Below are positions 1 to 64,000 of a stretch of DNA of 64,000 nucleotides, in pieces; positions within the stretch are counted from its first letter, which is position 1; every line of letters starts with the position of its first letter. The stretch covers positions 430,564 through 494,563 of the forward strand of contig NZ_KB235962.1 of NCBI RefSeq assembly GCF_000332355.1. The letters are read 5' to 3'. The position numbers and the translations under genes are program-made. This stretch comes from Baaleninema simplex PCC 7105. GTDB lineage: Bacteria; Cyanobacteriota; Cyanobacteriia; Cyanobacteriales; Geitlerinemataceae. The notes beneath the pieces are model-generated. The model did not search any database, was not told the origin of the DNA, and worked only from the letters and a program-made list of their open reading frames with translations.

Positions 1-123
1 GAGTAATCCTCCCAAATAGTGTCTAAACCCCTTTTTTTGTGCTTGGGTTTTGAAGTCGGGGTCGAAACGCTTGCACCACTTCTCAAAGCAGGGTGGCATA
101 GCGGCTGGGGTGGTCTCTCTCAT
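1..123 (-). CDS. Transposase N-terminus, IS701-like (cut by window edge)
   Basis: Read on the minus strand from ATG at 123, 41 codons stay open to the window edge. They contain the segment FRHYLGGLLG, which I recall from the N-termini of IS701/IS4-type transposases in cyanobacteria, preceded by a short WCKRFD stretch. The rest lies outside the window, so I cannot tell an intact insertion sequence from a fragment. It is divergent from the ABC ATPase at 210. The 80 bp between them would hold the outer end of the element; I did not identify a terminal repeat there. The family call rests on motif memory only. Confidence 0.6.
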   Translation of the reverse strand, partial: MRETTPAAMPPCFEKWCKRFDPDFKTQAQKKGFRHYLGGLL

Positions 124-209
124 GGGGACACTCTCCACCTTAAATCCTTGTCAGTCAAGGGTTTTGCTTTTATTTTACCTTTTTTACCGTTTAAGTCCCG
201 TTAAAAACC

Positions 210-965
210 ATGCACTTAGAAGTCAATCACCTGCACAAAGAATTCCAAACGCCGCGCGGTTCTTTGTTGGCGTTGAAAGATATCAATTTACACGTGGAAC
301 AAGGGGAATTTGTCTGTGCGGTGGGGGCGTCGGGGTCGGGAAAATCGACGCTGTTACGGCTGATTGCGGGGTTGGAAACGCCCACGTCTGGAGAAATTCT
401 CGTGGATGGGGAACGGGTGACGGGGCCGGGAAGCGATCGCGGGATGGTGTTTCAACGGTACACACTGTATCCCTGGATGACTGTGGCGGATAACGTGGGG
501 TTTGGTTTAGAACTGCAAGGGGCGTCTAAATTCGAGCGCCGTCAGTTGGTGGAATACTATCTCGATGTAGTGGGATTGATGGAGTTCGCTAAAGCCTTAC
601 CGAAGGAGTTATCGGGAGGGATGAAACAGCGGGTGGCGATCGCTCGCGCGTTGGCGTCACAGCCGAAAATTCTGCTGATGGACGAACCGTTTGGGGCGTT
701 AGACGTGCAGACGAAAGAGACGATGCAGCAGTTTATGTTGGAGTTGTGGGAACGCACGGGAACGAGCATTTTCACGATTACTCACGATGTCGCTGAGGCG
801 GTGTTTTTGGCGCAGCGAATTTACGTTCTCAGCGCTCGTCCGGGGCAAGTTCGCGAAGAGGTTTTCGTGGATTTATCGCTCGATCGCGACTATCATATCA
901 AGCGATCGCCTCAGTTTCAAGATTACGAAATGGCGATTTTGGATGCGCTGCGATCGCAATCATGA
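210..965 (+). CDS. ABC transporter ATP-binding protein (nitrate/sulfonate/taurine type)
   Basis: Cytoplasmic ATPase subunit of an importer in the NrtD/SsuB/TauB group, 251 aa, the normal length. Visible motifs: Walker A GASGSGKST (39-47), Q-loop glutamine near 82, signature LSGGMKQR (134-141), Walker B ILLMDEP (154-160) and switch His near 192. The ending, with a RPGQVREE segment, is typical of this subgroup. No permease or substrate-binding gene is adjacent: a transposase fragment lies upstream and an IS200/IS605-like remnant starts exactly at the stop codon. The final codon and stop (TCATGA) seem to coincide with the end of that remnant, so the native C-terminus may have been replaced. Substrate cannot be assigned; the partners may lie elsewhere or be lost. 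Confidence 0.88.
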   Translation: MHLEVNHLHKEFQTPRGSLLALKDINLHVEQGEFVCAVGASGSGKSTLLRLIAGLETPTSGEILVDGERVTGPGSDRGMVFQRYTLYPWMTVADNVGFGLELQGASKFERRQLVEYYLDVVGLMEFAKALPKELSGGMKQRVAIARALASQPKILLMDEPFGALDVQTKETMQQFMLELWERTGTSIFTITHDVAEAVFLAQRIYVLSARPGQVREEVFVDLSLDRDYHIKRSPQFQDYEMAILDALRSQS

Positions 966-1345
966 ATACTCCTCCACCTGCGTCCCTCGAGGTGGCGGTG
1001 TCTTGGTTAGAAGGGCTTATCCCTCCCGACAGGCGGTATTCTCTCCGAACAGCCAGAACTTTGGCTGGACTGCTCCCCCAAGTCGTTTCCGCTGTGGGGC
1101 TTTTGGTTAGTTTCTTTCGCCTAGAGTCCGACGTGTACGAACCGACTCAGAGGACTTATAGGTTGGGTTTCCCTTTCGCTGAGAGGTCGTGCCTCCAGGT
1201 GGTTCGGAATCTCGTTCCGCCCTTTGCCGTACCGCTCAGGATAGGGCAATTCTAACATAGGTTCGTTGGCAATTCGTCGCCCTAACCCCCACCTGTTCCT
1301 ATGTGGTTGAATGCGGGCTAATTTTGTTCAACAACAGCATAACTC
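966..1345 (-). mobile_element. Degenerate IS200/IS605-like 3' end (tnpB right-end remnant)
   Basis: No convincing coding frame. Read on the minus strand, the segment ends with a hairpin (CCACCT at 990-995 pairing with AGGTGG at 974-979) followed by AGGAGTATTCATGA. This is the arrangement of the right end/omega-RNA end of cyanobacterial IS200/IS605 tnpB elements; compare the hairpin plus AGGATGTCAA that ends the tnpB element at 61393-61435. Upstream minus-strand frames contain several stops, so any tnpB here is decayed. The boundary at 1345 is a guess. Confidence 0.35.
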
Positions 1346-1370
1346 CCAATAGAACAACCGCATTCACTCT

Positions 1371-1402
1371 ATTTGTAGGGTGGGCAATGCCCACCAGCCT
1401 CT
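1371..1402. repeat. Dispersed palindrome GGTGGGCAATGCCCACC
   Basis: A TAGGGTGGGCAATGCCCACC palindrome of the kind scattered in many cyanobacterial genomes. It lies between the mobile remnant and the hypothetical gene at 1520-1999. A second possible hairpin (TATCCCCT with AGGGGATA, about 1460-1490) lies closer to the 3' end of that gene and could act as its terminator. Confidence 0.45.
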
Positions 1403-1519
1403 AACATTTAACGTGGGTAGCGCTTAAGTGCGTAAGTCCAGCCAAAAAAACATCGAGATATCCCCTATCGACATCGCGAAAGGGGATAGGTTCGAGGACT
1501 ATCGTTAATTCACGGGTCA

Positions 1520-1999
1520 TCAACTCGCCAGAGATTCGTTCGGACGGTTGAAGATTTCCAAGGTTTGACGACAGCAATGTTTGAGTTTTTCTTGCACGTC
1601 GGGAACGGGTTCTTTTTTTCCGACGAACTGCCAGTTTTCGATGGTTGAAAACACCCATTGGCGGCCGAGTCCGCTGAATCCGGCCACTTCGACACCGATG
1701 GCGCGAGGTTCGGATTCGACGGTATGAAAGCGAATTTGAATGAGAATGCTACGGCTGTGACACCGAAAACTGTAGCCGGGAAAGTGAAAGCTCATGTCGA
1801 TCGAGTCGGGATCGAGCATTTCTCGCGTTTCGGGATCGTTCGTCCAAGGTTTGAGATCCGATCGCAAATCGGGAAACTCGCCTTTGAACACGTTCACCAC
1901 AGCCGCGATTTTACTGGCAATTTGGAAGTCTTTGGCTTGTTCGGCAGCGTTCACCGCAAATCCCCCTTTTTTGGTAAACCTCATTACAGTGATAGTCAA
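1520..1999 (-). CDS. Hypothetical protein, 159 aa
   Basis: I do not recognise this protein. It is a soluble, mixed alpha/beta-looking sequence with no signal peptide or membrane segment. Its middle part (about 60-130) is rich in aromatic and beta-strand-prone residues (FHFPGYSF, ILIQIRFHTV, QWVFSTIENWQFVG), which looks like a small beta-rich domain. Its N-terminus (KKGGFAVNAAEQAKDFQIASKIAAVVNVF) looks helical. A second methionine at residue 6 is an alternative start. Codon use matches neighbouring genes. The opposite-strand frame at 1658-2236 is longer but has no protein-like composition. The gene stands alone between repeats. Confidence 0.6.
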   Translation of the reverse strand: MTITVMRFTKKGGFAVNAAEQAKDFQIASKIAAVVNVFKGEFPDLRSDLKPWTNDPETREMLDPDSIDMSFHFPGYSFRCHSRSILIQIRFHTVESEPRAIGVEVAGFSGLGRQWVFSTIENWQFVGKKEPVPDVQEKLKHCCRQTLEIFNRPNESLAS

Positions 2000-2158
2000 A
2001 AACAGCGGCGTCTGTTGTTCGTCGCTGACAACTGCGCCAACTGTCTTTTATTTATTAATAACGCGGCTCGGGCGATCGTGAGGGCGATCGCTCCCTCCAC
2101 AAAACAAGCTAAACCTCCGCCAATGGAGGATTTGGGGGAGGTTTCAGGGGGATTTATC

Positions 2159-2218
2159 GAAAGTGCGACGCACCGCTATCGCGAAAGTGCTACGCACCGC
2201 TATCGCGAACGCACCGCC
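2159..2218. repeat. 24-bp tandem repeat forming the 3' end of the IMPase gene
   Basis: Two near-identical 24-bp units (GAAAGTGCGACGCACCGC plus TATCGC, 2159-2182 and 2183-2206; one base differs) are followed by a partial third copy. This resembles the short CGCTATCGCGAA-type repeats dispersed in cyanobacteria. The array supplies the TAG stop (2200-2202) and the last codons of the minus-strand phosphatase gene. Confidence 0.7.
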
Positions 2219-3063
2219 TCGAGAAGATCTTGGTGAACCGTTTCCGAAGCAGCCACGAGAAGGCCGGGACGTTCGTAGTTGTCGCATTCGTGTAACGGTG
2301 GTGGCGGCGAACCGTCGAAAGTGGTGACGATACATCCGGCTTCCTGCGCCACGAACGCTAAGGCTGCGCCGTCGATGAACTTACCGGAATCGAGAATCGC
2401 CCCCGTCAACTCGTTCGCCAACATTTTGTTGAAATTGGGAACCGCTACGTCTGGGGAGTAAGCCACCGCCAAATCGACCACGGTATAGCGGTCTTTTAAC
2501 GCCTGTGCGATGGGGGTTAATCCCAGTCCCAAATACACCGTCGGGTGCTTGGATTCTATGTGGAACTGCTGCGCCGCCTCGAATGCGTCGTCTAGAGTTC
2601 CTCGAAACGCCCCTTCACCCCGCAAGGCGTAGTAATAGGCGTTTTCGCTGGGAGACAAGGCCAGAACCCCCTGAAATTCGTCGCGATCGAGGACGCAGAG
2701 AATCACCTGATAGTTAGGGTGTCCGTCGAGATAAAACCGGGTTCCGTCGATGGGATCGAGGGTGACGAGATAATCTCCCGCCTCCCCGAGATCGATCGCC
2801 CGAAAATACTTGGTATTGGCGGACTGTTCGTGTTCTTCGCCGAAAAAGCGCACCTGCGGGAAATGCGCCAACAGTGCCACTTCTACGAAGTTTTGAACCG
2901 ACAAGTCCGCATCGCTTAACGCCGCTGCAAAGGCGTTTTCCGGGTAGTCTTTCTGTGGACGGACGCCGATCCGAGATTGAATCTCGCGAGCGTAAGCCCC
3001 AGCGGTTTTAAGATAGGGTAGCAAGGTGGACAGGAGAAGGCGCGGAGTGGGAATGTTCGTCAT
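2200..3063 (-). CDS. Inositol monophosphatase-family protein
   Basis: 287 aa, of the Mg-dependent IMPase/FBPase/bisphosphate nucleotidase superfamily. These enzymes remove phosphate from small phosphorylated molecules in the cytoplasm. Metal-site motifs are visible: GEEHE (75-79) and DPIDGTRF (103-110). The third site, canonically WDxAAG, appears as IDGAALAFVAQEAG (230-243), so the Trp is lost but the Asp is kept. Substrate is not predictable; inositol phosphate, a sugar phosphate or PAP are all possible. Its start overlaps the stop of the upstream gene by 4 bp (ATGA type), so the two are translationally coupled. The stop codon lies inside a dispersed repeat. Confidence 0.82.
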   Translation of the reverse strand: MTNIPTPRLLLSTLLPYLKTAGAYAREIQSRIGVRPQKDYPENAFAAALSDADLSVQNFVEVALLAHFPQVRFFGEEHEQSANTKYFRAIDLGEAGDYLVTLDPIDGTRFYLDGHPNYQVILCVLDRDEFQGVLALSPSENAYYYALRGEGAFRGTLDDAFEAAQQFHIESKHPTVYLGLGLTPIAQALKDRYTVVDLAVAYSPDVAVPNFNKMLANELTGAILDSGKFIDGAALAFVAQEAGCIVTTFDGSPPPPLHECDNYERPGLLVAASETVHQDLLEAVRSR

Positions 3064-3695
3064 GGAGTATTTTGTTCTAACTCTGCTTCGGATTCGGAGT
3101 CTTCGGAATTAGACGGTTCGCCTTCTGGCGATCGTACCTCGCTCTCTTCCTCAGCGGGTTCGGGTTCCACTTCGCTGGGGGGTTCAGTTAGGGAAACTGT
3201 TTCTTCAGCGACGGAGATTTCCGGTTCTGTGGAGGCGGTGGCTTCCTCAGCGGGTTCGGGTTCTGCTTCGCTGGGGGGTTCGGTTACGGGAACTGTTTCT
3301 TCAGTGACGGAGATTTCCGATTCCGGTTCTGTGGTGGCGGTGGCTTCTGTCGCAGAAGTAGCGACAGGTTCTGATGTCGCTGTTGTTGGCGAGGCTGCAT
3401 TTCGATCGGATTTCGTGACCGGGAAAAATTCGCCTTCAAGAGCGATTTGTCGGATTACACCACGATCGAGATTTCTTTTGCCTCGCTGTTGGGACAATTC
3501 GGAGATTTTTTCACCTAACTTTTGTCCCTTTTGCTCGGCATCTTGTAAGTTTCCCGAAGAGACGCTAGCAATTTTCCGCACGATAAAATTTAATTCTTTG
3601 CTTCCCCGTCGATTGCTAACATCGATTCCCTTATCGACTAGGATGCTTTTCGCAGCTTTTTTGACAGCTTTTTCAAAGGTTTTAGCGGATGACAT
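3060..3695 (-). CDS. Hypothetical protein with acidic Pro/Glu/Thr repeat tail
   Basis: I do not recognise the family. Residues 1 to about 100 are basic and helical (FEKAVKKAAKSIL, KELNFIVRKIA). The rest is an acidic, Pro/Thr/Ser-rich, probably disordered tail with two copies of a roughly 33-residue unit (core ISVTEETVPVTEPPSEAEPEP against ISVAEETVSLTEPPSEVEPEP, one or two substitutions per ten). ATG at 3695 is preferred: AAGG lies about 9 nt upstream, whereas the longer frame to 3722 would need TTG. It lies downstream of the MATE gene and overlaps the phosphatase by 4 bp, so it is probably co-transcribed with the phosphatase. Confidence 0.7.
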   Translation of the reverse strand: MSSAKTFEKAVKKAAKSILVDKGIDVSNRRGSKELNFIVRKIASVSSGNLQDAEQKGQKLGEKISELSQQRGKRNLDRGVIRQIALEGEFFPVTKSDRNAASPTTATSEPVATSATEATATTEPESEISVTEETVPVTEPPSEAEPEPAEEATASTEPEISVAEETVSLTEPPSEVEPEPAEEESEVRSPEGEPSNSEDSESEAELEQNTP

Positions 3696-3885
3696 TGTAG
3701 CTTGCCTTCGTGCAATAAACAAACACGTCTTTACTCTAATACCTCGAACTGTAAATTAACAGTCAAACATCTAATTTTTAAATTTTAGATAATCTTTCTT
3801 AAATCTCTTCTTAATCTAGAACGCTGTCCGATCGATGGGAGCGAACCACAAAGCTGCCGATTCGTGTTGGAATCGACAGATCGAT

Positions 3886-5292
3886 TTAAAGTTTTGATAT
3901 GCGTCCGTCTCGCTCGTTTAAGTGATGAAACATTAGATTCGACAGCAATTTCTGGAAGCGCCAGATAAACAACCCCGCCACGACAGTTACGGCAACGGCT
4001 TGTCCGAGCCACAGTCCAATACTTCCTAACTTGAAATAAAACGCCAGTCCGTAACCGACCGATAAACCCACACCCCAATATCCGAGTACGTTCGTTAGCA
4101 TGGGAATTTGCGTGTCTTGAAGTCCTTGAAGCGATCCATAGACTGCCTTTTGGACGCCATCTAAAACTTGAGCGATCGCGGCGATCGTTAGAAGTGGTAA
4201 AGCTGTCTCGAACACTACTGCATTCTCAGGATTCTGCACATCTAAATAAATGCCAATAATTTGTTTGGGAAAGAGTAAAAACGCGATCGATACTCCAAGC
4301 ATAAATAGAGCAGTGACACTCACGCTCACCCATGCAGCTTGTTGAATTCCCGTGCGATCGCGTTGTCCTAACCATTGTCCGACTCGTACAGTCGTCGCAT
4401 AAGAAATTCCTAACGGCACCATGAATACGACCATTAATGTTTGAAAGACAACCTGATGTGCGGCTAAGGCATCCGTGCCTAATGTTCCCATCCAAAACAT
4501 CATGACTAAAAAGAAACCAGCTTCTAATCCCGAAAATAAACCAATAGGTATGCCCACCCATGCTACCTCTTTTAAGACTTGTAGTCTGATGTGATGAAGC
4601 TTTTGAAAAATGCGATAGCATTTCAATTTTGGATGTACAAAAACGTAGATCGCTAGGGCTAAAAACATTCCCCATAATGCTAAGGTACTCGACAACGCTA
4701 AGCCAGCTAACTCTAATCTCGGAAACCCCAATTTCCCAAATCCTAAAATATAGTTTCCAGTCACGTTTAATGCCGTTCCCAAAACCATAATTATCATGAC
4801 AGGACGAGCTTGAGACAGAGCAGCCACTATCGCTCGCAACGCCGCAAATCCGATGGCAGGAAATAAGCCCCACGACATGATATCGAGATACGTCCGAACG
4901 AGTTTTACGGTGGTTTCCGTTTGTCCGCTACGAGCGAGAATGGTTTCGAGATTTCCAGTGGCGATCGTTAGCGGTATCGCGACTAACAATCCCAACCATA
5001 ATCCTTGACGAGCCACTTGTTCGATACGTTTTTTCTGTCCCGCTCCAAAGGCTTCAGCAACCAGCGGACTGATTCCCATGACGACACCACTAGCCATGGT
5101 CATAATCGAAATAAAAATGATTGAAGCGAGTCCACCAGCCGCTAAAATTTCTGGCCCCATTCTTCCCATCATAATGGTGTCGGCAAATCCTGTTGCGGAT
5201 TGAGCAACTTGGGCGCTGGCGAGGGGAACGGCAAGTTTTAAAAATTCGCGAATTTCAATTTGGAGGTTATATCGCTGTGAAAGGTGGCTCAT
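3886..5292 (-). CDS. MATE family efflux transporter (NorM/DinF type)
   Basis: 468 aa integral membrane protein, the usual MATE length, with about 12 hydrophobic segments. The N-terminal half contains the family-like segments LAVPLASAQVAQSATGFADTIM and GRMGPEILAAGGLAS. The second half repeats the pattern (VGIPIGLFSGLEAGFFLVMMF, then LGTDALAAHQVVFQ). Such proteins export cationic drugs, organic acids or metabolites by Na+ or H+ antiport; substrate cannot be inferred. ATG at 5292 opens the frame. Upstream lies a 900-bp AT-rich gap. It may head a minus-strand unit with the acidic-tailed protein (190-bp gap) and the phosphatase. Confidence 0.9.
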   Translation of the reverse strand: MSHLSQRYNLQIEIREFLKLAVPLASAQVAQSATGFADTIMMGRMGPEILAAGGLASIIFISIMTMASGVVMGISPLVAEAFGAGQKKRIEQVARQGLWLGLLVAIPLTIATGNLETILARSGQTETTVKLVRTYLDIMSWGLFPAIGFAALRAIVAALSQARPVMIIMVLGTALNVTGNYILGFGKLGFPRLELAGLALSSTLALWGMFLALAIYVFVHPKLKCYRIFQKLHHIRLQVLKEVAWVGIPIGLFSGLEAGFFLVMMFWMGTLGTDALAAHQVVFQTLMVVFMVPLGISYATTVRVGQWLGQRDRTGIQQAAWVSVSVTALFMLGVSIAFLLFPKQIIGIYLDVQNPENAVVFETALPLLTIAAIAQVLDGVQKAVYGSLQGLQDTQIPMLTNVLGYWGVGLSVGYGLAFYFKLGSIGLWLGQAVAVTVVAGLFIWRFQKLLSNLMFHHLNERDGRISKL

Positions 5293-6207
5293 GATTAGTC
5301 GGTCTGTATATTTTGGAGATCGGGAGCTGTAACGATCGATCGGTTATCCTTCAGTCCCGATCTGCCAGGCAAAAAAATGGCACGTTAGTATCGAATCTTA
5401 ACATATTTTAATATGGATCGATCGCGACTCACTTGATTTTTTGGTTTTGGGACATAAGCAATAAAAAATCAGGAGTTTCGTCGATTTAAGTTTGTAATAA
5501 TACGACAGTTTGCTCGTTTTGTTAAGTCGTAAAAAGCAACTATTTGTCCGATCGGCGAGAAATAAAAACTACAAAATAAAATATTTTTTAAAAAGTAAAT
5601 TTATTATATTTGATATTTTTGACAAAAATATTTGACTTAGCTTTTTATTCTATTCGATTTACTTAAAACTCGTGTTTTTATATAAACGCGTGCGATCGCG
5701 CAAATTCAAATTCCAAAAAAATCGTGAATTTTTTTCGATTTCAAAACGACTAAATGTTTGTATCGATCGAAATCATTTTTTTTAAGCACTCATATTTGTT
5801 GTTATCCAAAAGTATGAATATAAATTGATTTTTTTTAATTATTGATAATATCGATTTGTGTGAATTTAAATTTTATATGAATTATTGTTTTTAAATTAGA
5901 TTTAGATCGATTGAAAATATTTATTTTGTTTTGATACACATTGATGCCAGACTCAAAAGAACGTTCAAAACCTAAAATTCACTCAAGCGCGATCGCGCTA
6001 AACAAGATGCGATCGCGCCTTAAAACGATTGCGATCGCATTTTAAGTTTCAGATCGAAGGCTTAATTTGTCTTATTGTCGATCTTGCAAAGCAGTAAAAC
6101 TTTACGACTTAAATCTCCAGTTTTTCATTTATAGAGTCGGCACACAATTTAAATGATGCTGCTATACAATTAATTTCAATTGACTCAACCGATTCCCCGA
6201 ACGTTCT
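5293..6207. other. AT-rich intergenic island
   Basis: No credible gene in 915 bp. From about 5393 to 5960 the sequence is strikingly A+T-rich, with many T and A runs, unlike the GC-balanced surroundings. The right end (about 5985-6045) carries three HIP1-type palindromes in 60 bp. It separates a minus-strand and a plus-strand gene, so it must hold two promoters. No clear DnaA-box cluster was seen. Confidence 0.7.
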
Positions 6208-7818
6208 ATGACTGCTTTAACGCCGTTCCACACTCTCCCCCTCCAACAGCAAGTCGCCCAGATGTTTGTGGTTCGGGCATCGGGACATTTATTCGATTCG
6301 CAAATTCGCTATCCGGCGTGGGAACCCCAACGTCAAACCCTACAGCGGTGGATTGGCGAACTCGGACTCGGCGGCGTGTTACTCATCGACGGAAGTGCGG
6401 CGGAGTTACGGTTGAAAACCCAGCAGCTACAGGAGTGGGCAGATATTCCCCTGTTGCTGTGTGCGGATATCGAAGAAGGGGTGGGACAGCGATTTTCCGG
6501 GGCGACTTGGTTTCCGCCGCCGATGGCATTGTCGGAAATTGCCCGTCGGGATTGGGATAAAGCGATCGAATATGCCGAACTGATGGGGGCGATGACGGCT
6601 CGAGAAGCGGTTGCGACGGGGTTAAACTGGATTCTCGCCCCAGTGGTAGATGTTAACAACAATTCCGACAATCCGGTGATTAACGTGCGATCGTTTGGCG
6701 AAACGCCAGAGGTCGTATCGGCGTTGGCGACGGCGTTTTTACGGGGAACGCAGCGATTTTCAGTGTTGGCGACGGCCAAGCATTTTCCGGGTCACGGCGA
6801 TACGAGCGTCGATTCTCATTATCATCTTCCCACGATTCCTCACGATATCGATCGCCTGTCAGCGGTAGAACTCCCGCCGTTTAAAGCAGTCGTCGCCGCC
6901 GGTGTCGATGCTGTGATGACTGCCCATTTGCGAGTTCCGGTGTGGGACGCAGACGAACCAGCCACGATGTCGCAACGGATTTTAACGGAGCAGTTACGCC
7001 GAAAGCTGGGCTTTGAAGGGTTGGTGGTGACGGACGCTTTGGTGATGGGGGCGATCGCCAAACGTTACGATGCGAACGAAGCTCCGATTTTGGCGATCGA
7101 GGCGGGAGCTGATATCGTCTTGATGCCTAGCGATCCCGAGGGGGGAATTCAGGCGGTTTGCGAGGCGATCGAATCGGGACGCATTTCTCGCGATCGCCTT
7201 TGTCAATCCCTCGATCGCATTTGGCAGGCGAAAATGAAGGTCTGTTCTCAGCCCCTTTCGCCAACGTCGCCCCAGCAAGATCTCGATCGCATCGCCACTC
7301 CAGACACGCTCGATCTCACCCGATCGATCTTGCGAGAATCGGGTCGCCGTCAAGGACAGCGCCTATCTACAGTGTCCTCGGGATACAATGTCGTTATCGT
7401 AGACGATTGGTTGCGGTGTTCTTTTCTCGGACACCAAACTCCTGCCATCGCACTTCCCAAACAACAAGGATTTGCACCTTATTTAGTCGATCTCGGTGGT
7501 AACTGCCAACCTCCAGAAATGGGAACGGGACGACCGACAATCGTACAGGTTTTCGTCCGAGGTAATCCCTTTGGCAGTAGTCGAGCGATCGCCGAACTCG
7601 CCGACACCTGGCTTAATAAATTATTAAAAACTGGCGATCTCGTGGGGTTTTCGATCTATGGTAGTCCCTATACTCAGGAGCAAATTAGTCAAAAGCTGCC
7701 GCTCTCGCTTCCAGTGGGGTTTTCGTTCGGGCAAATGCCTGAAGCTCAAGCGATCGCCCTCGAAGCCTTGTTTGGAAAAACTCCCTTACAGTGGTCTGCT
7801 CTCAAGCCTCTAGCTTAG
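6208..7818 (+). CDS. Glycoside hydrolase family 3 protein (NagZ-like beta-N-acetylhexosaminidase)
   Basis: 536 aa. Residues 10-340 form a GH3 N-terminal barrel with NagZ hallmarks: KHFPGHGDT (191-199) followed by DSHYHLP, the loop that carries the catalytic His, and VVTDALVMG (273-281) with the nucleophile Asp276. NagZ removes GlcNAc from peptidoglycan fragments during wall recycling. Standard NagZ is about 340 aa; here a further 190-residue C-terminal domain follows a linker near 350, as in two-domain GH3 enzymes. No signal peptide, so probably cytoplasmic. The ATG is the first in frame after a stop and lacks a strong Shine-Dalgarno. Monocistronic by context. Confidence 0.87.
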   Translation: MTALTPFHTLPLQQQVAQMFVVRASGHLFDSQIRYPAWEPQRQTLQRWIGELGLGGVLLIDGSAAELRLKTQQLQEWADIPLLLCADIEEGVGQRFSGATWFPPPMALSEIARRDWDKAIEYAELMGAMTAREAVATGLNWILAPVVDVNNNSDNPVINVRSFGETPEVVSALATAFLRGTQRFSVLATAKHFPGHGDTSVDSHYHLPTIPHDIDRLSAVELPPFKAVVAAGVDAVMTAHLRVPVWDADEPATMSQRILTEQLRRKLGFEGLVVTDALVMGAIAKRYDANEAPILAIEAGADIVLMPSDPEGGIQAVCEAIESGRISRDRLCQSLDRIWQAKMKVCSQPLSPTSPQQDLDRIATPDTLDLTRSILRESGRRQGQRLSTVSSGYNVVIVDDWLRCSFLGHQTPAIALPKQQGFAPYLVDLGGNCQPPEMGTGRPTIVQVFVRGNPFGSSRAIAELADTWLNKLLKTGDLVGFSIYGSPYTQEQISQKLPLSLPVGFSFGQMPEAQAIALEALFGKTPLQWSALKPLA

Positions 7819-8180
7819 GAGAAAAGCCCGTCGGTCGGAAGCTTGGCTCGTGCGATCGTCTGTTAACAAAAAAGCGAGCGTGCGATCGGCAAATCTCCGA
7901 AACTCGCAGTTTCAGCCCCTCAGCGGTAGCGAACTTTACTAAACTTCATTAAACTTGAGTATAATTGGGAAGTGACAAGGACAAAAAACCAAATAATTTC
8001 AGTATCATGGGTTACAAGCACTTTACCCAAGCTTTACTCGAACGCAGGGTGTAAGGCTTGTTGCTTGTCCGGTTCTAGCCGATAAAAAAATCACAATTGC
8101 CCCTTAGTCACGAGTTCGAGATCGGCTATCCTGTCTCACCTGTTCCTGATGCCAGCCAGCTAAGAAAACGAGGGATCGTT
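7819..8180. other. Intergenic region and leader of the DUF4327 gene
   Basis: No gene seen. A likely promoter with TATAAT lies at 7960-7965 and leaves a transcribed leader of about 210 nt before the DUF4327 start. The leader contains a partly self-complementary stretch (around 8025-8085), but I cannot match it to a known riboswitch. Confidence 0.5.
7935..7965 (+). promoter_or_regulatory. Candidate promoter for the DUF4327 gene
   Basis: A perfect -10 hexamer TATAAT (7960-7965) with a weak -35-like TTTACT (7935-7940), 19 bp apart. Position and strand suit the gene at 8181. Inferred from sequence alone. Confidence 0.4.
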
Positions 8181-8408
8181 ATGACTTTTACAACAACTGC
8201 TCGATATACTATCGCTATAATTAAAGACGAAGCCTCACAGCTCGTCCAGCAAGGCGCAGTTAGCAGACAACAACCGATCTATACCCTCTGCCGACATATT
8301 CCCGCTCGCGAATGGTCTTCGGTCGAAACTGAACTCGAAAACCATGACTTTTTGTTACGCGATCGCATTGGCGACCTGATCGGCCCCGAAACCTGGGAAA
8401 ACGACTAA
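8181..8408 (+). CDS. DUF4327 family protein
   Basis: 75 aa, a small soluble protein found essentially only in cyanobacteria; function unknown. Family features visible: IIKDEASQLVQQGAVSRQQPIYTL, the central REW, and the acidic end ETWEND. The frame is open from 8097, but ATG at 8181 (MTFTTTARY) gives the family's normal N-terminus and is preceded by GGGA-type purines. It has a diverged paralogue in this window at 17004-17222. No operon partner. Confidence 0.8.
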   Translation: MTFTTTARYTIAIIKDEASQLVQQGAVSRQQPIYTLCRHIPAREWSSVETELENHDFLLRDRIGDLIGPETWEND

Positions 8409-8572
8409 TTACTCGATCGGATAGCTTGTCTGTCGAGCAGTCTGTTAACAAGTGCGCCCAGCTTAACTCTTGCCAAATTATTAAATCAAGGAAGCGGGCA
8501 ATGTGAAGTAACGAATGTTACCGTCTGTTATTTTTTTCCCGCTTCGCGATCGCCACCTCTAAAAAACAAGCA

Positions 8573-8601
8573 GTAGAGACGTTATCGTACAACGTCTCTA
8601 C
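8573..8601. repeat. Hairpin repeat GTAGAGACGTT / AACGTCTCTAC
   Basis: Perfect 11-bp inverted repeat around a 7-nt loop, a dispersed palindromic repeat common in cyanobacterial intergenic DNA. It lies between two convergent genes (8408 and 8657) and could serve both as a transcription barrier, although it has no T-run. Confidence 0.65.
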
Positions 8602-8656
8602 TTCCCATATCAAGGCGATCGTAGCGATCTCGCAGGAGTCCGATAAAACCGAACGA

Positions 8657-9040
8657 CTACGATCGGGCATCCTGTTCCCGAAGTCGTTCGAGTTCGCGAC
8701 GCAGTGTCGCTACTTGAGCTGTCAAATCTTGTAACTCCGCTTCTGTTCCCGTCGGAGCGGCGGTCGTTGGTGCGTTCGCACTCGTCGAAGTCGAGGCTGT
8801 CGTCGTTCCCCCAGAGGTCTGACCCATCAGGCTATCGACGAAATTGCGAGCCTCCTGTTCGGTCACTTCACCTTTGGCGGCTAACTTTTCTACAACCGCG
8901 TTCCAATCCTGCTGTTGGAACGTTTGCAGGTTCTCCTCTCGCTTCTGGGGATCTTGCAAACTCTCGATGGCGGAACTGGCCGCACCGATCGTCACGCGAA
9001 AACCAGTTTGGAGCGATTGCATTAACGTATCGGGATTCAT
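8657..9040 (-). CDS. Phasin-like coiled-coil protein
   Basis: 127 aa from the ATG at 9040 (a longer TTG-initiated frame reaches 9076). Layout: an N-terminal helix (LMQSLQTGFRVTIGAASSAIESL), a segment EVTEQEARNFVDSLMGQ that resembles phasin/PhaF-like proteins, a Thr/Ser/Ala-rich linker (about 80-100), and a C-terminal coiled coil (AELQDLTAQVATLRRELERLREQ). Phasin-like proteins bind polyhydroxyalkanoate granules, but many cyanobacterial members have no proven role, so the name describes shape only. Single gene. Confidence 0.6.
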   Translation of the reverse strand: MNPDTLMQSLQTGFRVTIGAASSAIESLQDPQKREENLQTFQQQDWNAVVEKLAAKGEVTEQEARNFVDSLMGQTSGGTTTASTSTSANAPTTAAPTGTEAELQDLTAQVATLRRELERLREQDARS

Positions 9041-9180
9041 AGGGTTCGTGTCCAGGGTTTTTAGTTGAGAGGGCAAAGACTGGCTTTATCTTAACAAAAT
9101 CGAGATTCCAGTTAAACCGATAATTTTGATAATGTCGAGTTTGAAATCTCTTTGTTGGGTTATTCGAGGAGTGTTTTATT

Positions 9181-9208
9181 CACCACAGAGACACAGAGGA
9201 CACAGAGA
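9181..9208. repeat. CACCACAGAGACACAGAGG repeat
   Basis: CACCACAGAGACACAGAGG plus ACACAGAG, one of three copies in the window (see 43154 and 62514). Confidence 0.8.
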
Positions 9209-9476
9209 GGGGCTTGTCTGGCTGGGTAAAACCAGTGTTTGAGATTCGGATTTCGTATAAAATTTAAAAATTCAACAATTGATTCTTAGAACCACTTTTG
9301 TATTTTTAAAATAGTTCTGTTATCTAAGTGGTGCAGAAAACTTTTCGAGATCTAGGATTGACAAAACACATACAATCTGTATTGAGATTCGAGCCAGATC
9401 TCCGGCAACCATTTACCGATCTGGGATTTGTATTTTTAATACAGTTCTGTTATAGCACAGCCCAGAGAAACGTTTC

Positions 9477-9646
9477 GGGTGCATCTCAAAAATGTAAATT
9501 CATCGAATTGGGCGCACTCAATTTCCAGATCCCCGGCATCTCCAAGATGCCGGGGATCTTATACCGGAAGTGCTAATCGGGAATTTTGCCACCCCAAACT
9601 GATGTTTTTGCAAAACTGATGTTTTTGCACTCATTGAGATGCACCC
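9477..9646. mobile_element. 170-bp MITE-like element with TIRs and 8-bp target duplication
   Basis: Perfect 13-bp terminal inverted repeats GGGTGCATCTCAA (9477-9489) and TTGAGATGCACCC (9634-9646). They are immediately flanked by an 8-bp direct repeat AACGTTTC (9469-9476 and 9647-9654), as expected for a target-site duplication. Inside are a perfect 15-bp stem with a 3-nt loop (9527-9559, AGATCCCCGGCATCT) and a tandem AAACTGATGTTTTTGC. No coding capacity, so it would need a transposase in trans. A lone copy of the 12-bp end sequence occurs at 50937-50948. Confidence 0.75.
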
Positions 9647-9676
9647 AACGTTTCCGAAAAAGTTTCAGCATTGAAA

Positions 9677-9705
9677 AACCCCGGTCTTGACTAAAAACCG
9701 GGGTT
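9677..9705 (-). terminator. thrS terminator
   Basis: Inverted repeat AACCCCGGT / ACCGGGGTT (9 bp, 11-nt loop), followed on the minus strand by a T-rich run. Lies about 25 bp past the thrS stop. Confidence 0.7.
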
Positions 9706-9728
9706 TCAAGATTCTCTTGATTTCGGCT

Positions 9729-11561
9729 TTAAAAATCGCCGCGAGATTCAATTGCTCCCGTTAATTTCTCGATCGCCTCGTCAACCGGCATCGAACCCAA
9801 TTCCCCAGACGCGCGAGTGCGGATACTCAAGCTATTGGCTTCCTGTTCTTTCGCACCGACGATCGCCATCACCGGAATTTTCGCTTTTTCGCCGTTGCGA
9901 ATTAGCTTTCCGAGGCGTTCGCCACTGGTATCGGCGGCGGCGCGAATTCCACTTTGTAACATTTTCGCCGCGACATCTTTGGCGAAGGGTAAAAATTCAT
10001 CGCTCACCGGCAGTAACCGCACCTGTTCCGGTGCCAGCCACAGGGGGAAATCGCCCGAATATTCTTCGATGAGAATGCCGATCAACCGTTCTAGGGAACC
10101 GAACGGCGCGCGGTGAATCATGACCGGACGTTGGCGAGAACCGTCTTCAGCGACGTATTCCAACTCGAAGCGTTCGGGTAGGTTGTAATCGACTTGTACC
10201 GTTCCCAACTGCCACTCCCGTTCGAGAGCGTCTTGGAAAATAAAGTCGAGTTTGGGACCGTAGAACGCGGCTTCGCCGGGAGCCTCGAAGTAACTCATGC
10301 CTTTAGCGTTCATGGCGTGGCGGATGGCGTCTTCGGCTTTGTCCCAGGCTTCGTCGGAACCGATGTATTTGTCGGAGGAGCGATCGCGGGTACTCAATCG
10401 CGCCTTAAACTGACGCAGGCGCAAACTCTCGAACACCGACAAAATTAAATCGACGACGTTGAGAAACTCCGTTTCCAGTTGGTCGGGGGTGACGAACAGG
10501 TGAGAATCGTCTTGGGTAAAGCCGCGAACTCGCGTCAATCCCCCCAGTTCTCCGGACTGTTCGTATCGGTAAACCGTACCAAACTCCGCGAGGCGCAACG
10601 GTAAATCGCGGTAAGAGCGCAGTTCGCTTTTATAAATCTGCACGTGGAACGGGCAGTTCATGGGTTTGAGGATGAATCCCTGTTCGGCGTGTAACGCCTC
10701 TTCGTCGTCCGCCATCAACGGGAACATATCCTCTTTATAGTTCTGCCAGTGTCCCGAGGTTTTAAACAAGTCCACTCGGGCGATGTGGGGGGTAACGACG
10801 CCGAAATAGCCCCGTTTTTGCTGTTCGTCTTTGAGGAAGTTTTCCAGGGTCGATCGCAGGATCGTGCCTTTCGGCGTCCACATGGGCAAACCGGGGCCGA
10901 CAGCATCAGAGAAGACGAACAGCCCCAGTTCTTTACCGACTTTGCGGTGATCCCGCTTGAGGGCTTCTTCTTTACGGCGTTTGTATTCCTTGAGTTGTTC
11001 GGGGGTTTCCCACGCCGTCCCGTAAATCCGTTGCAGTTGCGGGTTGTTGGCGTCGCCGCGCCAGTACGCCCCGGCAATGCTTTCGAGGTCGAAGGCTTTC
11101 GGGTGTAGATCCCCGGTGGTTTCGACGTGAGGACCGGCGCAGAGATCCCACCAGCGATCGCCTAAATGGTAAAGGGTAATGGGATCTTGTTTAATATCCC
11201 CGAGAATTTCCAGTTTGTAGGGTTCTTTAATCTCGGTGATGCGCTTTTCAGCTTCTTCTCGCGTCACCACTTCCCGAATCACGGGCAGTTTTTGCTTGAT
11301 AATTTTGACCATCTCTTTTTTGATGGCCTTGAGATCTTTTTCCGTAAACGGTTCCGGGCGATCGAAATCGTAGTAAAACCCGTATTCAGTCCACGGGCCG
11401 ATCGTGACTTGGGTTTCGGGAAACAACCGCTGTACCGCCATCGCCATGACGTGAGAGGCGGTGTGACGGATGCGTTTGAGCTTGTCCGATTCGCTGGTAC
11501 GGGGCAGGCGAATCGGTTGTTGTTCCACGGCTTCGGCTGATTGGGACGCTGAGGGTGACAT
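9729..11561 (-). CDS. thrS: Threonyl-tRNA synthetase
   Basis: 610 aa from ATG at 11561; the frame extends two codons further to a TTG. It charges tRNA-Thr. Order of parts: no N-terminal TGS domain (the sequence enters the editing domain after about 30 residues, as I recall for cyanobacterial enzymes), editing-domain motifs HTASHV near 34-39 and CAGPHV near 140, then the class II core with the zinc-binding MNCPFH near 300, motif 2 TVYRYEQSGEL and motif 3 MIHRAPFGSLERLIGILIE, and a C-terminal anticodon-binding domain. Monocistronic, with a terminator just downstream. Confidence 0.97.
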   Translation of the reverse strand: MSPSASQSAEAVEQQPIRLPRTSESDKLKRIRHTASHVMAMAVQRLFPETQVTIGPWTEYGFYYDFDRPEPFTEKDLKAIKKEMVKIIKQKLPVIREVVTREEAEKRITEIKEPYKLEILGDIKQDPITLYHLGDRWWDLCAGPHVETTGDLHPKAFDLESIAGAYWRGDANNPQLQRIYGTAWETPEQLKEYKRRKEEALKRDHRKVGKELGLFVFSDAVGPGLPMWTPKGTILRSTLENFLKDEQQKRGYFGVVTPHIARVDLFKTSGHWQNYKEDMFPLMADDEEALHAEQGFILKPMNCPFHVQIYKSELRSYRDLPLRLAEFGTVYRYEQSGELGGLTRVRGFTQDDSHLFVTPDQLETEFLNVVDLILSVFESLRLRQFKARLSTRDRSSDKYIGSDEAWDKAEDAIRHAMNAKGMSYFEAPGEAAFYGPKLDFIFQDALEREWQLGTVQVDYNLPERFELEYVAEDGSRQRPVMIHRAPFGSLERLIGILIEEYSGDFPLWLAPEQVRLLPVSDEFLPFAKDVAAKMLQSGIRAAADTSGERLGKLIRNGEKAKIPVMAIVGAKEQEANSLSIRTRASGELGSMPVDEAIEKLTGAIESRGDF

Positions 11562-12067
11562 GGGCAATTCGATCGAAAACGGAACTTTACGAGCTTAACG
11601 GATAAAGCGGCGCGATCGATCGTCTCCGATCTAGAGCCTTTCGATCGCCACAACTTGCATTTTCTATCTTAAACGGTTGCTTTCGATCGCGGAAAAGCTT
11701 CGCTCGATCGACCGCTTCCGTTCGGTTAACCGCCCTCGACAGCTTGCAAGGGTATCGGTAACAATTTCGATCGTTGGCGGAGTGTGACGCATTGTTTCTC
11801 CCAACTCACAAACCATTGCCGGTTTGATGGGAATGCCGCAACTCCCGATAGCCTAATTCATTCCAGGAGGCAGTCACGATGCCCTTAGGCGCTTTCGGTT
11901 AAGTCAGCTCGTACGAAACTTTTCCAACTCAACCCCCAGGCGAACGCGACCGTTTGTTCGTTCCGAATTTCCCGCGAAATTCGTATCGGTTTCGCCTCGT
12001 TAAATTCATCGCCGATCGACGGCAATTCGATTGTGTCCTCGATCGCTTACAGGAGAGAAAAACAGCT
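11562..12067. other. Divergent intergenic region with a leader ORF
   Basis: 506 bp between divergent thrS and the GT4 gene. No full gene. It contains a 7-codon ORF with a strong Shine-Dalgarno (11879-11902) and several GATCGATC-type palindromes. The frame of the GT4 gene is open back to 11954 but lacks a proper start there. Confidence 0.55.
11879..11902 (+). other. Possible leader peptide MPLGAFG
   Basis: ATG with a consensus AGGAGG 9-10 nt upstream (AGGAGGCAGTCACGATG), then six codons and TAA, 165 bp ahead of the GT4 start. Such a strong ribosome site before so short a frame suggests a translated leader, or a chance AGGAGG. No run of one amino acid that would point to classic attenuation. 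Confidence 0.3.
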
Positions 12068-13147
12068 ATGCGTATCGCTCAAGTTGCACCGTTATGGGAG
12101 CGTGTCCCTCCTCCCGGTTACGGTGGAATCGAACTCGTCGTGGGACATCTGACGGACGAACTCGTCCGACGCGGTCATCAAGTGACGCTTTTTGCCTCGG
12201 GAGATTCCCAAACCCTAGCCCACCTCGAACCCATTTGTCCGAAGGCGTTGCGTCTCGATCCCGAAACCCTCGAACCCGAAGTCTATGCAGTCCTTCAATA
12301 CAAGCGCGTCTTAGACGCCGCCAGCGAGTTCGACATCGTTCACTTCCACACCAGCTATCCGGCACTACCTTATGCCGAGATGTTGAAAACTTCCGTCGTT
12401 CACACGTTGCATAACGGCTTTACTCGCGAAAACCAGAAAGTATTCCAACACTACCGACATCAACCGTTTATCAGTATCAGCGACGCGCAACAGCAGCGCA
12501 TTCCCAATCTTAACTACGTGCGAACGGTTCACAACGGCATCGATCCCGAGAGTTATCCCTTCGTGGAAGTTCCCGCCGACGATCCCCCGTATTTGGCCTT
12601 TTTAGGGCGACTGTCTCCCCAAAAAGGCGTCCACCACGCCATCGAAATCGCCAAACGAACCGGATGGACGCTGAAAATTGCCGGAAAAGTCGATCCGGTC
12701 GATCTCGCCTATTTCGAGCGAGAAATTGCCCCCCATCTCGACGACAGACAAATTCAATACCACGGGGAACTGTCCCATAGCGATAAAGTGCGGTTGTTGG
12801 GATACGCCACGGCCACCTTATTTCCCATTACTTGGGAAGAGCCGTTCGGATTGGTCTCGATCGAGTCGATGTGTGCGGGAACCCCCGTTATCGCCTTCAA
12901 ACGGGGCGCGGTTCCGGAAATCGTCGCCCACGGCGCAACTGGGTTTATTTGCGAAACCGTCGAAGATGCTGTCGATGCCGTTTCTCTCGTTGAGGATCTC
13001 GATCGCGAAAACTGTCGGGATTTCGTCGAACGCCATTTCAGCGTCTCCAGCATGGTGGAGAAATACGAAGCGGCGTATCAAAAAGTCCTGAACGAGTTCT
13101 GGTCTCGCAACGGCCGCGCTGTGAGCGAACCGACCTTAGCCGCTTAA
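12068..13147 (+). CDS. Glycosyltransferase family 4 protein
   Basis: 359 aa, retaining GT-B enzyme that transfers a sugar from a nucleotide sugar. The N-terminal acceptor domain opens with VAPLWERVPPPGYGGIE. The donor domain contains FLGRLSPQKGVHHAI (178-192) and the E-x7-E signature EPFGLVSIE (258-266). ATG at 12068 is chosen over upstream in-frame codons because AGGAGA lies just before it. Followed by a small zinc ribbon gene (18 bp) and a debranching-type glucosidase (about 110 bp further). That context suggests glucan, trehalose-like or storage-sugar metabolism rather than surface polysaccharide, but the acceptor is unknown. Confidence 0.88.
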   Translation: MRIAQVAPLWERVPPPGYGGIELVVGHLTDELVRRGHQVTLFASGDSQTLAHLEPICPKALRLDPETLEPEVYAVLQYKRVLDAASEFDIVHFHTSYPALPYAEMLKTSVVHTLHNGFTRENQKVFQHYRHQPFISISDAQQQRIPNLNYVRTVHNGIDPESYPFVEVPADDPPYLAFLGRLSPQKGVHHAIEIAKRTGWTLKIAGKVDPVDLAYFEREIAPHLDDRQIQYHGELSHSDKVRLLGYATATLFPITWEEPFGLVSIESMCAGTPVIAFKRGAVPEIVAHGATGFICETVEDAVDAVSLVEDLDRENCRDFVERHFSVSSMVEKYEAAYQKVLNEFWSRNGRAVSEPTLAA

Positions 13148-13165
13148 TATGAAAAGAGAAACAAC

Positions 13166-13357
13166 ATGGCTGTGAAACCTTGTCCCTGCTGTGGAAAATC
13201 GATGTTGCAGCACGTGCGATCGAGCAAACTTCAATGGTTCTGTTCTTCTTGCACCTTCGCCATGCCTGCCAGTGGGGGATCTCGCCTCTCGACACCCCAA
13301 GCCGCACCCCCGCAGCGACCAGCAAAACCGCAGCGTGATTTTGAGATGATGAGGTGA
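13166..13357 (+). CDS. Small zinc-ribbon protein
   Basis: 63 aa. The N-terminal half has the zinc-ribbon pattern CPCCGK (Cys 6, 8, 9) and FCSSC (Cys 26, 29). The rest is a Pro/Ala/Gln-rich tail ending in a basic stretch. No catalytic motif; it could bind nucleic acid or a protein partner. It begins 18 bp after the GT4 stop in the same orientation, so it is probably co-transcribed. Alternative: a small rubredoxin-like protein, less likely because the knuckles are not of the CPxCG...CPxCG type. Confidence 0.65.
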   Translation: MAVKPCPCCGKSMLQHVRSSKLQWFCSSCTFAMPASGGSRLSTPQAAPPQRPAKPQRDFEMMR

Positions 13358-13363
13358 TAAAAA

Positions 13364-13374
13364 CAGTCACCAGT
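13364..13374. repeat. CAGTCAC/CACCAGT heptamer remnant
   Basis: One and a half copies of a 7-bp unit (CAGTCACCAGT), followed by the GAAGAGGGG and CCCCTCTTC purine/pyrimidine blocks that accompany the same heptamer at 32153 and, in part, at 41802. Confidence 0.5.
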
Positions 13375-13471
13375 GAAGAGGGGATGAGGAGAACTCCCCA
13401 CTCTTGATTCTTCCCTTTCCCCTCTTCACTGAAGAAGCCCTCCCCTGCTCCCCCTCTCGAACGACCCAACA

Positions 13472-15679
13472 ATGGCTTCTGAGAAGTTGTTAAGTCATCA
13501 ATACGTACCGTCTTGGGAACAAGTTCGCTGGCCCGAAGCCGAAGGCGAACCCCGCCAACCGACGTTAGTTCTTAAAGACGACGATATTTTTCTCGTCACC
13601 GATCGACTCGGAAATATTACGTCCCCGATGCCTGGGGAACCCGAGACGAACCGGATTAGCATGACGGGCTTGTTTTGTCAAGACACGCGGTTTCTCAGTC
13701 GCGGAGAACTGCAAATCGAGGGGCGATCGCTGGTTCTCTTGGGTAGCGAAGCCCTCTCGGGTGGGGAAATGACGGTCTCTTGTACCAATCCCAGTTTCGG
13801 GGAACGGATTCCGTTGGAAACCCTAGGAATTTTCCGCCATCTCGTCCTTCGCGGCGGCTTGTTCGAGGAAATCGAGGTGACGAACTACAACAGCCACCCG
13901 ATTTCAGTTCAACTGAGTTTTAGCGTCGATGCGGATTTTCGGGATCTGTTTGAAGTCCGACAGTACCAACGGCGATCGCAACGCGGTCGAGCGTTAGTCG
14001 CCCATCCCGATCTCAGTAGGATTCAATTTGCGTACGAAGGATTGGACGGGGAAGTGATGGAATCGGAAATCGACTTCCAACATCGTCTTCCCGACGGAAA
14101 AGTCGGAAATACGGCAATTTGGCAACTGACGCTCGATCCCCACGTTAAACAAACACTCGGGTATCGCGTACGCCTGCTGCGAAATCGGCGATCGAGTCCG
14201 ACGGTGGCGATTCCGAATACGTTATCTGAGGCGAAACAGGAAGCCCGAGAGGCTTGGAATGCTTGGCGCAGTCAAACCGCCCAACCGAAAACCGACGATC
14301 GGGAGGTCGATCGCATTCTGACCAGCGCACAGCGCGACCTTTACGTGTTGCGTCAGTCTTTCGGAGAAGAAAAAGTCCTCGCAGCGGGGATTCCTTGGTT
14401 TTCAACACTGTTCGGACGGGATTCGATTATCGCGGCTTGGCAAACCCTGATGTTCGATCCCCTCATCGCCCGAGATACTCTCAAAATTTTAGCCCGCTAT
14501 CAGGGACGGCGCGAGAGCGACTGGCACGATGAAGATCCCGGTAAAATCCTGCACGAACTGCGCCTCGGGGAAATGGCGCGATGCGAAGAAATTCCCCATA
14601 CGCCTTATTACGGAACGGTAGACGCCACACCGCTGTGGTTGGTGCTGTTGTCCGACTATTACGCCTGGACGGGAGATGTCGAGACGTTGCGTCAACTGTG
14701 GGATAACGCCGTCGCTGCGATGGAGTGGATCGATGCGACGTCCCGCGAAACGGGCTATTTAACCTATTGGCGGCGCAGCGATCGCGGTATCGACAACCAG
14801 GGTTGGAAAGATTCGGGCAATTGCATCGTCGATCTCCACGGAAAACGGGTCTCGGGTCCCATCGCCTTGTGCGAAGTGCAAGCCTATGTCTACGCGGCGA
14901 AAATCCGCTCGAGCGAGTTGGCGGCCAAATGCGATCGCCCCGATTTACAACAGCGTTGGCGTAAAGACGCTGAAGACCTCAAACGGCGCTTTAACCGAGA
15001 TTTCTGGCTCGAAGACGAGAGTTATTGCGCCTTAGCCCTCGACGGCGACGGAAACCCCGTCGATAGCCTGACTTCCAACCCAGGACACTGTTTGTTTGCG
15101 GAAATTCTCGACGACGAGAAAGCCCAAGCGGTCGGATCTCGACTCATGCAACCGGATTTGTTTAGCGGTTGGGGCATTCGTACCCTCAGCAGCCAGTCCC
15201 CGGCGTACAATCCCATCGGCTACCATTTGGGATCGGTGTGGCCTCACGACAACGCGATCGCCGCGTTGGGGTTGCGTCGCATCGGACATCTCGACAGTGC
15301 GCTTAAGGTGGCGCAGGCCATGTTCGACATGACTCGCCACCAAAGCGACGGACGGCCGCCAGAACTCTTTTGTGGGCTCGATCGCCACGATCGCCGCCCT
15401 CCCGTTCCCTATCCGGTGGCCTGTTCCCCCCAAGCCTGGGCGACGGGAACGGTATTTCAAATGTTGCAGGTTATCCTAAATCCGGTTCCCGATGCCGAAA
15501 ATCGCCGCTTGACTTTGCGATCGCCGAGTTTGCTGCCCGCGTCGAACCACCTGAAACTCTATGGAATTACGCTGGGATCGGCGACAGTAGATTTAGCCTT
15601 CGATCGTGTCGCCGATGCGATCGTGGCGCGGGTATTAAAACGACACGGGGATCTGACTGTGGCGATCGAACTTCCGTGA
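13472..15679 (+). CDS. Amylo-alpha-1,6-glucosidase/debranching-type glycosidase
   Basis: 735 aa, cytoplasmic. Residues about 30-230 match the glycogen debranching N-terminal beta domain (ILVTDRLGN-like start, TGLFCQDTRFLS, LFEVRQYQRR). Residues 280-720 form an (alpha/alpha)6 glycosidase with the acid-rich segments AAGIPWFSTLFGRDSIIAAWQT, HTPYYGTVDATPLWL and GSVWPHDNAI. This family hydrolyses alpha-linked gluco-oligosaccharides or branch points. Linked to the GT4 and zinc-ribbon genes upstream. The ATG begins just after a repeat-derived spacer and lacks a clear Shine-Dalgarno. Exact substrate (glycogen branch or disaccharide) is not predictable. Confidence 0.85.
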   Translation: MASEKLLSHQYVPSWEQVRWPEAEGEPRQPTLVLKDDDIFLVTDRLGNITSPMPGEPETNRISMTGLFCQDTRFLSRGELQIEGRSLVLLGSEALSGGEMTVSCTNPSFGERIPLETLGIFRHLVLRGGLFEEIEVTNYNSHPISVQLSFSVDADFRDLFEVRQYQRRSQRGRALVAHPDLSRIQFAYEGLDGEVMESEIDFQHRLPDGKVGNTAIWQLTLDPHVKQTLGYRVRLLRNRRSSPTVAIPNTLSEAKQEAREAWNAWRSQTAQPKTDDREVDRILTSAQRDLYVLRQSFGEEKVLAAGIPWFSTLFGRDSIIAAWQTLMFDPLIARDTLKILARYQGRRESDWHDEDPGKILHELRLGEMARCEEIPHTPYYGTVDATPLWLVLLSDYYAWTGDVETLRQLWDNAVAAMEWIDATSRETGYLTYWRRSDRGIDNQGWKDSGNCIVDLHGKRVSGPIALCEVQAYVYAAKIRSSELAAKCDRPDLQQRWRKDAEDLKRRFNRDFWLEDESYCALALDGDGNPVDSLTSNPGHCLFAEILDDEKAQAVGSRLMQPDLFSGWGIRTLSSQSPAYNPIGYHLGSVWPHDNAIAALGLRRIGHLDSALKVAQAMFDMTRHQSDGRPPELFCGLDRHDRRPPVPYPVACSPQAWATGTVFQMLQVILNPVPDAENRRLTLRSPSLLPASNHLKLYGITLGSATVDLAFDRVADAIVARVLKRHGDLTVAIELP

Positions 15680-15737
15680 AGAAACCTTCTGCAAGAAACT
15701 ACACTATAAGAACGGAAGTTAAGTTTTGTAAACTATC

Positions 15738-16673
15738 GTGTCTGTTTCCTCTGCCAGTTCTCCCCCCACCACCGAGGTCGATCGCTTTTGGCGTTGGCGC
15801 GGTTTTCGCATTTGCTACCAACAAGCGGGCGATACCGGCCCGGCGGTCGTATTGGTTCACGGCTTCGGGGCGTCACTCGGTCATTGGCGCGATAACATTC
15901 CCGTTCTCGCTCGATCTTGCCGCGTTTACGCCCTAGATTTGCTGGGATTCGGGAAATCTCACAAACCCACTCCCGGTTTGGCGATCGATTACACGTTTGA
16001 AACCTGGGGCGATTTAGTGGCCGATTTTTGTCGCGAAATTGTCGCAGATAGGGCGTTTCTCGTGGGAAATTCGATCGGCTGTATCGTCGTCATGCAAACG
16101 GCGGTGATGCATCCCGATCTCGTACGCGGCGTGGTGCAATTAAATTGTTCGTTGCGCCTGCTTCACGACAAACGACGCACCGATCGATCTTGGTTGAAAC
16201 GCATGGGTGCGCCGCTGTTGCAAAATTTACTGGGAATTAAACCCATCGGCGACTTTTTCTTCGCGCGACTGGCGACGCCGAAAACGGTTCGGAATATTCT
16301 TTTGCAGGCGTACAAACGTGCCGATCGAGTCACCGAAGAACTCGTCGAACTCCTCCTGGCTCCAGCAAAAGATCCCCGCGCTAGCGATGTTTTTGTGGCG
16401 TTTACTCGCTATTCTCAAGGTCCGCTTCCAGAAGAGTTACTCGATCGCCTCCCCTGTCCGACGCTGATCCTGTGGGGAGCAGAGGATCCCTGGGAACCCC
16501 TGGAACTGGCGCGATCGCTCGAGAACTACGAGGCGGTCGATCGCTTTATCGTGTTAGACGGTGTCGGACACTGTCCCCAAGACGAAGCCCCCGAAGAAGT
16601 CAATGCCATTGTCTCGGAGTGGATTCGCGATCGCTCTCGACAATTCCCCCACGACGATCGTTCGTCCTTTTGA
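15738..16673 (+). CDS. Alpha/beta hydrolase (pheophytinase/dephytylase-like)
   Basis: 311 aa with the full catalytic triad: VHGFG oxyanion loop (40-44), nucleophile Ser112 in GNSIG, Asp250 in WGAEDPW, His278 in GVGHCPQDE. The sequence pattern (WRWRGFRICYQ, HW(R)DNIP, YALDLLGFGKS) is that of plastid and cyanobacterial hydrolases near pheophytinase and chlorophyll dephytylase, so an ester substrate in pigment or lipid turnover is possible; this is inference. The start is GTG at 15738; no internal ATG fits. It lies 58 bp after the glucosidase gene. Confidence 0.82.
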   Translation: MSVSSASSPPTTEVDRFWRWRGFRICYQQAGDTGPAVVLVHGFGASLGHWRDNIPVLARSCRVYALDLLGFGKSHKPTPGLAIDYTFETWGDLVADFCREIVADRAFLVGNSIGCIVVMQTAVMHPDLVRGVVQLNCSLRLLHDKRRTDRSWLKRMGAPLLQNLLGIKPIGDFFFARLATPKTVRNILLQAYKRADRVTEELVELLLAPAKDPRASDVFVAFTRYSQGPLPEELLDRLPCPTLILWGAEDPWEPLELARSLENYEAVDRFIVLDGVGHCPQDEAPEEVNAIVSEWIRDRSRQFPHDDRSSF

Positions 16674-17003
16674 GAGAACGTCGTGACGGAATTTTGGGGC
16701 GATTTTCGCAGAAGCGCGATCGCCGACTTTTTCGTATTCTTTCCACAAAGAGAGCAAGTGTTGAGAAAATTAGCATTTTCCCTTTCTGTTGGATTAGTTT
16801 TTGTTATCGATCAAACCCAATTATCGGCGCGAGTGCCTAAAATTTCGCCTTTTTTTCCGACAGTGCTTGTCAAATCGGGGTGAATTCAGGTATAAGTATA
16901 GTATTGGAAATTTGTCGGCGCTTTTTGTCGAAGCAAGAACTCATCAAGCGCCGCTCTAGCAACCCCATAAAGTCAAGAGGATTTGAACAATTCAAGAGGT
17001 CGT
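16674..17003. other. Intergenic region, promoter of second DUF4327 gene
   Basis: 330 bp with no gene. It contains a good sigma-70-like promoter (16867-16896) and an approximately 105-nt leader upstream of the DUF4327 gene. Confidence 0.55.
16867..16896 (+). promoter_or_regulatory. Promoter of second DUF4327 gene
   Basis: TTGTCA (16867-16872) and TATAAG (16891-16896) separated by 18 bp, close to consensus in both boxes and correctly oriented. Confidence 0.55.
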
Positions 17004-17222
17004 ATGAACCATCAGGTAATTCATCCTATGGTGAAAATGCAGCGTCAAGTACGCTCGCTCGTCGATTCTAAGGTCGTTCAACCTAGCGATCGCATTTGGA
17101 AAGTCGCCTTCCTGTTTGGCGACGAGTGGCCCCGTCTCAAGCAAGAACTGCTTGAATTCGAGTTCTCCATGCAAGATCCCCTCAGCGAGCTGTTAGCCGT
17201 TGAAGTGTGGGAAGACGAGTAA
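17004..17222 (+). CDS. DUF4327 family protein (paralogue)
   Basis: 72 aa. It shows the same skeleton as the protein at 8181-8408: LVDSKVVQPSDRIWKV, a central EW, an EL..F...D stretch and an acidic VEVWEDE end. The start VIHPMVKMQRQV is the better-conserved version of the family as I recall it. ATG at 17004 has AAGAGG 8 nt upstream; the frame also runs back to a TTG at 16983. Function unknown. Monocistronic, with its own promoter and a downstream hairpin. Confidence 0.82.
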   Translation: MNHQVIHPMVKMQRQVRSLVDSKVVQPSDRIWKVAFLFGDEWPRLKQELLEFEFSMQDPLSELLAVEVWEDE

Positions 17223-17261
17223 TTTTAACAAAACGCTAGCGTAAGCTTAAATTTCGGCTGA

Positions 17262-17307
17262 ACTTCCCCAGTACGCTATTTAAACATCTGCTGTACTGGG
17301 GAGGTTC
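17262..17307 (+). terminator. Hairpin after the DUF4327 gene
   Basis: AACTTCCCCAGTAC pairs with GTACTGGGGAGGTT (14 bp, one G-T wobble, about 17-nt loop), 40 bp past the stop. No T-run follows, so termination is uncertain; it may stabilise the mRNA instead. Confidence 0.5.
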
Positions 17308-17583
17308 GTGCGTCAGGTTCGAGACGATCGCGTGAAGTTAAGTTGCATTGCAACATGATTGCAACCGGATTTCACTCGGGTTGAGAAATTGGCGTGTCAA
17401 TCTAACACGCGATCGCCTTCCTCGTCGCGTTTCCGATGAGAGAGCGTTCGTGTCGTGCAACGATAGTTGCATTGCAGCAGCAGTACTGCAACATCCCGAG
17501 ATTTAAATTGAAACGCACAGTATTTAACCGCCTTCGGGATCGATCGAATACCGGGGGATCGCTGCGATCGAGGAAACTCAAGC
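17308..17583. other. Convergent intergenic region
   Basis: Between the DUF4327 gene and tsaE, which converge. Contains a paired GTTGCATTGCA motif (around 17344 and 17466) and HIP1-like sites. No gene seen. Confidence 0.4.
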
Positions 17584-18045
17584 TCAAAAATAGGCGTTTA
17601 GCCCATCTGGAATCTCTCCCACAGCAGAAAGTTCTACTTGGCGAGCGTTTCCGTCGTGTTTCAAGCAAATACGAACGTAAACGTTCGGTAAATATGTCAG
17701 ACGGTCGGCCCATTCGATCGCCGTAATTCCCGGTCGAACTTCTGCACCTTCCCAATAAACTTCCGGTTGCAAATCTTCGATCTCTTCAGGCTGCAACCGA
17801 TACAAATCGAAATGATACAACGGCACCCGACCGTCGAGATATTCGTTAATCAGGGTAAACGTCGGACTGACGATCGCCTCAGAAATCCCCAAACCTTCGC
17901 CGATTCCCTGAATCAGCGTCGTTTTACCGCTGCCTAACTCCCCTTCGAGGAGTAACGTCGTCAACGGCGGGATATGTTTTCCCAACTTGACCCCGAAACG
18001 GCGTGTCGCGTCAGCATCGGGAAGAGACAGAACTGCAAGCGTCAT
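17584..18045 (-). CDS. tsaE: tRNA threonylcarbamoyladenosine biosynthesis ATPase TsaE
   Basis: 153 aa. TsaE acts with TsaB and TsaD to place the threonylcarbamoyl group on A37 of tRNAs that read ANN codons. Visible: Walker A GELGSGKTT (35-43), SPTFTLINEY (about 60-69), HFDLYRL (about 78-84) and AIEWADRL near 109, all family hallmarks. Length is typical. It is divergent from prxQ with only 62 bp between the starts. Partner genes are not in the window. Confidence 0.95.
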   Translation of the reverse strand: MTLAVLSLPDADATRRFGVKLGKHIPPLTTLLLEGELGSGKTTLIQGIGEGLGISEAIVSPTFTLINEYLDGRVPLYHFDLYRLQPEEIEDLQPEVYWEGAEVRPGITAIEWADRLTYLPNVYVRICLKHDGNARQVELSAVGEIPDGLNAYF

Positions 18046-18107
18046 CGCGAAAAATGTAAACTTATATGAAGTAATCGAACCGATCGTTCGGATATTTTAC
18101 AGAACCC

Positions 18108-18677
18108 ATGAAATCTCGTCGCAATCTTTTACAACTGATTTTGAAACTGACCTGGGCGAGTTGTCTCGCCATTGTCGCCGTCTGGGGGGCGATCGCGCAA
18201 CCGGCGTCGGCGATGGGGGGAACGCTGCCACCGCTGAACGCACCTGCTCCCGAGTTTACCTTACCCACAAATACCGGAGACGGAGAGGTTTCGCTATCCG
18301 ACTATCGGGGTCAGTGGGTGGTGGTGTACTTCTACCCCGCCGATTTTACCCCCGGTTGCACGCTCGAGGCGCGACGCTTTCAACAAGACTTACCCGAATA
18401 TCGCGATCGCAACACACAAATTCTCGGCATTAGTGCCGACGACGTGAATTCCCACGAAGACTTCTGCGACTCGGAAGGCTTGCGATTTCCCCTACTTTCC
18501 GATGTGGACGGCAGCGTTAGCAAAGCTTACGGATCTTGGATTTATTCGCGATCGGTACGTCACAGCTTTATCGTCGATCCTGACGGGATGCTGCGCGATC
18601 GATTCGTGAAAGTCAATCCCTCCATTCACAGCCAAGACGTGTTAACGCGATTAGACGAGTTGCGAGCTACTTCGTAA
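18108..18677 (+). CDS. prxQ: Peroxiredoxin Q/BCP, exported or membrane-anchored
   Basis: 189 aa thiol peroxidase. An N-terminal signal or anchor (residues 9-35, ending PASA) predicts export to the lumen/periplasm. The mature part shows APEFTLP, then VVYFYPADFTPGCT with peroxidatic Cys84. The usual resolving Cys five residues later is Arg89. A second Cys at 120 (EDFCDSEG) is 36 residues away, the spacing known for the Xanthomonas PrxQ Cys48-Cys84 pair, so an alpha-3 type 2-Cys mechanism is likely. A rubredoxin gene follows 80 bp downstream on the same strand. ATG at 18108 is the only sensible start. Confidence 0.9.
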   Translation: MKSRRNLLQLILKLTWASCLAIVAVWGAIAQPASAMGGTLPPLNAPAPEFTLPTNTGDGEVSLSDYRGQWVVVYFYPADFTPGCTLEARRFQQDLPEYRDRNTQILGISADDVNSHEDFCDSEGLRFPLLSDVDGSVSKAYGSWIYSRSVRHSFIVDPDGMLRDRFVKVNPSIHSQDVLTRLDELRATS

Positions 18678-18757
18678 ACCTTTAAATCTTTCTGAAGTTT
18701 GCAGCCTCGATGGACATCCCGCGCTACGGATGAAACCGTAGTCTTCAAAACTGTTCT

Positions 18758-18934
18758 ATGGCAACTCAAACCATGACTAAATACGTCTGCACAGTATGCG
18801 GTTACGTCTACGATCCCGAAAAAGGCGATCCCGACAGTGGCATCGAACCCGGTACGGCGTTTGAGGATATTCCCGACGATTGGGTCTGTCCGGTTTGTGG
18901 AGCTGCGAAAGATGACTTCGAGCCGCAAAGTTAA
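18758..18934 (+). CDS. Rubredoxin, soluble
   Basis: 58 aa small iron protein for one-electron transfer. Both Fe knuckles are complete: CTVCGY (Cys 11, 14) and CPVCGA (Cys 44, 47), with the conserved [10 protein letters not shown] and [11 protein letters not shown] between them. It lacks the C-terminal membrane helix of the photosystem-II-associated RubA, so it is a separate, soluble rubredoxin. Start at 18758 (MATQT); an internal ATG five codons later is also possible. It follows prxQ by 80 bp and may be co-transcribed with it. Confidence 0.93.
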
Positions 18935-18991
18935 CCGCACCCCAACGATCGAAGCGTGACGAGGAGATCGATCGCCCCTCGACTCCTCTCC

Positions 18992-19522
18992 TCATCGCGT
19001 TTGTTGCACGAGCCATTGAAACTTCGCCCGTACCAAATCTAAATCCTGCGGGTCGAGGGTGAGCGGTTTGGGGTTCGACAGTTCTGGGGCGTCTAAAGCA
19101 GTTCCATACCCGAGACGGCGCACTGTTGCCCGCATCCGATCGCACAAACACAGCGATAGCCCGCGATAAAAGCGAGAGGCAAACCCCAAATCTTGGTTGA
19201 GCTTCGACGTCAATCGAAATCGAGGAATTTCCAGCACTTCACACGGGGCGATCGCCTTGACGGTAGCGATGGGCAACCGGCTGTCTACAAACGAAATTTC
19301 ACCGATGACCTCTCCGGTAGAAATGCGAGCGAGTTCGCGATCGACGGGCGGATCGAGAACCACGCTGAACTCCCCCCTCAACACGAAATACAAGGCGCTA
19401 ATTTGCTGATCCTCGAAAATTAGCGTTTCTTCAGGTTCGAGCGTGCGCTTGCGACCTTGGCGAGCGAGCCAATCGATATCTTCATTGTTGAGTTCGCCCA
19501 AGATTAAAAATGCTTTCTTCAC
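18992..19522 (-). CDS. Cyclic nucleotide-binding domain protein (CRP-like sensor without HTH)
   Basis: 176 aa. Residues 1-25 (KKAFLILGELNNEDIDWL) start a cyanobacterial family in which a cNMP-binding beta roll (about 25-125) is the only domain. Seen: LYFVLRGEFSVVLD, ISTGEVIGEISFVDSRLPIATVKA, the phosphate-binding cassette region, then RFYRGLSLCLCDRMR. No DNA-binding helix follows. GTG at 19522 is chosen because GGGG lies upstream and residues before it are Arg-rich nonsense; the frame is open to 19882, antisense-overlapping nothing but overlapping the upstream hydrolase gene. Ligand unknown. Confidence 0.75.
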   Translation of the reverse strand: MKKAFLILGELNNEDIDWLARQGRKRTLEPEETLIFEDQQISALYFVLRGEFSVVLDPPVDRELARISTGEVIGEISFVDSRLPIATVKAIAPCEVLEIPRFRLTSKLNQDLGFASRFYRGLSLCLCDRMRATVRRLGYGTALDAPELSNPKPLTLDPQDLDLVRAKFQWLVQQTR

Positions 19523-19623
19523 GATCGTTGCCCCATAGCCAACTTCAATCAAACTCGAGATAGGATCTGCCGGTTCGACGACCGGCCTGGCGATCGCACC
19601 CTCCGATCTCGCATCGGTTATAC

Positions 19624-20697
19624 CTATTGTGACGTCCGCCCCCTCGCCTCCGTCCACTCGAGAACTCGATTCCACGCCCACCAACAATCTTCGTCTCCCG
19701 CCTGACGTCGAGCGCGATCGCTGGCAATATAACCGACGTGACCGCCCCGGTCGGTCAGCCACAAATCGACCGCCGAATTCACGGCGCAAGCACTTTGAAG
19801 GTCGGGCAGGATCGTCGGGTCGAAGAGGGGATCGTCGGCAGCATAGAGAATCAGCGTCGGATGTTCGAGTTCCTCGAGCCAAGGGAGCGGACTGCTAGCG
19901 GCGTAATAGGCTTCGACCGACTCGAATCCTAACGGCGAAATGACGAATTCGCGATCGAATCCCCAAATACTATCAGCTCGAGCGATGGCGTCGGGATCGA
20001 TCGTCCCCGGACGAGCCGCTTCTAACTGGTGTAGGAGTTTTTTCAACTGTCGGACGATGGACTTTTCCAAATACCGGCCGATCGGATGCGACGTTAAATA
20101 GGTCAGCGATCGCGTCGAATCGAGACTCGGACAGATCGTCGCCGCGCCCCCCAACCCCCGTAACACCGCCTCAGCGTTGGGTAAATCGGCCAACCGTTCC
20201 GGCTCTCGCTCGGCGATGCGAACCCCCCACAGTGCCAGTTGACCCCCTAACGAATAGCCCGAAAACCAAATCGGTGCCGGACATCCCAACTGCAACGCCT
20301 TCGCTGCAATTCTCAGGAAATCTTCTCCTTCATACAGTCCGTCTGACGTCAGCGCCGGAGAAAGTAACCCCGTTCGTCCGTGGGCTCGCCAGTCGAACGT
20401 CACCACCGCGTAGCCCAGACGATACGCTTTGCGCCGCAACAGTTCCAGATACCACTGATCGTCGAGACTTCCTACGATCCCGTAAGTCGCGACGAACGTT
20501 CCTTTCGGGTTGTCGGGAAGGGCGACGCGGCCGTAAAGGGGCGTTCCCCCGGCTCCCACAAACTCGACTTCCCGCTGCGATGGGGCGCTCTCGCGTATCG
20601 TCTTTTCCCAAGTCCGACGCGATCGCAATGCGATATACGCTGTCATGACAACGCCGTTACTGAGCCAGAAAGGAGGTTGGTAGGTAGGAAAATCCAT
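19624..20697 (-). CDS. Alpha/beta hydrolase, YheT/ABHD family
   Basis: 357 aa from ATG at 20697 (MDFPTYQPPFWLSNG); the frame runs to 20757 without a better start. The PPFWLSNG beginning, FVATYGIVGSLDDQWY, and TFDWRAHGRTG match the YheT/ABHD1-3 group. Nucleophile Ser149 sits in GYSLGG, the acid in ADDPLFD and the His in GGHVGY near the C-terminus. Likely an esterase of lipids; substrate not known. It lies about 100 bp upstream of the cyclic-nucleotide-binding gene on the same strand and they may be co-transcribed. Confidence 0.85.
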   Translation of the reverse strand: MDFPTYQPPFWLSNGVVMTAYIALRSRRTWEKTIRESAPSQREVEFVGAGGTPLYGRVALPDNPKGTFVATYGIVGSLDDQWYLELLRRKAYRLGYAVVTFDWRAHGRTGLLSPALTSDGLYEGEDFLRIAAKALQLGCPAPIWFSGYSLGGQLALWGVRIAEREPERLADLPNAEAVLRGLGGAATICPSLDSTRSLTYLTSHPIGRYLEKSIVRQLKKLLHQLEAARPGTIDPDAIARADSIWGFDREFVISPLGFESVEAYYAASSPLPWLEELEHPTLILYAADDPLFDPTILPDLQSACAVNSAVDLWLTDRGGHVGYIASDRARRQAGDEDCWWAWNRVLEWTEARGRTSQ

Positions 20698-20957
20698 CGT
20701 AATAGATCGTTGACCGTTGATAGTTGACAGGGAATCGGGAATAGAGAACAGTGACAAACCGTGAAGAGTTAAAAAGTTTCTCCCTGCTCCCCCTTGACGG
20801 TGAAGCGTGCAGAAGGAAGAGGGTAGAGTGTGGACTCAGGGCAGAGTGTCTTGACTCTTGACTTTTGACTCTTACCTCTAAACTGAAAGATGCTCCCCCG
20901 TCAGAGATTCGAGACAAAATAAGAAAAAATCGCAAAGAGCCTCTAGGAACGCGAGTC

Positions 20958-22643
20958 GTGCAGACGAACAAAACCTCTCAAGCCCATACTCGACATTTTC
21001 AAAGATACCTGGTTGCGGCATCGGCGCTCGGAATTTTCCTCGTCAGTGCGATCGTTGCGGCGGTGGCGGTCTTTCCCCTGTCGCGACAGTTAAAAGTCGA
21101 AGCTCGCCGCGAATTAAAATTTGCCGCCCAAACGCGCGTTTTCACCGTTGAAGAATTGCTCTCCCGCCTGCAAAGCATCGCCATGCAGATTACCAGTCGC
21201 ACTCGCGCTCGCCAAGTTCTCGAAGCCTACGATCGCGGCGAGATCGATCGCTCGGAATTCGTCACCACCAGTCAGCGGATTTTAACAGACGCCCTCAACC
21301 AATCCGAAGAAGTGGTCGGTATTACGCGCCTTAACGAAGAGGGAAATTTGGCGGTCAGCGTCGGACGGGAGATTCCTCGAGCGTGGTGGGTCGTTCCTCC
21401 CGCAACCGCGCAAACGTCACTCGTGCGCGATCCTGTTACCTTGTCGGGGCAATCCTACCTCGTTGTCGGCGCGCCGATTCTCAACTCGAACGGACAGCGC
21501 GTCGGAACGGATGTGGTGCTGTTTGACGTATTTCGGTTGCGAGAGATCGTCGACGATCGAACGGGACTCGGGGAAACGGGAACGACAGCACTCGGGACTT
21601 GGCGCAACGATCGCGTCGAGTTGTTTTTCTCGCAATACGACGAGGTGGCAGACTTGGCGCTTCAAACAGCCATCGAGCAAGCTGTGGCGGACGGCGAGAG
21701 CGGTACGCAGATCGTTCCCGGCGATACGCCGCAAGTGGTGGCGTTCGCGCCCGTAGAAGCTAGCACTTGGGGTCTGGCGATCGCGATACGTCGTCAGGAA
21801 CTCTACGAACCGATTTATCGGGATTTAACGGCCCTCAGTTGGACGATCGTAGGTGTCACGGTCGTCGGAACTGGGGCGACGGTTTTACTGTTGCGTCCTT
21901 TCGCCCAGCGATCGATCCAACAAGCGAGGAAGTTAGAACAGCAAATCGAGGAAACTAACGCGCTGCTGGCGTTGAAAAATCGAGCGCTGCAAGAGAAACA
22001 GCGCCAACAGGAATTAGTACGAGACGCGTTGCAGCAAATTGAAGGATTGCAGTTATCTTCAGATCGGGTGTCCCAGCAGGCTCGGGCGGCGAGACAGTGT
22101 ATGCAACAGTCGTTAGAGTTAGTGAGAACGGGGGCGTCGTCCGTCGAGCGAGCGTTGGACGGAACGCAGCAAGTGCGAGTACAAGTTCGCGAGATCGTCG
22201 ATCGCATGGGTCAATTGAGCGAGAGTATCGATCGCGTCAGTACCATCGTCGAGTTAGTGGGAGATTTCGCCGCCCAAACGAATATGCTCGCGTTGAACGC
22301 TGCGGTAGAAGCAGTACGGGCGGGGGACTCGGGGAAGGGATTCGGCGTCGTGGCCGGAGAAATTCGCCAACTGGCCGATCGAAGCCAGCAATCATCCGAT
22401 CGAATTCGCACGCTGATAACCGAGATTCAAAACGAAATTCGTCGCACGGCTAACGCCACTGAAGACAGCAACGAAACGGCAGATTCCGGCGTGCAGATGG
22501 CGCGAAACAGTTCCGAGATTTTCGACGACATCCAAAGCGCCATCGACGAAATGGCCGCGACGACCCAACAGATCGATCGGGCGAACCGAGAACACGTGTT
22601 GGCGATCGAGGCGTTAGTCGCAACCGTGCGATCGATCGCTTAA
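20958..22643 (+). CDS. Methyl-accepting chemotaxis protein
   Basis: 561 aa from GTG at 20958, which has AGGA 9 nt upstream; the frame extends to a TTG at 20865 inside repeat-like DNA. A membrane helix (about 17-42) is followed by a periplasmic sensor of roughly 260 residues (Cache-like: LNEEGNLAVSVGREIP, YLVVGAPILNSNGQ), then a second helix (LSWTIVGVTVVGTGATVLLL). The cytoplasmic part is a coiled coil with the receptor hairpin tip TNMLALNAAVEAVRAGDSGKGF. No HAMP domain is obvious and the cytoplasmic bundle is short. Separate from the hmp receptor; the ligand is unknown. Convergent with the LysR gene 11 bp away. Confidence 0.88.
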   Translation: MQTNKTSQAHTRHFQRYLVAASALGIFLVSAIVAAVAVFPLSRQLKVEARRELKFAAQTRVFTVEELLSRLQSIAMQITSRTRARQVLEAYDRGEIDRSEFVTTSQRILTDALNQSEEVVGITRLNEEGNLAVSVGREIPRAWWVVPPATAQTSLVRDPVTLSGQSYLVVGAPILNSNGQRVGTDVVLFDVFRLREIVDDRTGLGETGTTALGTWRNDRVELFFSQYDEVADLALQTAIEQAVADGESGTQIVPGDTPQVVAFAPVEASTWGLAIAIRRQELYEPIYRDLTALSWTIVGVTVVGTGATVLLLRPFAQRSIQQARKLEQQIEETNALLALKNRALQEKQRQQELVRDALQQIEGLQLSSDRVSQQARAARQCMQQSLELVRTGASSVERALDGTQQVRVQVREIVDRMGQLSESIDRVSTIVELVGDFAAQTNMLALNAAVEAVRAGDSGKGFGVVAGEIRQLADRSQQSSDRIRTLITEIQNEIRRTANATEDSNETADSGVQMARNSSEIFDDIQSAIDEMAATTQQIDRANREHVLAIEALVATVRSIA

Positions 22644-22654
22644 GTCGGCGATCG

Positions 22655-23596
22655 TCAACTCAATTGCAACGCGTGTTTCTTCACGAAGTTCTCGACGGTG
22701 GGGATGTTTTGGCTTTCAGAGAGCAGATGGTCGAGGAACGATCGCGCGAGAACGGAAAGCTGTTTTCCTTGGAGGTGAACGGCGTACCAGCGACAGGGAA
22801 TCGGGAAGCGATCGACCTCTAAAATCGCGAGATCGCCGATGACCAACTCGGGAAGCAAACAGTGAGCCGACAGTACCGAAATGCCCAAACCGCCAGCGAC
22901 CGACTGTTTGATGGCTTCGTTGCTCCCGAGTTCCAAGCGCACGTTGACCGAAATTCCCTCGCGCTCGAACAGGTGTTGCACGGCTCGCCGCGTTCCCGAA
23001 CCGGGTTCCCGCATGATAAACGTTTCTCCCTGTAACGCTGAAATCGAAACCCGCTGGCGTTGGGTTAAAGGATGCGTCGAAGAGGCCACGACGACGAGCG
23101 GATTGTCGAGAAACGGTCGAGCCACGAGATCGAGATCTTCGGGCGGTTGGCTGAGAATATAGAGGTCGTCTTGGTTCTCTAACATCCGACGCACTAATTT
23201 TTGATGGTTCGTCACTTGCAGTGCAATATCGACATCGGGATATTGCTGACAAAACGAGCCTAAAATGCGCGGAACGAAGTATTTGGCCGTCGTGACTACC
23301 GCCAAGCGCAGCTGTCCTCGCTTTTTCCCCTGCAAGTCTGCCACGGTCATCTCGAAATTGGAAAGTTTCGTGAAAATGTCTTGACAGGTTTCTAGGAGTT
23401 CCCTTCCCGCCTCTGTGAGATACAGTTGTTTGCCAATTTGCTCGAACAGGGGAAGTCCGATCGATTTGGTCAGTTGTTTGATTTGGGTCGAAACCGTCGG
23501 TTGAGTAATCGAGAGTTCTTCAGCAGCGCGAGTAAAACTACCGTGGCGAGCCACGGTTTCAAAAACGTGCAGTTGGTGGAGAGTGGCTTGAATCAT
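22655..23596 (-). CDS. cmpR: LysR-type transcriptional regulator, CmpR/CbbR-like
   Basis: 313 aa. The N-terminal winged HTH (residues 4-62, ATLHQLHVFETVARHGSFTRAAEEL, QPTVSTQIKQL) is very close to cyanobacterial CmpR, activator of bicarbonate uptake genes under low CO2. The co-inducer domain keeps LRLAVVTTAKYFVPRILG, FIMREPGSGTRRAV and AGGLGISVLS. No cmp, rbc or ndh operon is visible next to it, so the target is inferred from similarity alone and it could be another CbbR-family member. ATG at 23596 gives the standard start. Confidence 0.82.
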   Translation of the reverse strand: MIQATLHQLHVFETVARHGSFTRAAEELSITQPTVSTQIKQLTKSIGLPLFEQIGKQLYLTEAGRELLETCQDIFTKLSNFEMTVADLQGKKRGQLRLAVVTTAKYFVPRILGSFCQQYPDVDIALQVTNHQKLVRRMLENQDDLYILSQPPEDLDLVARPFLDNPLVVVASSTHPLTQRQRVSISALQGETFIMREPGSGTRRAVQHLFEREGISVNVRLELGSNEAIKQSVAGGLGISVLSAHCLLPELVIGDLAILEVDRFPIPCRWYAVHLQGKQLSVLARSFLDHLLSESQNIPTVENFVKKHALQLS

Positions 23597-23815
23597 GATG
23601 TTTTTCGTGACAGGGTCGCGATGTCTTCTAAATTGCCCCTCGGCTCTCGACGAGTCGATGGGGCAGTCGGACAGTTTGACGCGACGAACGAGGCTCGAAC
23701 GTTCGGTTCTATCTTAACCATAGATTAAAATCGATTGTTCGTGCTAGTCCTATCGAATAAAAACAATATAAATCCAAGCAGAGGCTGAACCGCGATCGCG
23801 TCCCAAAACCCTAAA

Positions 23816-23845
23816 AACCCCGATATCCGTCAAGATACCGGGGTT
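23816..23845 (-). terminator. ccsB terminator
   Basis: Twelve-bp inverted repeat (AACCCCGATATC / GATACCGGGGTT, one mismatch, 6-nt loop), followed on the minus strand by TTTTTAGGGTTTT. 35 bp past the ccsB stop. Confidence 0.7.
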
Positions 23846-23879
23846 CCAAGCGAATTTCGACCCGAGCCGATCGGACGTT

Positions 23880-24899
23880 CTAGAAGAACCAGCCGTAGGA
23901 GTGCAACCCTTTACCGAGGAGGTTAACGCCCAAATAACAGACCCAAACCACCACGAAACCCGCCGAAGCGAGGATCGCAGGACGACGACCTTGCCAACCC
24001 CGAGTAATTCGCGCGTGGAGGTACGCCGCGAAGACCAACCAGGTGATAAAGGCCCAAGTTTCTTTGGGGTCCCAACTCCAATACGTTCCCCAGGCTTCGT
24101 TAGCCCAGACTGCCCCGGCAATAATACCGATCGTCAGCAAGGGAAAGCCCAAGCCGATAATCCGGTAACTGACGTTATCGAGGGTATCTGCCAAATTCAA
24201 CCGTTGGGGCGAGAGAGCGACCGTTTTCGGTGCTGTCGCGACGCGATCGACCGTGGCGACGCCACCGCCGAGGTTGTCGGCGCTGAAGGTTTCGACCGTC
24301 GCCTCAACTCGAGACGCGTTAGCGTGCGGGGTCTGAATTTGACGTTTGGGATCGCGGAACGCTCCAGTCCCGACCGAACTTCCCCGCAGTTCTACATTTT
24401 GCCCTCGCGTAACGGCCAAAAACGCGATCGCCAGCAGCGAACCCACCATTAAAGTGGCGTAACTAATCATCATCACGCTGACGTGCATCATCAACCAGTT
24501 CGATTTGAGGGCGGGAACCAACGGCGCCGCCACCTGCATCGTGTCCGGTAAGGTTAACGCCGCGAAGGCCGTGATGCCCATCGCCACCGGTGCGGTAACG
24601 ACCCCAACGAGACGACTGCGGCTGGTGTATTCCGCCACGAGATGGATAGCCGTCAGCCCCCAGGTTAGGAAAAATAAGGATTCGTACAGGTTGCTGATCG
24701 GAAAATAACCGGCTTCGAGCCATCGCGCTCCTAAGAGGGTCGCGATACAGAGGTTCGCCACGGCAATACCCGTCGTTCCCAAAACTTGCAGGTATGGAAT
24801 GCGGGGAAAGGCGGCGCCCACCCAGTAGACCAACATGGTGGCAAACAGAACAGCGAACGAAATATTGTCCAGTCCGTTCTGGAGCGATACCAGATCCAT
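23880..24899 (-). CDS. ccsB: Cytochrome c biogenesis protein CcsB (ycf5/CcsA homologue)
   Basis: 339 aa thylakoid or plasma membrane protein of the system II haem-delivery complex that attaches haem to apocytochromes c. About eight hydrophobic segments are visible, including [12 protein letters not shown] and the tryptophan-rich haem-handling WWD motif region [19 protein letters not shown] (about 268-286), followed by the conserved [12 protein letters not shown] and the C-terminal [15 protein letters not shown] polar insert (about 180-235) between membrane segments is of ordinary type. Naming varies: chloroplast workers call this protein CcsA. The partner ccs1 is not in the window. Divergent from arsR-like. 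Confidence 0.94.
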
Positions 24900-25088
24900 T
24901 GAAATCTTCTCCCTAGTTGTCGATCTCGAACGTTTGCGTTCGATGCGTTGAAAACTGTTTCGATCCTAGCGAGTCTCGGGGCAAAGCGAAAATCTTGCAG
25001 CGAAACCGTCTCCCGAGCCACCGGATTCTAAACCTATATGACAATATGATGTTAACAATAACTTAAGATAGTACGAAAATTAAGACAG

Positions 25089-25436
25089 ATGCAATCCACT
25101 TCTATTGCGGCCCTGGCGAAAGTCTCCGATTACTTTAAAGTGTTGTCGGAGGTCAGCCGTTTGCTCGTTCTCTGTACGTTGAAGTCGGGGACGAAGAACG
25201 TTTCCGAAATTGTTGAGGCAACGGGACTCGGTCAAGCTAACGTCTCGAAACACTTAAAAATTCTCACCCAGGCTGGTTTTATCCAGCGGACGCCCCAAGG
25301 GGTCAGCGTGTATTACGAAATCAGCGATCCGGTGGTGTTTCAACTGTGTGAGTTGGTTTGCGATCGCCTGTCGGTTCATCTCGAAGCCCAAGCCCAGCAC
25401 TCAGAACACCTCAAAACGTTCCAACAGTCGATCTGA
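25089..25436 (+). CDS. ArsR/SmtB family repressor
   Basis: 115 aa winged-HTH regulator. Dimerisation helix LAKVSDYFKVLSEVSRLLVLCTL, recognition helix GLGQANVSKHLKILTQAG (about 48-65), then the wing TPQGVSVYYEISD. No obvious metal-binding cysteine pair in alpha-3; the Cys residues at 29, 81 and 85 are scattered, so sensing may be by redox or another route. The 60 bp upstream are AT-rich with overlapping half-palindromes (ATATGACAATATGATG), a possible autoregulatory operator. Divergent from ccsB. Confidence 0.85.
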   Translation: MQSTSIAALAKVSDYFKVLSEVSRLLVLCTLKSGTKNVSEIVEATGLGQANVSKHLKILTQAGFIQRTPQGVSVYYEISDPVVFQLCELVCDRLSVHLEAQAQHSEHLKTFQQSI

Positions 25437-26200
25437 CCGTCGTGCTGACACGTTCGCACCATTATACGCTTAAACCCATCAGGAGAGTTTGACGGGTTTC
25501 CGAGGACAACTCGAGACGCGGCGGCGTCAGGGGCGTTCGTACCGCCGCGTGTCGTGGGAGGCGGCCAGCTCTTTGAGCATTGCGACGTCGTTCGTACGCT
25601 CGGTGTTGCGGGGCTGCGATCGCGATCGTCGATTCACCGTTTTGGAGAGCGAGACACTCGCTCTCGACGCCTCGGTGCGACCCCCAACCGTGACGACAAT
25701 ACCAAGAAATCTAAAGATCGCACGGTCGAAGAGGGGCAATGGGTCAATACGCCACATTTCTTTAATTTATGAAAATTTGACGGCTCGTCTGAGTTAATTA
25801 TCGTGAATTTTTGTGTAATTCAATAACTCATATTTACTTTAAAAATCTTATCGATATCGCGATCGATTTTCGAGAAAAGACGACTTAAAATTAAATAGAG
25901 ATCTCGCAGACGCCGAAGTCGAGACGCCCGAATCGTGACGCTCTCGAAAATCGACCGGTCGTCTTTTTGAGAGTCGAACGAGCGACTAAGGAGTCGATCG
26001 AGGATTGCCAACGAGGGCGATCGATTTTTTTGTTCGGATGCCCGATCTCAATTTACCGATGTCGGTCGTCAGTCATGATTCTCGACGTGTTTTAGCAACG
26101 TTCTCAACCACGGTCGAGAATCGATTTTTTTAGCCAGTCTACTCGAGTCCGATCGAGGGTCTTGAAAAAAGTCGCAACTCGCATTGCAGGGAGAGTAAAT
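25437..26200. other. Intergenic region without a clear gene
   Basis: 764 bp. Two short minus-strand frames (25527-25757 and 25820-26011) are open but Arg/Ser-rich with no ribosome site, so I do not call them. Several partly complementary GATCGA and CTCGA segments could fold. A promoter for the thioredoxin/CcdA gene must lie at the right end. Confidence 0.5.
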
Positions 26201-27589
26201 ATGAGAATGGGATTCGATCGCGTTGTCAAATTTATACTGTTTTTTCTCTTATTGATCGGATTGTGGTTTGCCGTATTACCCGGTACGGCTCGCGCGGCTG
26301 ACGACGTGCTAGATGTTTACTTTTTTTACAGTGCCACCTGTCCCCACTGCATGAAACAAGAACCGTTGATGGAATACATCGACGAAACTTACGACGAAGT
26401 CGAAGTAATGGCTTACGAGGTCACGCAACACTCTCAAATTTGGGAAGAATTTCGTCAAGAGTACGGCATCGCCAACGCCGCAGTTCCTCGAACCTTTGTC
26501 GGCGAGATGTCCTTTATCGGCTATACCGAAGAAGACGGCGAACTCGAATACAACCCGGTTTATCACGGATATGCTGGCTATCGCAACCAAATTATTCGAG
26601 CGATCGAAAACGAAGCCAATATCGATATCGTCCTACCCGAAGATGCCTCTCGAAATACGTCTGGATTGCCGTGGTACGTCTTTAGCTTGTCGGGAATTTA
26701 TCTCGTCAGTTATCCTTTCGTGCGCCCTTACTTAAAAACATCACAAAAAAAACGTTACTGGTTTGGCGGTTTTTTTGCAGTATTAATCCTGAGCTTGTTT
26801 GGATTCGTGACTTTAGTTCCAGACGCCCTCGTCCAGCAGTTCGCGCGACAACTTCCATTCCCATTGTTTGTTTCCACAGTGGCTTTAGCAGATGGATTTA
26901 ATCCCTGTGCGTTTACCGTTTTAATCATCTTACTTTCTTTGCTGACGTATACAAAAAGTCGTCGTAATATGACGATCGTGGGAACGACTTTTATCGCGAC
27001 ATCCGCCGTGATGTATTTTATTTTCATTATGTTGATGGTATCGGTCGGATCGGTATTTATCGAACGATACGGAAGTTGGGTTTTAATGATTTTAGGTATT
27101 CTCGTAACCCTTGCCGGACTCATTAATATCAAAGACTACTTTTTCTTTAAAAAGAATATTTCTTTGACACTTTCCAAAGAGCAGCAACTTGCCATCACCA
27201 AACGGGCGAGTTCCATCGTTCGTCACCTTCAACAATCGAATCGCGATCGCCGTTTTCTCGCCACGGCATTAGGCGGAACCATCGTCCTCGCCGCGTTCGT
27301 AAACCTCATCGAACTCGGATGTACCGCAATTTTGCCCACAGTGTACATGGCAAGTTTAGTCCAATACTGTCGCGGCGGACTCACCCTCTGCGGCATCTCG
27401 TGGACGGCCGCCTACGCCGCCATTTACGTCATTCCTTTATTTGCCATTCTTTTCAACTTTATTTACTCCTTTAAATCCGCTCGCGTAACCGAAAAACAAG
27501 GACGCGTGTTAAAACTCGTCGGGGGTTTGTTCATGCTATTTTTCGGATTAGTCATGATTGCCAAACCGCAGTTGTTGATGTTAGGTTAG
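26201..27589 (+). CDS. Thioredoxin-like domain fused to CcdA/DsbD-like membrane domain
   Basis: 462 aa. ATG at 26201 is chosen over the TTG at 26162 because GGGAG lies 8 nt upstream. A signal/anchor (9-32, ending ARA) precedes a thioredoxin-fold domain (36-145) with active site CPHC (Cys 47, 50). A multi-spanning region (about 155-460) then contains DGFNPCAF with Cys236 and IELGCTAILP with Cys374, the cysteine pair placement of CcdA/DsbD electron carriers. The protein probably moves reducing equivalents across the membrane to extracytoplasmic thiols, with the thioredoxin domain as built-in partner. This N-terminal order differs from DsbD, where the thioredoxin domain is C-terminal. Upstream of tilS by 31 bp. 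Confidence 0.83.
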   Translation: MRMGFDRVVKFILFFLLLIGLWFAVLPGTARAADDVLDVYFFYSATCPHCMKQEPLMEYIDETYDEVEVMAYEVTQHSQIWEEFRQEYGIANAAVPRTFVGEMSFIGYTEEDGELEYNPVYHGYAGYRNQIIRAIENEANIDIVLPEDASRNTSGLPWYVFSLSGIYLVSYPFVRPYLKTSQKKRYWFGGFFAVLILSLFGFVTLVPDALVQQFARQLPFPLFVSTVALADGFNPCAFTVLIILLSLLTYTKSRRNMTIVGTTFIATSAVMYFIFIMLMVSVGSVFIERYGSWVLMILGILVTLAGLINIKDYFFFKKNISLTLSKEQQLAITKRASSIVRHLQQSNRDRRFLATALGGTIVLAAFVNLIELGCTAILPTVYMASLVQYCRGGLTLCGISWTAAYAAIYVIPLFAILFNFIYSFKSARVTEKQGRVLKLVGGLFMLFFGLVMIAKPQLLMLG

Positions 27590-27620
27590 CCGTTTCAGTA
27601 AAATTCCCCCGACTGAAGTG

Positions 27621-28670
27621 ATGGACGTTTGGACTTCCCTACACGCGCGCGTTCATGGAACCCTCAGACAGCGCCGACTCTTGCCCGAACGCCAACGACT
27701 GCTCGTCGCCGTATCGGGAGGACAGGATTCTCTGTGTTTGGCGCAACTGTTACTCGATTTACAGCCCAAGTGGGGATGGCATCTGGCGATCGCCCACTGC
27801 GATCATCGATGGCGAGACGATTCGGCCGCCAACGCCAATGGAGTCGAACGTCTGACACGAGCTTGGAACCTACCGTTTTATCGCGCCGTAGCCACCGAGA
27901 ACCTCCCTAGCGAAGCCGCAGCGCGTCAGTGGCGGTACGACGAACTCTCGCAAATTGCGAGTCGGGAGAACTGCACCGCCGTCGTAACGGGACATACCCA
28001 AAGCGATCGCGCCGAGACCTTACTCTACAACCTGATTCGCGGCGCGGGAGCCGATGGCTTGCAGGCGTTGGGGTGGAGTCGCGAACTCACCGAGGGCGTG
28101 TCTCTGGTGCGTCCGTTACTCGAGGTGTCCCGAGACGAAACGGGCATCTTTTGCCGAGAGCGGGACTTGCCCGTGTGGGAAGATGTCACGAACCAGAACT
28201 TAAAACACGCCCGAAACCGCATTCGCCTCGAATTGCTGCCCTATCTCAAACAGCAATTCAACCCCAGCGTCGAAGCCAGTCTGGCCAAAACCGCCGAACT
28301 CTTGCGGGCTGACGTGGCGTATCTCGAACGACAAGCCGAAATTCTGTTGCGACTGGCGATCGTCCCCCCCGACGACGATTCCGATGGCCGTTTTCACCTG
28401 CGACTCCATCGCCGTCCTTTGAAAGCCGCACCCCTGACACTGCGACGGCGGGCGATGCGTCAATTTCTCACCTCTCACCTGGAGATCGCGCCGACGTTCG
28501 CCCACATCGAAAAACTTACTGCTCTCATCGAAGCCCCCAATCGCAGCCAAACCGATCCCTTTCCTGGAGGAGCGATCGCCTATGTCGAGCGTCCTTGGAT
28601 TTACTGGTCTCAGCCGCCTCAAGCCGAGGCCGATTCCTCCATCAATCCCGAGATCGACTCTTGTAGCTGA
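27621..28670 (+). CDS. tilS: tRNA(Ile)-lysidine synthase
   Basis: 349 aa. It changes C34 of tRNA-Ile(CAU) to lysidine, needed to read AUA. N-terminal PP-loop ATPase motif SGGQDS (32-37), then GHTQSDRAETLLYNLIRGAGADGL near 124 and TNQNLKHARNRIRLELLP near 193. It lacks the long C-terminal domains of the E. coli enzyme, as is usual for cyanobacteria. ATG at 27621 is taken; a GTG three bases earlier is possible. Follows the thioredoxin/CcdA gene closely. Its last 52 bp overlap the 3' end of the convergent hmpF gene. Confidence 0.94.
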   Translation: MDVWTSLHARVHGTLRQRRLLPERQRLLVAVSGGQDSLCLAQLLLDLQPKWGWHLAIAHCDHRWRDDSAANANGVERLTRAWNLPFYRAVATENLPSEAAARQWRYDELSQIASRENCTAVVTGHTQSDRAETLLYNLIRGAGADGLQALGWSRELTEGVSLVRPLLEVSRDETGIFCRERDLPVWEDVTNQNLKHARNRIRLELLPYLKQQFNPSVEASLAKTAELLRADVAYLERQAEILLRLAIVPPDDDSDGRFHLRLHRRPLKAAPLTLRRRAMRQFLTSHLEIAPTFAHIEKLTALIEAPNRSQTDPFPGGAIAYVERPWIYWSQPPQAEADSSINPEIDSCS

Positions 28671-30373
28671 GTCACCGCGTTTCGCTGCGCCTCTGCCATC
28701 TCCTCGAATTCAGACAAGCGTTGCGAGAACGCTTCGAGGCTGCCTTTGATGTCGTTGACGCGATCGCGCAGGGGATCGAATACCTCGTGATACGTATTGA
28801 CCTTACCCCACAACTGCGCGACCTGAGCGCGGCGATCGCGCAGTTCCCGGTCTTGCTGTTGCAGTTCCCCGAGGCGGCTTTCCCCCTCCGCGTTTTCCCG
28901 ATCGACGTCTTGTCGCAGTCCCTCGATTTCCGGTCGCAAGCCGTTAATTTCCCCTTCGAGAGCTTGCAGGCGATCGAGCAGTTGCTGGCGCAGTTGCGAA
29001 ATCTTTTGTTGCAAGGGCGTCACGTCCACGCCGCCGCCGGAGGTTTGCGGTTCCGGGGGATTGCCCAAGCGACGCCACAACACGCTCTGATGCTGGTTCA
29101 TGATCCGCTCGCGATCGCGCAGGCTGCGACGCTGGCCGATAAGAGTTTCGTTGAGGAACTTATAACTTTCCTGCTGGTCGGCCAGTTCCGCCTGAAGCGA
29201 CGGGCGATCGGCGTCCCCAGCCCGAGCCAACTTGGCCTCGAGTTCGTTGAGGTCGAGACGTTGCATCATCAACTCTTCCTGCTCGTCGATGACCAACCGC
29301 AGCCCCGTTTCCAACTCGCTTTGCAGTTCCCGAACCCGTTGTTGCAAGTCGTTGAGGGGCATCCGTTCCAACTGTCCCCAATCGACGCCGCTCTCGTCGC
29401 GAGACTCGCCCCCCGACGTCGGAAGGGTCGAGAGAGTGTTGGCGAACTCGTCGCTCGACTGCACTTGAGCGCGCAAAACTTCAACAAACTGTTGTTTGGC
29501 TTCCAACAGCCGCTCCTTAGCTGCCAGATCGACCCGTTTTCCTTCCAACTCCAATTGCAATTGACGCCACTCTTCCCAACGGCGATCGAGGTCTTCGACC
29601 GCACTGTCGAGATCTCCTTGCTGGCGTTCGGCGTCCGATCGCCACTGTTCCAACTGCGCCGTCCGTTCCTCGAGCCACCCTTGCTGCGCGGCGACTTGAC
29701 CTTCCAAACCCGCCAGCGGTTCCCGCAACGCGGCACTCTCGCCCACGTTCTCAGACAGATATTGCAACCACTGCTGAAAATTGTCGGCCTGTTCGGCATC
29801 CAATCCTACAGATTGCTGGAGTTCCGACTGCTGCTGGTGGATACTTTCCCGTTCCCCTTGAAGCTGTTCCCACGCGGCTTCGAGTTCTTGGCGAGAGCGA
29901 TCGAGTTCCGCCCGCAACTGCTCCATTTCCGAACTACTCGCTTCGATTTCGCTGCGTTTGGCTTCGAGTTCGCTCAGTTCGTGCTGTACGTTTTCGACCT
30001 CTTCCCGTCGCGCCTCCATTTCCATCTCACGGCGGTTGAGTTCCTGGCTTTGGTACGTCAGCGATTGCTTCCACTGTTCGATTTCTTCCTCTTGGGTTTT
30101 GAACTTTTCCTGAAACCGAGAAAAATTCTGTAGGATCTTGACCAATTGTCCCCCAGCTTCCTTGGGGGTACCTTGAATCTGCTTGTTCGCCGTGAGTTCG
30201 GCAAACACCAGCGCTCCGGAATTAAAATTCCCCGCATCGTCGGCAGGAACCACGTCGTCACCCGTCACAGCGATCCAGTTATACTCGCCTCGCTGAACTG
30301 CCAGCAGCTTCAGTTCTGTTTTGCCACTTCCGAAAACGCCACTTTTCTTGAGGACTTCCGCTAGATACAGCAC
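28619..30373 (-). CDS. hmpF: Pilus motility taxis protein HmpF
   Basis: 584 aa from GTG at 30373, preceded by GGAAG at 7 nt; upstream in-frame codons lack a ribosome site. The first 85 residues (LYLAEVLKKSGVFGSGKTELKLLAVQRGEYNW) are the conserved HmpF head. The rest is almost entirely heptad-rich coiled coil dominated by Glu, Gln, Leu and Arg. In Nostoc punctiforme HmpF localises to cell poles, activates type IV pili and supports phototaxis. Here it is divergent from hmpA with a 513-bp gap, so the locus is complete. Its end overlaps the tilS end by 52 bp on the opposite strand. Confidence 0.9.
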   Translation of the reverse strand: MLYLAEVLKKSGVFGSGKTELKLLAVQRGEYNWIAVTGDDVVPADDAGNFNSGALVFAELTANKQIQGTPKEAGGQLVKILQNFSRFQEKFKTQEEEIEQWKQSLTYQSQELNRREMEMEARREEVENVQHELSELEAKRSEIEASSSEMEQLRAELDRSRQELEAAWEQLQGERESIHQQQSELQQSVGLDAEQADNFQQWLQYLSENVGESAALREPLAGLEGQVAAQQGWLEERTAQLEQWRSDAERQQGDLDSAVEDLDRRWEEWRQLQLELEGKRVDLAAKERLLEAKQQFVEVLRAQVQSSDEFANTLSTLPTSGGESRDESGVDWGQLERMPLNDLQQRVRELQSELETGLRLVIDEQEELMMQRLDLNELEAKLARAGDADRPSLQAELADQQESYKFLNETLIGQRRSLRDRERIMNQHQSVLWRRLGNPPEPQTSGGGVDVTPLQQKISQLRQQLLDRLQALEGEINGLRPEIEGLRQDVDRENAEGESRLGELQQQDRELRDRRAQVAQLWGKVNTYHEVFDPLRDRVNDIKGSLEAFSQRLSEFEEMAEAQRNAVTQLQESISGLMEESASA

Positions 30374-30886
30374 GCTAACTCTTCCTTTCCCGAATATCGT
30401 ATGCCGAGGAGAACCCGATTGAGAGACAGGCAGAGATGCCTGCACGACCAGTTTAGGGGGGCGCTGCACCGTCGCGTCGCGCGACCGACAAGATCGCCGC
30501 CCTCAAACCGAACGTCGAGATCGAGTCCATAATAGTAAATTAGTATCGTTTAACCCACTGATACGACACCAGGGGAGCCGAAGCGACCCAGATTCGGCAG
30601 GTGCGATCGCGATCGACCTCTCCTATCCTAACCCGCTCGTTTGTCTCTGGCACGAGAGGCGACCCCCAAAAACACCTCTGTTGGACGGGGAACCGTTCGA
30701 GGGTAAATTTTAAGGGGGAGTTGGAGAACGAACGAACAACACAAGTGGCGAGGTAGCTCGAGACTCCGACGCACCCTCCTAATCCGAACGCTCGCGTCAG
30801 ACCGTCACCCGATATCTCGACCCAAAGGCTATCGCGATCGCCCTCGGCGGGTATGTTATACGAACACAGCACGAGTTGTGAGCTAA
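30374..30886. other. Divergent hmpF-hmpA promoter region
   Basis: 513 bp with no gene. Must hold promoters for both arms of the motility locus. No sigma-J style site could be assigned with confidence. Contains HIP1-type palindromes and GAACGAACGAACAACACAAG direct repeats. Confidence 0.5.
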
Positions 30887-32137
30887 ATGCAGGGAAATTT
30901 AAACGAAATCGATATTCGGAGCATCCTGCAACTGATCGAACTCGGTCAGCGCACGGGGGAACTCTTCGTGGAGACATACAGTGCGCTCCCCACCGTCTCG
31001 AGAATTTATCCATCCGTGCATTTAAGCCGAGACGCCGCCTCTCAAAACTCCTGGTTTGTATTTTTCTTCAACGGACAAATCGTTTACGCTGCCGAAAGCC
31101 GCGACGGGAACCTCGGACGGCTGCGGGATTACTTGCGTTACTACCAACTCAATAACGTCCTCGACGGCATCGAACGCCCCGACTTGGCTTCGACGAACGC
31201 TCCCGAATACGGGTTTTTATGGCATTTACTCGAAACCCATCGCCTGACACCGATGCAGGGGCGAAGCATTCTCCGAAAAATGATTCACGAGACCCTCTTC
31301 GACCTGTTGAGCTTGCATCAAGGTAGCTTTATCTTCGACATGGGGCCGGCCTTAGCCCCCCAACTCACCACTTTAGAAATCACTCCCTCGATCGCGAAAA
31401 TTGCCAAACAGGTGCAAGAGTGGAAGCAGTTTTATCCCCACGTTCAGTCACCGAACCAATGTCCGTCGATCTCCGATGTCGATCGCCTGCGAGAAGCCTT
31501 ACCTCCCAAAGCCTTTACCACCCTCAGCCGCATTTCCGACGGCAAAACGTCCCTGCGGCAAATGTCTCGATACCTGCACCGAGAAATCGTCCCCATCGCC
31601 AAAGCCATCTATCCCTACGTCAAACAGGGCTGGGTACAGTTATTTTCCGTCCAGTCCGACAGCTCCCCCGCTGCTAAATTCGATTCCGGCCTGCGTCCGC
31701 CGACGGCGAGAGTCCCTCGTATCGTCTGTATCGACGACGAAAAAACTATCCGCAAGACCGTCGAGTATATGCTCGAGCAGCACGGTTACGAAATCACTTC
31801 CTTTGGCAGTTCTCTCAAAGCCCTTTCGTTGGTGTTTCCTCTCAAGCCCGATTTAATTTTGTGCGACATCGCCATGCCCGAACCTGACGGCTACGAACTT
31901 TGCGCCATGTTACGCAAATCGGCGGCCTTTCGCCAGACGCCGATCGTGATGTTGACGGGAAAAGACGGTTTTATCGATCGCGTGCGCGCTCGCATGGTCG
32001 GTGCTAGCGACTACCTCACCAAACCCTTCGGCGAACAAGAACTGTTGATGCTCGTCGAAAAATACGTCGGACCGGGCGTCCCGAGCGATCGCCCCTCGTC
32101 TGAGACGTCCTTTGACGATCCCGAGTTGGGATTGTGA
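30887..32137 (+). CDS. hmpA: PatA-type response regulator, HmpA/PilG-like
   Basis: 416 aa. Residues 1 to about 250 form the PATAN/DUF4388 effector region (LNEIDIRSILQLIELGQRTGELFV; WFVFFFNGQIVYAAE). Residues 277-395 are a receiver domain with phosphoacceptor Asp327 (CDIAMPEPDGYE), acidic pair Asp283-284 and Lys379 (YLTKPF). It heads the chemotaxis-like unit of the type IV pilus motor; its Synechocystis relative is PilG. Phosphotransfer from the HmpE kinase is the expected input. ATG at 30887. A gap of 310 bp with heptamer repeats separates it from hmpB. Confidence 0.88.
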   Translation: MQGNLNEIDIRSILQLIELGQRTGELFVETYSALPTVSRIYPSVHLSRDAASQNSWFVFFFNGQIVYAAESRDGNLGRLRDYLRYYQLNNVLDGIERPDLASTNAPEYGFLWHLLETHRLTPMQGRSILRKMIHETLFDLLSLHQGSFIFDMGPALAPQLTTLEITPSIAKIAKQVQEWKQFYPHVQSPNQCPSISDVDRLREALPPKAFTTLSRISDGKTSLRQMSRYLHREIVPIAKAIYPYVKQGWVQLFSVQSDSSPAAKFDSGLRPPTARVPRIVCIDDEKTIRKTVEYMLEQHGYEITSFGSSLKALSLVFPLKPDLILCDIAMPEPDGYELCAMLRKSAAFRQTPIVMLTGKDGFIDRVRARMVGASDYLTKPFGEQELLMLVEKYVGPGVPSDRPSSETSFDDPELGL

Positions 32138-32448
32138 TGAGGAAGCTTTTTACAGTCACCCGTCACCAGTGAGGAGATGATGAGAAACTGTTACCTGTCC
32201 CCACTCCCCACTCTTCCCTCTACCCTCTTCCCTGAAGAAGCCCCCTCGACCCCAGTAGACATCCAAGTCGAAATATAATAATACTTAATCTTCGGCAAAA
32301 AACGACCCAGTTCGATGGAATCGAAAACCGTTGGCGTTTACGATAGTGTTGGCTTTCCCCAGACGAACGCATCGCCCGAGTGCCGATGGCACAAAGAGGC
32401 GAGCGGGGCGGAGTTCGTCAAGCGCGTTTGCGAGCAGGTAAGACAGTA
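32138..32448. other. hmpA-hmpB spacer with heptamer repeat
   Basis: 311 bp, no gene. Contains CAGTCACCCGTCACCAGT (32153-32170), a diverged heptamer array, followed by pyrimidine-rich CCCCACTCTTCCC blocks, then ordinary sequence that likely carries an hmpB promoter. Confidence 0.5.
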
Positions 32449-32814
32449 ATGAGTAGAGTTCTGGTTATCGAAGACAGCGTGACCCAGCGAGAGATGATCG
32501 CCAACCTCCTACGTGGAAGTGGGCTAACAGTCATCGAAGCCACCGACGGCGTCGAAGCTCTCGACAAAATTCAGGGCAATCCTCCCGATCTCGTCGTTTT
32601 AGATATCGTAATGCCCCGGATGAACGGTTATGAAGTATGTCGGCGACTCAAAGCCGATCCCAAAACGCAAAACGTTCCTGTGGTCATGTGTTCGTCTAAA
32701 GGCGAAGAATTCGATCGATACTGGGGGATGAAGCAGGGTGCAGATGCTTACGTGGCCAAACCGTTCCAGCCCACCGAGCTGATCGGAACGGTCAAACAAA
32801 TGCTAAGAGGTTAA
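32449..32814 (+). CDS. hmpB: CheY-like response regulator, HmpB/PilH-like
   Basis: 121 aa single receiver domain. Acid pair Glu8-Asp9, phosphoacceptor Asp52 (LDIVMPRMNGYE), signalling Ser near 83 and Lys104 (YVAKPF). No output domain, so it should act as a diffusible signal on the pilus motors. The frame opens at 32380, but ATG at 32449 (MSRVLVIED) gives the family start. hmpC begins 13 bp after its stop. Confidence 0.92.
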   Translation: MSRVLVIEDSVTQREMIANLLRGSGLTVIEATDGVEALDKIQGNPPDLVVLDIVMPRMNGYEVCRRLKADPKTQNVPVVMCSSKGEEFDRYWGMKQGADAYVAKPFQPTELIGTVKQMLRG

Positions 32815-32826
32815 GAGATCGAGGAA

Positions 32827-33363
32827 ATGGTCGGGAACCCAGACTTTTTAATGGGAGAGGCGGACTCTATACAGGCGCCGGAATTCCAAGAACTCGAGAC
32901 TCCCGAAGGCGAACTGCACCTGCGGTTTCGAGTCCCTTCTGGAAACGAATTCGCCTTACCCGCGACGGGAATTCGCGAAGTGCTAGACCCACCGCCCGAT
33001 CGCATCACCCCGATGCCCAACGTGTCGCCGTTGTTGCTCGGCACCTTTAACGTGCGCGGTCGCGTCATCTGGGTAGCAGACTTAGGACAGTTTCTCGGCG
33101 ACAACGTTCCTCTCAACTCCGATCGCGCAGAAATATTTGTGATTGCCGTCGAAGACCAAGACACTATACTAGGGTTAGCCGTCGAACGGATCGTCAAAAT
33201 GCAGTGGCTCGATCTCGAGAAGCTGCAAATGTCCGCCAATATGCCAGATGGCATGGCTCCGTTCTTAAAAGGAGAATGGACATTTGAGGAAAACGAACGT
33301 CCTGTAACGCTGAGACTGCTCGATCAAGTCTCGATCCTGCGTTCGGCACGGTGGGCGGCTTGA
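32827..33363 (+). CDS. hmpC: CheW-like adaptor, HmpC/PilI-like
   Basis: 178 aa. After a short N-terminal extension the CheW beta-barrel runs from about 22 to 170 (FRVPSGNEFALPATGIREVLDPP, LLGTFNVRGRVIWVADLGQFLG, ILGLAVERIVKMQWLD, LDQVSIL). It couples the receptor HmpD to the kinase HmpE. GAGG just before the ATG at 32827. Co-transcribed with hmpB (13 bp) and hmpD (144 bp). Confidence 0.92.
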   Translation: MVGNPDFLMGEADSIQAPEFQELETPEGELHLRFRVPSGNEFALPATGIREVLDPPPDRITPMPNVSPLLLGTFNVRGRVIWVADLGQFLGDNVPLNSDRAEIFVIAVEDQDTILGLAVERIVKMQWLDLEKLQMSANMPDGMAPFLKGEWTFEENERPVTLRLLDQVSILRSARWAA

Positions 33364-33506
33364 ACCCGAGGTGTGGATGAAGGGGGTTGCCGTCATCGCC
33401 GTCATCGACTTCCTCGTTGCGGCGAGGAGGATCTTCGGGCGTCCACCTCTCGCATCCGCCACAGGAGATGATGGAGGAGTTTTGACCGTAGAACTGGGGG
33501 AGGCAA

Positions 33507-36500
33507 ATGGAACCAAGTATTGACTTTGCCCGAGAATACGAGCGTGTCGAGCAAGCTTACGTCGAAGGAAACTACGACGAAGCAGCGCCGCTAGTGGACG
33601 AACTCGCCCGAAAATATCCTGACGATCCCAGTACTCGGCTACTGAGAGGGCATATTTATTGTGGGCTTCAAGCTTACGACATTGCCCGGACGGAATATCA
33701 GAGCGTTTTTCAAATCACCAGCGATTCGGAATTCCACGACCACGCCCAACAGGGGATCGATTACGTGGTGCAAATTGCCGGGAACGGCAAAGCCCCAGAT
33801 TTCGAGAACTACGACGCCGACGCCACACAAGCCTTCGATAACGGTTTCGACTCCGAAGGCACAGAACTGTTAAACGAGGACGTCAACGACAGCGATGTCG
33901 AGTACGGCGAATCGGAAGAAGAACTCGAGTCCCCCCAAGCTTGGGACGATTTAGCCTTCGATCTCGAAGAGGAAGCCTCCGAATCGTTCGATTTCGAGAA
34001 CGGCGCGATCGCCGAGGACGAAGAAGAGGAAGCCTTCGAGCCGTTCGACTTGTCTGCTGAAGACGAACTCTTAGACGAGGCCGAAGCAGAAGCGGAATTG
34101 GGTGAGTTCGACCTCAGCCCCGAAACACCCGCGAACGACGAACTCCCCGGAGACTCCGAACTGGGCTACTTCGACCTCGACGACCCCAGCTCGGGAGCCG
34201 GAACCTTCGAGCCGTTTGAGGTCGGGGAAGAGGCTGAAGACGGAGAAGAAGCCTTCGAGCCGTTCGACTTAGACGCAGCCGAAGAAGCCCTCAAAACTGG
34301 AGAGTTCGACGACGTTTCCCCGGACGAAGAAGGCGGTCTGGAAGCTGACAATCCCTTTGCCGTCGACGATGCGTCCCTACCCGACGAAGAGGATAGCTGG
34401 GACGAACTTCCGGCATTCTTACCCAGCGAAGAAATGCCGGATTTGATCGGAGAACACGATGACGATCGCGGTGAAGACCTCGACGACGGACTCGACGAAA
34501 TCGAGCTTCCACAACCGTTTGCCGAGTTCGACGATGTCGAAGACGAGCCGTTTGCCAGTCCGACGAGCGGTATTCCGTCGGACTTTGACGACGAACCCGT
34601 CGAAGAAGATTGGGACGACGAGTTGGAAGAAGCCCCCTTCGGACACTTCGACCCCGATACGGACAGCCAAGAGTTCGATCGGGTTTCCACCGATATGACT
34701 GACGATAGCGGTGCAGAAACCTTTTTAACCTCGCCGCCAGAAGACGAAAGTGAAGAATTTGAAGCGTTTGACGAAGCCGAAGCGTCGAGTTGGACGGCGA
34801 CAGACCATGAAGAACCCCCCATTTCGGGGCGAATGTCCGTACCGCGTTTTGACGATACCGAGGAAGACGACCCGACCCTCGTGACCCCCGAAACTGCCCG
34901 ACCGGGGGGCGATGGCTTCGACTTCGAGAGTTTTGAAGGAGATTTCGGCGATAGCGAGTTCGACCTCGACGACGACGATTTCACGGCTGACGAGATCGAC
35001 GATCGCACCTCGAGCGTCGATTTTCTCGAAGAGTTCGACGAATTCGACGATCTCGGGGATATGCCCAGCTTTGAAAGCGACGAAGATACTGATTCTTCGG
35101 GTTTCAATACGACATCGGGTTTTTTGGAACACACGACGGGCGCCGAAACGGAAGATTTCGCAGACATGACCGACGGCTCGATCGTCCGCGACGAAGAGTT
35201 GTTTGCCATTGCCAGCAGTACCGAACGCTTGCCAGCTTTCGCCCAAACTGAAAGTGGCACCAGCGAACCGTCGGTTAACGTCGAACAGGGGCCGCTGGCC
35301 TTTTTCGAGAACGCTAACTTACAAACCAAACCGCGTTTGGCGGCGTTCGTGGCCGGTATCGCCTCGGCTGTGGCCGTAGCGGCCATCGGTCACGTCACGA
35401 CGAAGTTTCTGGCGACCAACGATCGCCTCGATTTGGCTTTGCGCGATCGCCTGCTCCCCCAAGCACAACTGGCGAGTCTGGCGATGTCCATCACGGCTGG
35501 CTTGGCGGGAGGAACCGCGACCTGGCTGCTGGGACGCCTGAGCGCCGGACAAGTCCGACGAACCACGACGAACTTACAAGGCGCGTTTGAAGCGATCTCT
35601 CAAGGGGATTTCGGCGTGCGTGCGGCGGTGCTGTCTGAAGACGAGCTGGGGCAACTCTCGGCCAAGTTCAACCAAATGGCTCGCATTGTCTACACCACCA
35701 CCAACGAAGCCCAACGCCGTGCCGAAGAAATGGAGCAGGCTAAAGAAGACCTGCAACGGCAAGTGATTCGCCTCCTCGACGACGTGGAAGGAGCCGCGCG
35801 AGGAGACTTGACCGTGACGGCGGAGGTGACGGCCGACGTTCTCGGGGCGGTTGCCGACTCGTTTAACTTGACGATTCAAAACCTGCGGGAAATCGTCTTG
35901 CAGGTGAAACAGGCGGCGCGACAGGTGAGTAAAGGGGCAACCGATAGTGAGTCGTTCGCCCGTAGCTTGGCCTCCGACGCCCTGCGTCAAGCCGAAGAAC
36001 TGGCGGCGACCTTGAACTCGGTGCAGGTGATGACCAACTCCATCCAACAGGTGGCCAAGAGCGCTCGCGAAGCCGAAGAAGTGGCGCGATCGGCATCGGC
36101 GACGGCTCTCAAAGGGGGCGAAGCTGTCGAACGGACGGTGGCCAGTATCTTAGAAATTCGAGAAACGGTAGCAGAAACGACTCGAAAAGTCAAGCGCCTG
36201 GCGGAATCTTCCCAAGAAATTTCCAAGATCGTCGCCCTCATCAGCGGTATCGCCTCCCGAACCAACCTGTTGGCACTCAACGCCAGTATCGAAGCTGCCC
36301 GAGCTGGGGAAGCCGGACGGGGCTTCGCCATCGTTGCCGACGAGGTGCGCCAGCTAGCCGACCGCTCGGCCAAGGCGTTAAAAGAGATCGAACAGATCGT
36401 GATGCAGATCCAAAGCGAAACCGGGTCGGTAATGATGGCAATGGAAGAAGGTCAGCAACAGGTCATCGGCGGGACGAAACTGGCCGAACAAGCCAAACGC

Positions 36501-36749
36501 TCCCTCGAAGACATCATTCAAGTGGCTAACCGCATCGACGTCCTAGTGCGATCGATTACCGCCGACACCGTCGAACAAACCGAAACGTCCCGCGCGGTGG
36601 CTCAGGTGATGCAAGCCGTCGAGCTGACGGCTCAGGAAACCTCCCAAGAAGCTCACCGCGTCTCTGGTGCTTTGCAAAACCTCGTGGGCGTATCTCGCGA
36701 CCTGCTCACCTCCGTCGAACGGTTCCGCGTCGAAACCAACGAACGCTAA
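33507..36749 (+). CDS. hmpD: Chemoreceptor HmpD/PilJ-like with giant acidic linker
   Basis: 1080 aa. Residues 1-90 are TPR-like ([23 protein letters not shown]). Residues about 100-590 are an acidic, low-complexity stretch with recurring [16 protein letters not shown]-like motifs, probably disordered. Two membrane helices follow (about 609-632 and 653-673) with only a short extracytoplasmic loop, then HAMP and a long helical bundle ending in the receptor tip [24 protein letters not shown] near 915. Because the loop is short, sensing is unlikely to be by a periplasmic ligand domain. The receptor clusters with HmpC and HmpE at cell poles in Nostoc. Normal MCPs lack the acidic insert. Confidence 0.9.
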
Positions 36750-36867
36750 CGCTCTCCCTTCCGGTCAGAGGCAAGAAGCAAAGAGGCAAGAGGCAAAAAG
36801 GGGAGAGGAACGAAACGGTTATCTGCCAACTGCCCTCACTGTTCACCGCTCACCGCTCGCTGTAAAA

Positions 36868-39800
36868 ATGGTACCCGAACAATCGCAAATCATGGGGTTC
36901 TTTATCGAGGAAGCCCGCGACCATCTCAATACCATCGAGCGCGGACTGCTCGACCTGCAAGGCACCCTCGACGATCCCGAATTGCTCAACGCCGTTTTCC
37001 GCGCCGCTCACTCCGTCAAAGGAGGTGCGGCCATGTTGGGACTCGACTCGATTCAAACGGTTGCCCATCGCCTCGAAGACTGCTTTAAAATTCTCAAAGA
37101 CGCCCCCGTTACTGCCGACCGACAACTCGAATCGCTGTTTTTACAGATTTTCGACAGCCTTCAAGAACTGCTCGATCGCCTGCAAAGTCCCACCGGACTC
37201 AACCCCGAGGAAGCCGAACGGGTCGTGGCCGATATCGAACCCGTCTGTCGTGACCTGATCGCTCACCTCGATCGCCTCGTCCGAGGTGAAGTGGTTCCCA
37301 CGCCGCAAGCCGCACCTCACTCCTCCCAGCTCCCCGTTACCAGTCCCCTACCCACGCAGTCGGAAGAAGATAGCGCCCTGCACCTGATTTTTCAAAGCGA
37401 CGTGATGGCGCGGCTGCGGGAAATGCTGCAACTGTTCAAACAACCCGACACCCCTCAAGTCCGCCAAAATCTCCAACAACTCTGTCGCCTGTTGGGTCGA
37501 GTCGGCGAACAGTTCGATCTCGACGCCTGGGTCGAACTCCTGAAAACTGTACGATCGGCGATCGCCTCCCCGAGCAATACGTTCGCCAGCCTGGCCTCGG
37601 TCGTCATTAAGGATATCAAACAGGCTCAAGAGTTGGTGCTGGCCGATCGCGCTGGGGAAATTTCTGCAAGCGAACGCTTGCGCGATCTCGTTCCCGAACC
37701 GGCCGCTGCGGATACCACTGAGGACGAGGTCGAAGCGAACGGGCGATCGTCCCGTCCGCCCCAACCCGAGACGATCTCGCAGCCGATTTCTCGACCGACT
37801 TCAGACCAGCCTCGCAAGCAGAAGCGAGAAGCCCCAGGCCCTCAAGTGGGGATGGCCGAACTCAACAGCCTAGCCGATCTCTTTGAAGGAGATACCGAAG
37901 ACCTCGAAGATTGGGACGACGTCGAACATTTCGATCCCTCGGGTATGGCCGGGGCGGCGAACGGCAATACTCGAGGTGAAGTCGATAACGATTTTTCCGA
38001 TTTATTCCTCGACGACGACGCCGACGACATTTCAAATAAACCGGCGAAAACTGAAGCTGAGGAACTCTTTGGCGATAGCTTTTTTGGCGAGAGTCCTGAC
38101 GGCCCCGATGTCGATGCTGACGAGGACGACACGGGACTCGACGACCTCCTCAACGCGATCGAACCCAACGATCGATCTACAGGCGATCGCGACGACGAAG
38201 ACCTCGATGCCGATTTTCAAGACCTTCTCGATATTGGAGGTGAAGAAAATAACGGCGATCGCGAAAGTCCCCCGATCGAAGAAGCGGCCGACGAGGATCT
38301 GTCGATCGACGACCTATTAGAACACGCTGACGAGACGGATGAAACTGAAACTGAAAACGACGAATTCGGCGAAGCTTTGAGTCTCGGACAAGACAGTACT
38401 GACGAACTCGAAGCTCTGTTCGGACAATCTCGTGCGACAGGGAAAGAACGGGAAGGAGAACCCTCGATCGAAGCGTTTGAATTAGATTTCGATTTTGAAG
38501 AAACACCAGAGCCTGAAGCAACGGAAACGGAAAACTTCATCCTCGATTTCGACCTTGAAGAAACCGAGGGTGAGGAAAGTTTTGAACCTGAGTCGGAAGC
38601 GTTTGAGTTAGATTTCGATTTTGAAGAAACACCAGAACCTGAAGTCACTGAAACAGAAACGGAAAGCTTCGACCTCGATTTCGACCTCGAAGAAACCGAG
38701 GGTGAGGAAAGTTTTGAACCTGAGTCGGAAGCGTTCGAGTTAGATTTCGATTTTGAAGAAACATCAGAACCTGAAGCCACTGAAACAGAAACGGAAAGCT
38801 TAGACTTCGATTTCGACCTCGAAGAAACCGAGGGTGAGGAAAGTTTTGAACCTGAGTCGGAAGCGTTCGAGTTAGATTTCGATTTTGAAGAAACATCAGA
38901 ACCTGAAGCCACTGAAACAGAAACGGAAAGCTTCATCCTCGATTTCGACCTCGAAGAAACCGAGGATGAAGAATCCGCCGAACGCGTGGAATCCGAACCG
39001 GAAGCCTTTGACTTTGACTTCGATTTTGAAGAAACACCAGAACCTGAAGCCACTGAAACCACTGAAGAAGCCTTAGATATTTTCGATTTCGACGTTGAAG
39101 AATCAGAAGAACCAGAAGAACTGGAATCCGAAACAGAAGCCTTAGACCTTCTCGATTTTGACGTTGAAGAAACGGCGGACGCCGACACCGAGCAAGACGA
39201 AGCCGAATCCTTAGATTTCGATTTTGAAGCGTTAGAATCTTCAGAATCTGAAGAAGGACGCTCGGATAATGGAGGTTTAGATTTCGACTTTGATTTAGGA
39301 GAAACCGAAGACTCCGAAGCCAGCGAAACCGAAGTGGAAGCGTTCGACTTCGACTTTGATTTAGGAGAAACCGAAGACTCCGAAGCCAGCGAAACCGAAG
39401 ACTTCGACTTACTGGCCGAACCGTCAGCAGAGATCGAAGAACTCTCCTTAGACGATCTCTTAGGTGAAGTTAATCTAACGGTCGATCGCGACGAGAACTT
39501 CGACTTAGACACCTTACTCGAAGAAACCGACGATACCCTCGAAAGTGAAATCGAAGAAGACGTCACAGAATTTCCCGAACTGGAAATTTTATTGAGCATC
39601 GCACCCGAATTTTTAGGAGAAGAGGGGTTCGACGCTCTCGAAGCCTATCTCGATCGCCCCGTCGAACCTCACGCCGCGACGTCCCCAACCACCGAATCCG
39701 CCTCCACACAAGAGGTAGAGGACGAGTTTGCCGACCTCAACAAATTGCTGTTAGACATCGAGCCGTCTTCTCCGTCTCCGACAATCCCCAAACCGACGCG

Positions 39801-41787
39801 ATCGACCCCGAAACGACAGCGATCGATCGTCGAACAGACGATGCGGGTTCCCATCAAACAATTAGACAACCTCAGTAACTTAGTTGGGGAATTGGTCGTC
39901 AATCGTAACAGTCTCGAACAGGATCAAGAACGGTTGCGACAGTTTCTCGACAACCTGTTACATCAAGTCAGCCAACTCACAGAAGTCGGTCAGCGAATGC
40001 AAGACTTGTACGAGCGTACGCTGTTGGAAATGGCGTTGTTAGCCAGTCGCCAGCACCGCAAACTCATGGCCGCCGGGACTCACGCGCGAGATACGACTCA
40101 CGAAGACGGTGAATACGACGCCCTCGAAATGGATCGCTTTACGTCGTTCCACGAACACGCTCAAGAAATTATCGAGTTGGTCGTCCGAGTGCGCGAGTCG
40201 GCGTCGGATATCGAGTTCTTGGTGGACGAAAACGACCAAGTCACGCGTCAACTGCGGCAAATTACGAACCAGCTTCGGGAGGACTTGACGCGATCGCGCA
40301 TGGTTCCCTTCTCGCAAGCCGCCGATCGCTTGCCCCGAGGCGTCCGCGACAACTCGCTCAAGTTCGGTAAAGAAGTCGAGTTACAAATTGACGGTCGCGA
40401 TACGTCCATCGATCGCATGATCCTCGAACACCTGTACGACCCGCTGACACACTTAGTCAACAACGCCATCGCTCACGGGATCGAACCCCCCGAAGAACGC
40501 CAAGCCAAGGGCAAACCGCCCACTGGAAAAATCACCGTCAGCAGCTTCCACCAAGGCAACCAAACTATTATCTCCATTGCTGACGACGGAGCGGGAATCG
40601 ACGTCGATCGCGTGAAAGCCAAAGCCATCCAAAAAGGGTTGATTACCCAAGACCAAGCTCGGTCGATGAGCGATTTAGAGGTCTACGACCTGCTGTTTTT
40701 ACCCGGTTTCAGTACCAAGGACAAAGCCGACGACCTCTCCGGTCGCGGTGTGGGTATGGATGTGGTGAAAACCAAACTCAACGAAATTCGAGGCGTCATC
40801 AACACGGACTCGAAACCCAACAAAGGCACTACCTTTACGATTCGCCTACCGCTGACTCTGAGTATCTCGAAAGCCCTCTGCTGCATCAGCGACCACGCAC
40901 CCATTGCCTTTCCGATGGACGGGGTCGGCGAAGTTCTCGATAACTTACCGGTCGATCGCATCGTGCGGGAAGCCGACGGACGAGCGTTCGTTCAGTGGCG
41001 CGATCGCAAAGTGCCTTATCAACCCCTACGAGACCTGTTTACCTACAATCGCATCTCGCGGCGATCGCAGGTGTACGGTTCTAACGCTGAAGAAGATACG
41101 ATTTCGGTAGTCGTTCTGCACTCTGCGGGCAGCTATCTGGCTATCTCCGTCGATCGAATTGTCGGCGAACAGGAAATCGTGATCAAACAACTCGAAGGGC
41201 CAGTTCCCAAGCCGACTGGTATTACTGGAGCGACGGTCATGGGGGACGGACGGATCGTTCCCATCGCCGACGTTCTCGAACTCATCGACCTGTCTATGGG
41301 TCGCGTCCGTCACGATTCTGGGACTCTGCTGTGGGACAACCGCCCCCCCATCGAGGCGATCGAATCCCCTATCGACAAGAGCGAGCCGATGGTGCTTATC
41401 GTGGACGACTCGATTACGGTGCGCGAGTTGCTGTCGATGACGTTCAAAAAATCGGGTTATCGTGTCGAACAGGCTCGCGACGGCCAGGAAGCCTGGGAAA
41501 AACTGCGCTCGGGTTTGCCGTGCGAGTTAGTCTTCTGCGATATGGAAATGCCCCGTATGAACGGCATGGAGTTGTTAGAGAAAATGTACGCCGACGAACA
41601 CTTGCACGATTTACCCATTGCCATGCTGACGTCGCGGACTGCGGAGAAAATGAAACGTCGTGCGGGCGAATTAGGCGCGCGGGGCTATTTCACGAAACCC
41701 TATCTCGAGGAAGTTCTACTCGATGCTGCCCAACGAATGCTCGACGGTGAGGTGCTGATGTCCACCGAAGCCACGCAAGAGGCGTGA
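36868..41787 (+). CDS. hmpE: Hybrid CheA kinase HmpE/PilL-like
   Basis: 1639 aa from ATG at 36868 (MVPEQSQIMGF); the frame is open further upstream into the spacer. Domains: HPt with phosphorylatable His near 48 (AAHSVKGGAAMLGL), a helical region to about 330, a 640-residue acidic Phe-rich segment (330-970) containing near-identical 44-residue repeats (530-700), dimerisation helices (IKQLDNLSNLVGELVVNRNSL, from about 994), ATPase domain with N box HLVNNAIAHGIEPP near 1194 and G boxes, CheW domain (about 1330-1475) and a receiver (1507-1630) with Asp in CDMEMPRMNG. It phosphorylates HmpB and possibly HmpA. Last gene of the locus. Confidence 0.93.
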   Translation: MVPEQSQIMGFFIEEARDHLNTIERGLLDLQGTLDDPELLNAVFRAAHSVKGGAAMLGLDSIQTVAHRLEDCFKILKDAPVTADRQLESLFLQIFDSLQELLDRLQSPTGLNPEEAERVVADIEPVCRDLIAHLDRLVRGEVVPTPQAAPHSSQLPVTSPLPTQSEEDSALHLIFQSDVMARLREMLQLFKQPDTPQVRQNLQQLCRLLGRVGEQFDLDAWVELLKTVRSAIASPSNTFASLASVVIKDIKQAQELVLADRAGEISASERLRDLVPEPAAADTTEDEVEANGRSSRPPQPETISQPISRPTSDQPRKQKREAPGPQVGMAELNSLADLFEGDTEDLEDWDDVEHFDPSGMAGAANGNTRGEVDNDFSDLFLDDDADDISNKPAKTEAEELFGDSFFGESPDGPDVDADEDDTGLDDLLNAIEPNDRSTGDRDDEDLDADFQDLLDIGGEENNGDRESPPIEEAADEDLSIDDLLEHADETDETETENDEFGEALSLGQDSTDELEALFGQSRATGKEREGEPSIEAFELDFDFEETPEPEATETENFILDFDLEETEGEESFEPESEAFELDFDFEETPEPEVTETETESFDLDFDLEETEGEESFEPESEAFELDFDFEETSEPEATETETESLDFDFDLEETEGEESFEPESEAFELDFDFEETSEPEATETETESFILDFDLEETEDEESAERVESEPEAFDFDFDFEETPEPEATETTEEALDIFDFDVEESEEPEELESETEALDLLDFDVEETADADTEQDEAESLDFDFEALESSESEEGRSDNGGLDFDFDLGETEDSEASETEVEAFDFDFDLGETEDSEASETEDFDLLAEPSAEIEELSLDDLLGEVNLTVDRDENFDLDTLLEETDDTLESEIEEDVTEFPELEILLSIAPEFLGEEGFDALEAYLDRPVEPHAATSPTTESASTQEVEDEFADLNKLLLDIEPSSPSPTIPKPTRSTPKRQRSIVEQTMRVPIKQLDNLSNLVGELVVNRNSLEQDQERLRQFLDNLLHQVSQLTEVGQRMQDLYERTLLEMALLASRQHRKLMAAGTHARDTTHEDGEYDALEMDRFTSFHEHAQEIIELVVRVRESASDIEFLVDENDQVTRQLRQITNQLREDLTRSRMVPFSQAADRLPRGVRDNSLKFGKEVELQIDGRDTSIDRMILEHLYDPLTHLVNNAIAHGIEPPEERQAKGKPPTGKITVSSFHQGNQTIISIADDGAGIDVDRVKAKAIQKGLITQDQARSMSDLEVYDLLFLPGFSTKDKADDLSGRGVGMDVVKTKLNEIRGVINTDSKPNKGTTFTIRLPLTLSISKALCCISDHAPIAFPMDGVGEVLDNLPVDRIVREADGRAFVQWRDRKVPYQPLRDLFTYNRISRRSQVYGSNAEEDTISVVVLHSAGSYLAISVDRIVGEQEIVIKQLEGPVPKPTGITGATVMGDGRIVPIADVLELIDLSMGRVRHDSGTLLWDNRPPIEAIESPIDKSEPMVLIVDDSITVRELLSMTFKKSGYRVEQARDGQEAWEKLRSGLPCELVFCDMEMPRMNGMELLEKMYADEHLHDLPIAMLTSRTAEKMKRRAGELGARGYFTKPYLEEVLLDAAQRMLDGEVLMSTEATQEA
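38458..38967 (+). repeat. 132-bp in-frame tandem repeats in hmpE
   Basis: Units begin at 38572, 38704 and 38836 (spacing exactly 132 bp, 44 codons), with a shorter first unit from about 38458. Copies are nearly identical at DNA level. Each encodes an acidic pattern with two DFDF/DFDL cores. More diverged repeats continue to about 39420, including two copies of a roughly 66-bp unit. Confidence 0.9.
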
Positions 41788-41801
41788 TGAGGGGATGAAG
41801 A

Positions 41802-41835
41802 CAGTCACCAGTCACCAGTCGCCAGTCACCAGTGA
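41802..41835. repeat. CAGTCAC heptamer array
   Basis: Four tandem 7-bp units (41802-41829, third with one change: CAGTCGC), followed by CAGTGAAGACAG. Lies between the convergent hmpE and cupin genes. Confidence 0.75.
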
Positions 41836-41905
41836 AGACAGCGAACAGATAACAGTGCCTTCCTTGTCCCCTTGTCTCCCCTGCTCCCTTGCCTTTCTGC
41901 TAAGC

Positions 41906-42355
41906 CTACGCCGAAACTGGGGCGATCGCCTTCTCGAACCGCTCTAGACTCTGTTGGGCAGCTTGTAAGTTATACGGAAAGGGTAGGTTGAGGGGACGGT
42001 AATCTTTATCGCAGGGGTCGCCGTGGCGGAGAACGGCGTTGACGAGGACGCACGGATCTTGACTGAGGTTGATGGCACCGTGGGGAATGCCGGGAGGAAT
42101 TTTAACCACTGTTGGCTTGTATTGGCTCAGCGGTATATAGTCGTAGCGACGGTTCTGTAAAGTGACTAAAACCATGCTGCCTCGCACGACGAGCAACTGG
42201 TCGGTTTGGAAGTGGTGGACGAACAGATCGTCTACCGTGTGAGGCGCTACCTCTACAAGCATCGTTTCGTGGCTCGATTGGGGTGTATAGAATGCTGCCA
42301 TTCCCCCTTTGAACGAGTCTAAGGCACGGATCTCGATTTGACGGACGAGACTCAT
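41906..42355 (-). CDS. Cupin-fold protein (dTDP-sugar epimerase-like)
   Basis: 149 aa single beta-barrel of the RmlC/cupin kind: LFVHHFQTDQLLVVRGSMVLV (46-66) and VVKIPPGIPHGAIN (83-96), with candidate metal or active-site His47, His48 and His92. It resembles FdtA/RmlC-like proteins, but catalytic residues for 3,5-epimerisation are not all evident, so a sugar-binding or isomerase role is inference. A single gene convergent with hmpE. ATG at 42355 starts the frame in the expected place. Confidence 0.72.
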   Translation of the reverse strand: MSLVRQIEIRALDSFKGGMAAFYTPQSSHETMLVEVAPHTVDDLFVHHFQTDQLLVVRGSMVLVTLQNRRYDYIPLSQYKPTVVKIPPGIPHGAINLSQDPCVLVNAVLRHGDPCDKDYRPLNLPFPYNLQAAQQSLERFEKAIAPVSA

Positions 42356-42475
42356 GGTTCGCTGGCTCCTGCTACGAAAGAACTCCGTTCCGCTGTCGCG
42401 AACGCATCTCCTTTAACGTAACGTATTTTTCTATTAATTTATGTGACAGAAACCACTTTTTTGAAAAAAATATGA

Positions 42476-42514
42476 TAAAAAGCCCCGGACGGGATGGGGA
42501 AGGAGCGTCCGGAG
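42476..42514 (-). terminator. ycf51 terminator
   Basis: CTCCGGACG pairs with CGTCCGGGG (9 bp, about 14-nt loop) on the minus strand, followed by CTTTTTATC. It lies directly after the ycf51 stop. Confidence 0.75.
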
Positions 42515-42521
42515 TCTCAGC

Positions 42522-43049
42522 TTAGGAACGTTCTAGTCGTGCGAGGCGATCGCGATCGATTTCGATCTCGAATTGGGATTCGTCGGCGTTAGAGAGCGAT
42601 CGCGTCACCTGACCCAGATACAAGGGTTCGGACACGCCAGGTTCTGGATGTAACACCGTGCGGGCGCGAATTAACAGATCTCGCCCCAAACGACCGGGAG
42701 AAAACTTATTAATCGCCGTTTGTCGCAACGTCGCTTCCAATTGCGATTCGGTCACGTTCTGGGGAACGGTAATGACGACCTGTCCGCCGCCGTCATCGTA
42801 CACTACCGAATAATTCACCGCTCCCGGCACTACCGTCGTCGTAATCGGAAAGATACTCAGAGCGAACAACCCGCTCGTCAGCACTACCATAAAGCCCGTC
42901 ACCCCCACGAGACGGAAGCGAAGTCCCCACTTAAAGAGGAACGCCACCAAGGCCAGCAGGGCGAAAAATCCCGTAAATCCGAGAGACCAGACCGTGGCTT
43001 TTAGAAAGTCATCTGGCGTCAAAACAGCAAAAATAGGGTCGAAATACAT
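42522..43049 (-). CDS. ycf51: Ycf51 family membrane protein (DUF2518)
   Basis: 175 aa from ATG at 43049. Earlier in-frame codons are inside a dispersed repeat. Two membrane helices (about 17-37 and 44-67) contain the family block WGLRFRLVGVTGFMVVLTSGLFALS, then a soluble domain with VPGAVNYSVVYDDGGGQVVITVP and QLEATLRQTA. Conserved in cyanobacteria and some algal plastids; function unknown. Divergent from the RHH/zinc-ribbon, ycf46 and ycf35 run. The upstream gap holds a CTCTGTGGTG repeat. Confidence 0.85.
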   Translation of the reverse strand: MYFDPIFAVLTPDDFLKATVWSLGFTGFFALLALVAFLFKWGLRFRLVGVTGFMVVLTSGLFALSIFPITTTVVPGAVNYSVVYDDGGGQVVITVPQNVTESQLEATLRQTAINKFSPGRLGRDLLIRARTVLHPEPGVSEPLYLGQVTRSLSNADESQFEIEIDRDRLARLERS

Positions 43050-43373
43050 CTGGCAACAGCAGAAGGCGTTATCGAGTACGTCTTCCAAGATATCCGTTTG
43101 CGGGGCGTCCGAGCCAGAATCCCAGCAGTTTCTCAACTTCCCCCTCTCAACCCCTCTGTGTCCTCTGTGTCTCTGTGGTGAAGAGATCGAGCGGAAATTA
43201 CGCTGAAACCCCTGCATTGAGTGCGATCGCACCCCTCGGACAAAGCGATCGACCGCCATCTCAATGTAACAGAATATTACAAAATAGACGTCAAACCAGC
43301 AAACCGTCTTGACAGTCCCGAAAGTACCCCTTAAAGTCAGAAACATACCTGGGTAAACCCACCCGAACTTCAG
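43050..43373. other. Divergent gap between ycf51 and the RHH gene
   Basis: 324 bp. Holds the reverse copy of the CACCACAGAGACACAGAGG repeat (43154-43180). The right part (43290-43370) is likely the promoter of the RHH gene: TTGACAGTCCCGAAAGTACC is present at about 43309 with a perfect TTGACA. No gene seen. Confidence 0.5.
43154..43180. repeat. CACCACAGAGACACAGAGG repeat, reverse copy
   Basis: Reverse copy of the 9181 element, in the ycf51 upstream region. Confidence 0.8.
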
Positions 43374-43715
43374 ATGGAAGACAAACAGAAAGTAACGCTA
43401 TATCTAACGCCAGAACTCCACCGTAAGCTCAAAATTCGAGCGGCGGTCGATGGAGAACCCATGTCGGCGTTAGCGCAGAAAGCCTTAAAGTTTTTTCTAG
43501 CGCATCCAGAGGTTGTTGAAGAACTCGACGCCGTTTCTGGAAACACGCACCGGGTTTATAGTTGTCCGGCGTGCGAGACGAAAAGCGTATTACGAGAAGG
43601 CGATTTAGTAGCCGTAGGCGATCGCCAAGACGTTCTCGAAGACGACGACATTTCCGTCGAAAAAGTCAACGCGAGTCTCAACGAACAATCCGAAGAAGAC
43701 TTAGTGACTTGCTAA
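43374..43715 (+). CDS. Ribbon-helix-helix protein with short zinc-ribbon-like tail
   Basis: 113 aa. Residues 1-50 look like a MetJ/Arc/CopG fold: a strand QKVTLYLTPELHRKLKIRAAV followed by helices SALAQKALKFFLAHPEVVEEL. This fold binds DNA as a dimer. Then YSCPACETKSV gives a CxxC knuckle, with a last Cys at the very end, and an acidic tail. It could be a repressor of the downstream ycf46-ycf35 unit or of ycf51; this is inference. It starts 52 bp before ycf46 and shares its strand. Confidence 0.72.
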   Translation: MEDKQKVTLYLTPELHRKLKIRAAVDGEPMSALAQKALKFFLAHPEVVEELDAVSGNTHRVYSCPACETKSVLREGDLVAVGDRQDVLEDDDISVEKVNASLNEQSEEDLVTC

Positions 43716-43767
43716 GTTTAAGTATTAAAAAAAGTCTCCGCTCGAATTGCTCCGTTTTAGTCGGTCG

Positions 43768-45285
43768 ATGGTCATGAAAGAAGAGCTAAGCATCCTCATA
43801 CAAGCTCAATATCCCTTAATCTACCTCGTCACCTTTGAAGAGGAACGTGCCGAGCAAGCCATCGCCGCGATCGCTGGTGCCGTCAAACCTCAACGCCGGG
43901 TCTTCACCTGGACTTCGACCAAAGGGACGATCGATTACAGCCAGACTGGCGGGGCAAACCCTCACAACACCTTATCTCCCGAAGCGGCGATCGACTGGGC
44001 GATTCGGCATAAGGAACCGGGCGTCTACATCTTCAAAGACCTGCACCCGTTCCTAGAAAACCCCAACGTCACTCGCGCCCTTCGCGATGCGATCGCCTAC
44101 TTCAAAGGCACAGACAAAACCATCGTGTTGATGTCTCCGGTGCAGCAAATCCCCATCGAGCTAGAAAAAGAAGTAGTGGTGATGGATTTCCCGCTGCCGG
44201 ACATGAAAGAACTCAACCGAGTCTTGTCCCGACAGCTTGCCGAAGGTCGCAACAAACGAATCAGTACCGAAGCTCGCGAAAAGCTACTCAAAGCCGCTTT
44301 GGGCTTGACGAAAGACGAAGCCGAAAAAGTTTACCGAAAAGCCCAGGTCACGGCGAACCGTCTGACGGAAGCCGAAATGGAAATCGTCCTGTCCGAGAAA
44401 CGGCAACTGATTCGTCGCAACGGCATCCTCGAATATATCGAGGAAGACGAAACCATCGATTCCGTCGGTGGCTTGGAAGAGCTGAAGCGGTGGCTGTGCC
44501 AACGCTCGGGGGCGTTTACCGAAAAAGCCCGAGAGTACGGCTTGCCGCAACCGAAAGGGATGTTAATCCTCGGCGTTCCCGGCTGCGGAAAATCCCTCAT
44601 CGCCAAAACCACGTCCCGTTTGTGGGGGCTGCCCCTGCTGCGCCTGGATATCGGACGGGTTTACGACGGGTCGATGGTGGGGCGTTCCGAAGCCAACCTT
44701 CGCAACGCCTTGAAAACCGCCGAGTCCATTTCCCCGGTAATTCTCTTCATCGACGAGTTGGATAAAGCCTTCGCTGGGGGTGCGGGGTCTTCCGACTCCG
44801 ACGGCGGGACATCGAGCCGCATTTTCGGGTCGTTCTTGACCTGGATGCAGGAAAAAACCTCTCCGGTGTTCGTGATGGCGACGGCGAACCGCGTCGAACG
44901 CCTCCCCGGTGAGTTCTTGCGGAAAGGACGCTTCGACGAAATCTTCTTCGTCGACTTGCCCACCACCGAAGAGCGCCAAGATATTTACCGCATCCACTTG
45001 TCCAAGCGTCGCCGCGATATCAGTCGCTTCGACCTGGAACAACTGGCCAAAGTTTCCGACGGCTTCTCGGGCGCGGAAATCGAGCAGGCGGTCATTGCTG
45101 CGATGTACGAAGCGTTCGCACAAGACCGCGAGTTCACTCAACTCGATATTATCGCTGCCGTCAAATCCACGCTGCCTCTGTCCAAGACGATGACCGAACA
45201 GGTCACGGCGCTACGAGATTGGGCAAGACAGCGGGCGCGTCCGGCTGCTTCTTCCATGGCTGACTACCAGCGCATGGAGTCGTAA
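43768..45285 (+). CDS. ycf46: Ycf46-type AAA ATPase
   Basis: 505 aa (ATG 43768; a second ATG lies at 43774). Residues 1-240 are the family-specific N-domain (LIQAQYPLIYLVTFEEERAEQAI). The AAA core contains Walker A GVPGCGKSLIAK (269-280), Walker B ILFIDELDKA near 325, and an Arg finger region GRFDEIFFVDLP. It belongs to the plastid ycf46 family, AAA proteins found in cyanobacteria and red-algal plastids; in a cyanobacterium a homologue has been linked to CO2 use. Downstream 142 bp is ycf35. Confidence 0.92.
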   Translation: MVMKEELSILIQAQYPLIYLVTFEEERAEQAIAAIAGAVKPQRRVFTWTSTKGTIDYSQTGGANPHNTLSPEAAIDWAIRHKEPGVYIFKDLHPFLENPNVTRALRDAIAYFKGTDKTIVLMSPVQQIPIELEKEVVVMDFPLPDMKELNRVLSRQLAEGRNKRISTEAREKLLKAALGLTKDEAEKVYRKAQVTANRLTEAEMEIVLSEKRQLIRRNGILEYIEEDETIDSVGGLEELKRWLCQRSGAFTEKAREYGLPQPKGMLILGVPGCGKSLIAKTTSRLWGLPLLRLDIGRVYDGSMVGRSEANLRNALKTAESISPVILFIDELDKAFAGGAGSSDSDGGTSSRIFGSFLTWMQEKTSPVFVMATANRVERLPGEFLRKGRFDEIFFVDLPTTEERQDIYRIHLSKRRRDISRFDLEQLAKVSDGFSGAEIEQAVIAAMYEAFAQDREFTQLDIIAAVKSTLPLSKTMTEQVTALRDWARQRARPAASSMADYQRMES

Positions 45286-45427
45286 CAAGCTTTCTCCCGG
45301 CTGCCACCGGGGGGAAAGGTTAGCCCCAACCAGGCTAACGATTCAGTCCAACACCGGTTTTCGGTGTGGAATCTAACCAACCAACCACGTTATCTGTTCT
45401 CAACCAAGTTCCACTAGGAGGAAACTC
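45286..45427 (+). promoter_or_regulatory. ycf46-ycf35 spacer with two hairpins
   Basis: Contains GTTAGCC/GGCTAAC (around 45319-45339) and ACACCG/CGGTGT (around 45351-45367) stems, then a strong AGGAGG immediately before the ycf35 start. Could set the ratio of ycf35 to ycf46 message. Confidence 0.4.
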
Positions 45428-45781
45428 ATGTCTCACTTTAGCACCTTGCGGACCAAAATCACCGACGCTGAAGTTCTGCAATCTTCTCTGCGCGACCTGG
45501 GCATCTCGGTGAAAACCGAAGCTGACGTTCGCGGTTATAACGGTCAGCGCGTTCGTGCCGACATCGTGGCGGTTCTCGAAGGCGACTACGACCTCGGTTG
45601 GTCTCGCAACAGCGACGGGTCTTTCGACCTCATCGCCGACCTCTGGGGTGTTGCTAAAAAACACAATCAAACCGAACTCATCAACTCCATCAATCAAAAA
45701 TACGCGGTTAACAAAACCTTGGCTGAAGTCCGTCGTCCCGGACTGCAAAATGCCAACGTTAAACTGATGGTTCAAAAATAA
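45428..45781 (+). CDS. ycf35: Ycf35 family protein (DUF1257)
   Basis: 117 aa. It matches the plastid/cyanobacterial DUF1257 proteins along its whole length: MSHFSTLRTKITDAEVL, VRGYNGQRVRADIVA, YDLGWSRNSDGSFDLIADLWG, INQKYAVNKTL. Function unknown. It has a consensus ribosome site and a classic terminator, so it is likely well expressed. Co-oriented with ycf46. Confidence 0.92.
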   Translation: MSHFSTLRTKITDAEVLQSSLRDLGISVKTEADVRGYNGQRVRADIVAVLEGDYDLGWSRNSDGSFDLIADLWGVAKKHNQTELINSINQKYAVNKTLAEVRRPGLQNANVKLMVQK

Positions 45782-45805
45782 AACCTCTGCGCGTTCCCAA
45801 GCTTG

Positions 45806-45841
45806 CGGGTTGACTTCTCGAACGGGTCAACCCGTTTTTTC
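45806..45841 (+). terminator. ycf35 rho-independent terminator
   Basis: Perfect 9-bp stem CGGGTTGAC / GTCAACCCG followed by a run of T, 24 bp past the stop. Confidence 0.9.
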
Positions 45842-45900
45842 TGTGTTTTGAGACGGGCGGGTTTCTATGGCGGTATGGCTTTCATACGGAATCCATTTCT

Positions 45901-46020
45901 GATAAGCTGGGTTTTAAGAAATCTTGACCACATCCCCCCTTAGCCCCCCCTTAGCCCCCCTTTCAAAGGGGGGTTGGGGGGATAGAGGGGCTTGTCGGGT
46001 TGAGCAAAACCAGTATTTAA
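45901..46020. repeat. Dispersed repeat cluster (GATAAGCTGGG... and GGGGCTTGTC...)
   Basis: 45901-45985 carries GATAAGCTGGGTTTTAAG, ACCACATCCCCCC and a C-rich/G-rich palindrome with CCTTTCAAAGG at its core. The reverse complement occurs at 57182-57247. 45987-46020 (GGGGCTTGTCGGGTTG...AAAACCAGT) is shared with 9210-9237. Confidence 0.75.
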
Positions 46021-46055
46021 AATTCAAATATTGAGATAAATTCGATCGCTTCGTG

Positions 46056-47402
46056 ATGTATCACTTTCGCTATCGCATCGTCGTTATCACCGCCGTTCTC
46101 CTGGCCGGTCTTTTCGGATGTACGACCCCCTCCGACACCGTCGCCGACCCAACCCCCGACTCCACCGAGGAACCCGCCGTTCGACACGCAACCCTTTCTG
46201 AAGCAGACGCATCGCCGCTACCGCTGCTGTCGTCAGACAATCCCGACGTCGAAGTTCAGCAACAGGTTCTCGAGGTTCTCGATACCTTAGCCGCCAAGGG
46301 GTTCGATGTGACGAAGCAAGGGGTTTGGATACAAACGAACGAAACCCTGTTAGCCAACGTTCGCGGAACGCAGCCGTTTCCGGCGGCCTCCGTCACTAAA
46401 ATCGCGACGACTCTGGCGGCGTTGCGGGTTTTCGAGGTCGATCGCCGCTTCGCGACAGAATTCAAAACCACGGGAACGGTCGAAAACGGGGTTCTCGAGG
46501 GAGATTTGGTGGTGGTGGGAGATTTCGATCCCATGTTCGTCTGGGAAGACGCCATCGAGGTGGGAAATGTACTCCACGACTTGGGGATCGATCGCGTTTC
46601 GGGTGATTTAATTATCGCCGGAAACTTCTATATGAACTTTGAGGAAGACGTGGCGTATTCGGGAGAACTGCTCCAACAGGGGCTGAACGCGAAGTTGTGG
46701 ACTCTCGAAGCCGAAACGCAATATCGAACTCTTCCCTCCGATACGCCACGTCCGCAGGTCGAAATCGCGGGAACGGTGCGCGTCGTCTCGGAACCACCAG
46801 CGGAGACCACGTTGCTGGTTCGCCACGAATCTGTTCCCGTCGCCGAACTGCTGAAACTGATGAACCGCTACAGTAACAACGCGATCGCCCATACGTTCGC
46901 GAAGGCCATGGGAGGGTCGGAGGTCGTCGTTCGTGAAGTCCTGGCCGCGACGGGAGTTCCTGCTGACGAACTTCAACTCATCAACGGTTCGGGGTTGGGA
47001 GAAGAAAACCAGATTTCTCCACGAACGGCGGTGGCGATGTATTTAGCCATCAATCGGGAACTCGAATCCGAAGAGATGACGGTTTCCGATGTCGTCGCGA
47101 TCGCGGGACTCGATAACGGAATTTTATTAGCCCGTCCGCTTCCGAGGTTGGCGACGATTAAATCGGGAAGTTTGAACGGTGTCAGTACGATTTCTGGCGG
47201 GTTACCGACGCGCGATCGCGGGGTCGTTTGGTTTGCCATGATGAACGGTGGAACGGATACGGAAACCTTGCGATCGACCCAAGAACGATTGTTACAAACG
47301 CTTGAATCGCAATGGGGAGCCGTCGAAACCCCGCCGAAGGAACTGGCGACGAACGACGATCGCACGGAATGGCAATCTCGTAACGAGGTGGTGGCCAGAT
47401 GA
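46056..47402 (+). CDS. dacB: D-alanyl-D-alanine carboxypeptidase, PBP4/S13 family, lipoprotein
   Basis: 448 aa from ATG at 46056 (GTG three bases earlier). A signal peptide ending LLAGLFGC is a lipobox, so the protein is probably a lipoprotein facing the periplasm. Penicillin-binding motifs: SVTK (about 112-115), SNN near 272 and KSG near 369. These enzymes trim or open peptidoglycan cross-links. Between the signal and the first motif lies an acidic, Pro/Thr-rich linker. Convergent with the GGCT-like gene. Confidence 0.88.
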   Translation: MYHFRYRIVVITAVLLAGLFGCTTPSDTVADPTPDSTEEPAVRHATLSEADASPLPLLSSDNPDVEVQQQVLEVLDTLAAKGFDVTKQGVWIQTNETLLANVRGTQPFPAASVTKIATTLAALRVFEVDRRFATEFKTTGTVENGVLEGDLVVVGDFDPMFVWEDAIEVGNVLHDLGIDRVSGDLIIAGNFYMNFEEDVAYSGELLQQGLNAKLWTLEAETQYRTLPSDTPRPQVEIAGTVRVVSEPPAETTLLVRHESVPVAELLKLMNRYSNNAIAHTFAKAMGGSEVVVREVLAATGVPADELQLINGSGLGEENQISPRTAVAMYLAINRELESEEMTVSDVVAIAGLDNGILLARPLPRLATIKSGSLNGVSTISGGLPTRDRGVVWFAMMNGGTDTETLRSTQERLLQTLESQWGAVETPPKELATNDDRTEWQSRNEVVAR

Positions 47403-47435
47403 GAGTCTCGCGGACGTTCGAGACTGCCCGAAACG

Positions 47436-47864
47436 TCACGACTGACGAGGTGACGATCGGTGAAGTTGCTGCCAGTTGCCGGTTTTGAGCCAAATTCCTC
47501 CAAACGATCGCACTCGCTCGACACTCATAAAATACGCCCAAGCCGTTCCGAGAGATTTGCTCGAATCGTGGAGGTCGAACACGTCGATTTCGTAACGATT
47601 GTATTCGTTTTGGGACGGGGGACGATGTTGCTGGTATCCTTCGAGTTCGTCGAGTTTGGCTAAAGCCAGATCGTCGTTGAAAGACAACACCACGCCTTCG
47701 ACCCAGTCGTCACCCGTCGTCATGGCGGGATAGTTGACGGGGGGAAGGTGATACAGTTTGCCCCGGACTTTCCCGGTTTGGGTCGCGACGACGCGATCGC
47801 CGCAATAGGGTTTGTGGAATCGTCCGTCCGGTTTTAAGGTTCCGTAGACAAAAACTCTGACCAT
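47436..47864 (-). CDS. Gamma-glutamylcyclotransferase-like protein
   Basis: 142 aa, AIG2/GGCT fold. N-terminal VFVYGTLKPDG is the substrate loop; DELEGY (72-77) carries the likely catalytic Glu. Members turn gamma-glutamyl-amino acids or gamma-glutamylamines into 5-oxoproline; substrate unknown here. ATG at 47864 starts at the expected MVRVFVYGT. Single gene, convergent with dacB with a 33-bp gap. Confidence 0.85.
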   Translation of the reverse strand: MVRVFVYGTLKPDGRFHKPYCGDRVVATQTGKVRGKLYHLPPVNYPAMTTGDDWVEGVVLSFNDDLALAKLDELEGYQQHRPPSQNEYNRYEIDVFDLHDSSKSLGTAWAYFMSVERVRSFGGIWLKTGNWQQLHRSSPRQS

Positions 47865-48198
47865 TCTTATGGGATTCGTTCTGTTCGTCTGTTTGCTTGC
47901 ACTATTGTATAGTTAATAAGCTTCCTAAAAAAGTGGCGATCGCGACGTTTCAAAACCTTCGATTTCTGTTAAAATCCGATCTTTTTGCACTCACTTAAAA
48001 CCGGCGATCGCCTAAATTCGCCGATTCAAAAAAAACAAAAAACAAAAAAACGCACGATTCCAAGCCAGTGGAGGGTTGAGTCGAAGAAAGTTGAAATTTT
48101 GAGGTGAATCGCAAACGGGCGATCGCCCTCGTTGCGCTGGTCGACGGGCTGAAAAACGGTCTGGAATCGTCCTCGTTTTCCCCAACTCTAACTGTTAA
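47865..48198. other. Intergenic region
   Basis: 334 bp. Contains an A-rich tract (AAAAAAAACAAAAAACAAAA near 48027) and HIP1-like sites. A likely promoter of the GGCT-like gene (TATACAAT on the minus strand) is at about 47900-47925. No gene seen. Confidence 0.45.
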
Positions 48199-50010
48199 CT
48201 AACCCTCGCCGCGATGTCGGTCGATGAGGTTCGAGATGTCGTCGTACCCGTCTACACCGATAAAAGGGATAATTTGCGATCGCTCCCGTTCGAGATGGGT
48301 TTGAAACGCCTCCTCTCCCAACTGTCCCTGTAAAATTACCAGCAATCCCGCCGCCTGTCGCCATTGGCTGGCTTGAATGCGATCGAGCAAAAACGCCGCG
48401 ACTGCTGCCGTCACGATCGCCCGTCCGACATCCTGTAAGTTGTAATAAGCTTCTGCGAGCGTCGAGAAATTCAATCCCTGTAAATACAAATCTCCCGAAG
48501 CACGAGCGGCGTCTAACCCCTGTTGTAAATAACCCACAGCACTCGAAGGCTGTTGCAACAAGACGTACGCCAAACCCAAACTATAGGCACACAACGCCAA
48601 ACTCTGACGGTCGCCCAGCTTCTCCGAAAGCGTCAACCCTTGTTGCAAATACGCGATCGCCTGTTCTGAAGTCTCTTCATCTAACCGTTCGAGTTGCTGA
48701 GCTTGCAACACGCGACTATAGCCCCAGTTGGCCAGGGCGTTAGCTTCCCCTCGGCGATCGCCAGCTTGTCGTGCCACAATTAACGCACGCTGGGCGCGAT
48801 CGAGTCCTGCCCGATAGTCCTTCGTCGCCGCGTTCAAACGACTGAGATGGTTGTAATTGGCGATTTCACAAGCGATATCTCCCGCTTTTCCGGCAATCTC
48901 TAACGCCTCTTCGTGAAATTCTCGGGCGCGATCGAGCTGTCCCGCCGCCCGTTGCGAATAGCCCAACAGCGTTAAAATTCGCGCTTTTTCCTGAGTTCCT
49001 TCGATGCGTTTTAACGGGAGTTCCAAATACTCCAACGTATGCTCGAGATATTCCCCGGAGAACGAGGCGAACACGCCACCGTAAAGGGGGAACGTTTCTC
49101 GTCCGGCGAAAGTCCGCAGAATTTGCAACGCTATCTGAAAGCAAGCGTCGGCGAGTACGGGACGACTCGAAAAGCCCTCCGAGAGCTGACACCAAACGGA
49201 GGAAAAAACTAAAAACGTACTGACCGAGAGCTGTTTGCCCATTTTAACGTCGTAAGGTTGGCGATCGAACCAGGTGACTAACCCTCGCTGCAATCCCTGT
49301 AAGGCGATCGCCAATTCCACCAACTGCTGCCAACTTAAATCAGAATGTCGCGCCGCCAGTTCCCCGACCGATTCCCCTCGAGCTAACGTTTGGAAGAGTT
49401 CGCTGGGAAAATAGGCTTCGGTGTTTCTCGCCCACAAACTCCAGGGGCCGGGCCGCTCTTCCGTTCCGCCAAACCCGATATTGCGGCGCGTTTCGTACAT
49501 CCAACTGACGAGGCTTCCTTCGAGGCGAGCGAACGTCGTCAACCCTTCAATCAGTCCCGCCGCCAACTGCCAAACCTGCGAGTCGTCTTCGGCTTCAGCC
49601 TTGAGGGAGGTTGCCAGTTGGCGTAACTGTTCGGCTGTCCAGGGGGTGTTTTGGTTGGGATCGATCGCCCCTAACAACGCCTCCAAGCGATCTTCAGGTT
49701 CCGAGGCTAAAATCGATCGCACTGCTGAGGCGATCGCGGCAGTCTCTTGGTTGTCTTTCTCCCAGCGTTCCCATTGCTTCTCGATCGTCTGTAACGCTCG
49801 CAGCATCCGACTTACTTTCGTCGTTGTTCCCACAGACGCCTCGATTTCACCGAGGCGTTCGGCGAGACACCGCTCGAAAATTTCCCCGGTTCCCGGTCGA
49901 ATTTCCCGCAGCAGTCGTTGATAAATCTGCTCTTGAGAGCGAATTTTTCCCGCCAACGTGGTTTCGACGAGTTTATCGATTACAGCCAAATAGCGATCTC
50001 GATCGGACAT
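48199..50010 (-). CDS. TPR-repeat protein, cyanobacterial
   Basis: 603 aa, cytoplasmic. The first half (1-330) is helical without an assigned domain (IDKLVETTLAGKIRSQEQIYQRLLREI). The second half contains about six tetratricopeptide repeats (AQLDRAREFHEEALEIAGKAGD, YRAGLDRAQRALIVARQAGDRRGEANALANWGY, AIAYLQQGLTLSEKLGD, AVGYLQQGLDAARASGD). Such proteins scaffold complexes; partner unknown. ATG at 50010 has no strong Shine-Dalgarno. Separated from the secreted-protein gene upstream by about 100 bp. Confidence 0.78.
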   Translation of the reverse strand: MSDRDRYLAVIDKLVETTLAGKIRSQEQIYQRLLREIRPGTGEIFERCLAERLGEIEASVGTTTKVSRMLRALQTIEKQWERWEKDNQETAAIASAVRSILASEPEDRLEALLGAIDPNQNTPWTAEQLRQLATSLKAEAEDDSQVWQLAAGLIEGLTTFARLEGSLVSWMYETRRNIGFGGTEERPGPWSLWARNTEAYFPSELFQTLARGESVGELAARHSDLSWQQLVELAIALQGLQRGLVTWFDRQPYDVKMGKQLSVSTFLVFSSVWCQLSEGFSSRPVLADACFQIALQILRTFAGRETFPLYGGVFASFSGEYLEHTLEYLELPLKRIEGTQEKARILTLLGYSQRAAGQLDRAREFHEEALEIAGKAGDIACEIANYNHLSRLNAATKDYRAGLDRAQRALIVARQAGDRRGEANALANWGYSRVLQAQQLERLDEETSEQAIAYLQQGLTLSEKLGDRQSLALCAYSLGLAYVLLQQPSSAVGYLQQGLDAARASGDLYLQGLNFSTLAEAYYNLQDVGRAIVTAAVAAFLLDRIQASQWRQAAGLLVILQGQLGEEAFQTHLERERSQIIPFIGVDGYDDISNLIDRHRGEG

Positions 50011-50113
50011 GGAACACTTCGGTATAACGGGTTTTAGACTGGGAAGACAGCAGTGGCGATCGCGACGTTGCGCCGCCCCGTTCCCTCACTCCATCATCAC
50101 TCATCGCCTGCCA

Positions 50114-50752
50114 TCACGGAAGCAACAACTCAGCATCTCCCGAACGAGGCAGTTGCGGAACGTCGCTCCCCCGTCGCGGTGGCGTGTCGAGATCGGTGGG
50201 TTCTGAAGCCGACGCGGCCGGGTCGCCCTCGAGATTCGCCTGTTCTTCGAGTAGGGTGAGATAGGTGGGATAGAAGATGCTGACGAGAACGTGAACCAAA
50301 TCGTCTCGTTGTTGCGGCGTCAGACTTTGAATTGCTTCGCGATCGCCCAACAACGGATTGGTTTCTAGGGTATCGTAACCGGGATAAACCCCCTCGTTCA
50401 TAATTTCGTTTTCGCCGAGGTAATCGGCGAGGGTGAGCTTCCAGTCGAGGCGATACTGATAGGGGCGTCCTTTCACGTAAAGGTGATAGCGAATCAACCG
50501 CCCGATGAGGGTGTTATCGGTCTCGATGTCTCCCGTTTCGACGTGGGTATACTGATTTTCGCGGGGAATTTCGGGCAAAATCTCGTAAACCCGCTGCCAC
50601 GCATCGCTCGTTCCCCGAGGTCGTTGGGCGAGTTGGTACGAGGAAGCCGTGTCGTTGGAATTGACTTCTGTAGCTGTTGCCCCGATGACGGTAATTGCCA
50701 TCACGCAGAGAAACACCACAAAGAAGTTCGCTATTTTCGTGTGTTTCATCAT
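50114..50752 (-). CDS. Secreted hypothetical protein
   Basis: 212 aa. A signal peptide (about 8-27, FFVVFLCVMAITVIGATA) precedes a mature domain of unknown family (RVYEILPEIPRENQY, ETDNTLIGRLIRYHLYVKGRPYQYRLDWKLTLADYLG, then helices rich in Asp and Gln) and a Pro/Ser-rich tail. No cysteines in the mature part. The C-terminus runs into sequence rich in repeats. It is preceded by very AT-rich DNA. Function unknown. Confidence 0.65.
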   Translation of the reverse strand: MMKHTKIANFFVVFLCVMAITVIGATATEVNSNDTASSYQLAQRPRGTSDAWQRVYEILPEIPRENQYTHVETGDIETDNTLIGRLIRYHLYVKGRPYQYRLDWKLTLADYLGENEIMNEGVYPGYDTLETNPLLGDREAIQSLTPQQRDDLVHVLVSIFYPTYLTLLEEQANLEGDPAASASEPTDLDTPPRRGSDVPQLPRSGDAELLLP

Positions 50753-51174
50753 AAAAAAATAAAAACCCTTTTCACAAACAAATCAAAAAAGATGTTTTTT
50801 AATAAAAAAAGGTTAAAAAACAATTGACTTTTGATTTGCTGCTAATTTTTTAAAATTATCTTATCTCAAAGTTTTCGGAGGGAAGGGAAAAAGCTAAACA
50901 GCATTCCCAAGCCTAACCTGAAAAAACTCTTCCCTCGGGTGCATCTCACTTTTGCGATCGGAACCCCACTCATCCTCCCCGTGAGCTAGGGGAGGTGCCA
51001 AAGGACGTTTGGCGAGCGCGGTTCGGCTGAGCGCTCACCGTCGAAGCCTCAGTCGAGGCGCGGAGGGGTCGTTCTACGAAATTGAAGATCGCTCCTTTCC
51101 TGTTCCCTGTTCCCTGTTCCCTGTTCCCTGTTCCCTGTTCCCTGTTCCCTGTTCCCTGTTCCCTGTTCCCTGTA
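50753..51174. other. Repeat-rich intergenic region
   Basis: No gene. From left: an AT-rich promoter region (50753-50870), a lone MITE-end sequence GGGTGCATCTCA (50937-50948), a CCTCCCC/GGGGAGG hairpin near 50976-50997, a palindrome-rich GC segment, and a heptamer array (51101-51170). Confidence 0.65.
51101..51170. repeat. TGTTCCC heptamer array, 10 copies
   Basis: Ten perfect head-to-tail copies of a 7-bp unit (TGTTCCC, on the minus strand GGGAACA). It stops 4 bp from the rpoZ stop codon. A degenerate unit (TTTCC) precedes it. The array can be read as direct repeats but has no spacers, so it is not CRISPR. Confidence 0.97.
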
Positions 51175-51408
51175 TTAGTGCGTGTCGCCGATAATTTCCG
51201 GTTGTGTGAGTTCGTCAGACATTTCTACGATCGCCCGTACGATCGGCTTCATTCCCGGTTCTTCGAGGTTGTCGAAATCTTCATAACGACGGCGTTTCGC
51301 TCGATTGGCCACTTGTACGGTGATGCGATAGCGATTCGACGCGGCATCGACGAGTTCTTCAGCGCGACGCATTAAATGGGGCGTCTCGACGGTGTTGCGC
51401 TTTTGCAT
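51175..51408 (-). CDS. rpoZ: RNA polymerase omega subunit
   Basis: 77 aa. Conserved stretch [26 protein letters not shown], then [20 protein letters not shown], as in cyanobacterial RpoZ, which helps assemble the polymerase and is linked to sigma-factor choice. ATG at 51408. Its stop codon is followed by only 4 bp before the heptamer array, which will be in its 3' untranslated message. Divergent from the lipoprotein gene at 51549. Confidence 0.95.
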
Positions 51409-51548
51409 AAGTGCGGACTCTCTCTCTGTTGAATCTCAACACTCTAGTTTAACGTTTAACTGACCTTCCGGCGTTCGGACAGTTGACCAGGGCGATCTCG
51501 AGGGGGCTGTGCTACCGTAATGGAGTCGCGATCGCCTGCCGAACGAAG

Positions 51549-52316
51549 ATGAAACCGTGGGGTTTGAAATTTAAGTTGAACTCTAAAACTGCTCTCAGCG
51601 TGGTTCTCGTCAGCGCGACACTGCTGCTGAGTAGCTGCAACGGTAGCAGTCCCTCGGCCGAATCGATGCAACCCGAGGGCGACATCGCCACAGAACCGAC
51701 GCCCACCGCTACCCCAGAACCTGCGTCGCCGGATATCTCCGAGATTCCCGTCGCAGAAGAGGTTCCCCTCGATACCGCTGGCGAACCCGAAACAGAAACC
51801 CCCGAAACAGAAACCTCCGAAGCACCGCCAAGCGACAGCCCGACAGCCGCTGAAGTCGCGCCGATTTTCGAGTCTGCTGTCTCGGAAATCCAACCCATTA
51901 CTGAAATTCCCATCCTCCTTCCGAGGGAGGTTCCGCTTCCCGACGATCCGCCGATTTACGCGATCGCCGATGCCGAAGCCGATCGCTACGAAATCGAGTT
52001 AGCCTTCGATCCCAACTGTCGCGGTGCGAGTGCTTGTTTTTACGGGATGTTCGCTGCCAAACGTACCGACAGCGACTATTACGGTGTGGGTGAAACCTTT
52101 GCCGAAACCGTCGAACTCGCCAACGGCGTGACGGGATACTTCAACCCGATGATGTGCGGGGCGTCTTGTGCGCCGCCGGTGATGGAATGGGCGATCGATG
52201 GCGTTCGCTATCGAATGTCTCTCAAAGGACTCAGCGGTGACGATACGGTAGCCCGTGCAAAAATGACCGAACTTGCTAATTCGGCCATTGCTGGGGGAGG
52301 GCGTTCGGGGAGATGA
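51549..52316 (+). CDS. Lipoprotein with Cys-rich C-terminal domain
   Basis: 255 aa from ATG at 51549. A signal peptide with lipobox LLLSSC ends near 23. An acidic Pro/Thr/Glu linker (about 30-120) precedes a C-terminal domain (150-245) with YEIELAFDPNCRGASACFYG and PMMCGASCAPPVMEW: four cysteines in two pairs, which could form disulfides. I do not know the family. Likely anchored to the outer or plasma membrane. Convergent with the PfpI-type gene. Confidence 0.72.
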   Translation: MKPWGLKFKLNSKTALSVVLVSATLLLSSCNGSSPSAESMQPEGDIATEPTPTATPEPASPDISEIPVAEEVPLDTAGEPETETPETETSEAPPSDSPTAAEVAPIFESAVSEIQPITEIPILLPREVPLPDDPPIYAIADAEADRYEIELAFDPNCRGASACFYGMFAAKRTDSDYYGVGETFAETVELANGVTGYFNPMMCGASCAPPVMEWAIDGVRYRMSLKGLSGDDTVARAKMTELANSAIAGGGRSGR

Positions 52317-52395
52317 GGCGATGATGAGGTGAGGAGAAGATGAGAAACGATCGACCCTCAACCCTCATCGTTCACCTTATCCATGCAAATCCCAA

Positions 52396-53487
52396 TTACG
52401 CGAACGCCAGAGTGGTGGGCATCGGAGGCTCGACCGTCGCTTGAGAGCGGGCGCGACAGAAATCGCCAAACCGCCGTTCGTGAAGTGCCAACCGTTCCTC
52501 GATATCGTCGAAGAGTGCAGCGGTAATCGGGTCGGTCAGTTGGCTGCTGAGATGGTACGCATCGACGACCCCGGTTTGTAAGTCACCCAAGGCGCGACGG
52601 GCAATTTCCATATCGCTGTCGTTCGACTGCAACCAGCTTTGCAATGCGGCGAGAGCGTCTCCGCCGACGGCTTGCCACGTCACGGATTCGCCAAAGGCCG
52701 ACAGACGCGCTTCGAGCAGTTGGATATGACGCTGTTTGGTCGTGACGACTTCGGCAAGGATGACGCCTAGCTCGGTGTCTCGCGCCCGTTTACCGTACTC
52801 TTCAAAGGTTTTGAGAGTGTAGTTTTCACCGCTGATGGCGGTATTGAGAGCGTAGACGATTTCGTCGCGAGTCGAACCGCCCCAGGTTTCGCCGAGTTGC
52901 CACCATTCGTAATTTTCGCTGGCAACATCGGGTAACTCGGTATTTTCGAGAGAGAGACCGAGATTTATTAAAATTGCGGTGGTGAAGATAGGGGTATCGC
53001 CGGGTCGTCTAGCGGTGATGAGGTTATCTTGCATCACCAGGGGTTCGTCGATGTAGGTAGCACCGGCGTTTTGCATATCCTTACGGATCGCACGGTATCC
53101 TGTGGCTTGTTTGCCTCGCAACTGGTCGGCTTCGATGAGGACTTGCGGTCCGTGACAGATAGCCGCGACGAGTTTTCCTTGTGCCATCGCATCCATGACG
53201 ATACTCACGGCGTTGGGATTCGTGCGGATGCGATCGGGGGCAGCTCCGCCGGGAATGAGGATGGCATCGAAGTCGTCCGATCGCACTTCGGTTGCAGTGG
53301 CGTCGGGGCGAACGTTGACTTTACCGCGTTTTCCTGTGTATTCGTCGTTCATGCGGGAGCCGAGAACGACAACTTCTGCTCCTGCATCTTGTAGGGCGCG
53401 ATAGGGAACTTGAAATTCAGAATCTTCAAAGTGATTTTCGAGTAAAATTCCGATTTTCGGCCGTGAGGTGTTGTGCGTTGTAACCAT
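52396..53487 (-). CDS. DJ-1/PfpI domain fused to ferritin-like helical domain
   Basis: 363 aa from ATG at 53487, preceded by AAGGAAAC; the frame continues to 53607 without a better start. Residues 9-180 form a DJ-1/PfpI fold with nucleophile Cys111-His112 in AAICHGPQ and upstream acid in LENHFEDSE. Such proteins act as glyoxalase-like or deglycase or chaperone-like proteins. Residues 205-350 are helical (DEIVYALNTAISGENYTLKTFEEYG, EVVTTKQRHIQLLEARL) with Glu and His placed as in DUF2383-like four-helix bundles. The pairing suggests stress protection. Upstream in the same orientation is nblA. Confidence 0.75.
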   Translation of the reverse strand: MVTTHNTSRPKIGILLENHFEDSEFQVPYRALQDAGAEVVVLGSRMNDEYTGKRGKVNVRPDATATEVRSDDFDAILIPGGAAPDRIRTNPNAVSIVMDAMAQGKLVAAICHGPQVLIEADQLRGKQATGYRAIRKDMQNAGATYIDEPLVMQDNLITARRPGDTPIFTTAILINLGLSLENTELPDVASENYEWWQLGETWGGSTRDEIVYALNTAISGENYTLKTFEEYGKRARDTELGVILAEVVTTKQRHIQLLEARLSAFGESVTWQAVGGDALAALQSWLQSNDSDMEIARRALGDLQTGVVDAYHLSSQLTDPITAALFDDIEERLALHERRFGDFCRARSQATVEPPMPTTLAFA

Positions 53488-53573
53488 AATGTTTCCTTGA
53501 AGTAAACGTCTTTTGAGTGGTGGAATCTTTTTCAGATTCCCTTCTGAAGAAAATGTCGATCGCGATCGCGGAT

Positions 53574-53771
53574 TTACCCCGATGCAGGTGGGGCGTCGAT
53601 TCCCCACTGACGGGCGACGAGCGTTCGGTAGAGGTTGTCTTGAAGCATCATTTGTCGGTGGAGTTCGACTAAACGCTCTTGCGCTTCAGATCGCGATAGC
53701 TTTTTGACTTCTCCTGCAAATTTCCTGAGATTGAATTCTTGCTCTAGAGAAATCTTGAAGGGTTCGCCCAT
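53574..53771 (-). CDS. nblA: NblA/Ycf18 phycobilisome degradation protein
   Basis: 65 aa. Matches NblA along its length: ISLEQEFNLRKFAGEVKKLSRSEAQERLVELHRQMMLQDNLYRTL. NblA binds phycobiliproteins and directs them to the ClpC-containing protease when nutrients are short. A perfect AGGAGG stands 5-6 nt before the ATG. Its 3' end is about 86 bp from the PfpI-type gene, same strand, so co-transcription is possible. Confidence 0.9.
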   Translation of the reverse strand: MGEPFKISLEQEFNLRKFAGEVKKLSRSEAQERLVELHRQMMLQDNLYRTLVARQWGIDAPPASG

Positions 53772-54105
53772 GACAACCTCCTAGGTGTCTTTTTGTCGGT
53801 TTTAAGGATGGGTTTTTATTGCGATCGCTTTTTCAAGATTTGATATCGCCTCTGAAGGATGAGACGCGTTTTACGATCGCTCGACCCCTACCTTGAGTAT
53901 GTGGCGATCGGTCTCGACTTTTCCTCTGTCTCGAGGTATACTTTGTCGATCTAGGCATTTTTTTATAGGCTTGAAGAACGAAGGTTTTGTATTTTTACAA
54001 ACATCGAGAATCGAGCGATCGCCGTTCTTCGATCTGTTGCTAAATAGAGCGATCGCTTGACACTGCCAGTTTTTGTCGAAATTCTAACGGTCGATCGGGG
54101 ATTTT
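53772..54105. other. nblA upstream region
   Basis: 334 bp without a gene. Carries several GATCGC sites; starvation-responsive promoter elements cannot be assigned by eye. Confidence 0.45.
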
Positions 54106-54567
54106 TTAAGAGCGATCGGACTTGGGAAATCCCGGTAAAATCGAGGCGCGATCGGGATTGTCATCGAAACTTGTATACCAGTACGCCCAGGCAATTAACA
54201 CGGCTTGAAACGGTAGGCGAATCGCTTGAAACCACCAACCGTCTGGAATACCGTCGATGTGAATGTCGTTAAAGGCCATGTTGAGATTGGCGGGAAATAC
54301 GAGGATGAAAATTGCAATCAGTCCCCAGGCGGCGCGACGAGATACGGGGGGGACGAGCAATCCCAAACCGCCGAGAATTTCAAAAATACCGCTGACGTAA
54401 ACGATAATTTCCGGTTCGGGCAGGGGAGCGGGAACGATTTTGACGAAGGGGTCGGGGACGAGAAAATGAAGCGTTCCCGCCACCACCATACACACTGCGA
54501 GAACGACGCGCAAAACTTCCTTATTTCTTTTGAAGAAAGCGATCGAGTTGTGTTTTAAGGTCTGCAT
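54106..54567 (-). CDS. DoxX-like membrane protein
   Basis: 153 aa from ATG at 54567 (a longer frame reaches 54588). Four membrane helices: VLRVVLAVCMVVAGTLHFLV, IIVYVSGIFEILGGLGLLV, AAWGLIAIFILVFPANLNMAF, AIRLPFQAVLIAWAYWYT. Resembles DoxX/DoxD-family proteins that associate with quinone or thiol redox in the membrane. Start overlaps the 3' end of the PAP2 gene by 47 bp, so they are translationally linked. Confidence 0.78.
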   Translation of the reverse strand: MQTLKHNSIAFFKRNKEVLRVVLAVCMVVAGTLHFLVPDPFVKIVPAPLPEPEIIVYVSGIFEILGGLGLLVPPVSRRAAWGLIAIFILVFPANLNMAFNDIHIDGIPDGWWFQAIRLPFQAVLIAWAYWYTSFDDNPDRASILPGFPKSDRS

Positions 54568-55261
54568 TTTGAGATACCTCAAAGGCAAGAATACAGGCGA
54601 TCGACCACACTAAACCCGCTGCAAATCCTGCAATTACGTCGGTCGGCCAGTGGACGCCTAGGTACAGCCGAGTCAACCCGATCGCGACGATTATCGCGAT
54701 CGTCCCCCCAGCGATACCGACTCGCCATCGCGGAAACTGACGGGCGAGTGCGTAACCGAGCAAACCGTACAAGACGAGCGACACCATCGCGTGACCGCTG
54801 GGAAAGCTGTAATATCGAACGTCAACGACGCGTTCCCACAGTTGCGGCCGCGATCGCGCGAACAGGTGTTTCAATAGCAGGTTCAATCCCGAAACCCCCA
54901 GCAAGGCGATCGCTAAAGACAAGGCGCGTTTCCAATGACGCTGAAACAACCACACCAACACGAAACCGCTCGCGATGGCGGTTAAAATGCTGGGATCGCC
55001 GAGTGTGGTGACGGCCACTGCGACGCGATCGAGGAAGGGAGTACGCCACTGACCGATGGCCAGCAGTACGGTGCGATCGAAGGTTTGAGCCTCGTTTTCG
55101 AGCAGTTCTTCAGCGATTTCAGCAAACGCCCACAACGACAGCATGGCAATGGCTAACCCACCGATCCACAAGCTCGAGAGCGTTGCGACCATCCACTCTA
55201 ACGTCCGTTGACCGGTGCTGGAAAACTGCCTTTTGACGCTTTTGATGAGGGGATGGGGCAT
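54521..55261 (-). CDS. PAP2-family phosphatase
   Basis: 246 aa from ATG at 55261; a TTG-led frame begins at 55285. Six or so membrane helices with the three phosphatase motifs: KHLFARSRP (131-139), SFPSGH (152-157) and R198...H204...D208 (TRLYLGVHWPTD). Probably dephosphorylates undecaprenyl diphosphate, phosphatidate or a similar lipid. Its 3' end overlaps the DoxX-like gene. A single operon of two. Confidence 0.9.
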   Translation of the reverse strand: MPHPLIKSVKRQFSSTGQRTLEWMVATLSSLWIGGLAIAMLSLWAFAEIAEELLENEAQTFDRTVLLAIGQWRTPFLDRVAVAVTTLGDPSILTAIASGFVLVWLFQRHWKRALSLAIALLGVSGLNLLLKHLFARSRPQLWERVVDVRYYSFPSGHAMVSLVLYGLLGYALARQFPRWRVGIAGGTIAIIVAIGLTRLYLGVHWPTDVIAGFAAGLVWSIACILAFEVSQNADLKTQLDRFLQKK

Positions 55262-55625
55262 TGTGTGCTGAAAGTTAAGTGGCAAACATTTCGAGCGTAC
55301 TCGATGTTAGGGGAGTCTGGCGTCTATCGTAAGTGGGAAGCCGATCGCGCAGACTCGTCCGAGGTTAACGCAACGATTCCGATTCTACCAGTGCGATAAA
55401 ACTCAATAAGATTACCTCTTTACTGAAAGCGTGACGCAGATTTCCCGACGCCTCGAACTCTCCTCTTTGAAGCGATCGCGCCTCTAAAAATCCCTCTATT
55501 GGAAGAGACCGAACCCGCGATCGATTCGATAGAGTGATGGTAGTGTCGGTTTTGCTAAATTGCCGATCGCCCATTGATGAAATCTGCGAACGAGCGCTCG
55601 AACGGCGATATTAATCTTTGTCAAT
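55262..55625. other. Intergenic region
   Basis: 364 bp. An open minus-strand frame (55365-55574) has no ribosome site or protein-like features. Likely carries divergent promoters for PAP2 and the small membrane gene. HIP1-like sites present. Confidence 0.4.
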
Positions 55626-55781
55626 ATGGGACAACACCGTCCGAGTCACGTAATTTTATACGTTGTTGTGAGCATCGCCGTAATGTTAGGACTTTACGTA
55701 CTCGCAAACCTCTTCATCGCGATGAATTCAGACACTCGAGTCGAGATCGAGCAGTCAGACAGTTTTTACGGCGAGCCGTGA
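55626..55781 (+). CDS. Small single-span membrane protein, 51 aa
   Basis: One hydrophobic helix (9-33, VILYVVVSIAVMLGLYVLANLFIAM) follows a short basic head (GQHRPSH) and precedes an acidic tail (SDTRVEIEQSDSFYGEP). The composition and topology are those of genuine small membrane proteins. ATG at 55626 sits after AATATG with no strong Shine-Dalgarno. Function unknown. Upstream of transaldolase by about 100 bp. Confidence 0.6.
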   Translation: MGQHRPSHVILYVVVSIAVMLGLYVLANLFIAMNSDTRVEIEQSDSFYGEP

Positions 55782-55884
55782 GTTGAGGCGATCGCGACTT
55801 GTCAACGATATGCGATCGCCACAGCAACAGTTGCACCCACTTCCCATCGCAAAAAACACAAAACGCACATAAGGAGAAACTCTC

Positions 55885-57036
55885 ATGGATAACACACCTC
55901 TTTCTAAAATTACCACTTGCGGCCAAAGCATTTGGATGGACTATCTCGATCGGTCTTTAATCGAGTCTGGAGAACTGAAAGAGAAAATCGAGACGCGCAA
56001 TTTACGCGGTCTCACCTCGAATCCCTCCATTTTTGAAAAAGCTATTTCTGGGAACGAAATCTACGACAGTGACATTCAGACGGGGGCAGATTCTGACAAA
56101 TCGCCCCAGGAAATTTACGAATCTTTGGCGATCGCCGATATTCAAAACGCTTGCGATATTTTTCGCGCGGTCTACGACGAAAGCGACGGACGAGATGGGT
56201 TCGTCAGCCTCGAAGTATCGCCCTATTTGGCTCGAGATTTGCAAGGGACGATCGCGGAAGCTCGCCGTTTGTATCGAGCCGTCGATCGCCCGAACGTGAT
56301 GATTAAAATTCCCGGTACTTTAGAGGGATTCGGGGCGATCGAACAGTGTATCGCCGAGGGAATTAACGTCAACGTTACGCTGTTGTTCTCTGTTGAAAAC
56401 TACAAACAAGCAGCCTGGGCTTATTTACGGGGACTCGAAACCCGCGTTCAAAACGGACAATCGATCGATGGCGTGGCGTCGGTTGCGAGCTTTTTCGTCA
56501 GCCGCATCGACTCGAAAGTCGATAAACTTCTCGACGAACGCCTTCAGCAAATTGGAACGGAAAATCTCAGTGAGGAAGCTCGTTTGCAAGAGTTGAAAGG
56601 GAAAGTTGCGATCGCTAACGCTAAAGTTGCCTATCGAGAATATCAGAAAGTTCTCGAGAGCGATCGCTGGAAAGCTCTTGAAGCCAAAGGTGCGAAACCG
56701 CAACGCTTGCTGTGGGGAAGTACGAGTACGAAAAACCCAGACTACAGCGACGTGTTGTACGTCGAAGAACTCGTCGCCTCCAACACGGTAAACACGCTTC
56801 CTCCCGACACGATCGAAGCCTGTTTCGACCACTGTAAACCCCAAGCCGATCGCATTGAAAGTAACGTCGAAGAAGCATCTCAAACGCTCGAGAGTCTTCA
56901 CGATCGCGACATTAATATCGATCTCGATCGCGTGATGGAAGAGTTACTCGATGAAGGAATCGATAAGTTCGTCCAACCCTATCAATCTCTTCTCGATACG
57001 TTGGAAGAAAAGTCGAAGCAGTTAATGCCTGCATAA
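55885..57036 (+). CDS. tal: Transaldolase
   Basis: 383 aa, of the longer plant/actinobacterial type. It transfers a dihydroxyacetone unit between sugar phosphates in the pentose phosphate pathway. Schiff-base Lys141 sits in NVMIKIPGT; also TSNPSIFEKAI near 44-54 and TLLFSVENYKQAAWAYLRGLE. The C-terminal extension past 330 is helical and acidic. AAGGAG lies 9 nt before the ATG. Ends with a strong terminator. Confidence 0.95.
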   Translation: MDNTPLSKITTCGQSIWMDYLDRSLIESGELKEKIETRNLRGLTSNPSIFEKAISGNEIYDSDIQTGADSDKSPQEIYESLAIADIQNACDIFRAVYDESDGRDGFVSLEVSPYLARDLQGTIAEARRLYRAVDRPNVMIKIPGTLEGFGAIEQCIAEGINVNVTLLFSVENYKQAAWAYLRGLETRVQNGQSIDGVASVASFFVSRIDSKVDKLLDERLQQIGTENLSEEARLQELKGKVAIANAKVAYREYQKVLESDRWKALEAKGAKPQRLLWGSTSTKNPDYSDVLYVEELVASNTVNTLPPDTIEACFDHCKPQADRIESNVEEASQTLESLHDRDINIDLDRVMEELLDEGIDKFVQPYQSLLDTLEEKSKQLMPA

Positions 57037-57086
57037 AACTCGGATCGTGTACTCGGGCGATCGCGTCGATCTGTTCTATTAAATAT

Positions 57087-57114
57087 CGGGCGGGAAATCC
57101 CCGCTCGTTTTTTT
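57087..57114 (+). terminator. Transaldolase terminator
   Basis: CGGGCGGG / CCCGCTCG stem (8 bp, one wobble, 5-nt loop) followed by seven T. Confidence 0.9.
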
Positions 57115-57181
57115 GAATTCTCTTCACAGGAACTAATACGAAATTTCTAACAGTGGTTTTTCCGAACGCGACAAGTTCTAT

Positions 57182-57247
57182 CCTCCCCCCCTTTGAAAGG
57201 GGAGCTAAGGGGGGATGTGGTGAATATTTCTTGAAACCCAGCTTATC
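57182..57247. repeat. Inverse copy of the 45901 dispersed repeat
   Basis: Reads as the reverse complement of 45901-45981 with scattered differences: CTTTGAAAGG core, GGGGGGATGTGGT, then TTGAAACCCAGCTTATC. Confidence 0.75.
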
Positions 57248-57497
57248 GAGGAAGGATGGAGTATAGCCGATTTAGGGCGATCGTTCTCTAATCTATTACA
57301 GCTCTTCTAGAGTGGATATACCCAACAAACCATCAAGATCGGCCGAACACCCCAAACAGCAAACAGCAGAGAATTCAGAAATTCAAAAAGAGACTTTTAT
57401 TAAATCCAAAATATTGTCATGCAAGGACTTCATTCATTTTTTTTTGAGATCGATCGTCCTGTTCGGTATTCAGTCTCGAAGAGCCAACAAAAACAAA

Positions 57498-57528
57498 AAA
57501 TGGGGCATATTTTTTAATAGCCCCATTT
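57498..57528 (-). terminator. CsbD terminator
   Basis: AAATGGGGC / GCCCCATTT stem (9 bp, 13-nt loop) with A-rich flanks that become T-runs on the minus strand. Ends about 30 bp after the CsbD stop. Confidence 0.8.
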
Positions 57529-57557
57529 AAATTAGACTTTTCGATCTAGACCGAAGA

Positions 57558-57746
57558 TTAAGCCTTGTCGATGGTTTTCTTGACGTTATCTTTTACGTCT
57601 TCTTTCGCGTGTTCGGCTTCAGCTTCGATTTGCTTAGCTTTACCTTGCGTCTTATCTTCAGGATCTCCAGTCAATTCACCGATGGCTTCTTGAGCTTTAC
57701 CTTCGATATTTTTCTTCACTGCGTCAGCTCTATCTTCGATACTCAT
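57558..57746 (-). CDS. CsbD family stress protein
   Basis: 62 aa, highly charged and helical: EDRADAVKKNIEGKAQEAIGELTGD then KTQGKAKQIEAEAEHAKEDVKD. CsbD-like proteins accumulate under salt or starvation; biochemical role unknown. Single gene with its own terminator. Confidence 0.92.
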   Translation of the reverse strand: MSIEDRADAVKKNIEGKAQEAIGELTGDPEDKTQGKAKQIEAEAEHAKEDVKDNVKKTIDKA

Positions 57747-58114
57747 AGTTTGAAAATCTCCAAAACTTCAATCTTGCTTATTAGCTTAGTCCAAACATCA
57801 CGGCTCTTACATCTTCCCAAAGAAATAGAAAGAGTTCGCACTCGATTTACCAAAGTGCGAGAATAGTTTACACGGAGACCAAAAACAAACACAGACAGGA
57901 CTTTCAACGGCAACCGGCACAGAGCGAATTGAGATGTTACCGCGACGAACTCTTTCGAGCGAGTTAAGTTATCTGTCTTCAGATAGACAAGAGATAAACA
58001 CAGTAACTTTCCAACGATGTGAGTGCGATCGAACTCCTTCTGGAGAGGGTTAGAAACCGTAAAACGCTATGCCAGAGTAAATTTAGATGCACTCACTCAA
58101 ATATCGTAAAAATA
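57747..58114. other. Divergent region between CsbD and lipoprotein genes
   Basis: 368 bp, no gene. Must contain both promoters. AGATAGACAAGAGATAAACACAG near 57980 is a possible direct repeat. Nothing further identified. Confidence 0.4.
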
Positions 58115-58570
58115 ATGAAAATTAGAAATCTGTTCGTCGCGATCGCTCTGTCACTGATGGTATTCGTCGGTGCTTGTTCCTCCGATACGACAGCGAGTTT
58201 ACGCGATCTCAATCCGACTGTCACGACCGAACGAGACGTAATGGAAGAAGTTCGCGATGTTCCCGAAACCCTCGGCGATTACTCTGAAACCAAAGCCGAC
58301 GACTTTCAACGTCGTGCAGAACGGGATTTAGAACGGCTTCAATCGAAAATCGATCGCCTTCAAGATCGCGCCCGAGGACAACAAGAAGAACTCAGCGATA
58401 AAGCCGAAAAAACGCTGGCGAACTTGGAGGATCGGGCGAAAGACGTGCGCCAGAAACTCCAACAGTTCGGGTCTAACACCGAAAACGCCGGACAAAACCT
58501 GCAAAATGGCATCGAATCCGCTCTAGATGAGTTGCAAAACGCCTTTGAAAACGCTCAAAATCAGTTTTAA
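58115..58570 (+). CDS. Small lipoprotein with apolipoprotein-like helices
   Basis: 151 aa from ATG at 58115. A lipobox VFVGAC ends the signal (about residue 20). The mature part is almost all charged amphipathic helix (FQRRAERDLERLQSKIDRLQDRARGQQEELSDKAEKTLANLEDRAKDV), like small stress-linked lipoproteins of cyanobacteria. Probably attached to a membrane surface. The PLD gene follows by about 110 bp, across the heptamer array. Confidence 0.72.
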   Translation: MKIRNLFVAIALSLMVFVGACSSDTTASLRDLNPTVTTERDVMEEVRDVPETLGDYSETKADDFQRRAERDLERLQSKIDRLQDRARGQQEELSDKAEKTLANLEDRAKDVRQKLQQFGSNTENAGQNLQNGIESALDELQNAFENAQNQF

Positions 58571-58641
58571 GCGTTGAAGGAATAGCTGAAATGGGGGAGA
58601 TGATGGGATGACCGGATAATGTAAAATCTCCTCATTTCCCC

Positions 58642-58690
58642 ACTGGTGACTGGTGACTGATGACTGATGACTGGTAACTGGTGACTGGTG
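58642..58690. repeat. ACTGGTG heptamer array, 7 copies
   Basis: Seven tandem 7-bp units (ACTGGTG with ACTGATG and ACTGGTA variants), the same unit as CACCAGT at 13364, 32153 and 41802 read on the other strand. The array overlaps the putative first codons of the phospholipase D gene. Confidence 0.9.
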
Positions 58691-60021
58691 ACTGTAAAAA
58701 GCCTCGTTATCTCCTCAGCCCACTATCTTCTACAAAACTCGTGTTTGCCATCATCGCCGTTGCACTCGTTTCCATCGCCGCAACTCTTGTGGGGGTTGCC
58801 CTCTGGCGATTGACCGGATCGTTCCGCGAACAGAAATCCTATCGCTTTTTAAAAACTCCCGATCTCGATTCCCCGGAATTTATACCGACGTTGGCGAGTC
58901 TCGCTGAAGCCATTCCCACCGCAGGCTGCGTAACGCAAGTGTGGACGGAAATCGACGCGATCCAACAGGCGCGACTCGATGCTATCCGATCGGCCCGACG
59001 CAGCGTCCAGTTCGAGACGTATATTATGACTCCCGGTCGGCGATCTCGCGAGTTATCTGAAGTGTTGCGGGCGAAAGCGGCTTCGGGAGTTTGCGTCCGA
59101 GTTCTCGTAGACGACTACGGAACCCAAACGTTACCCGAGTCCTATTGGCGACAGTTGAAAAACGCTGGGGTGGAGGTGCGCCGCTTCAACGCGTTCGATT
59201 GGAAATCGCCGCTATCCTATCTCGATCGCACCCATCGCAAACTTCTCGTCATCGACGGACACCGAACTCTCATTGGCGGGGCGGGAATTTCCGATTTGTG
59301 GGACGGACGCAAAGAGGACGAAACGGCTTGGTTGGATATCGAGTTTCAAATCGAGGGTCCGGCGGTTTCGATTCTCAGCAAAATGTTCGCCCACCACTGG
59401 ATTCTCACCGACGGCGAAGCCGATCTCACCGCCCCCACCTGGGCGAGCGACGGAAAACCCGGAGATCGCGTGATGTTGGCGATCGCACCGGGAACGCACC
59501 CGACGTATCGAGATTCGTCGATTTTAGGGTTGATGCAGGCGTTGGTGGGAAGCGTGCGCGATCGCGTTTGGATTTCCAGTCCTTATTTCATTCCCAGCAG
59601 TAGCTTGCGTCGCGCCCTCGTCGCCGCCCGAAAACGCGGTGTTGACGTGCGCGTGTTGACGATGGGATCTCGCAGCGACAAGCCCTTAGTTCGCGATGCG
59701 GCTAGGGAACGGTACGGCGAGTTGTTAGACGGCGATGTTTCCATTTACGAGTTCGCGCCGAGTATGATGCACGCGAAGATGGTTCTCGCCGACGATGGGT
59801 GGTTGAATTTCGGCAGTGCTAACGTCGATCCTCGCAGTTTGTTCCACAACGAGGAGTTGAACGTTATCGTCGAGGATCGAAACTTAGTCGATCGCGTCGA
59901 GGCGTTTTTTCAGTCGGCTTTCGATCGCAGTCACTTCGTTTCCCGCCGCAGCTGGAAGGGGCGATCGCTGTGGAAACGCATTCGAGGACGAGTCGGACTG
60001 TGGTTTCAGTGGCAACTTTAG
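58681..60021 (+). CDS. Phospholipase D / cardiolipin synthase-like protein
   Basis: 446 aa if GTG at 58681 is used; that start lies in the heptamer array, and an internal GTG at 58741 inside the first membrane helix is less likely. One membrane helix (21-43) precedes two HKD motifs: His185-Lys187-Asp192 (HRKLLVIDG) and His364-Lys366-Asp371 (HAKMVLADD). Two complete HKDs make a full active site. Cardiolipin synthase (ClsA/B-type) or another phosphatidyl transferase is the best guess. Confidence 0.86.
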   Translation: MTGDCKKPRYLLSPLSSTKLVFAIIAVALVSIAATLVGVALWRLTGSFREQKSYRFLKTPDLDSPEFIPTLASLAEAIPTAGCVTQVWTEIDAIQQARLDAIRSARRSVQFETYIMTPGRRSRELSEVLRAKAASGVCVRVLVDDYGTQTLPESYWRQLKNAGVEVRRFNAFDWKSPLSYLDRTHRKLLVIDGHRTLIGGAGISDLWDGRKEDETAWLDIEFQIEGPAVSILSKMFAHHWILTDGEADLTAPTWASDGKPGDRVMLAIAPGTHPTYRDSSILGLMQALVGSVRDRVWISSPYFIPSSSLRRALVAARKRGVDVRVLTMGSRSDKPLVRDAARERYGELLDGDVSIYEFAPSMMHAKMVLADDGWLNFGSANVDPRSLFHNEELNVIVEDRNLVDRVEAFFQSAFDRSHFVSRRSWKGRSLWKRIRGRVGLWFQWQL

Positions 60022-60063
60022 GGGGCGATCGCGAGTTTGGCGATCGCGTTGCTATCCAGATTC

Positions 60064-60111
60064 TTCGCAGTACACCAGCCAAGCTTTCAGCTATGGATGG
60101 TGTACTGCGAA
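60064..60111. repeat. Left-end hairpin of the tnpB element
   Basis: Perfect 14-bp stem around a 20-nt loop; the loop itself has an AGCT/AGCT inner pairing. It lies about 50 bp before tnpB. Confidence 0.85.
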
Positions 60112-60158
60112 GCGCGACCGAGGGGAGTAACCTACAAAAGATTTGCTACAGTTTAGAT

Positions 60159-61511
60159 ATGCTAAACATGACGTGGGAATTTAAGCTAGAGCCAAGTGCG
60201 GAGCAGGTTTCAGAGATCGAACACATTCTTGAGGTGTGCCGCCATGTCTGGAATTTTGCTCTGCGGGAACGTAAAGACTGGCTAAAATCCCGCAAGTCGC
60301 CCGTGAATGCGTGCTCAATTCGGCAGGAATTTATCTTGCCAGCAGATGCACCCTTCCCGAACTACCACATTCAGGCTAAGCGTTTGACCGCTGCCAAGAC
60401 TGAATTTCCTCAGCTCAAGACGGTCAACGCTCAGGTTCTTCAGCAAGTCCTTAGAAAACTTGAGACTTCTTGGGAGTCGTGGCGGTTAAAACGTTCGGGT
60501 CTTCCACGGTTCAAAAAAACCAACCGGATGCGAAGCTTTGTCTTCCCCCAGATGCTCAAAAACTGTGTGTCTGATGAGGGTATAAAGCTGTCGCAACTGG
60601 GCTGGGTTCGGGTTCGGTGGTCGCGTAAAATTCCTGATTTATTTCAGGTTAAGCAAGCTCGAATTGTGCGTAAGGCATCCGGGTACTTTGTCATGCTTAG
60701 CCTTCAGGCTGACGTCGATATTCCTGCTGTAGCCCCTCACGGACATCCGGTAGGGATTGATGTGGGTCTGGAGTACTTTCTTTCAACTTCTGATGGAGAA
60801 CAGGTCAAGCGACCTCGCTTCTTCAACAATTTGCATCGCAAGCTGAAATCGCTGCAACGCAGATTGAAGAAAAAGCAGAAGGGGTCAGCTAACTGGCTGA
60901 AACTCCAGAAGAAAATTGCCAGAGTCCATCAACGGATTGCCGATACGAGAAAAGACTGGCATTTCAAGTTGGCTCATCACCTCTGCGACGGTGCAGGGAT
61001 GATTTTTGTCGAAGATCTCGACTTCCGCATTATGGCTAAGGGAATGCTGGGCAAGCACACCCTCGATGCTGGATTGGGTCAATTTGTGAATCAGATCCTT
61101 CCCTGGGTGTGCTGGAAGCGCGATGTGTATTACGGCAAGGTGGATGCGCGGGGCACTTCTCAGGAATGTCCCGATTGTGGGGCAGAGGTTCGTAAAGACC
61201 TCTCAACTCGAATCCATCACTGCCACAACTGCGGGTCAACAAAGCCCCGTGATGTGGCGAGTGGACAAGTCATCTGTAGCCGTGGGCAACGGCAAATCGA
61301 AAATGCCTGTGGAGTCGAGGCGACGGGGGATCGGGTCACTGATTCTAGTTGGCTGGCTGTGAAGCAGGAAATCTTTGGGGCGACCCAAGGAATCTCCCTG
61401 CATACCCGGAACGGGTTGCTGGGAGAGGATGTCAAAGTAAGAAGTGATTTATCGACGGCAACCCGCCGTCTTTCTCGTACTCGCATCGATCGACGCGATC
61501 GCTTCACCTGA
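60159..61511 (+). CDS. tnpB: TnpB RNA-guided nuclease (IS200/IS605)
   Basis: 450 aa from ATG at 60159 (MLNMTWEFKL); the frame opens at 59970 but the upstream part is the element end. RuvC residues Asp201 (VGIDVGLEYF), Glu285 (IFVEDLDF) and Asp365 (KPRDVASGQ), plus a zinc ribbon Cys337-Cys340/Cys355-Cys358, are all present, so the nuclease could be active. TnpB cuts DNA using an omega-RNA taken from the element's right end. The frame runs through the right-end hairpin to 61511, so the tail past about 430 may be read from flanking DNA. Confidence 0.9.
   Translation: MLNMTWEFKLEPSAEQVSEIEHILEVCRHVWNFALRERKDWLKSRKSPVNACSIRQEFILPADAPFPNYHIQAKRLTAAKTEFPQLKTVNAQVLQQVLRKLETSWESWRLKRSGLPRFKKTNRMRSFVFPQMLKNCVSDEGIKLSQLGWVRVRWSRKIPDLFQVKQARIVRKASGYFVMLSLQADVDIPAVAPHGHPVGIDVGLEYFLSTSDGEQVKRPRFFNNLHRKLKSLQRRLKKKQKGSANWLKLQKKIARVHQRIADTRKDWHFKLAHHLCDGAGMIFVEDLDFRIMAKGMLGKHTLDAGLGQFVNQILPWVCWKRDVYYGKVDARGTSQECPDCGAEVRKDLSTRIHHCHNCGSTKPRDVASGQVICSRGQRQIENACGVEATGDRVTDSSWLAVKQEIFGATQGISLHTRNGLLGEDVKVRSDLSTATRRLSRTRIDRRDRFT
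61393..61435 (+). ncRNA. Candidate omega-RNA 3' end (right-end hairpin)
   Basis: Stem TCTCCC/GGGAGA with an inner ACCCG/CGGGT pair, then GGATGTCAA. In IS200/IS605 elements the guide RNA ends here and the flanking bases give the guide. The 5' extent is not determined. Confidence 0.5.
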
Positions 61512-61549
61512 ATTGTTCGAGTTCCCTTTCTTCTGTTTCACAAACTTCT

Positions 61550-62443
61550 ATGAAACTGCTATTCGATGGTTGGAAAGACTTCAAGCGTCGCAAATTTTTT
61601 AAAACAGTTACAGTTATTGTTTTAGCCTTTCTCTTCGGACTCGGTTTATTTCGGATTTCCACAGAACTTCTTTTTGAAGAAATTCCAATATTCGGATTTC
61701 ACGATATTATCGATCGCGACAATCCCCAAGAACGACCGCCCGATCGCCTCGAGTGGAGTAGCGACTATTTCAAACAAGATTTTGAAGCGTTTCTCACACA
61801 ACTCGTTCGCAAAAAATACTGGTTTCTGACGACCGAGGAACTTTACGATTACTTTTTAGCCGATCCACCCAAGCCGATTCCGTCTGAAAAGCGCAAACAG
61901 AAAAAAGTTTTAATTAGCTTTGATGACGGTTATAAAAGCGCTCACCAAAATATTTTACCGATTTTAGAAAAGCTCGATCGCACCTACAATACGCCAATTA
62001 AAATCGTTTGGTTTATCAATCCCGCTTTCATGGGAATTCCCGGCACTGCTCTCGATCGCGCCAGTTGCCAAGACTTCCGTACCGGACTCGAAAAAGGATA
62101 TTACGACTTACAATCTCACACCTCAAACCACGAAAATCTCACGACACTCGACTCAAAAGACCTCAAAAAAGAACTGCTCGGATCTCAAAACTTACTTCGA
62201 GCCTGCACAGACAATTTAGATCCAACAAACCAAGTTGCAAATCATTTAGCATATCCCTTTGGTGCTGTCAATAGATTTGCGTTAAAAGAAGTTAAGAAAT
62301 ATTATAAATCCGGCTATCTTTACAACGGTAAAACCTTACGAATCGACTGGTTTCGCGATCGCTACTTTCTCCCTCGCATCACAGTCAACCGCAACCACAG
62401 CGTCGAGCAACTGTTAAAGATCGCCTCGGGAGGATGGCTTTGA
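61550..62443 (+). CDS. Polysaccharide deacetylase, membrane-anchored
   Basis: 297 aa. A membrane helix (18-38) anchors an extracytoplasmic NodB-fold domain: SFDDGY (123-128) gives the metal/base aspartates and SHTSNHENL (189-197) gives His190 and His194; HLAYPFGAVN (about 233-242) is the third motif. Such enzymes remove acetyl groups from peptidoglycan or exopolysaccharide. It is upstream of the acyltransferase-like membrane gene by 135 bp. Confidence 0.87.
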   Translation: MKLLFDGWKDFKRRKFFKTVTVIVLAFLFGLGLFRISTELLFEEIPIFGFHDIIDRDNPQERPPDRLEWSSDYFKQDFEAFLTQLVRKKYWFLTTEELYDYFLADPPKPIPSEKRKQKKVLISFDDGYKSAHQNILPILEKLDRTYNTPIKIVWFINPAFMGIPGTALDRASCQDFRTGLEKGYYDLQSHTSNHENLTTLDSKDLKKELLGSQNLLRACTDNLDPTNQVANHLAYPFGAVNRFALKEVKKYYKSGYLYNGKTLRIDWFRDRYFLPRITVNRNHSVEQLLKIASGGWL

Positions 62444-62513
62444 TAATCGAGTATGTCTTTTGGGGTAGGTTAGCTTGACGAACGCGATTGGGTTCCAAAA
62501 ACTTTTCCAAAAA

Positions 62514-62540
62514 CTCTGTGTCCTCCGTGCCTCTGTGGTG
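62514..62540. repeat. CTCTGTG...CTCTGTGGTG dispersed repeat
   Basis: A diverged, reverse-strand copy of the CACCACAGAGACACAGAGG element at 9181 and 43154. Confidence 0.7.
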
Positions 62541-62578
62541 CATCCCTCCCCAACTCTCAACCAAATAGGAGTCCGACC

Positions 62579-64000
62579 GTGACGCGGGAAAATCCAGTTT
62601 CAAAACGTGCCGACGCCCTCGATGCCTTGCGGGGAATTGCAGTTTTAGCGATGGTGTTTTCCGGCATTATTCCCTTTGGCGGCGCCCTTCCCAGTTGGAT
62701 GTACCACGCCCAAGTTCCGCCCCCCGAACATATTTTTAATCCCGACGTTCCCGGTTTAACCTGGGTCGATTGGGTATTTCCCATTTTCCTCTTTTCGATG
62801 GGTGCGGCGATTCCCCTGGCACAGTCGCGACGACACGAAAAAGGCTGGGAATGGTGGCGCATCGTTCCCTCAATTCTCTGGCGAGGCGTCTCTCTGTTGG
62901 CGTTTGCGGTGTTTCTCCAACACCTGCGCCCCAATATTCTCGATCCGGCGTTGGGCGATTTACGCTGGTGGTTGGCCTTGTCGGGATTCCTCATTTTAGG
63001 CTTGGCGTTCGGGCGATTTCCCAAATGGGTTCCCGAGATCGTGCAAAAAGGCATCAATGTCGCCGGATGGCTGATGGGAATCCTGCTGCTGTCGCAGTTG
63101 CAGTATCCCGACGGAACGGGATTTTCACCGACGCGAAACGACATTATTTTAGTCGTCTTGGCAAACGTGGCAGTGGTTGGGGCGTTGGTGTGGTGGTTGA
63201 CGCGTCGTAGCGTGGCGTGGCGGTTGGGGGTGATGGCGTGGGTGTTGGCGTTGCTGTTTTCCTACAGCGAACCGGGATGGGTGAAGCAGGTGTTTTCGAT
63301 GTCCCCACTTCCCAGTTTGCTCAATTTCGCCTATTGGAAATATCTGCTGGTGGTTTTACCCGGAACGATCGTCGGCGATGGCGTGTTGCGGTGGATGAAG
63401 TCGTCGCAACCGGTTCCACCTGCGGAAGATGTCGTCGAAACCTTGCAGGTCAAGCCCAGGGAGGAGGGGGCGACGGAGTGGCGGGGTTGGGAATACGGTG
63501 CGATCGCCCTTTTGGGAATTACCATCTCTCTGATTTTACTGGTGGGATTACAAGCTCGCTGGGTGTGGCAAACCACTGTTGTTACCGCTATTTTAGGAAC
63601 GGTGCTGTTGCGTCTGGTGCGTTCTCCAGTCGATGCGACGGAACGGTTGCTGGCGACTTGCGGGCGGTGGGGCGTTTACTGGATTCTATTGGGGTTAGCT
63701 CTCGAACCCTATGAAGGCGGTATCAAAAAAGATCCCGCTACCTTAAGTTATCTGTTCGTCACCGTGGGGATGTCGGCGTTGTTGTTGGCGGCGTTATTTG
63801 TGGTGTCGGACGTATTTTGTCAAACCTGGGCGTTCGGTTTGTTCGTCGCCACCGGGCGCAATCCGCTCGTGGGTTATGTGGGTTATGCCAATTTACTGTT
63901 ACCGATTTTGATGCTGACGGGTTGGCGAGAAACCATTGAGGATTTTACGATGTCGCCGAGGCGAGGAGTCGTTCGGGCGGCGGTTTATACGCTAATTGTG
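62579..64000 (+). CDS. DUF5009/heparan-alpha-glucosaminide N-acetyltransferase-like protein (cut by window end)
   Basis: 474 codons with no stop before the window edge. GTG at 62579 has TAGGAG 8 nt upstream. The first helix carries RADALDALRGIAVLAMVFSGIIPFGG; many further hydrophobic segments follow (WVFPIFLFSMGAAIPLAQ, LWRGVSLLAFAVFL, LVVLPGTIVGDGVL, ATGRNPLVGYVGYANLL). The sequence matches the DUF5009/HGSNAT group that moves acetyl groups from acetyl-CoA to sugars across membranes. Beside a deacetylase, it may help modify a surface glycan; this is inference. Confidence 0.8.
   Translation, partial: MTRENPVSKRADALDALRGIAVLAMVFSGIIPFGGALPSWMYHAQVPPPEHIFNPDVPGLTWVDWVFPIFLFSMGAAIPLAQSRRHEKGWEWWRIVPSILWRGVSLLAFAVFLQHLRPNILDPALGDLRWWLALSGFLILGLAFGRFPKWVPEIVQKGINVAGWLMGILLLSQLQYPDGTGFSPTRNDIILVVLANVAVVGALVWWLTRRSVAWRLGVMAWVLALLFSYSEPGWVKQVFSMSPLPSLLNFAYWKYLLVVLPGTIVGDGVLRWMKSSQPVPPAEDVVETLQVKPREEGATEWRGWEYGAIALLGITISLILLVGLQARWVWQTTVVTAILGTVLLRLVRSPVDATERLLATCGRWGVYWILLGLALEPYEGGIKKDPATLSYLFVTVGMSALLLAALFVVSDVFCQTWAFGLFVATGRNPLVGYVGYANLLLPILMLTGWRETIEDFTMSPRRGVVRAAVYTLIV

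Follow-up and report, generated by a model that had tools for sequence, protein, structure and literature searches.

The gap that follows thrS in Baaleninema simplex PCC 7105 contains a short palindromic segment bounded by inverted repeats. The locus raises the question of whether this segment is a mobile element, which enzyme could have moved it, and whether its central hairpin belongs to it. The window, i.e., the whole 64,000-nucleotide stretch of DNA that was analyzed, corresponds to C8:430564-494563 of the host genome (G000; 6.15 Mb, 8 contigs). Positions 9477-9646 (forward strand) hold a 170-bp segment whose inverted ends are perfect over 13 bp, and copies of an 8-bp target-site duplication, AACGTTTC, adjoin it on the left (9469-9476) and on the right (9647-9654). 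Read across, the locus runs AACGTTTC / GGGTGCATCTCAA ... TTGAGATGCACCC / AACGTTTC, with the element between the target copies. Both features had been claimed in the original prediction and were borne out when the sequence was re-read, as was the perfect 15-bp stem-loop, which consists of two perfect 15-nt arms and a 3-nt loop at 9527-9559. The segment is thus short, carries no transposase gene and has perfect inverted ends, which are the features of a MITE. The 13 bp are the perfect part of a longer structure. The inverted repeat actually extends over about 27 bp, imperfect past base 12-13, with the left terminal repeat GGGTGCATCTCAAAAATGTAAATTCAT (27 bp) at 9477-9503 on the forward strand and the right one, GGGTGCATCTCAATGAGTGCAAAAACAT, of the 153/170 subtype, at 9619-9646 on the reverse strand. 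Alignment assigns the window copy to the 153-bp subtype, enlarged by one simple tandem duplication of 17 bp, in place of the mosaic of two end subtypes that was also considered. The subterminal unit AAACTGATGTTTTTGCA stands twice in tandem at 9596-9629 (forward strand), and this pair is found in the window MITE only, with no second occurrence genome-wide. Self-folding of the full-length element gives z = -8.4 compared with shuffles.

The full-genome search that had been proposed for further copies returned many of them. The genome contains the exact 13-mer 194 times and the control, the same letters reversed but not complemented, not once, so the recurrence of the 13-mer is not due to chance, and the 27-bp left end is found at approximately 165 genomic places with up to 3 mismatches. 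The copy number of the MITE in this genome is well over 100. Family statistics were drawn from 1.65 of the 6.15 Mb, comprising contiguous C8:1-400000 and stretches picked around known copies. In this sequence, 62 elements shorter than 400 bp have matching target duplications of 7-9 bp, perfect in 36 cases at 8 bp, in 19 at 9 bp and in one at 7 bp. None of the 19 duplications of 9 bp can also be read as 8 bp. The 8-bp duplication reported earlier stands for the window copy, and across the family the length is 8 or 9 bp. The size classes in the same 1.65 Mb are 87, 122, 128/129, 152/153 and 154 bp, plus a few others. Among 34 copies of the 152/153/170 type that were aligned, departures from the consensus concern chiefly the subtype of the end and the loop of the hairpin, and each copy carries few substitutions. 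Open frames of at least 250 codons cover 8% of the insertion points and 71% of random points.

Direct traces of mobility were obtained from empty sites. The flanks of each copy were joined and matched against the fetched 1.65 Mb, and the empty sites recovered in this way are paralogues. Six clean filled/empty pairs were found, with a flank identity of 98.7-100% and a single target copy in the empty allele: C8:161307 (filled, 152 bp) with C8:159606 (empty), C4:846517 (153 bp) with C4:850143, C4:1971405 (87 bp) with C4:1972413, C4:3580252 (122 bp) with C4:2102489, C6:127623 (122 bp) with C6:135519, and C4:2493811 (153 bp, itself within an 87-bp MITE) with C4:2496518. The empty site with a single target copy that the original prediction called for was therefore found for six other family copies, elsewhere in the same genome. 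For the window copy, no orthologous empty site was readable beyond thrS in five named relatives, because the nearest named relatives show no conservation of the region past thrS. The multiple genomic copies and the single-target empty sites at other family members support the MITE interpretation. The window segment is a real MITE, and its family has been recently active.

The stem-loop had been described as part of the segment. It is that, but the palindrome at 9527-9559 (AGATCCCCGGCATCT-CCA-AGATGCCGGGGATCT, 33 bp) is also dispersed separately, with 142 copies in the genome at up to 2 mismatches. One alternative is that the hairpin belongs integrally to the MITE and that its remaining copies are MITE remnants; 47 of 72 hairpins do have MITE flanks, in a sample partly chosen around MITE copies. 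However, the flanks are unrelated in 25 of the 72 hairpins in the sequence read and in 7 of 12 in contiguous C8:1-400000, so that about a third or more of the copies lie outside the MITE. Close palindromes were also found in 32 of the 119 related genomes searched, spanning 19 of 69 genera, and in several of these genomes without MITE ends. In G023, which represents another family of the same order, the hairpin forms the core of a MITE-like element of another kind, which has TATAGCARTCCTAAATGATTCGTGA ends. An integral hairpin is thus an unlikely reading, and dispersal of the palindrome as a unit of its own is the one that we infer. This MITE-like element of G023 (L289-L318, TATAGCARTCC ends) contains either a AGATCCCCGACTTCT...-type or a TGTAGGGACACGGCAGTGCCGTGTCCCTACA-type core palindrome, so that in some of its copies another palindrome occupies the position of the hairpin. 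In G002, another genus of the same family, elements with GGGTGCATCTCA ends are present (L239, L246). Two such elements contain the hairpin, one of them with both arms altered (AGAACCCC/GGGGTTCT), and one is 123 bp long with the target duplication CATAAAAT.

The palindrome itself varies in an ordered manner. Elsewhere, the stem usually reads GACTTC/GAAGTC in place of GGCATC/GATGCC, and therefore the arms change as a pair. In the MITE copies, each end subtype is found with either orientation of the 3-nt loop. All four combinations are present, which implies that the hairpin has inverted repeatedly or that copies have exchanged sequence. Very small dispersed hairpins in varied contexts, including minitransposons, and with paired stem changes have reportedly been described in Nostoc as SDR (Elhai et al. 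2008). By description rather than by sequence, the present palindrome resembles them, as it combines unrelated contexts with paired stem changes and in this sense is SDR-like. The Nostoc hairpins are said to be 21-27 nt in length, whereas the palindrome here has 33 bp. It is also, like REP/REPIN sequences (PMC3116915, PMC6006769), a short dispersed palindrome, but no GTAG-type tetranucleotide was seen adjoining the hairpin copies displayed. A literature search on the hairpin sequence returned only unrelated papers. Tentatively, the 33-bp palindrome may be regarded as an interchangeable core module, one that would spread by itself, sit at the center of two or more MITE families without relation to each other (the ISKra4 type here and the TATAGCARTCC type in G023) and be replaceable by TGTAGGGACACGGCAGTGCCGTGTCCCTACA. 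Such a module may aid folding or transposition.

The enzyme behind the MITE was sought through its ends. The ISKra4 transposase family (NCBIfam NF033572) has 50 matches in the genome. One of these, L044 (C4:1827898-1829075), scores above the cut-off and forms a 1178-bp element with the target duplication TGTTCGTG and the ends GGGTGCATCTCAGTTTTGCAAAAATAT and GGGTGCATCTCACTTTCGTAAAAACAC. These ends are identical to the right ends of 152- and 87-type MITEs at 23-26 of 27 bases. In an ungapped comparison, they match the left end of the window copy at 19/27 bases and its right end at 17/27, the latter being longer by one base. Terminal repeats are therefore common to the MITE and an ISKra4-family element of the same genome, most strongly for the 152 and 87 subtypes. 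The earlier statement that the parent is absent from the window agrees with this, since the element with matching ends sits elsewhere. Relatives in the ISKra4/ISMich2 group have target duplications of 8 or 9 bp and ends of 18-39 bp (PMC3942029). In the ISMich2 group (p-MULT 4, Guerillot et al. 2014), the transposase is encoded in two frames with a -1 frameshift (PMC3942029). The L044 transposase is likewise split over two frames. They overlap at a T9 run, which is what such a frameshift would lead one to expect, and the second frame has one in-frame stop. The system under study resembles these insertion sequences (ISs) in the end sequence of L044, in the 8/9-bp duplications and in its occurrence in Cyanobacteria (PMC3942029). 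It differs in that the MITE lacks a transposase gene and measures about one seventh of their length, and in that the best-matching copies in this genome are broken.

The likely source of the MITE is, judging from these ends, an ISKra4-family (ISMich2-like) element. Two further matches, L053 and L054, carry stops or are truncated. Five copies of a relative have identical scores and open frames, with GGGTGCATCCCA ends that differ by one base of the terminal repeat. Because the second frame of L044 contains a stop and the relatives with open frames end in GGGTGCATCCCA, the direct parent appears to have decayed within the sequence read. The intact GGGTGCATCCCA-ended copies share only 14-21 of 27 bases with the MITE ends; cross-mobilization of the MITE by them could nevertheless occur. 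No intact ISKra4 copy with an exact GGGTGCATCTCA end was found in the 1.65 of 6.15 Mb read base by base, and an intact parent with another internal sequence may exist given this coverage.

Two longer elements were considered as parents and rejected. L051 (C5:206982-208320, 1339 bp) was initially taken for the parent on account of outer ends that match those of the MITE. It is, however, a MITE into which a different ISKra4-family IS has inserted, 1174 bp long, with GGGAGCATCTA ends and the 9-bp duplication CTCGGAAAG; this IS recurs elsewhere without MITE ends. Similarly, C7:21050-22531 (1482 bp) is a MITE interrupted by an unrelated IS of approximately 1325 bp, whose 414-aa open frame resembles an IS4-type transposase and which also recurs without MITE ends. 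These elements bear on the alternative that the MITE ends derive from another transposase family and merely resemble ISKra4 ends. Both have MITE outer ends and carry other genes, and the exact MITE end is on no intact ISKra4 copy, as such an origin would have it. However, the genes belong to ISs that interrupt MITEs and recur without them, the ends of L044 match those of 152- and 87-type MITEs at 23-26/27 bases, and the 8/9-bp duplications are consistent with ISKra4. A different transposase family is therefore quite improbable. The element is very probably a gene-less, non-autonomous cut-and-paste MITE of the ISKra4 family, ISMich2-like group.

The surroundings of the MITE are themselves rich in repeats. 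The host ThrS has 93% identity to ThrS of Geitlerinema sp. BBD 1991-9, and the stretch from thrS to the next gene is made up of a CACAGAG-type repeat (approximately 9179-9258), a repeat termed family X (9321-9429) and the MITE. The first of these (9179-9258) contains CACAGAGACACAGAGGACACAGAG, and BLAST matched it approximately 40 times within the 1.65 Mb. Family X (CTMAGTGGTGCAGAAAACTTTTCGAGATC...) has further copies at C8:25896, C4:2966417, C3:173344, C4:1934235, C4:2076920 and C5:397032, and at C8:25853-26316 it is inserted within a 154-type MITE. Some family X copies contain the 33-bp hairpin, where the window copy and C5:397032 have AGATCT alone; a deletion between short direct repeats can also account for the copies that lack it. 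A lone GGGTGCATCTCAC at 50937-50949, whose partner was not seen, is possibly a MITE remnant. The original prediction placed the left target copy inside the second unit (9427-9476) of a direct duplication and concluded that the duplication was likely older than the insertion. The duplication comprises only 27 nt (9297-9323 and 9427-9453, 93%), and the sequence past 9323 is part of the other dispersed repeat. As the second unit ends at 9453, a gap of 15 bp separates it from the target copy at 9469-9476, and the argument on relative age fails. That the segment is an immobile stem-loop, a regulatory or terminator element travelling with the gene, is extremely improbable in spite of its strong fold (z -8.4) and its location directly past thrS, given the target duplications, the empty sites, which already refute this for the family, the lack of a terminator-like site within 9000-9760 and the lack of any Rfam family at gathering score for the element.

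For the preferred reading of an ISKra4-type MITE, the following history can be proposed. An ISKra4-type DDE transposase, the probable mobilizing enzyme on the evidence of the ends, would act in trans and recognize ends of approximately 27 bp of the type GGGTGCATCTCA-N-TTTTG-YAAAAA-YAT, and integration would duplicate 8 or 9 bp of the target. The central 33-bp hairpin, as a separate dispersed palindrome, would have been taken up by the MITE before a recent burst that scattered near-identical 152/153-bp copies, mainly in intergenic positions. The window copy inserted 83 bp past the end of thrS, and the 17-bp tandem duplication beside its right end may have arisen after landing or may already have been present in the source copy. 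Like the MITEs of Anabaena sp. 90 (PMC3542288), the family is short, palindromic, mainly intergenic and present in tens to hundreds of copies. Nezha, as it is cited in PMC10969869, is also short, palindromic, mainly intergenic and multicopy, a likeness by description and not by sequence. The Anabaena sp. 90 MITEs were classed as type II, with no matching-ended IS in that genome (PMC3542288), whereas a candidate parent family is present here.

The MITE itself is an ordinary element of a known type and is very well supported; the shared palindrome nested in it is the more unusual part. Studies of non-autonomous amplification would find a favorable subject in this family, since a single genome offers dozens of near-identical copies together with clean filled/empty pairs and a candidate parent. 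The recurrence of the palindrome core in unrelated MITEs across genera raises the question of whether such hairpins are parasites of MITEs, their cargo, or functional parts of them.
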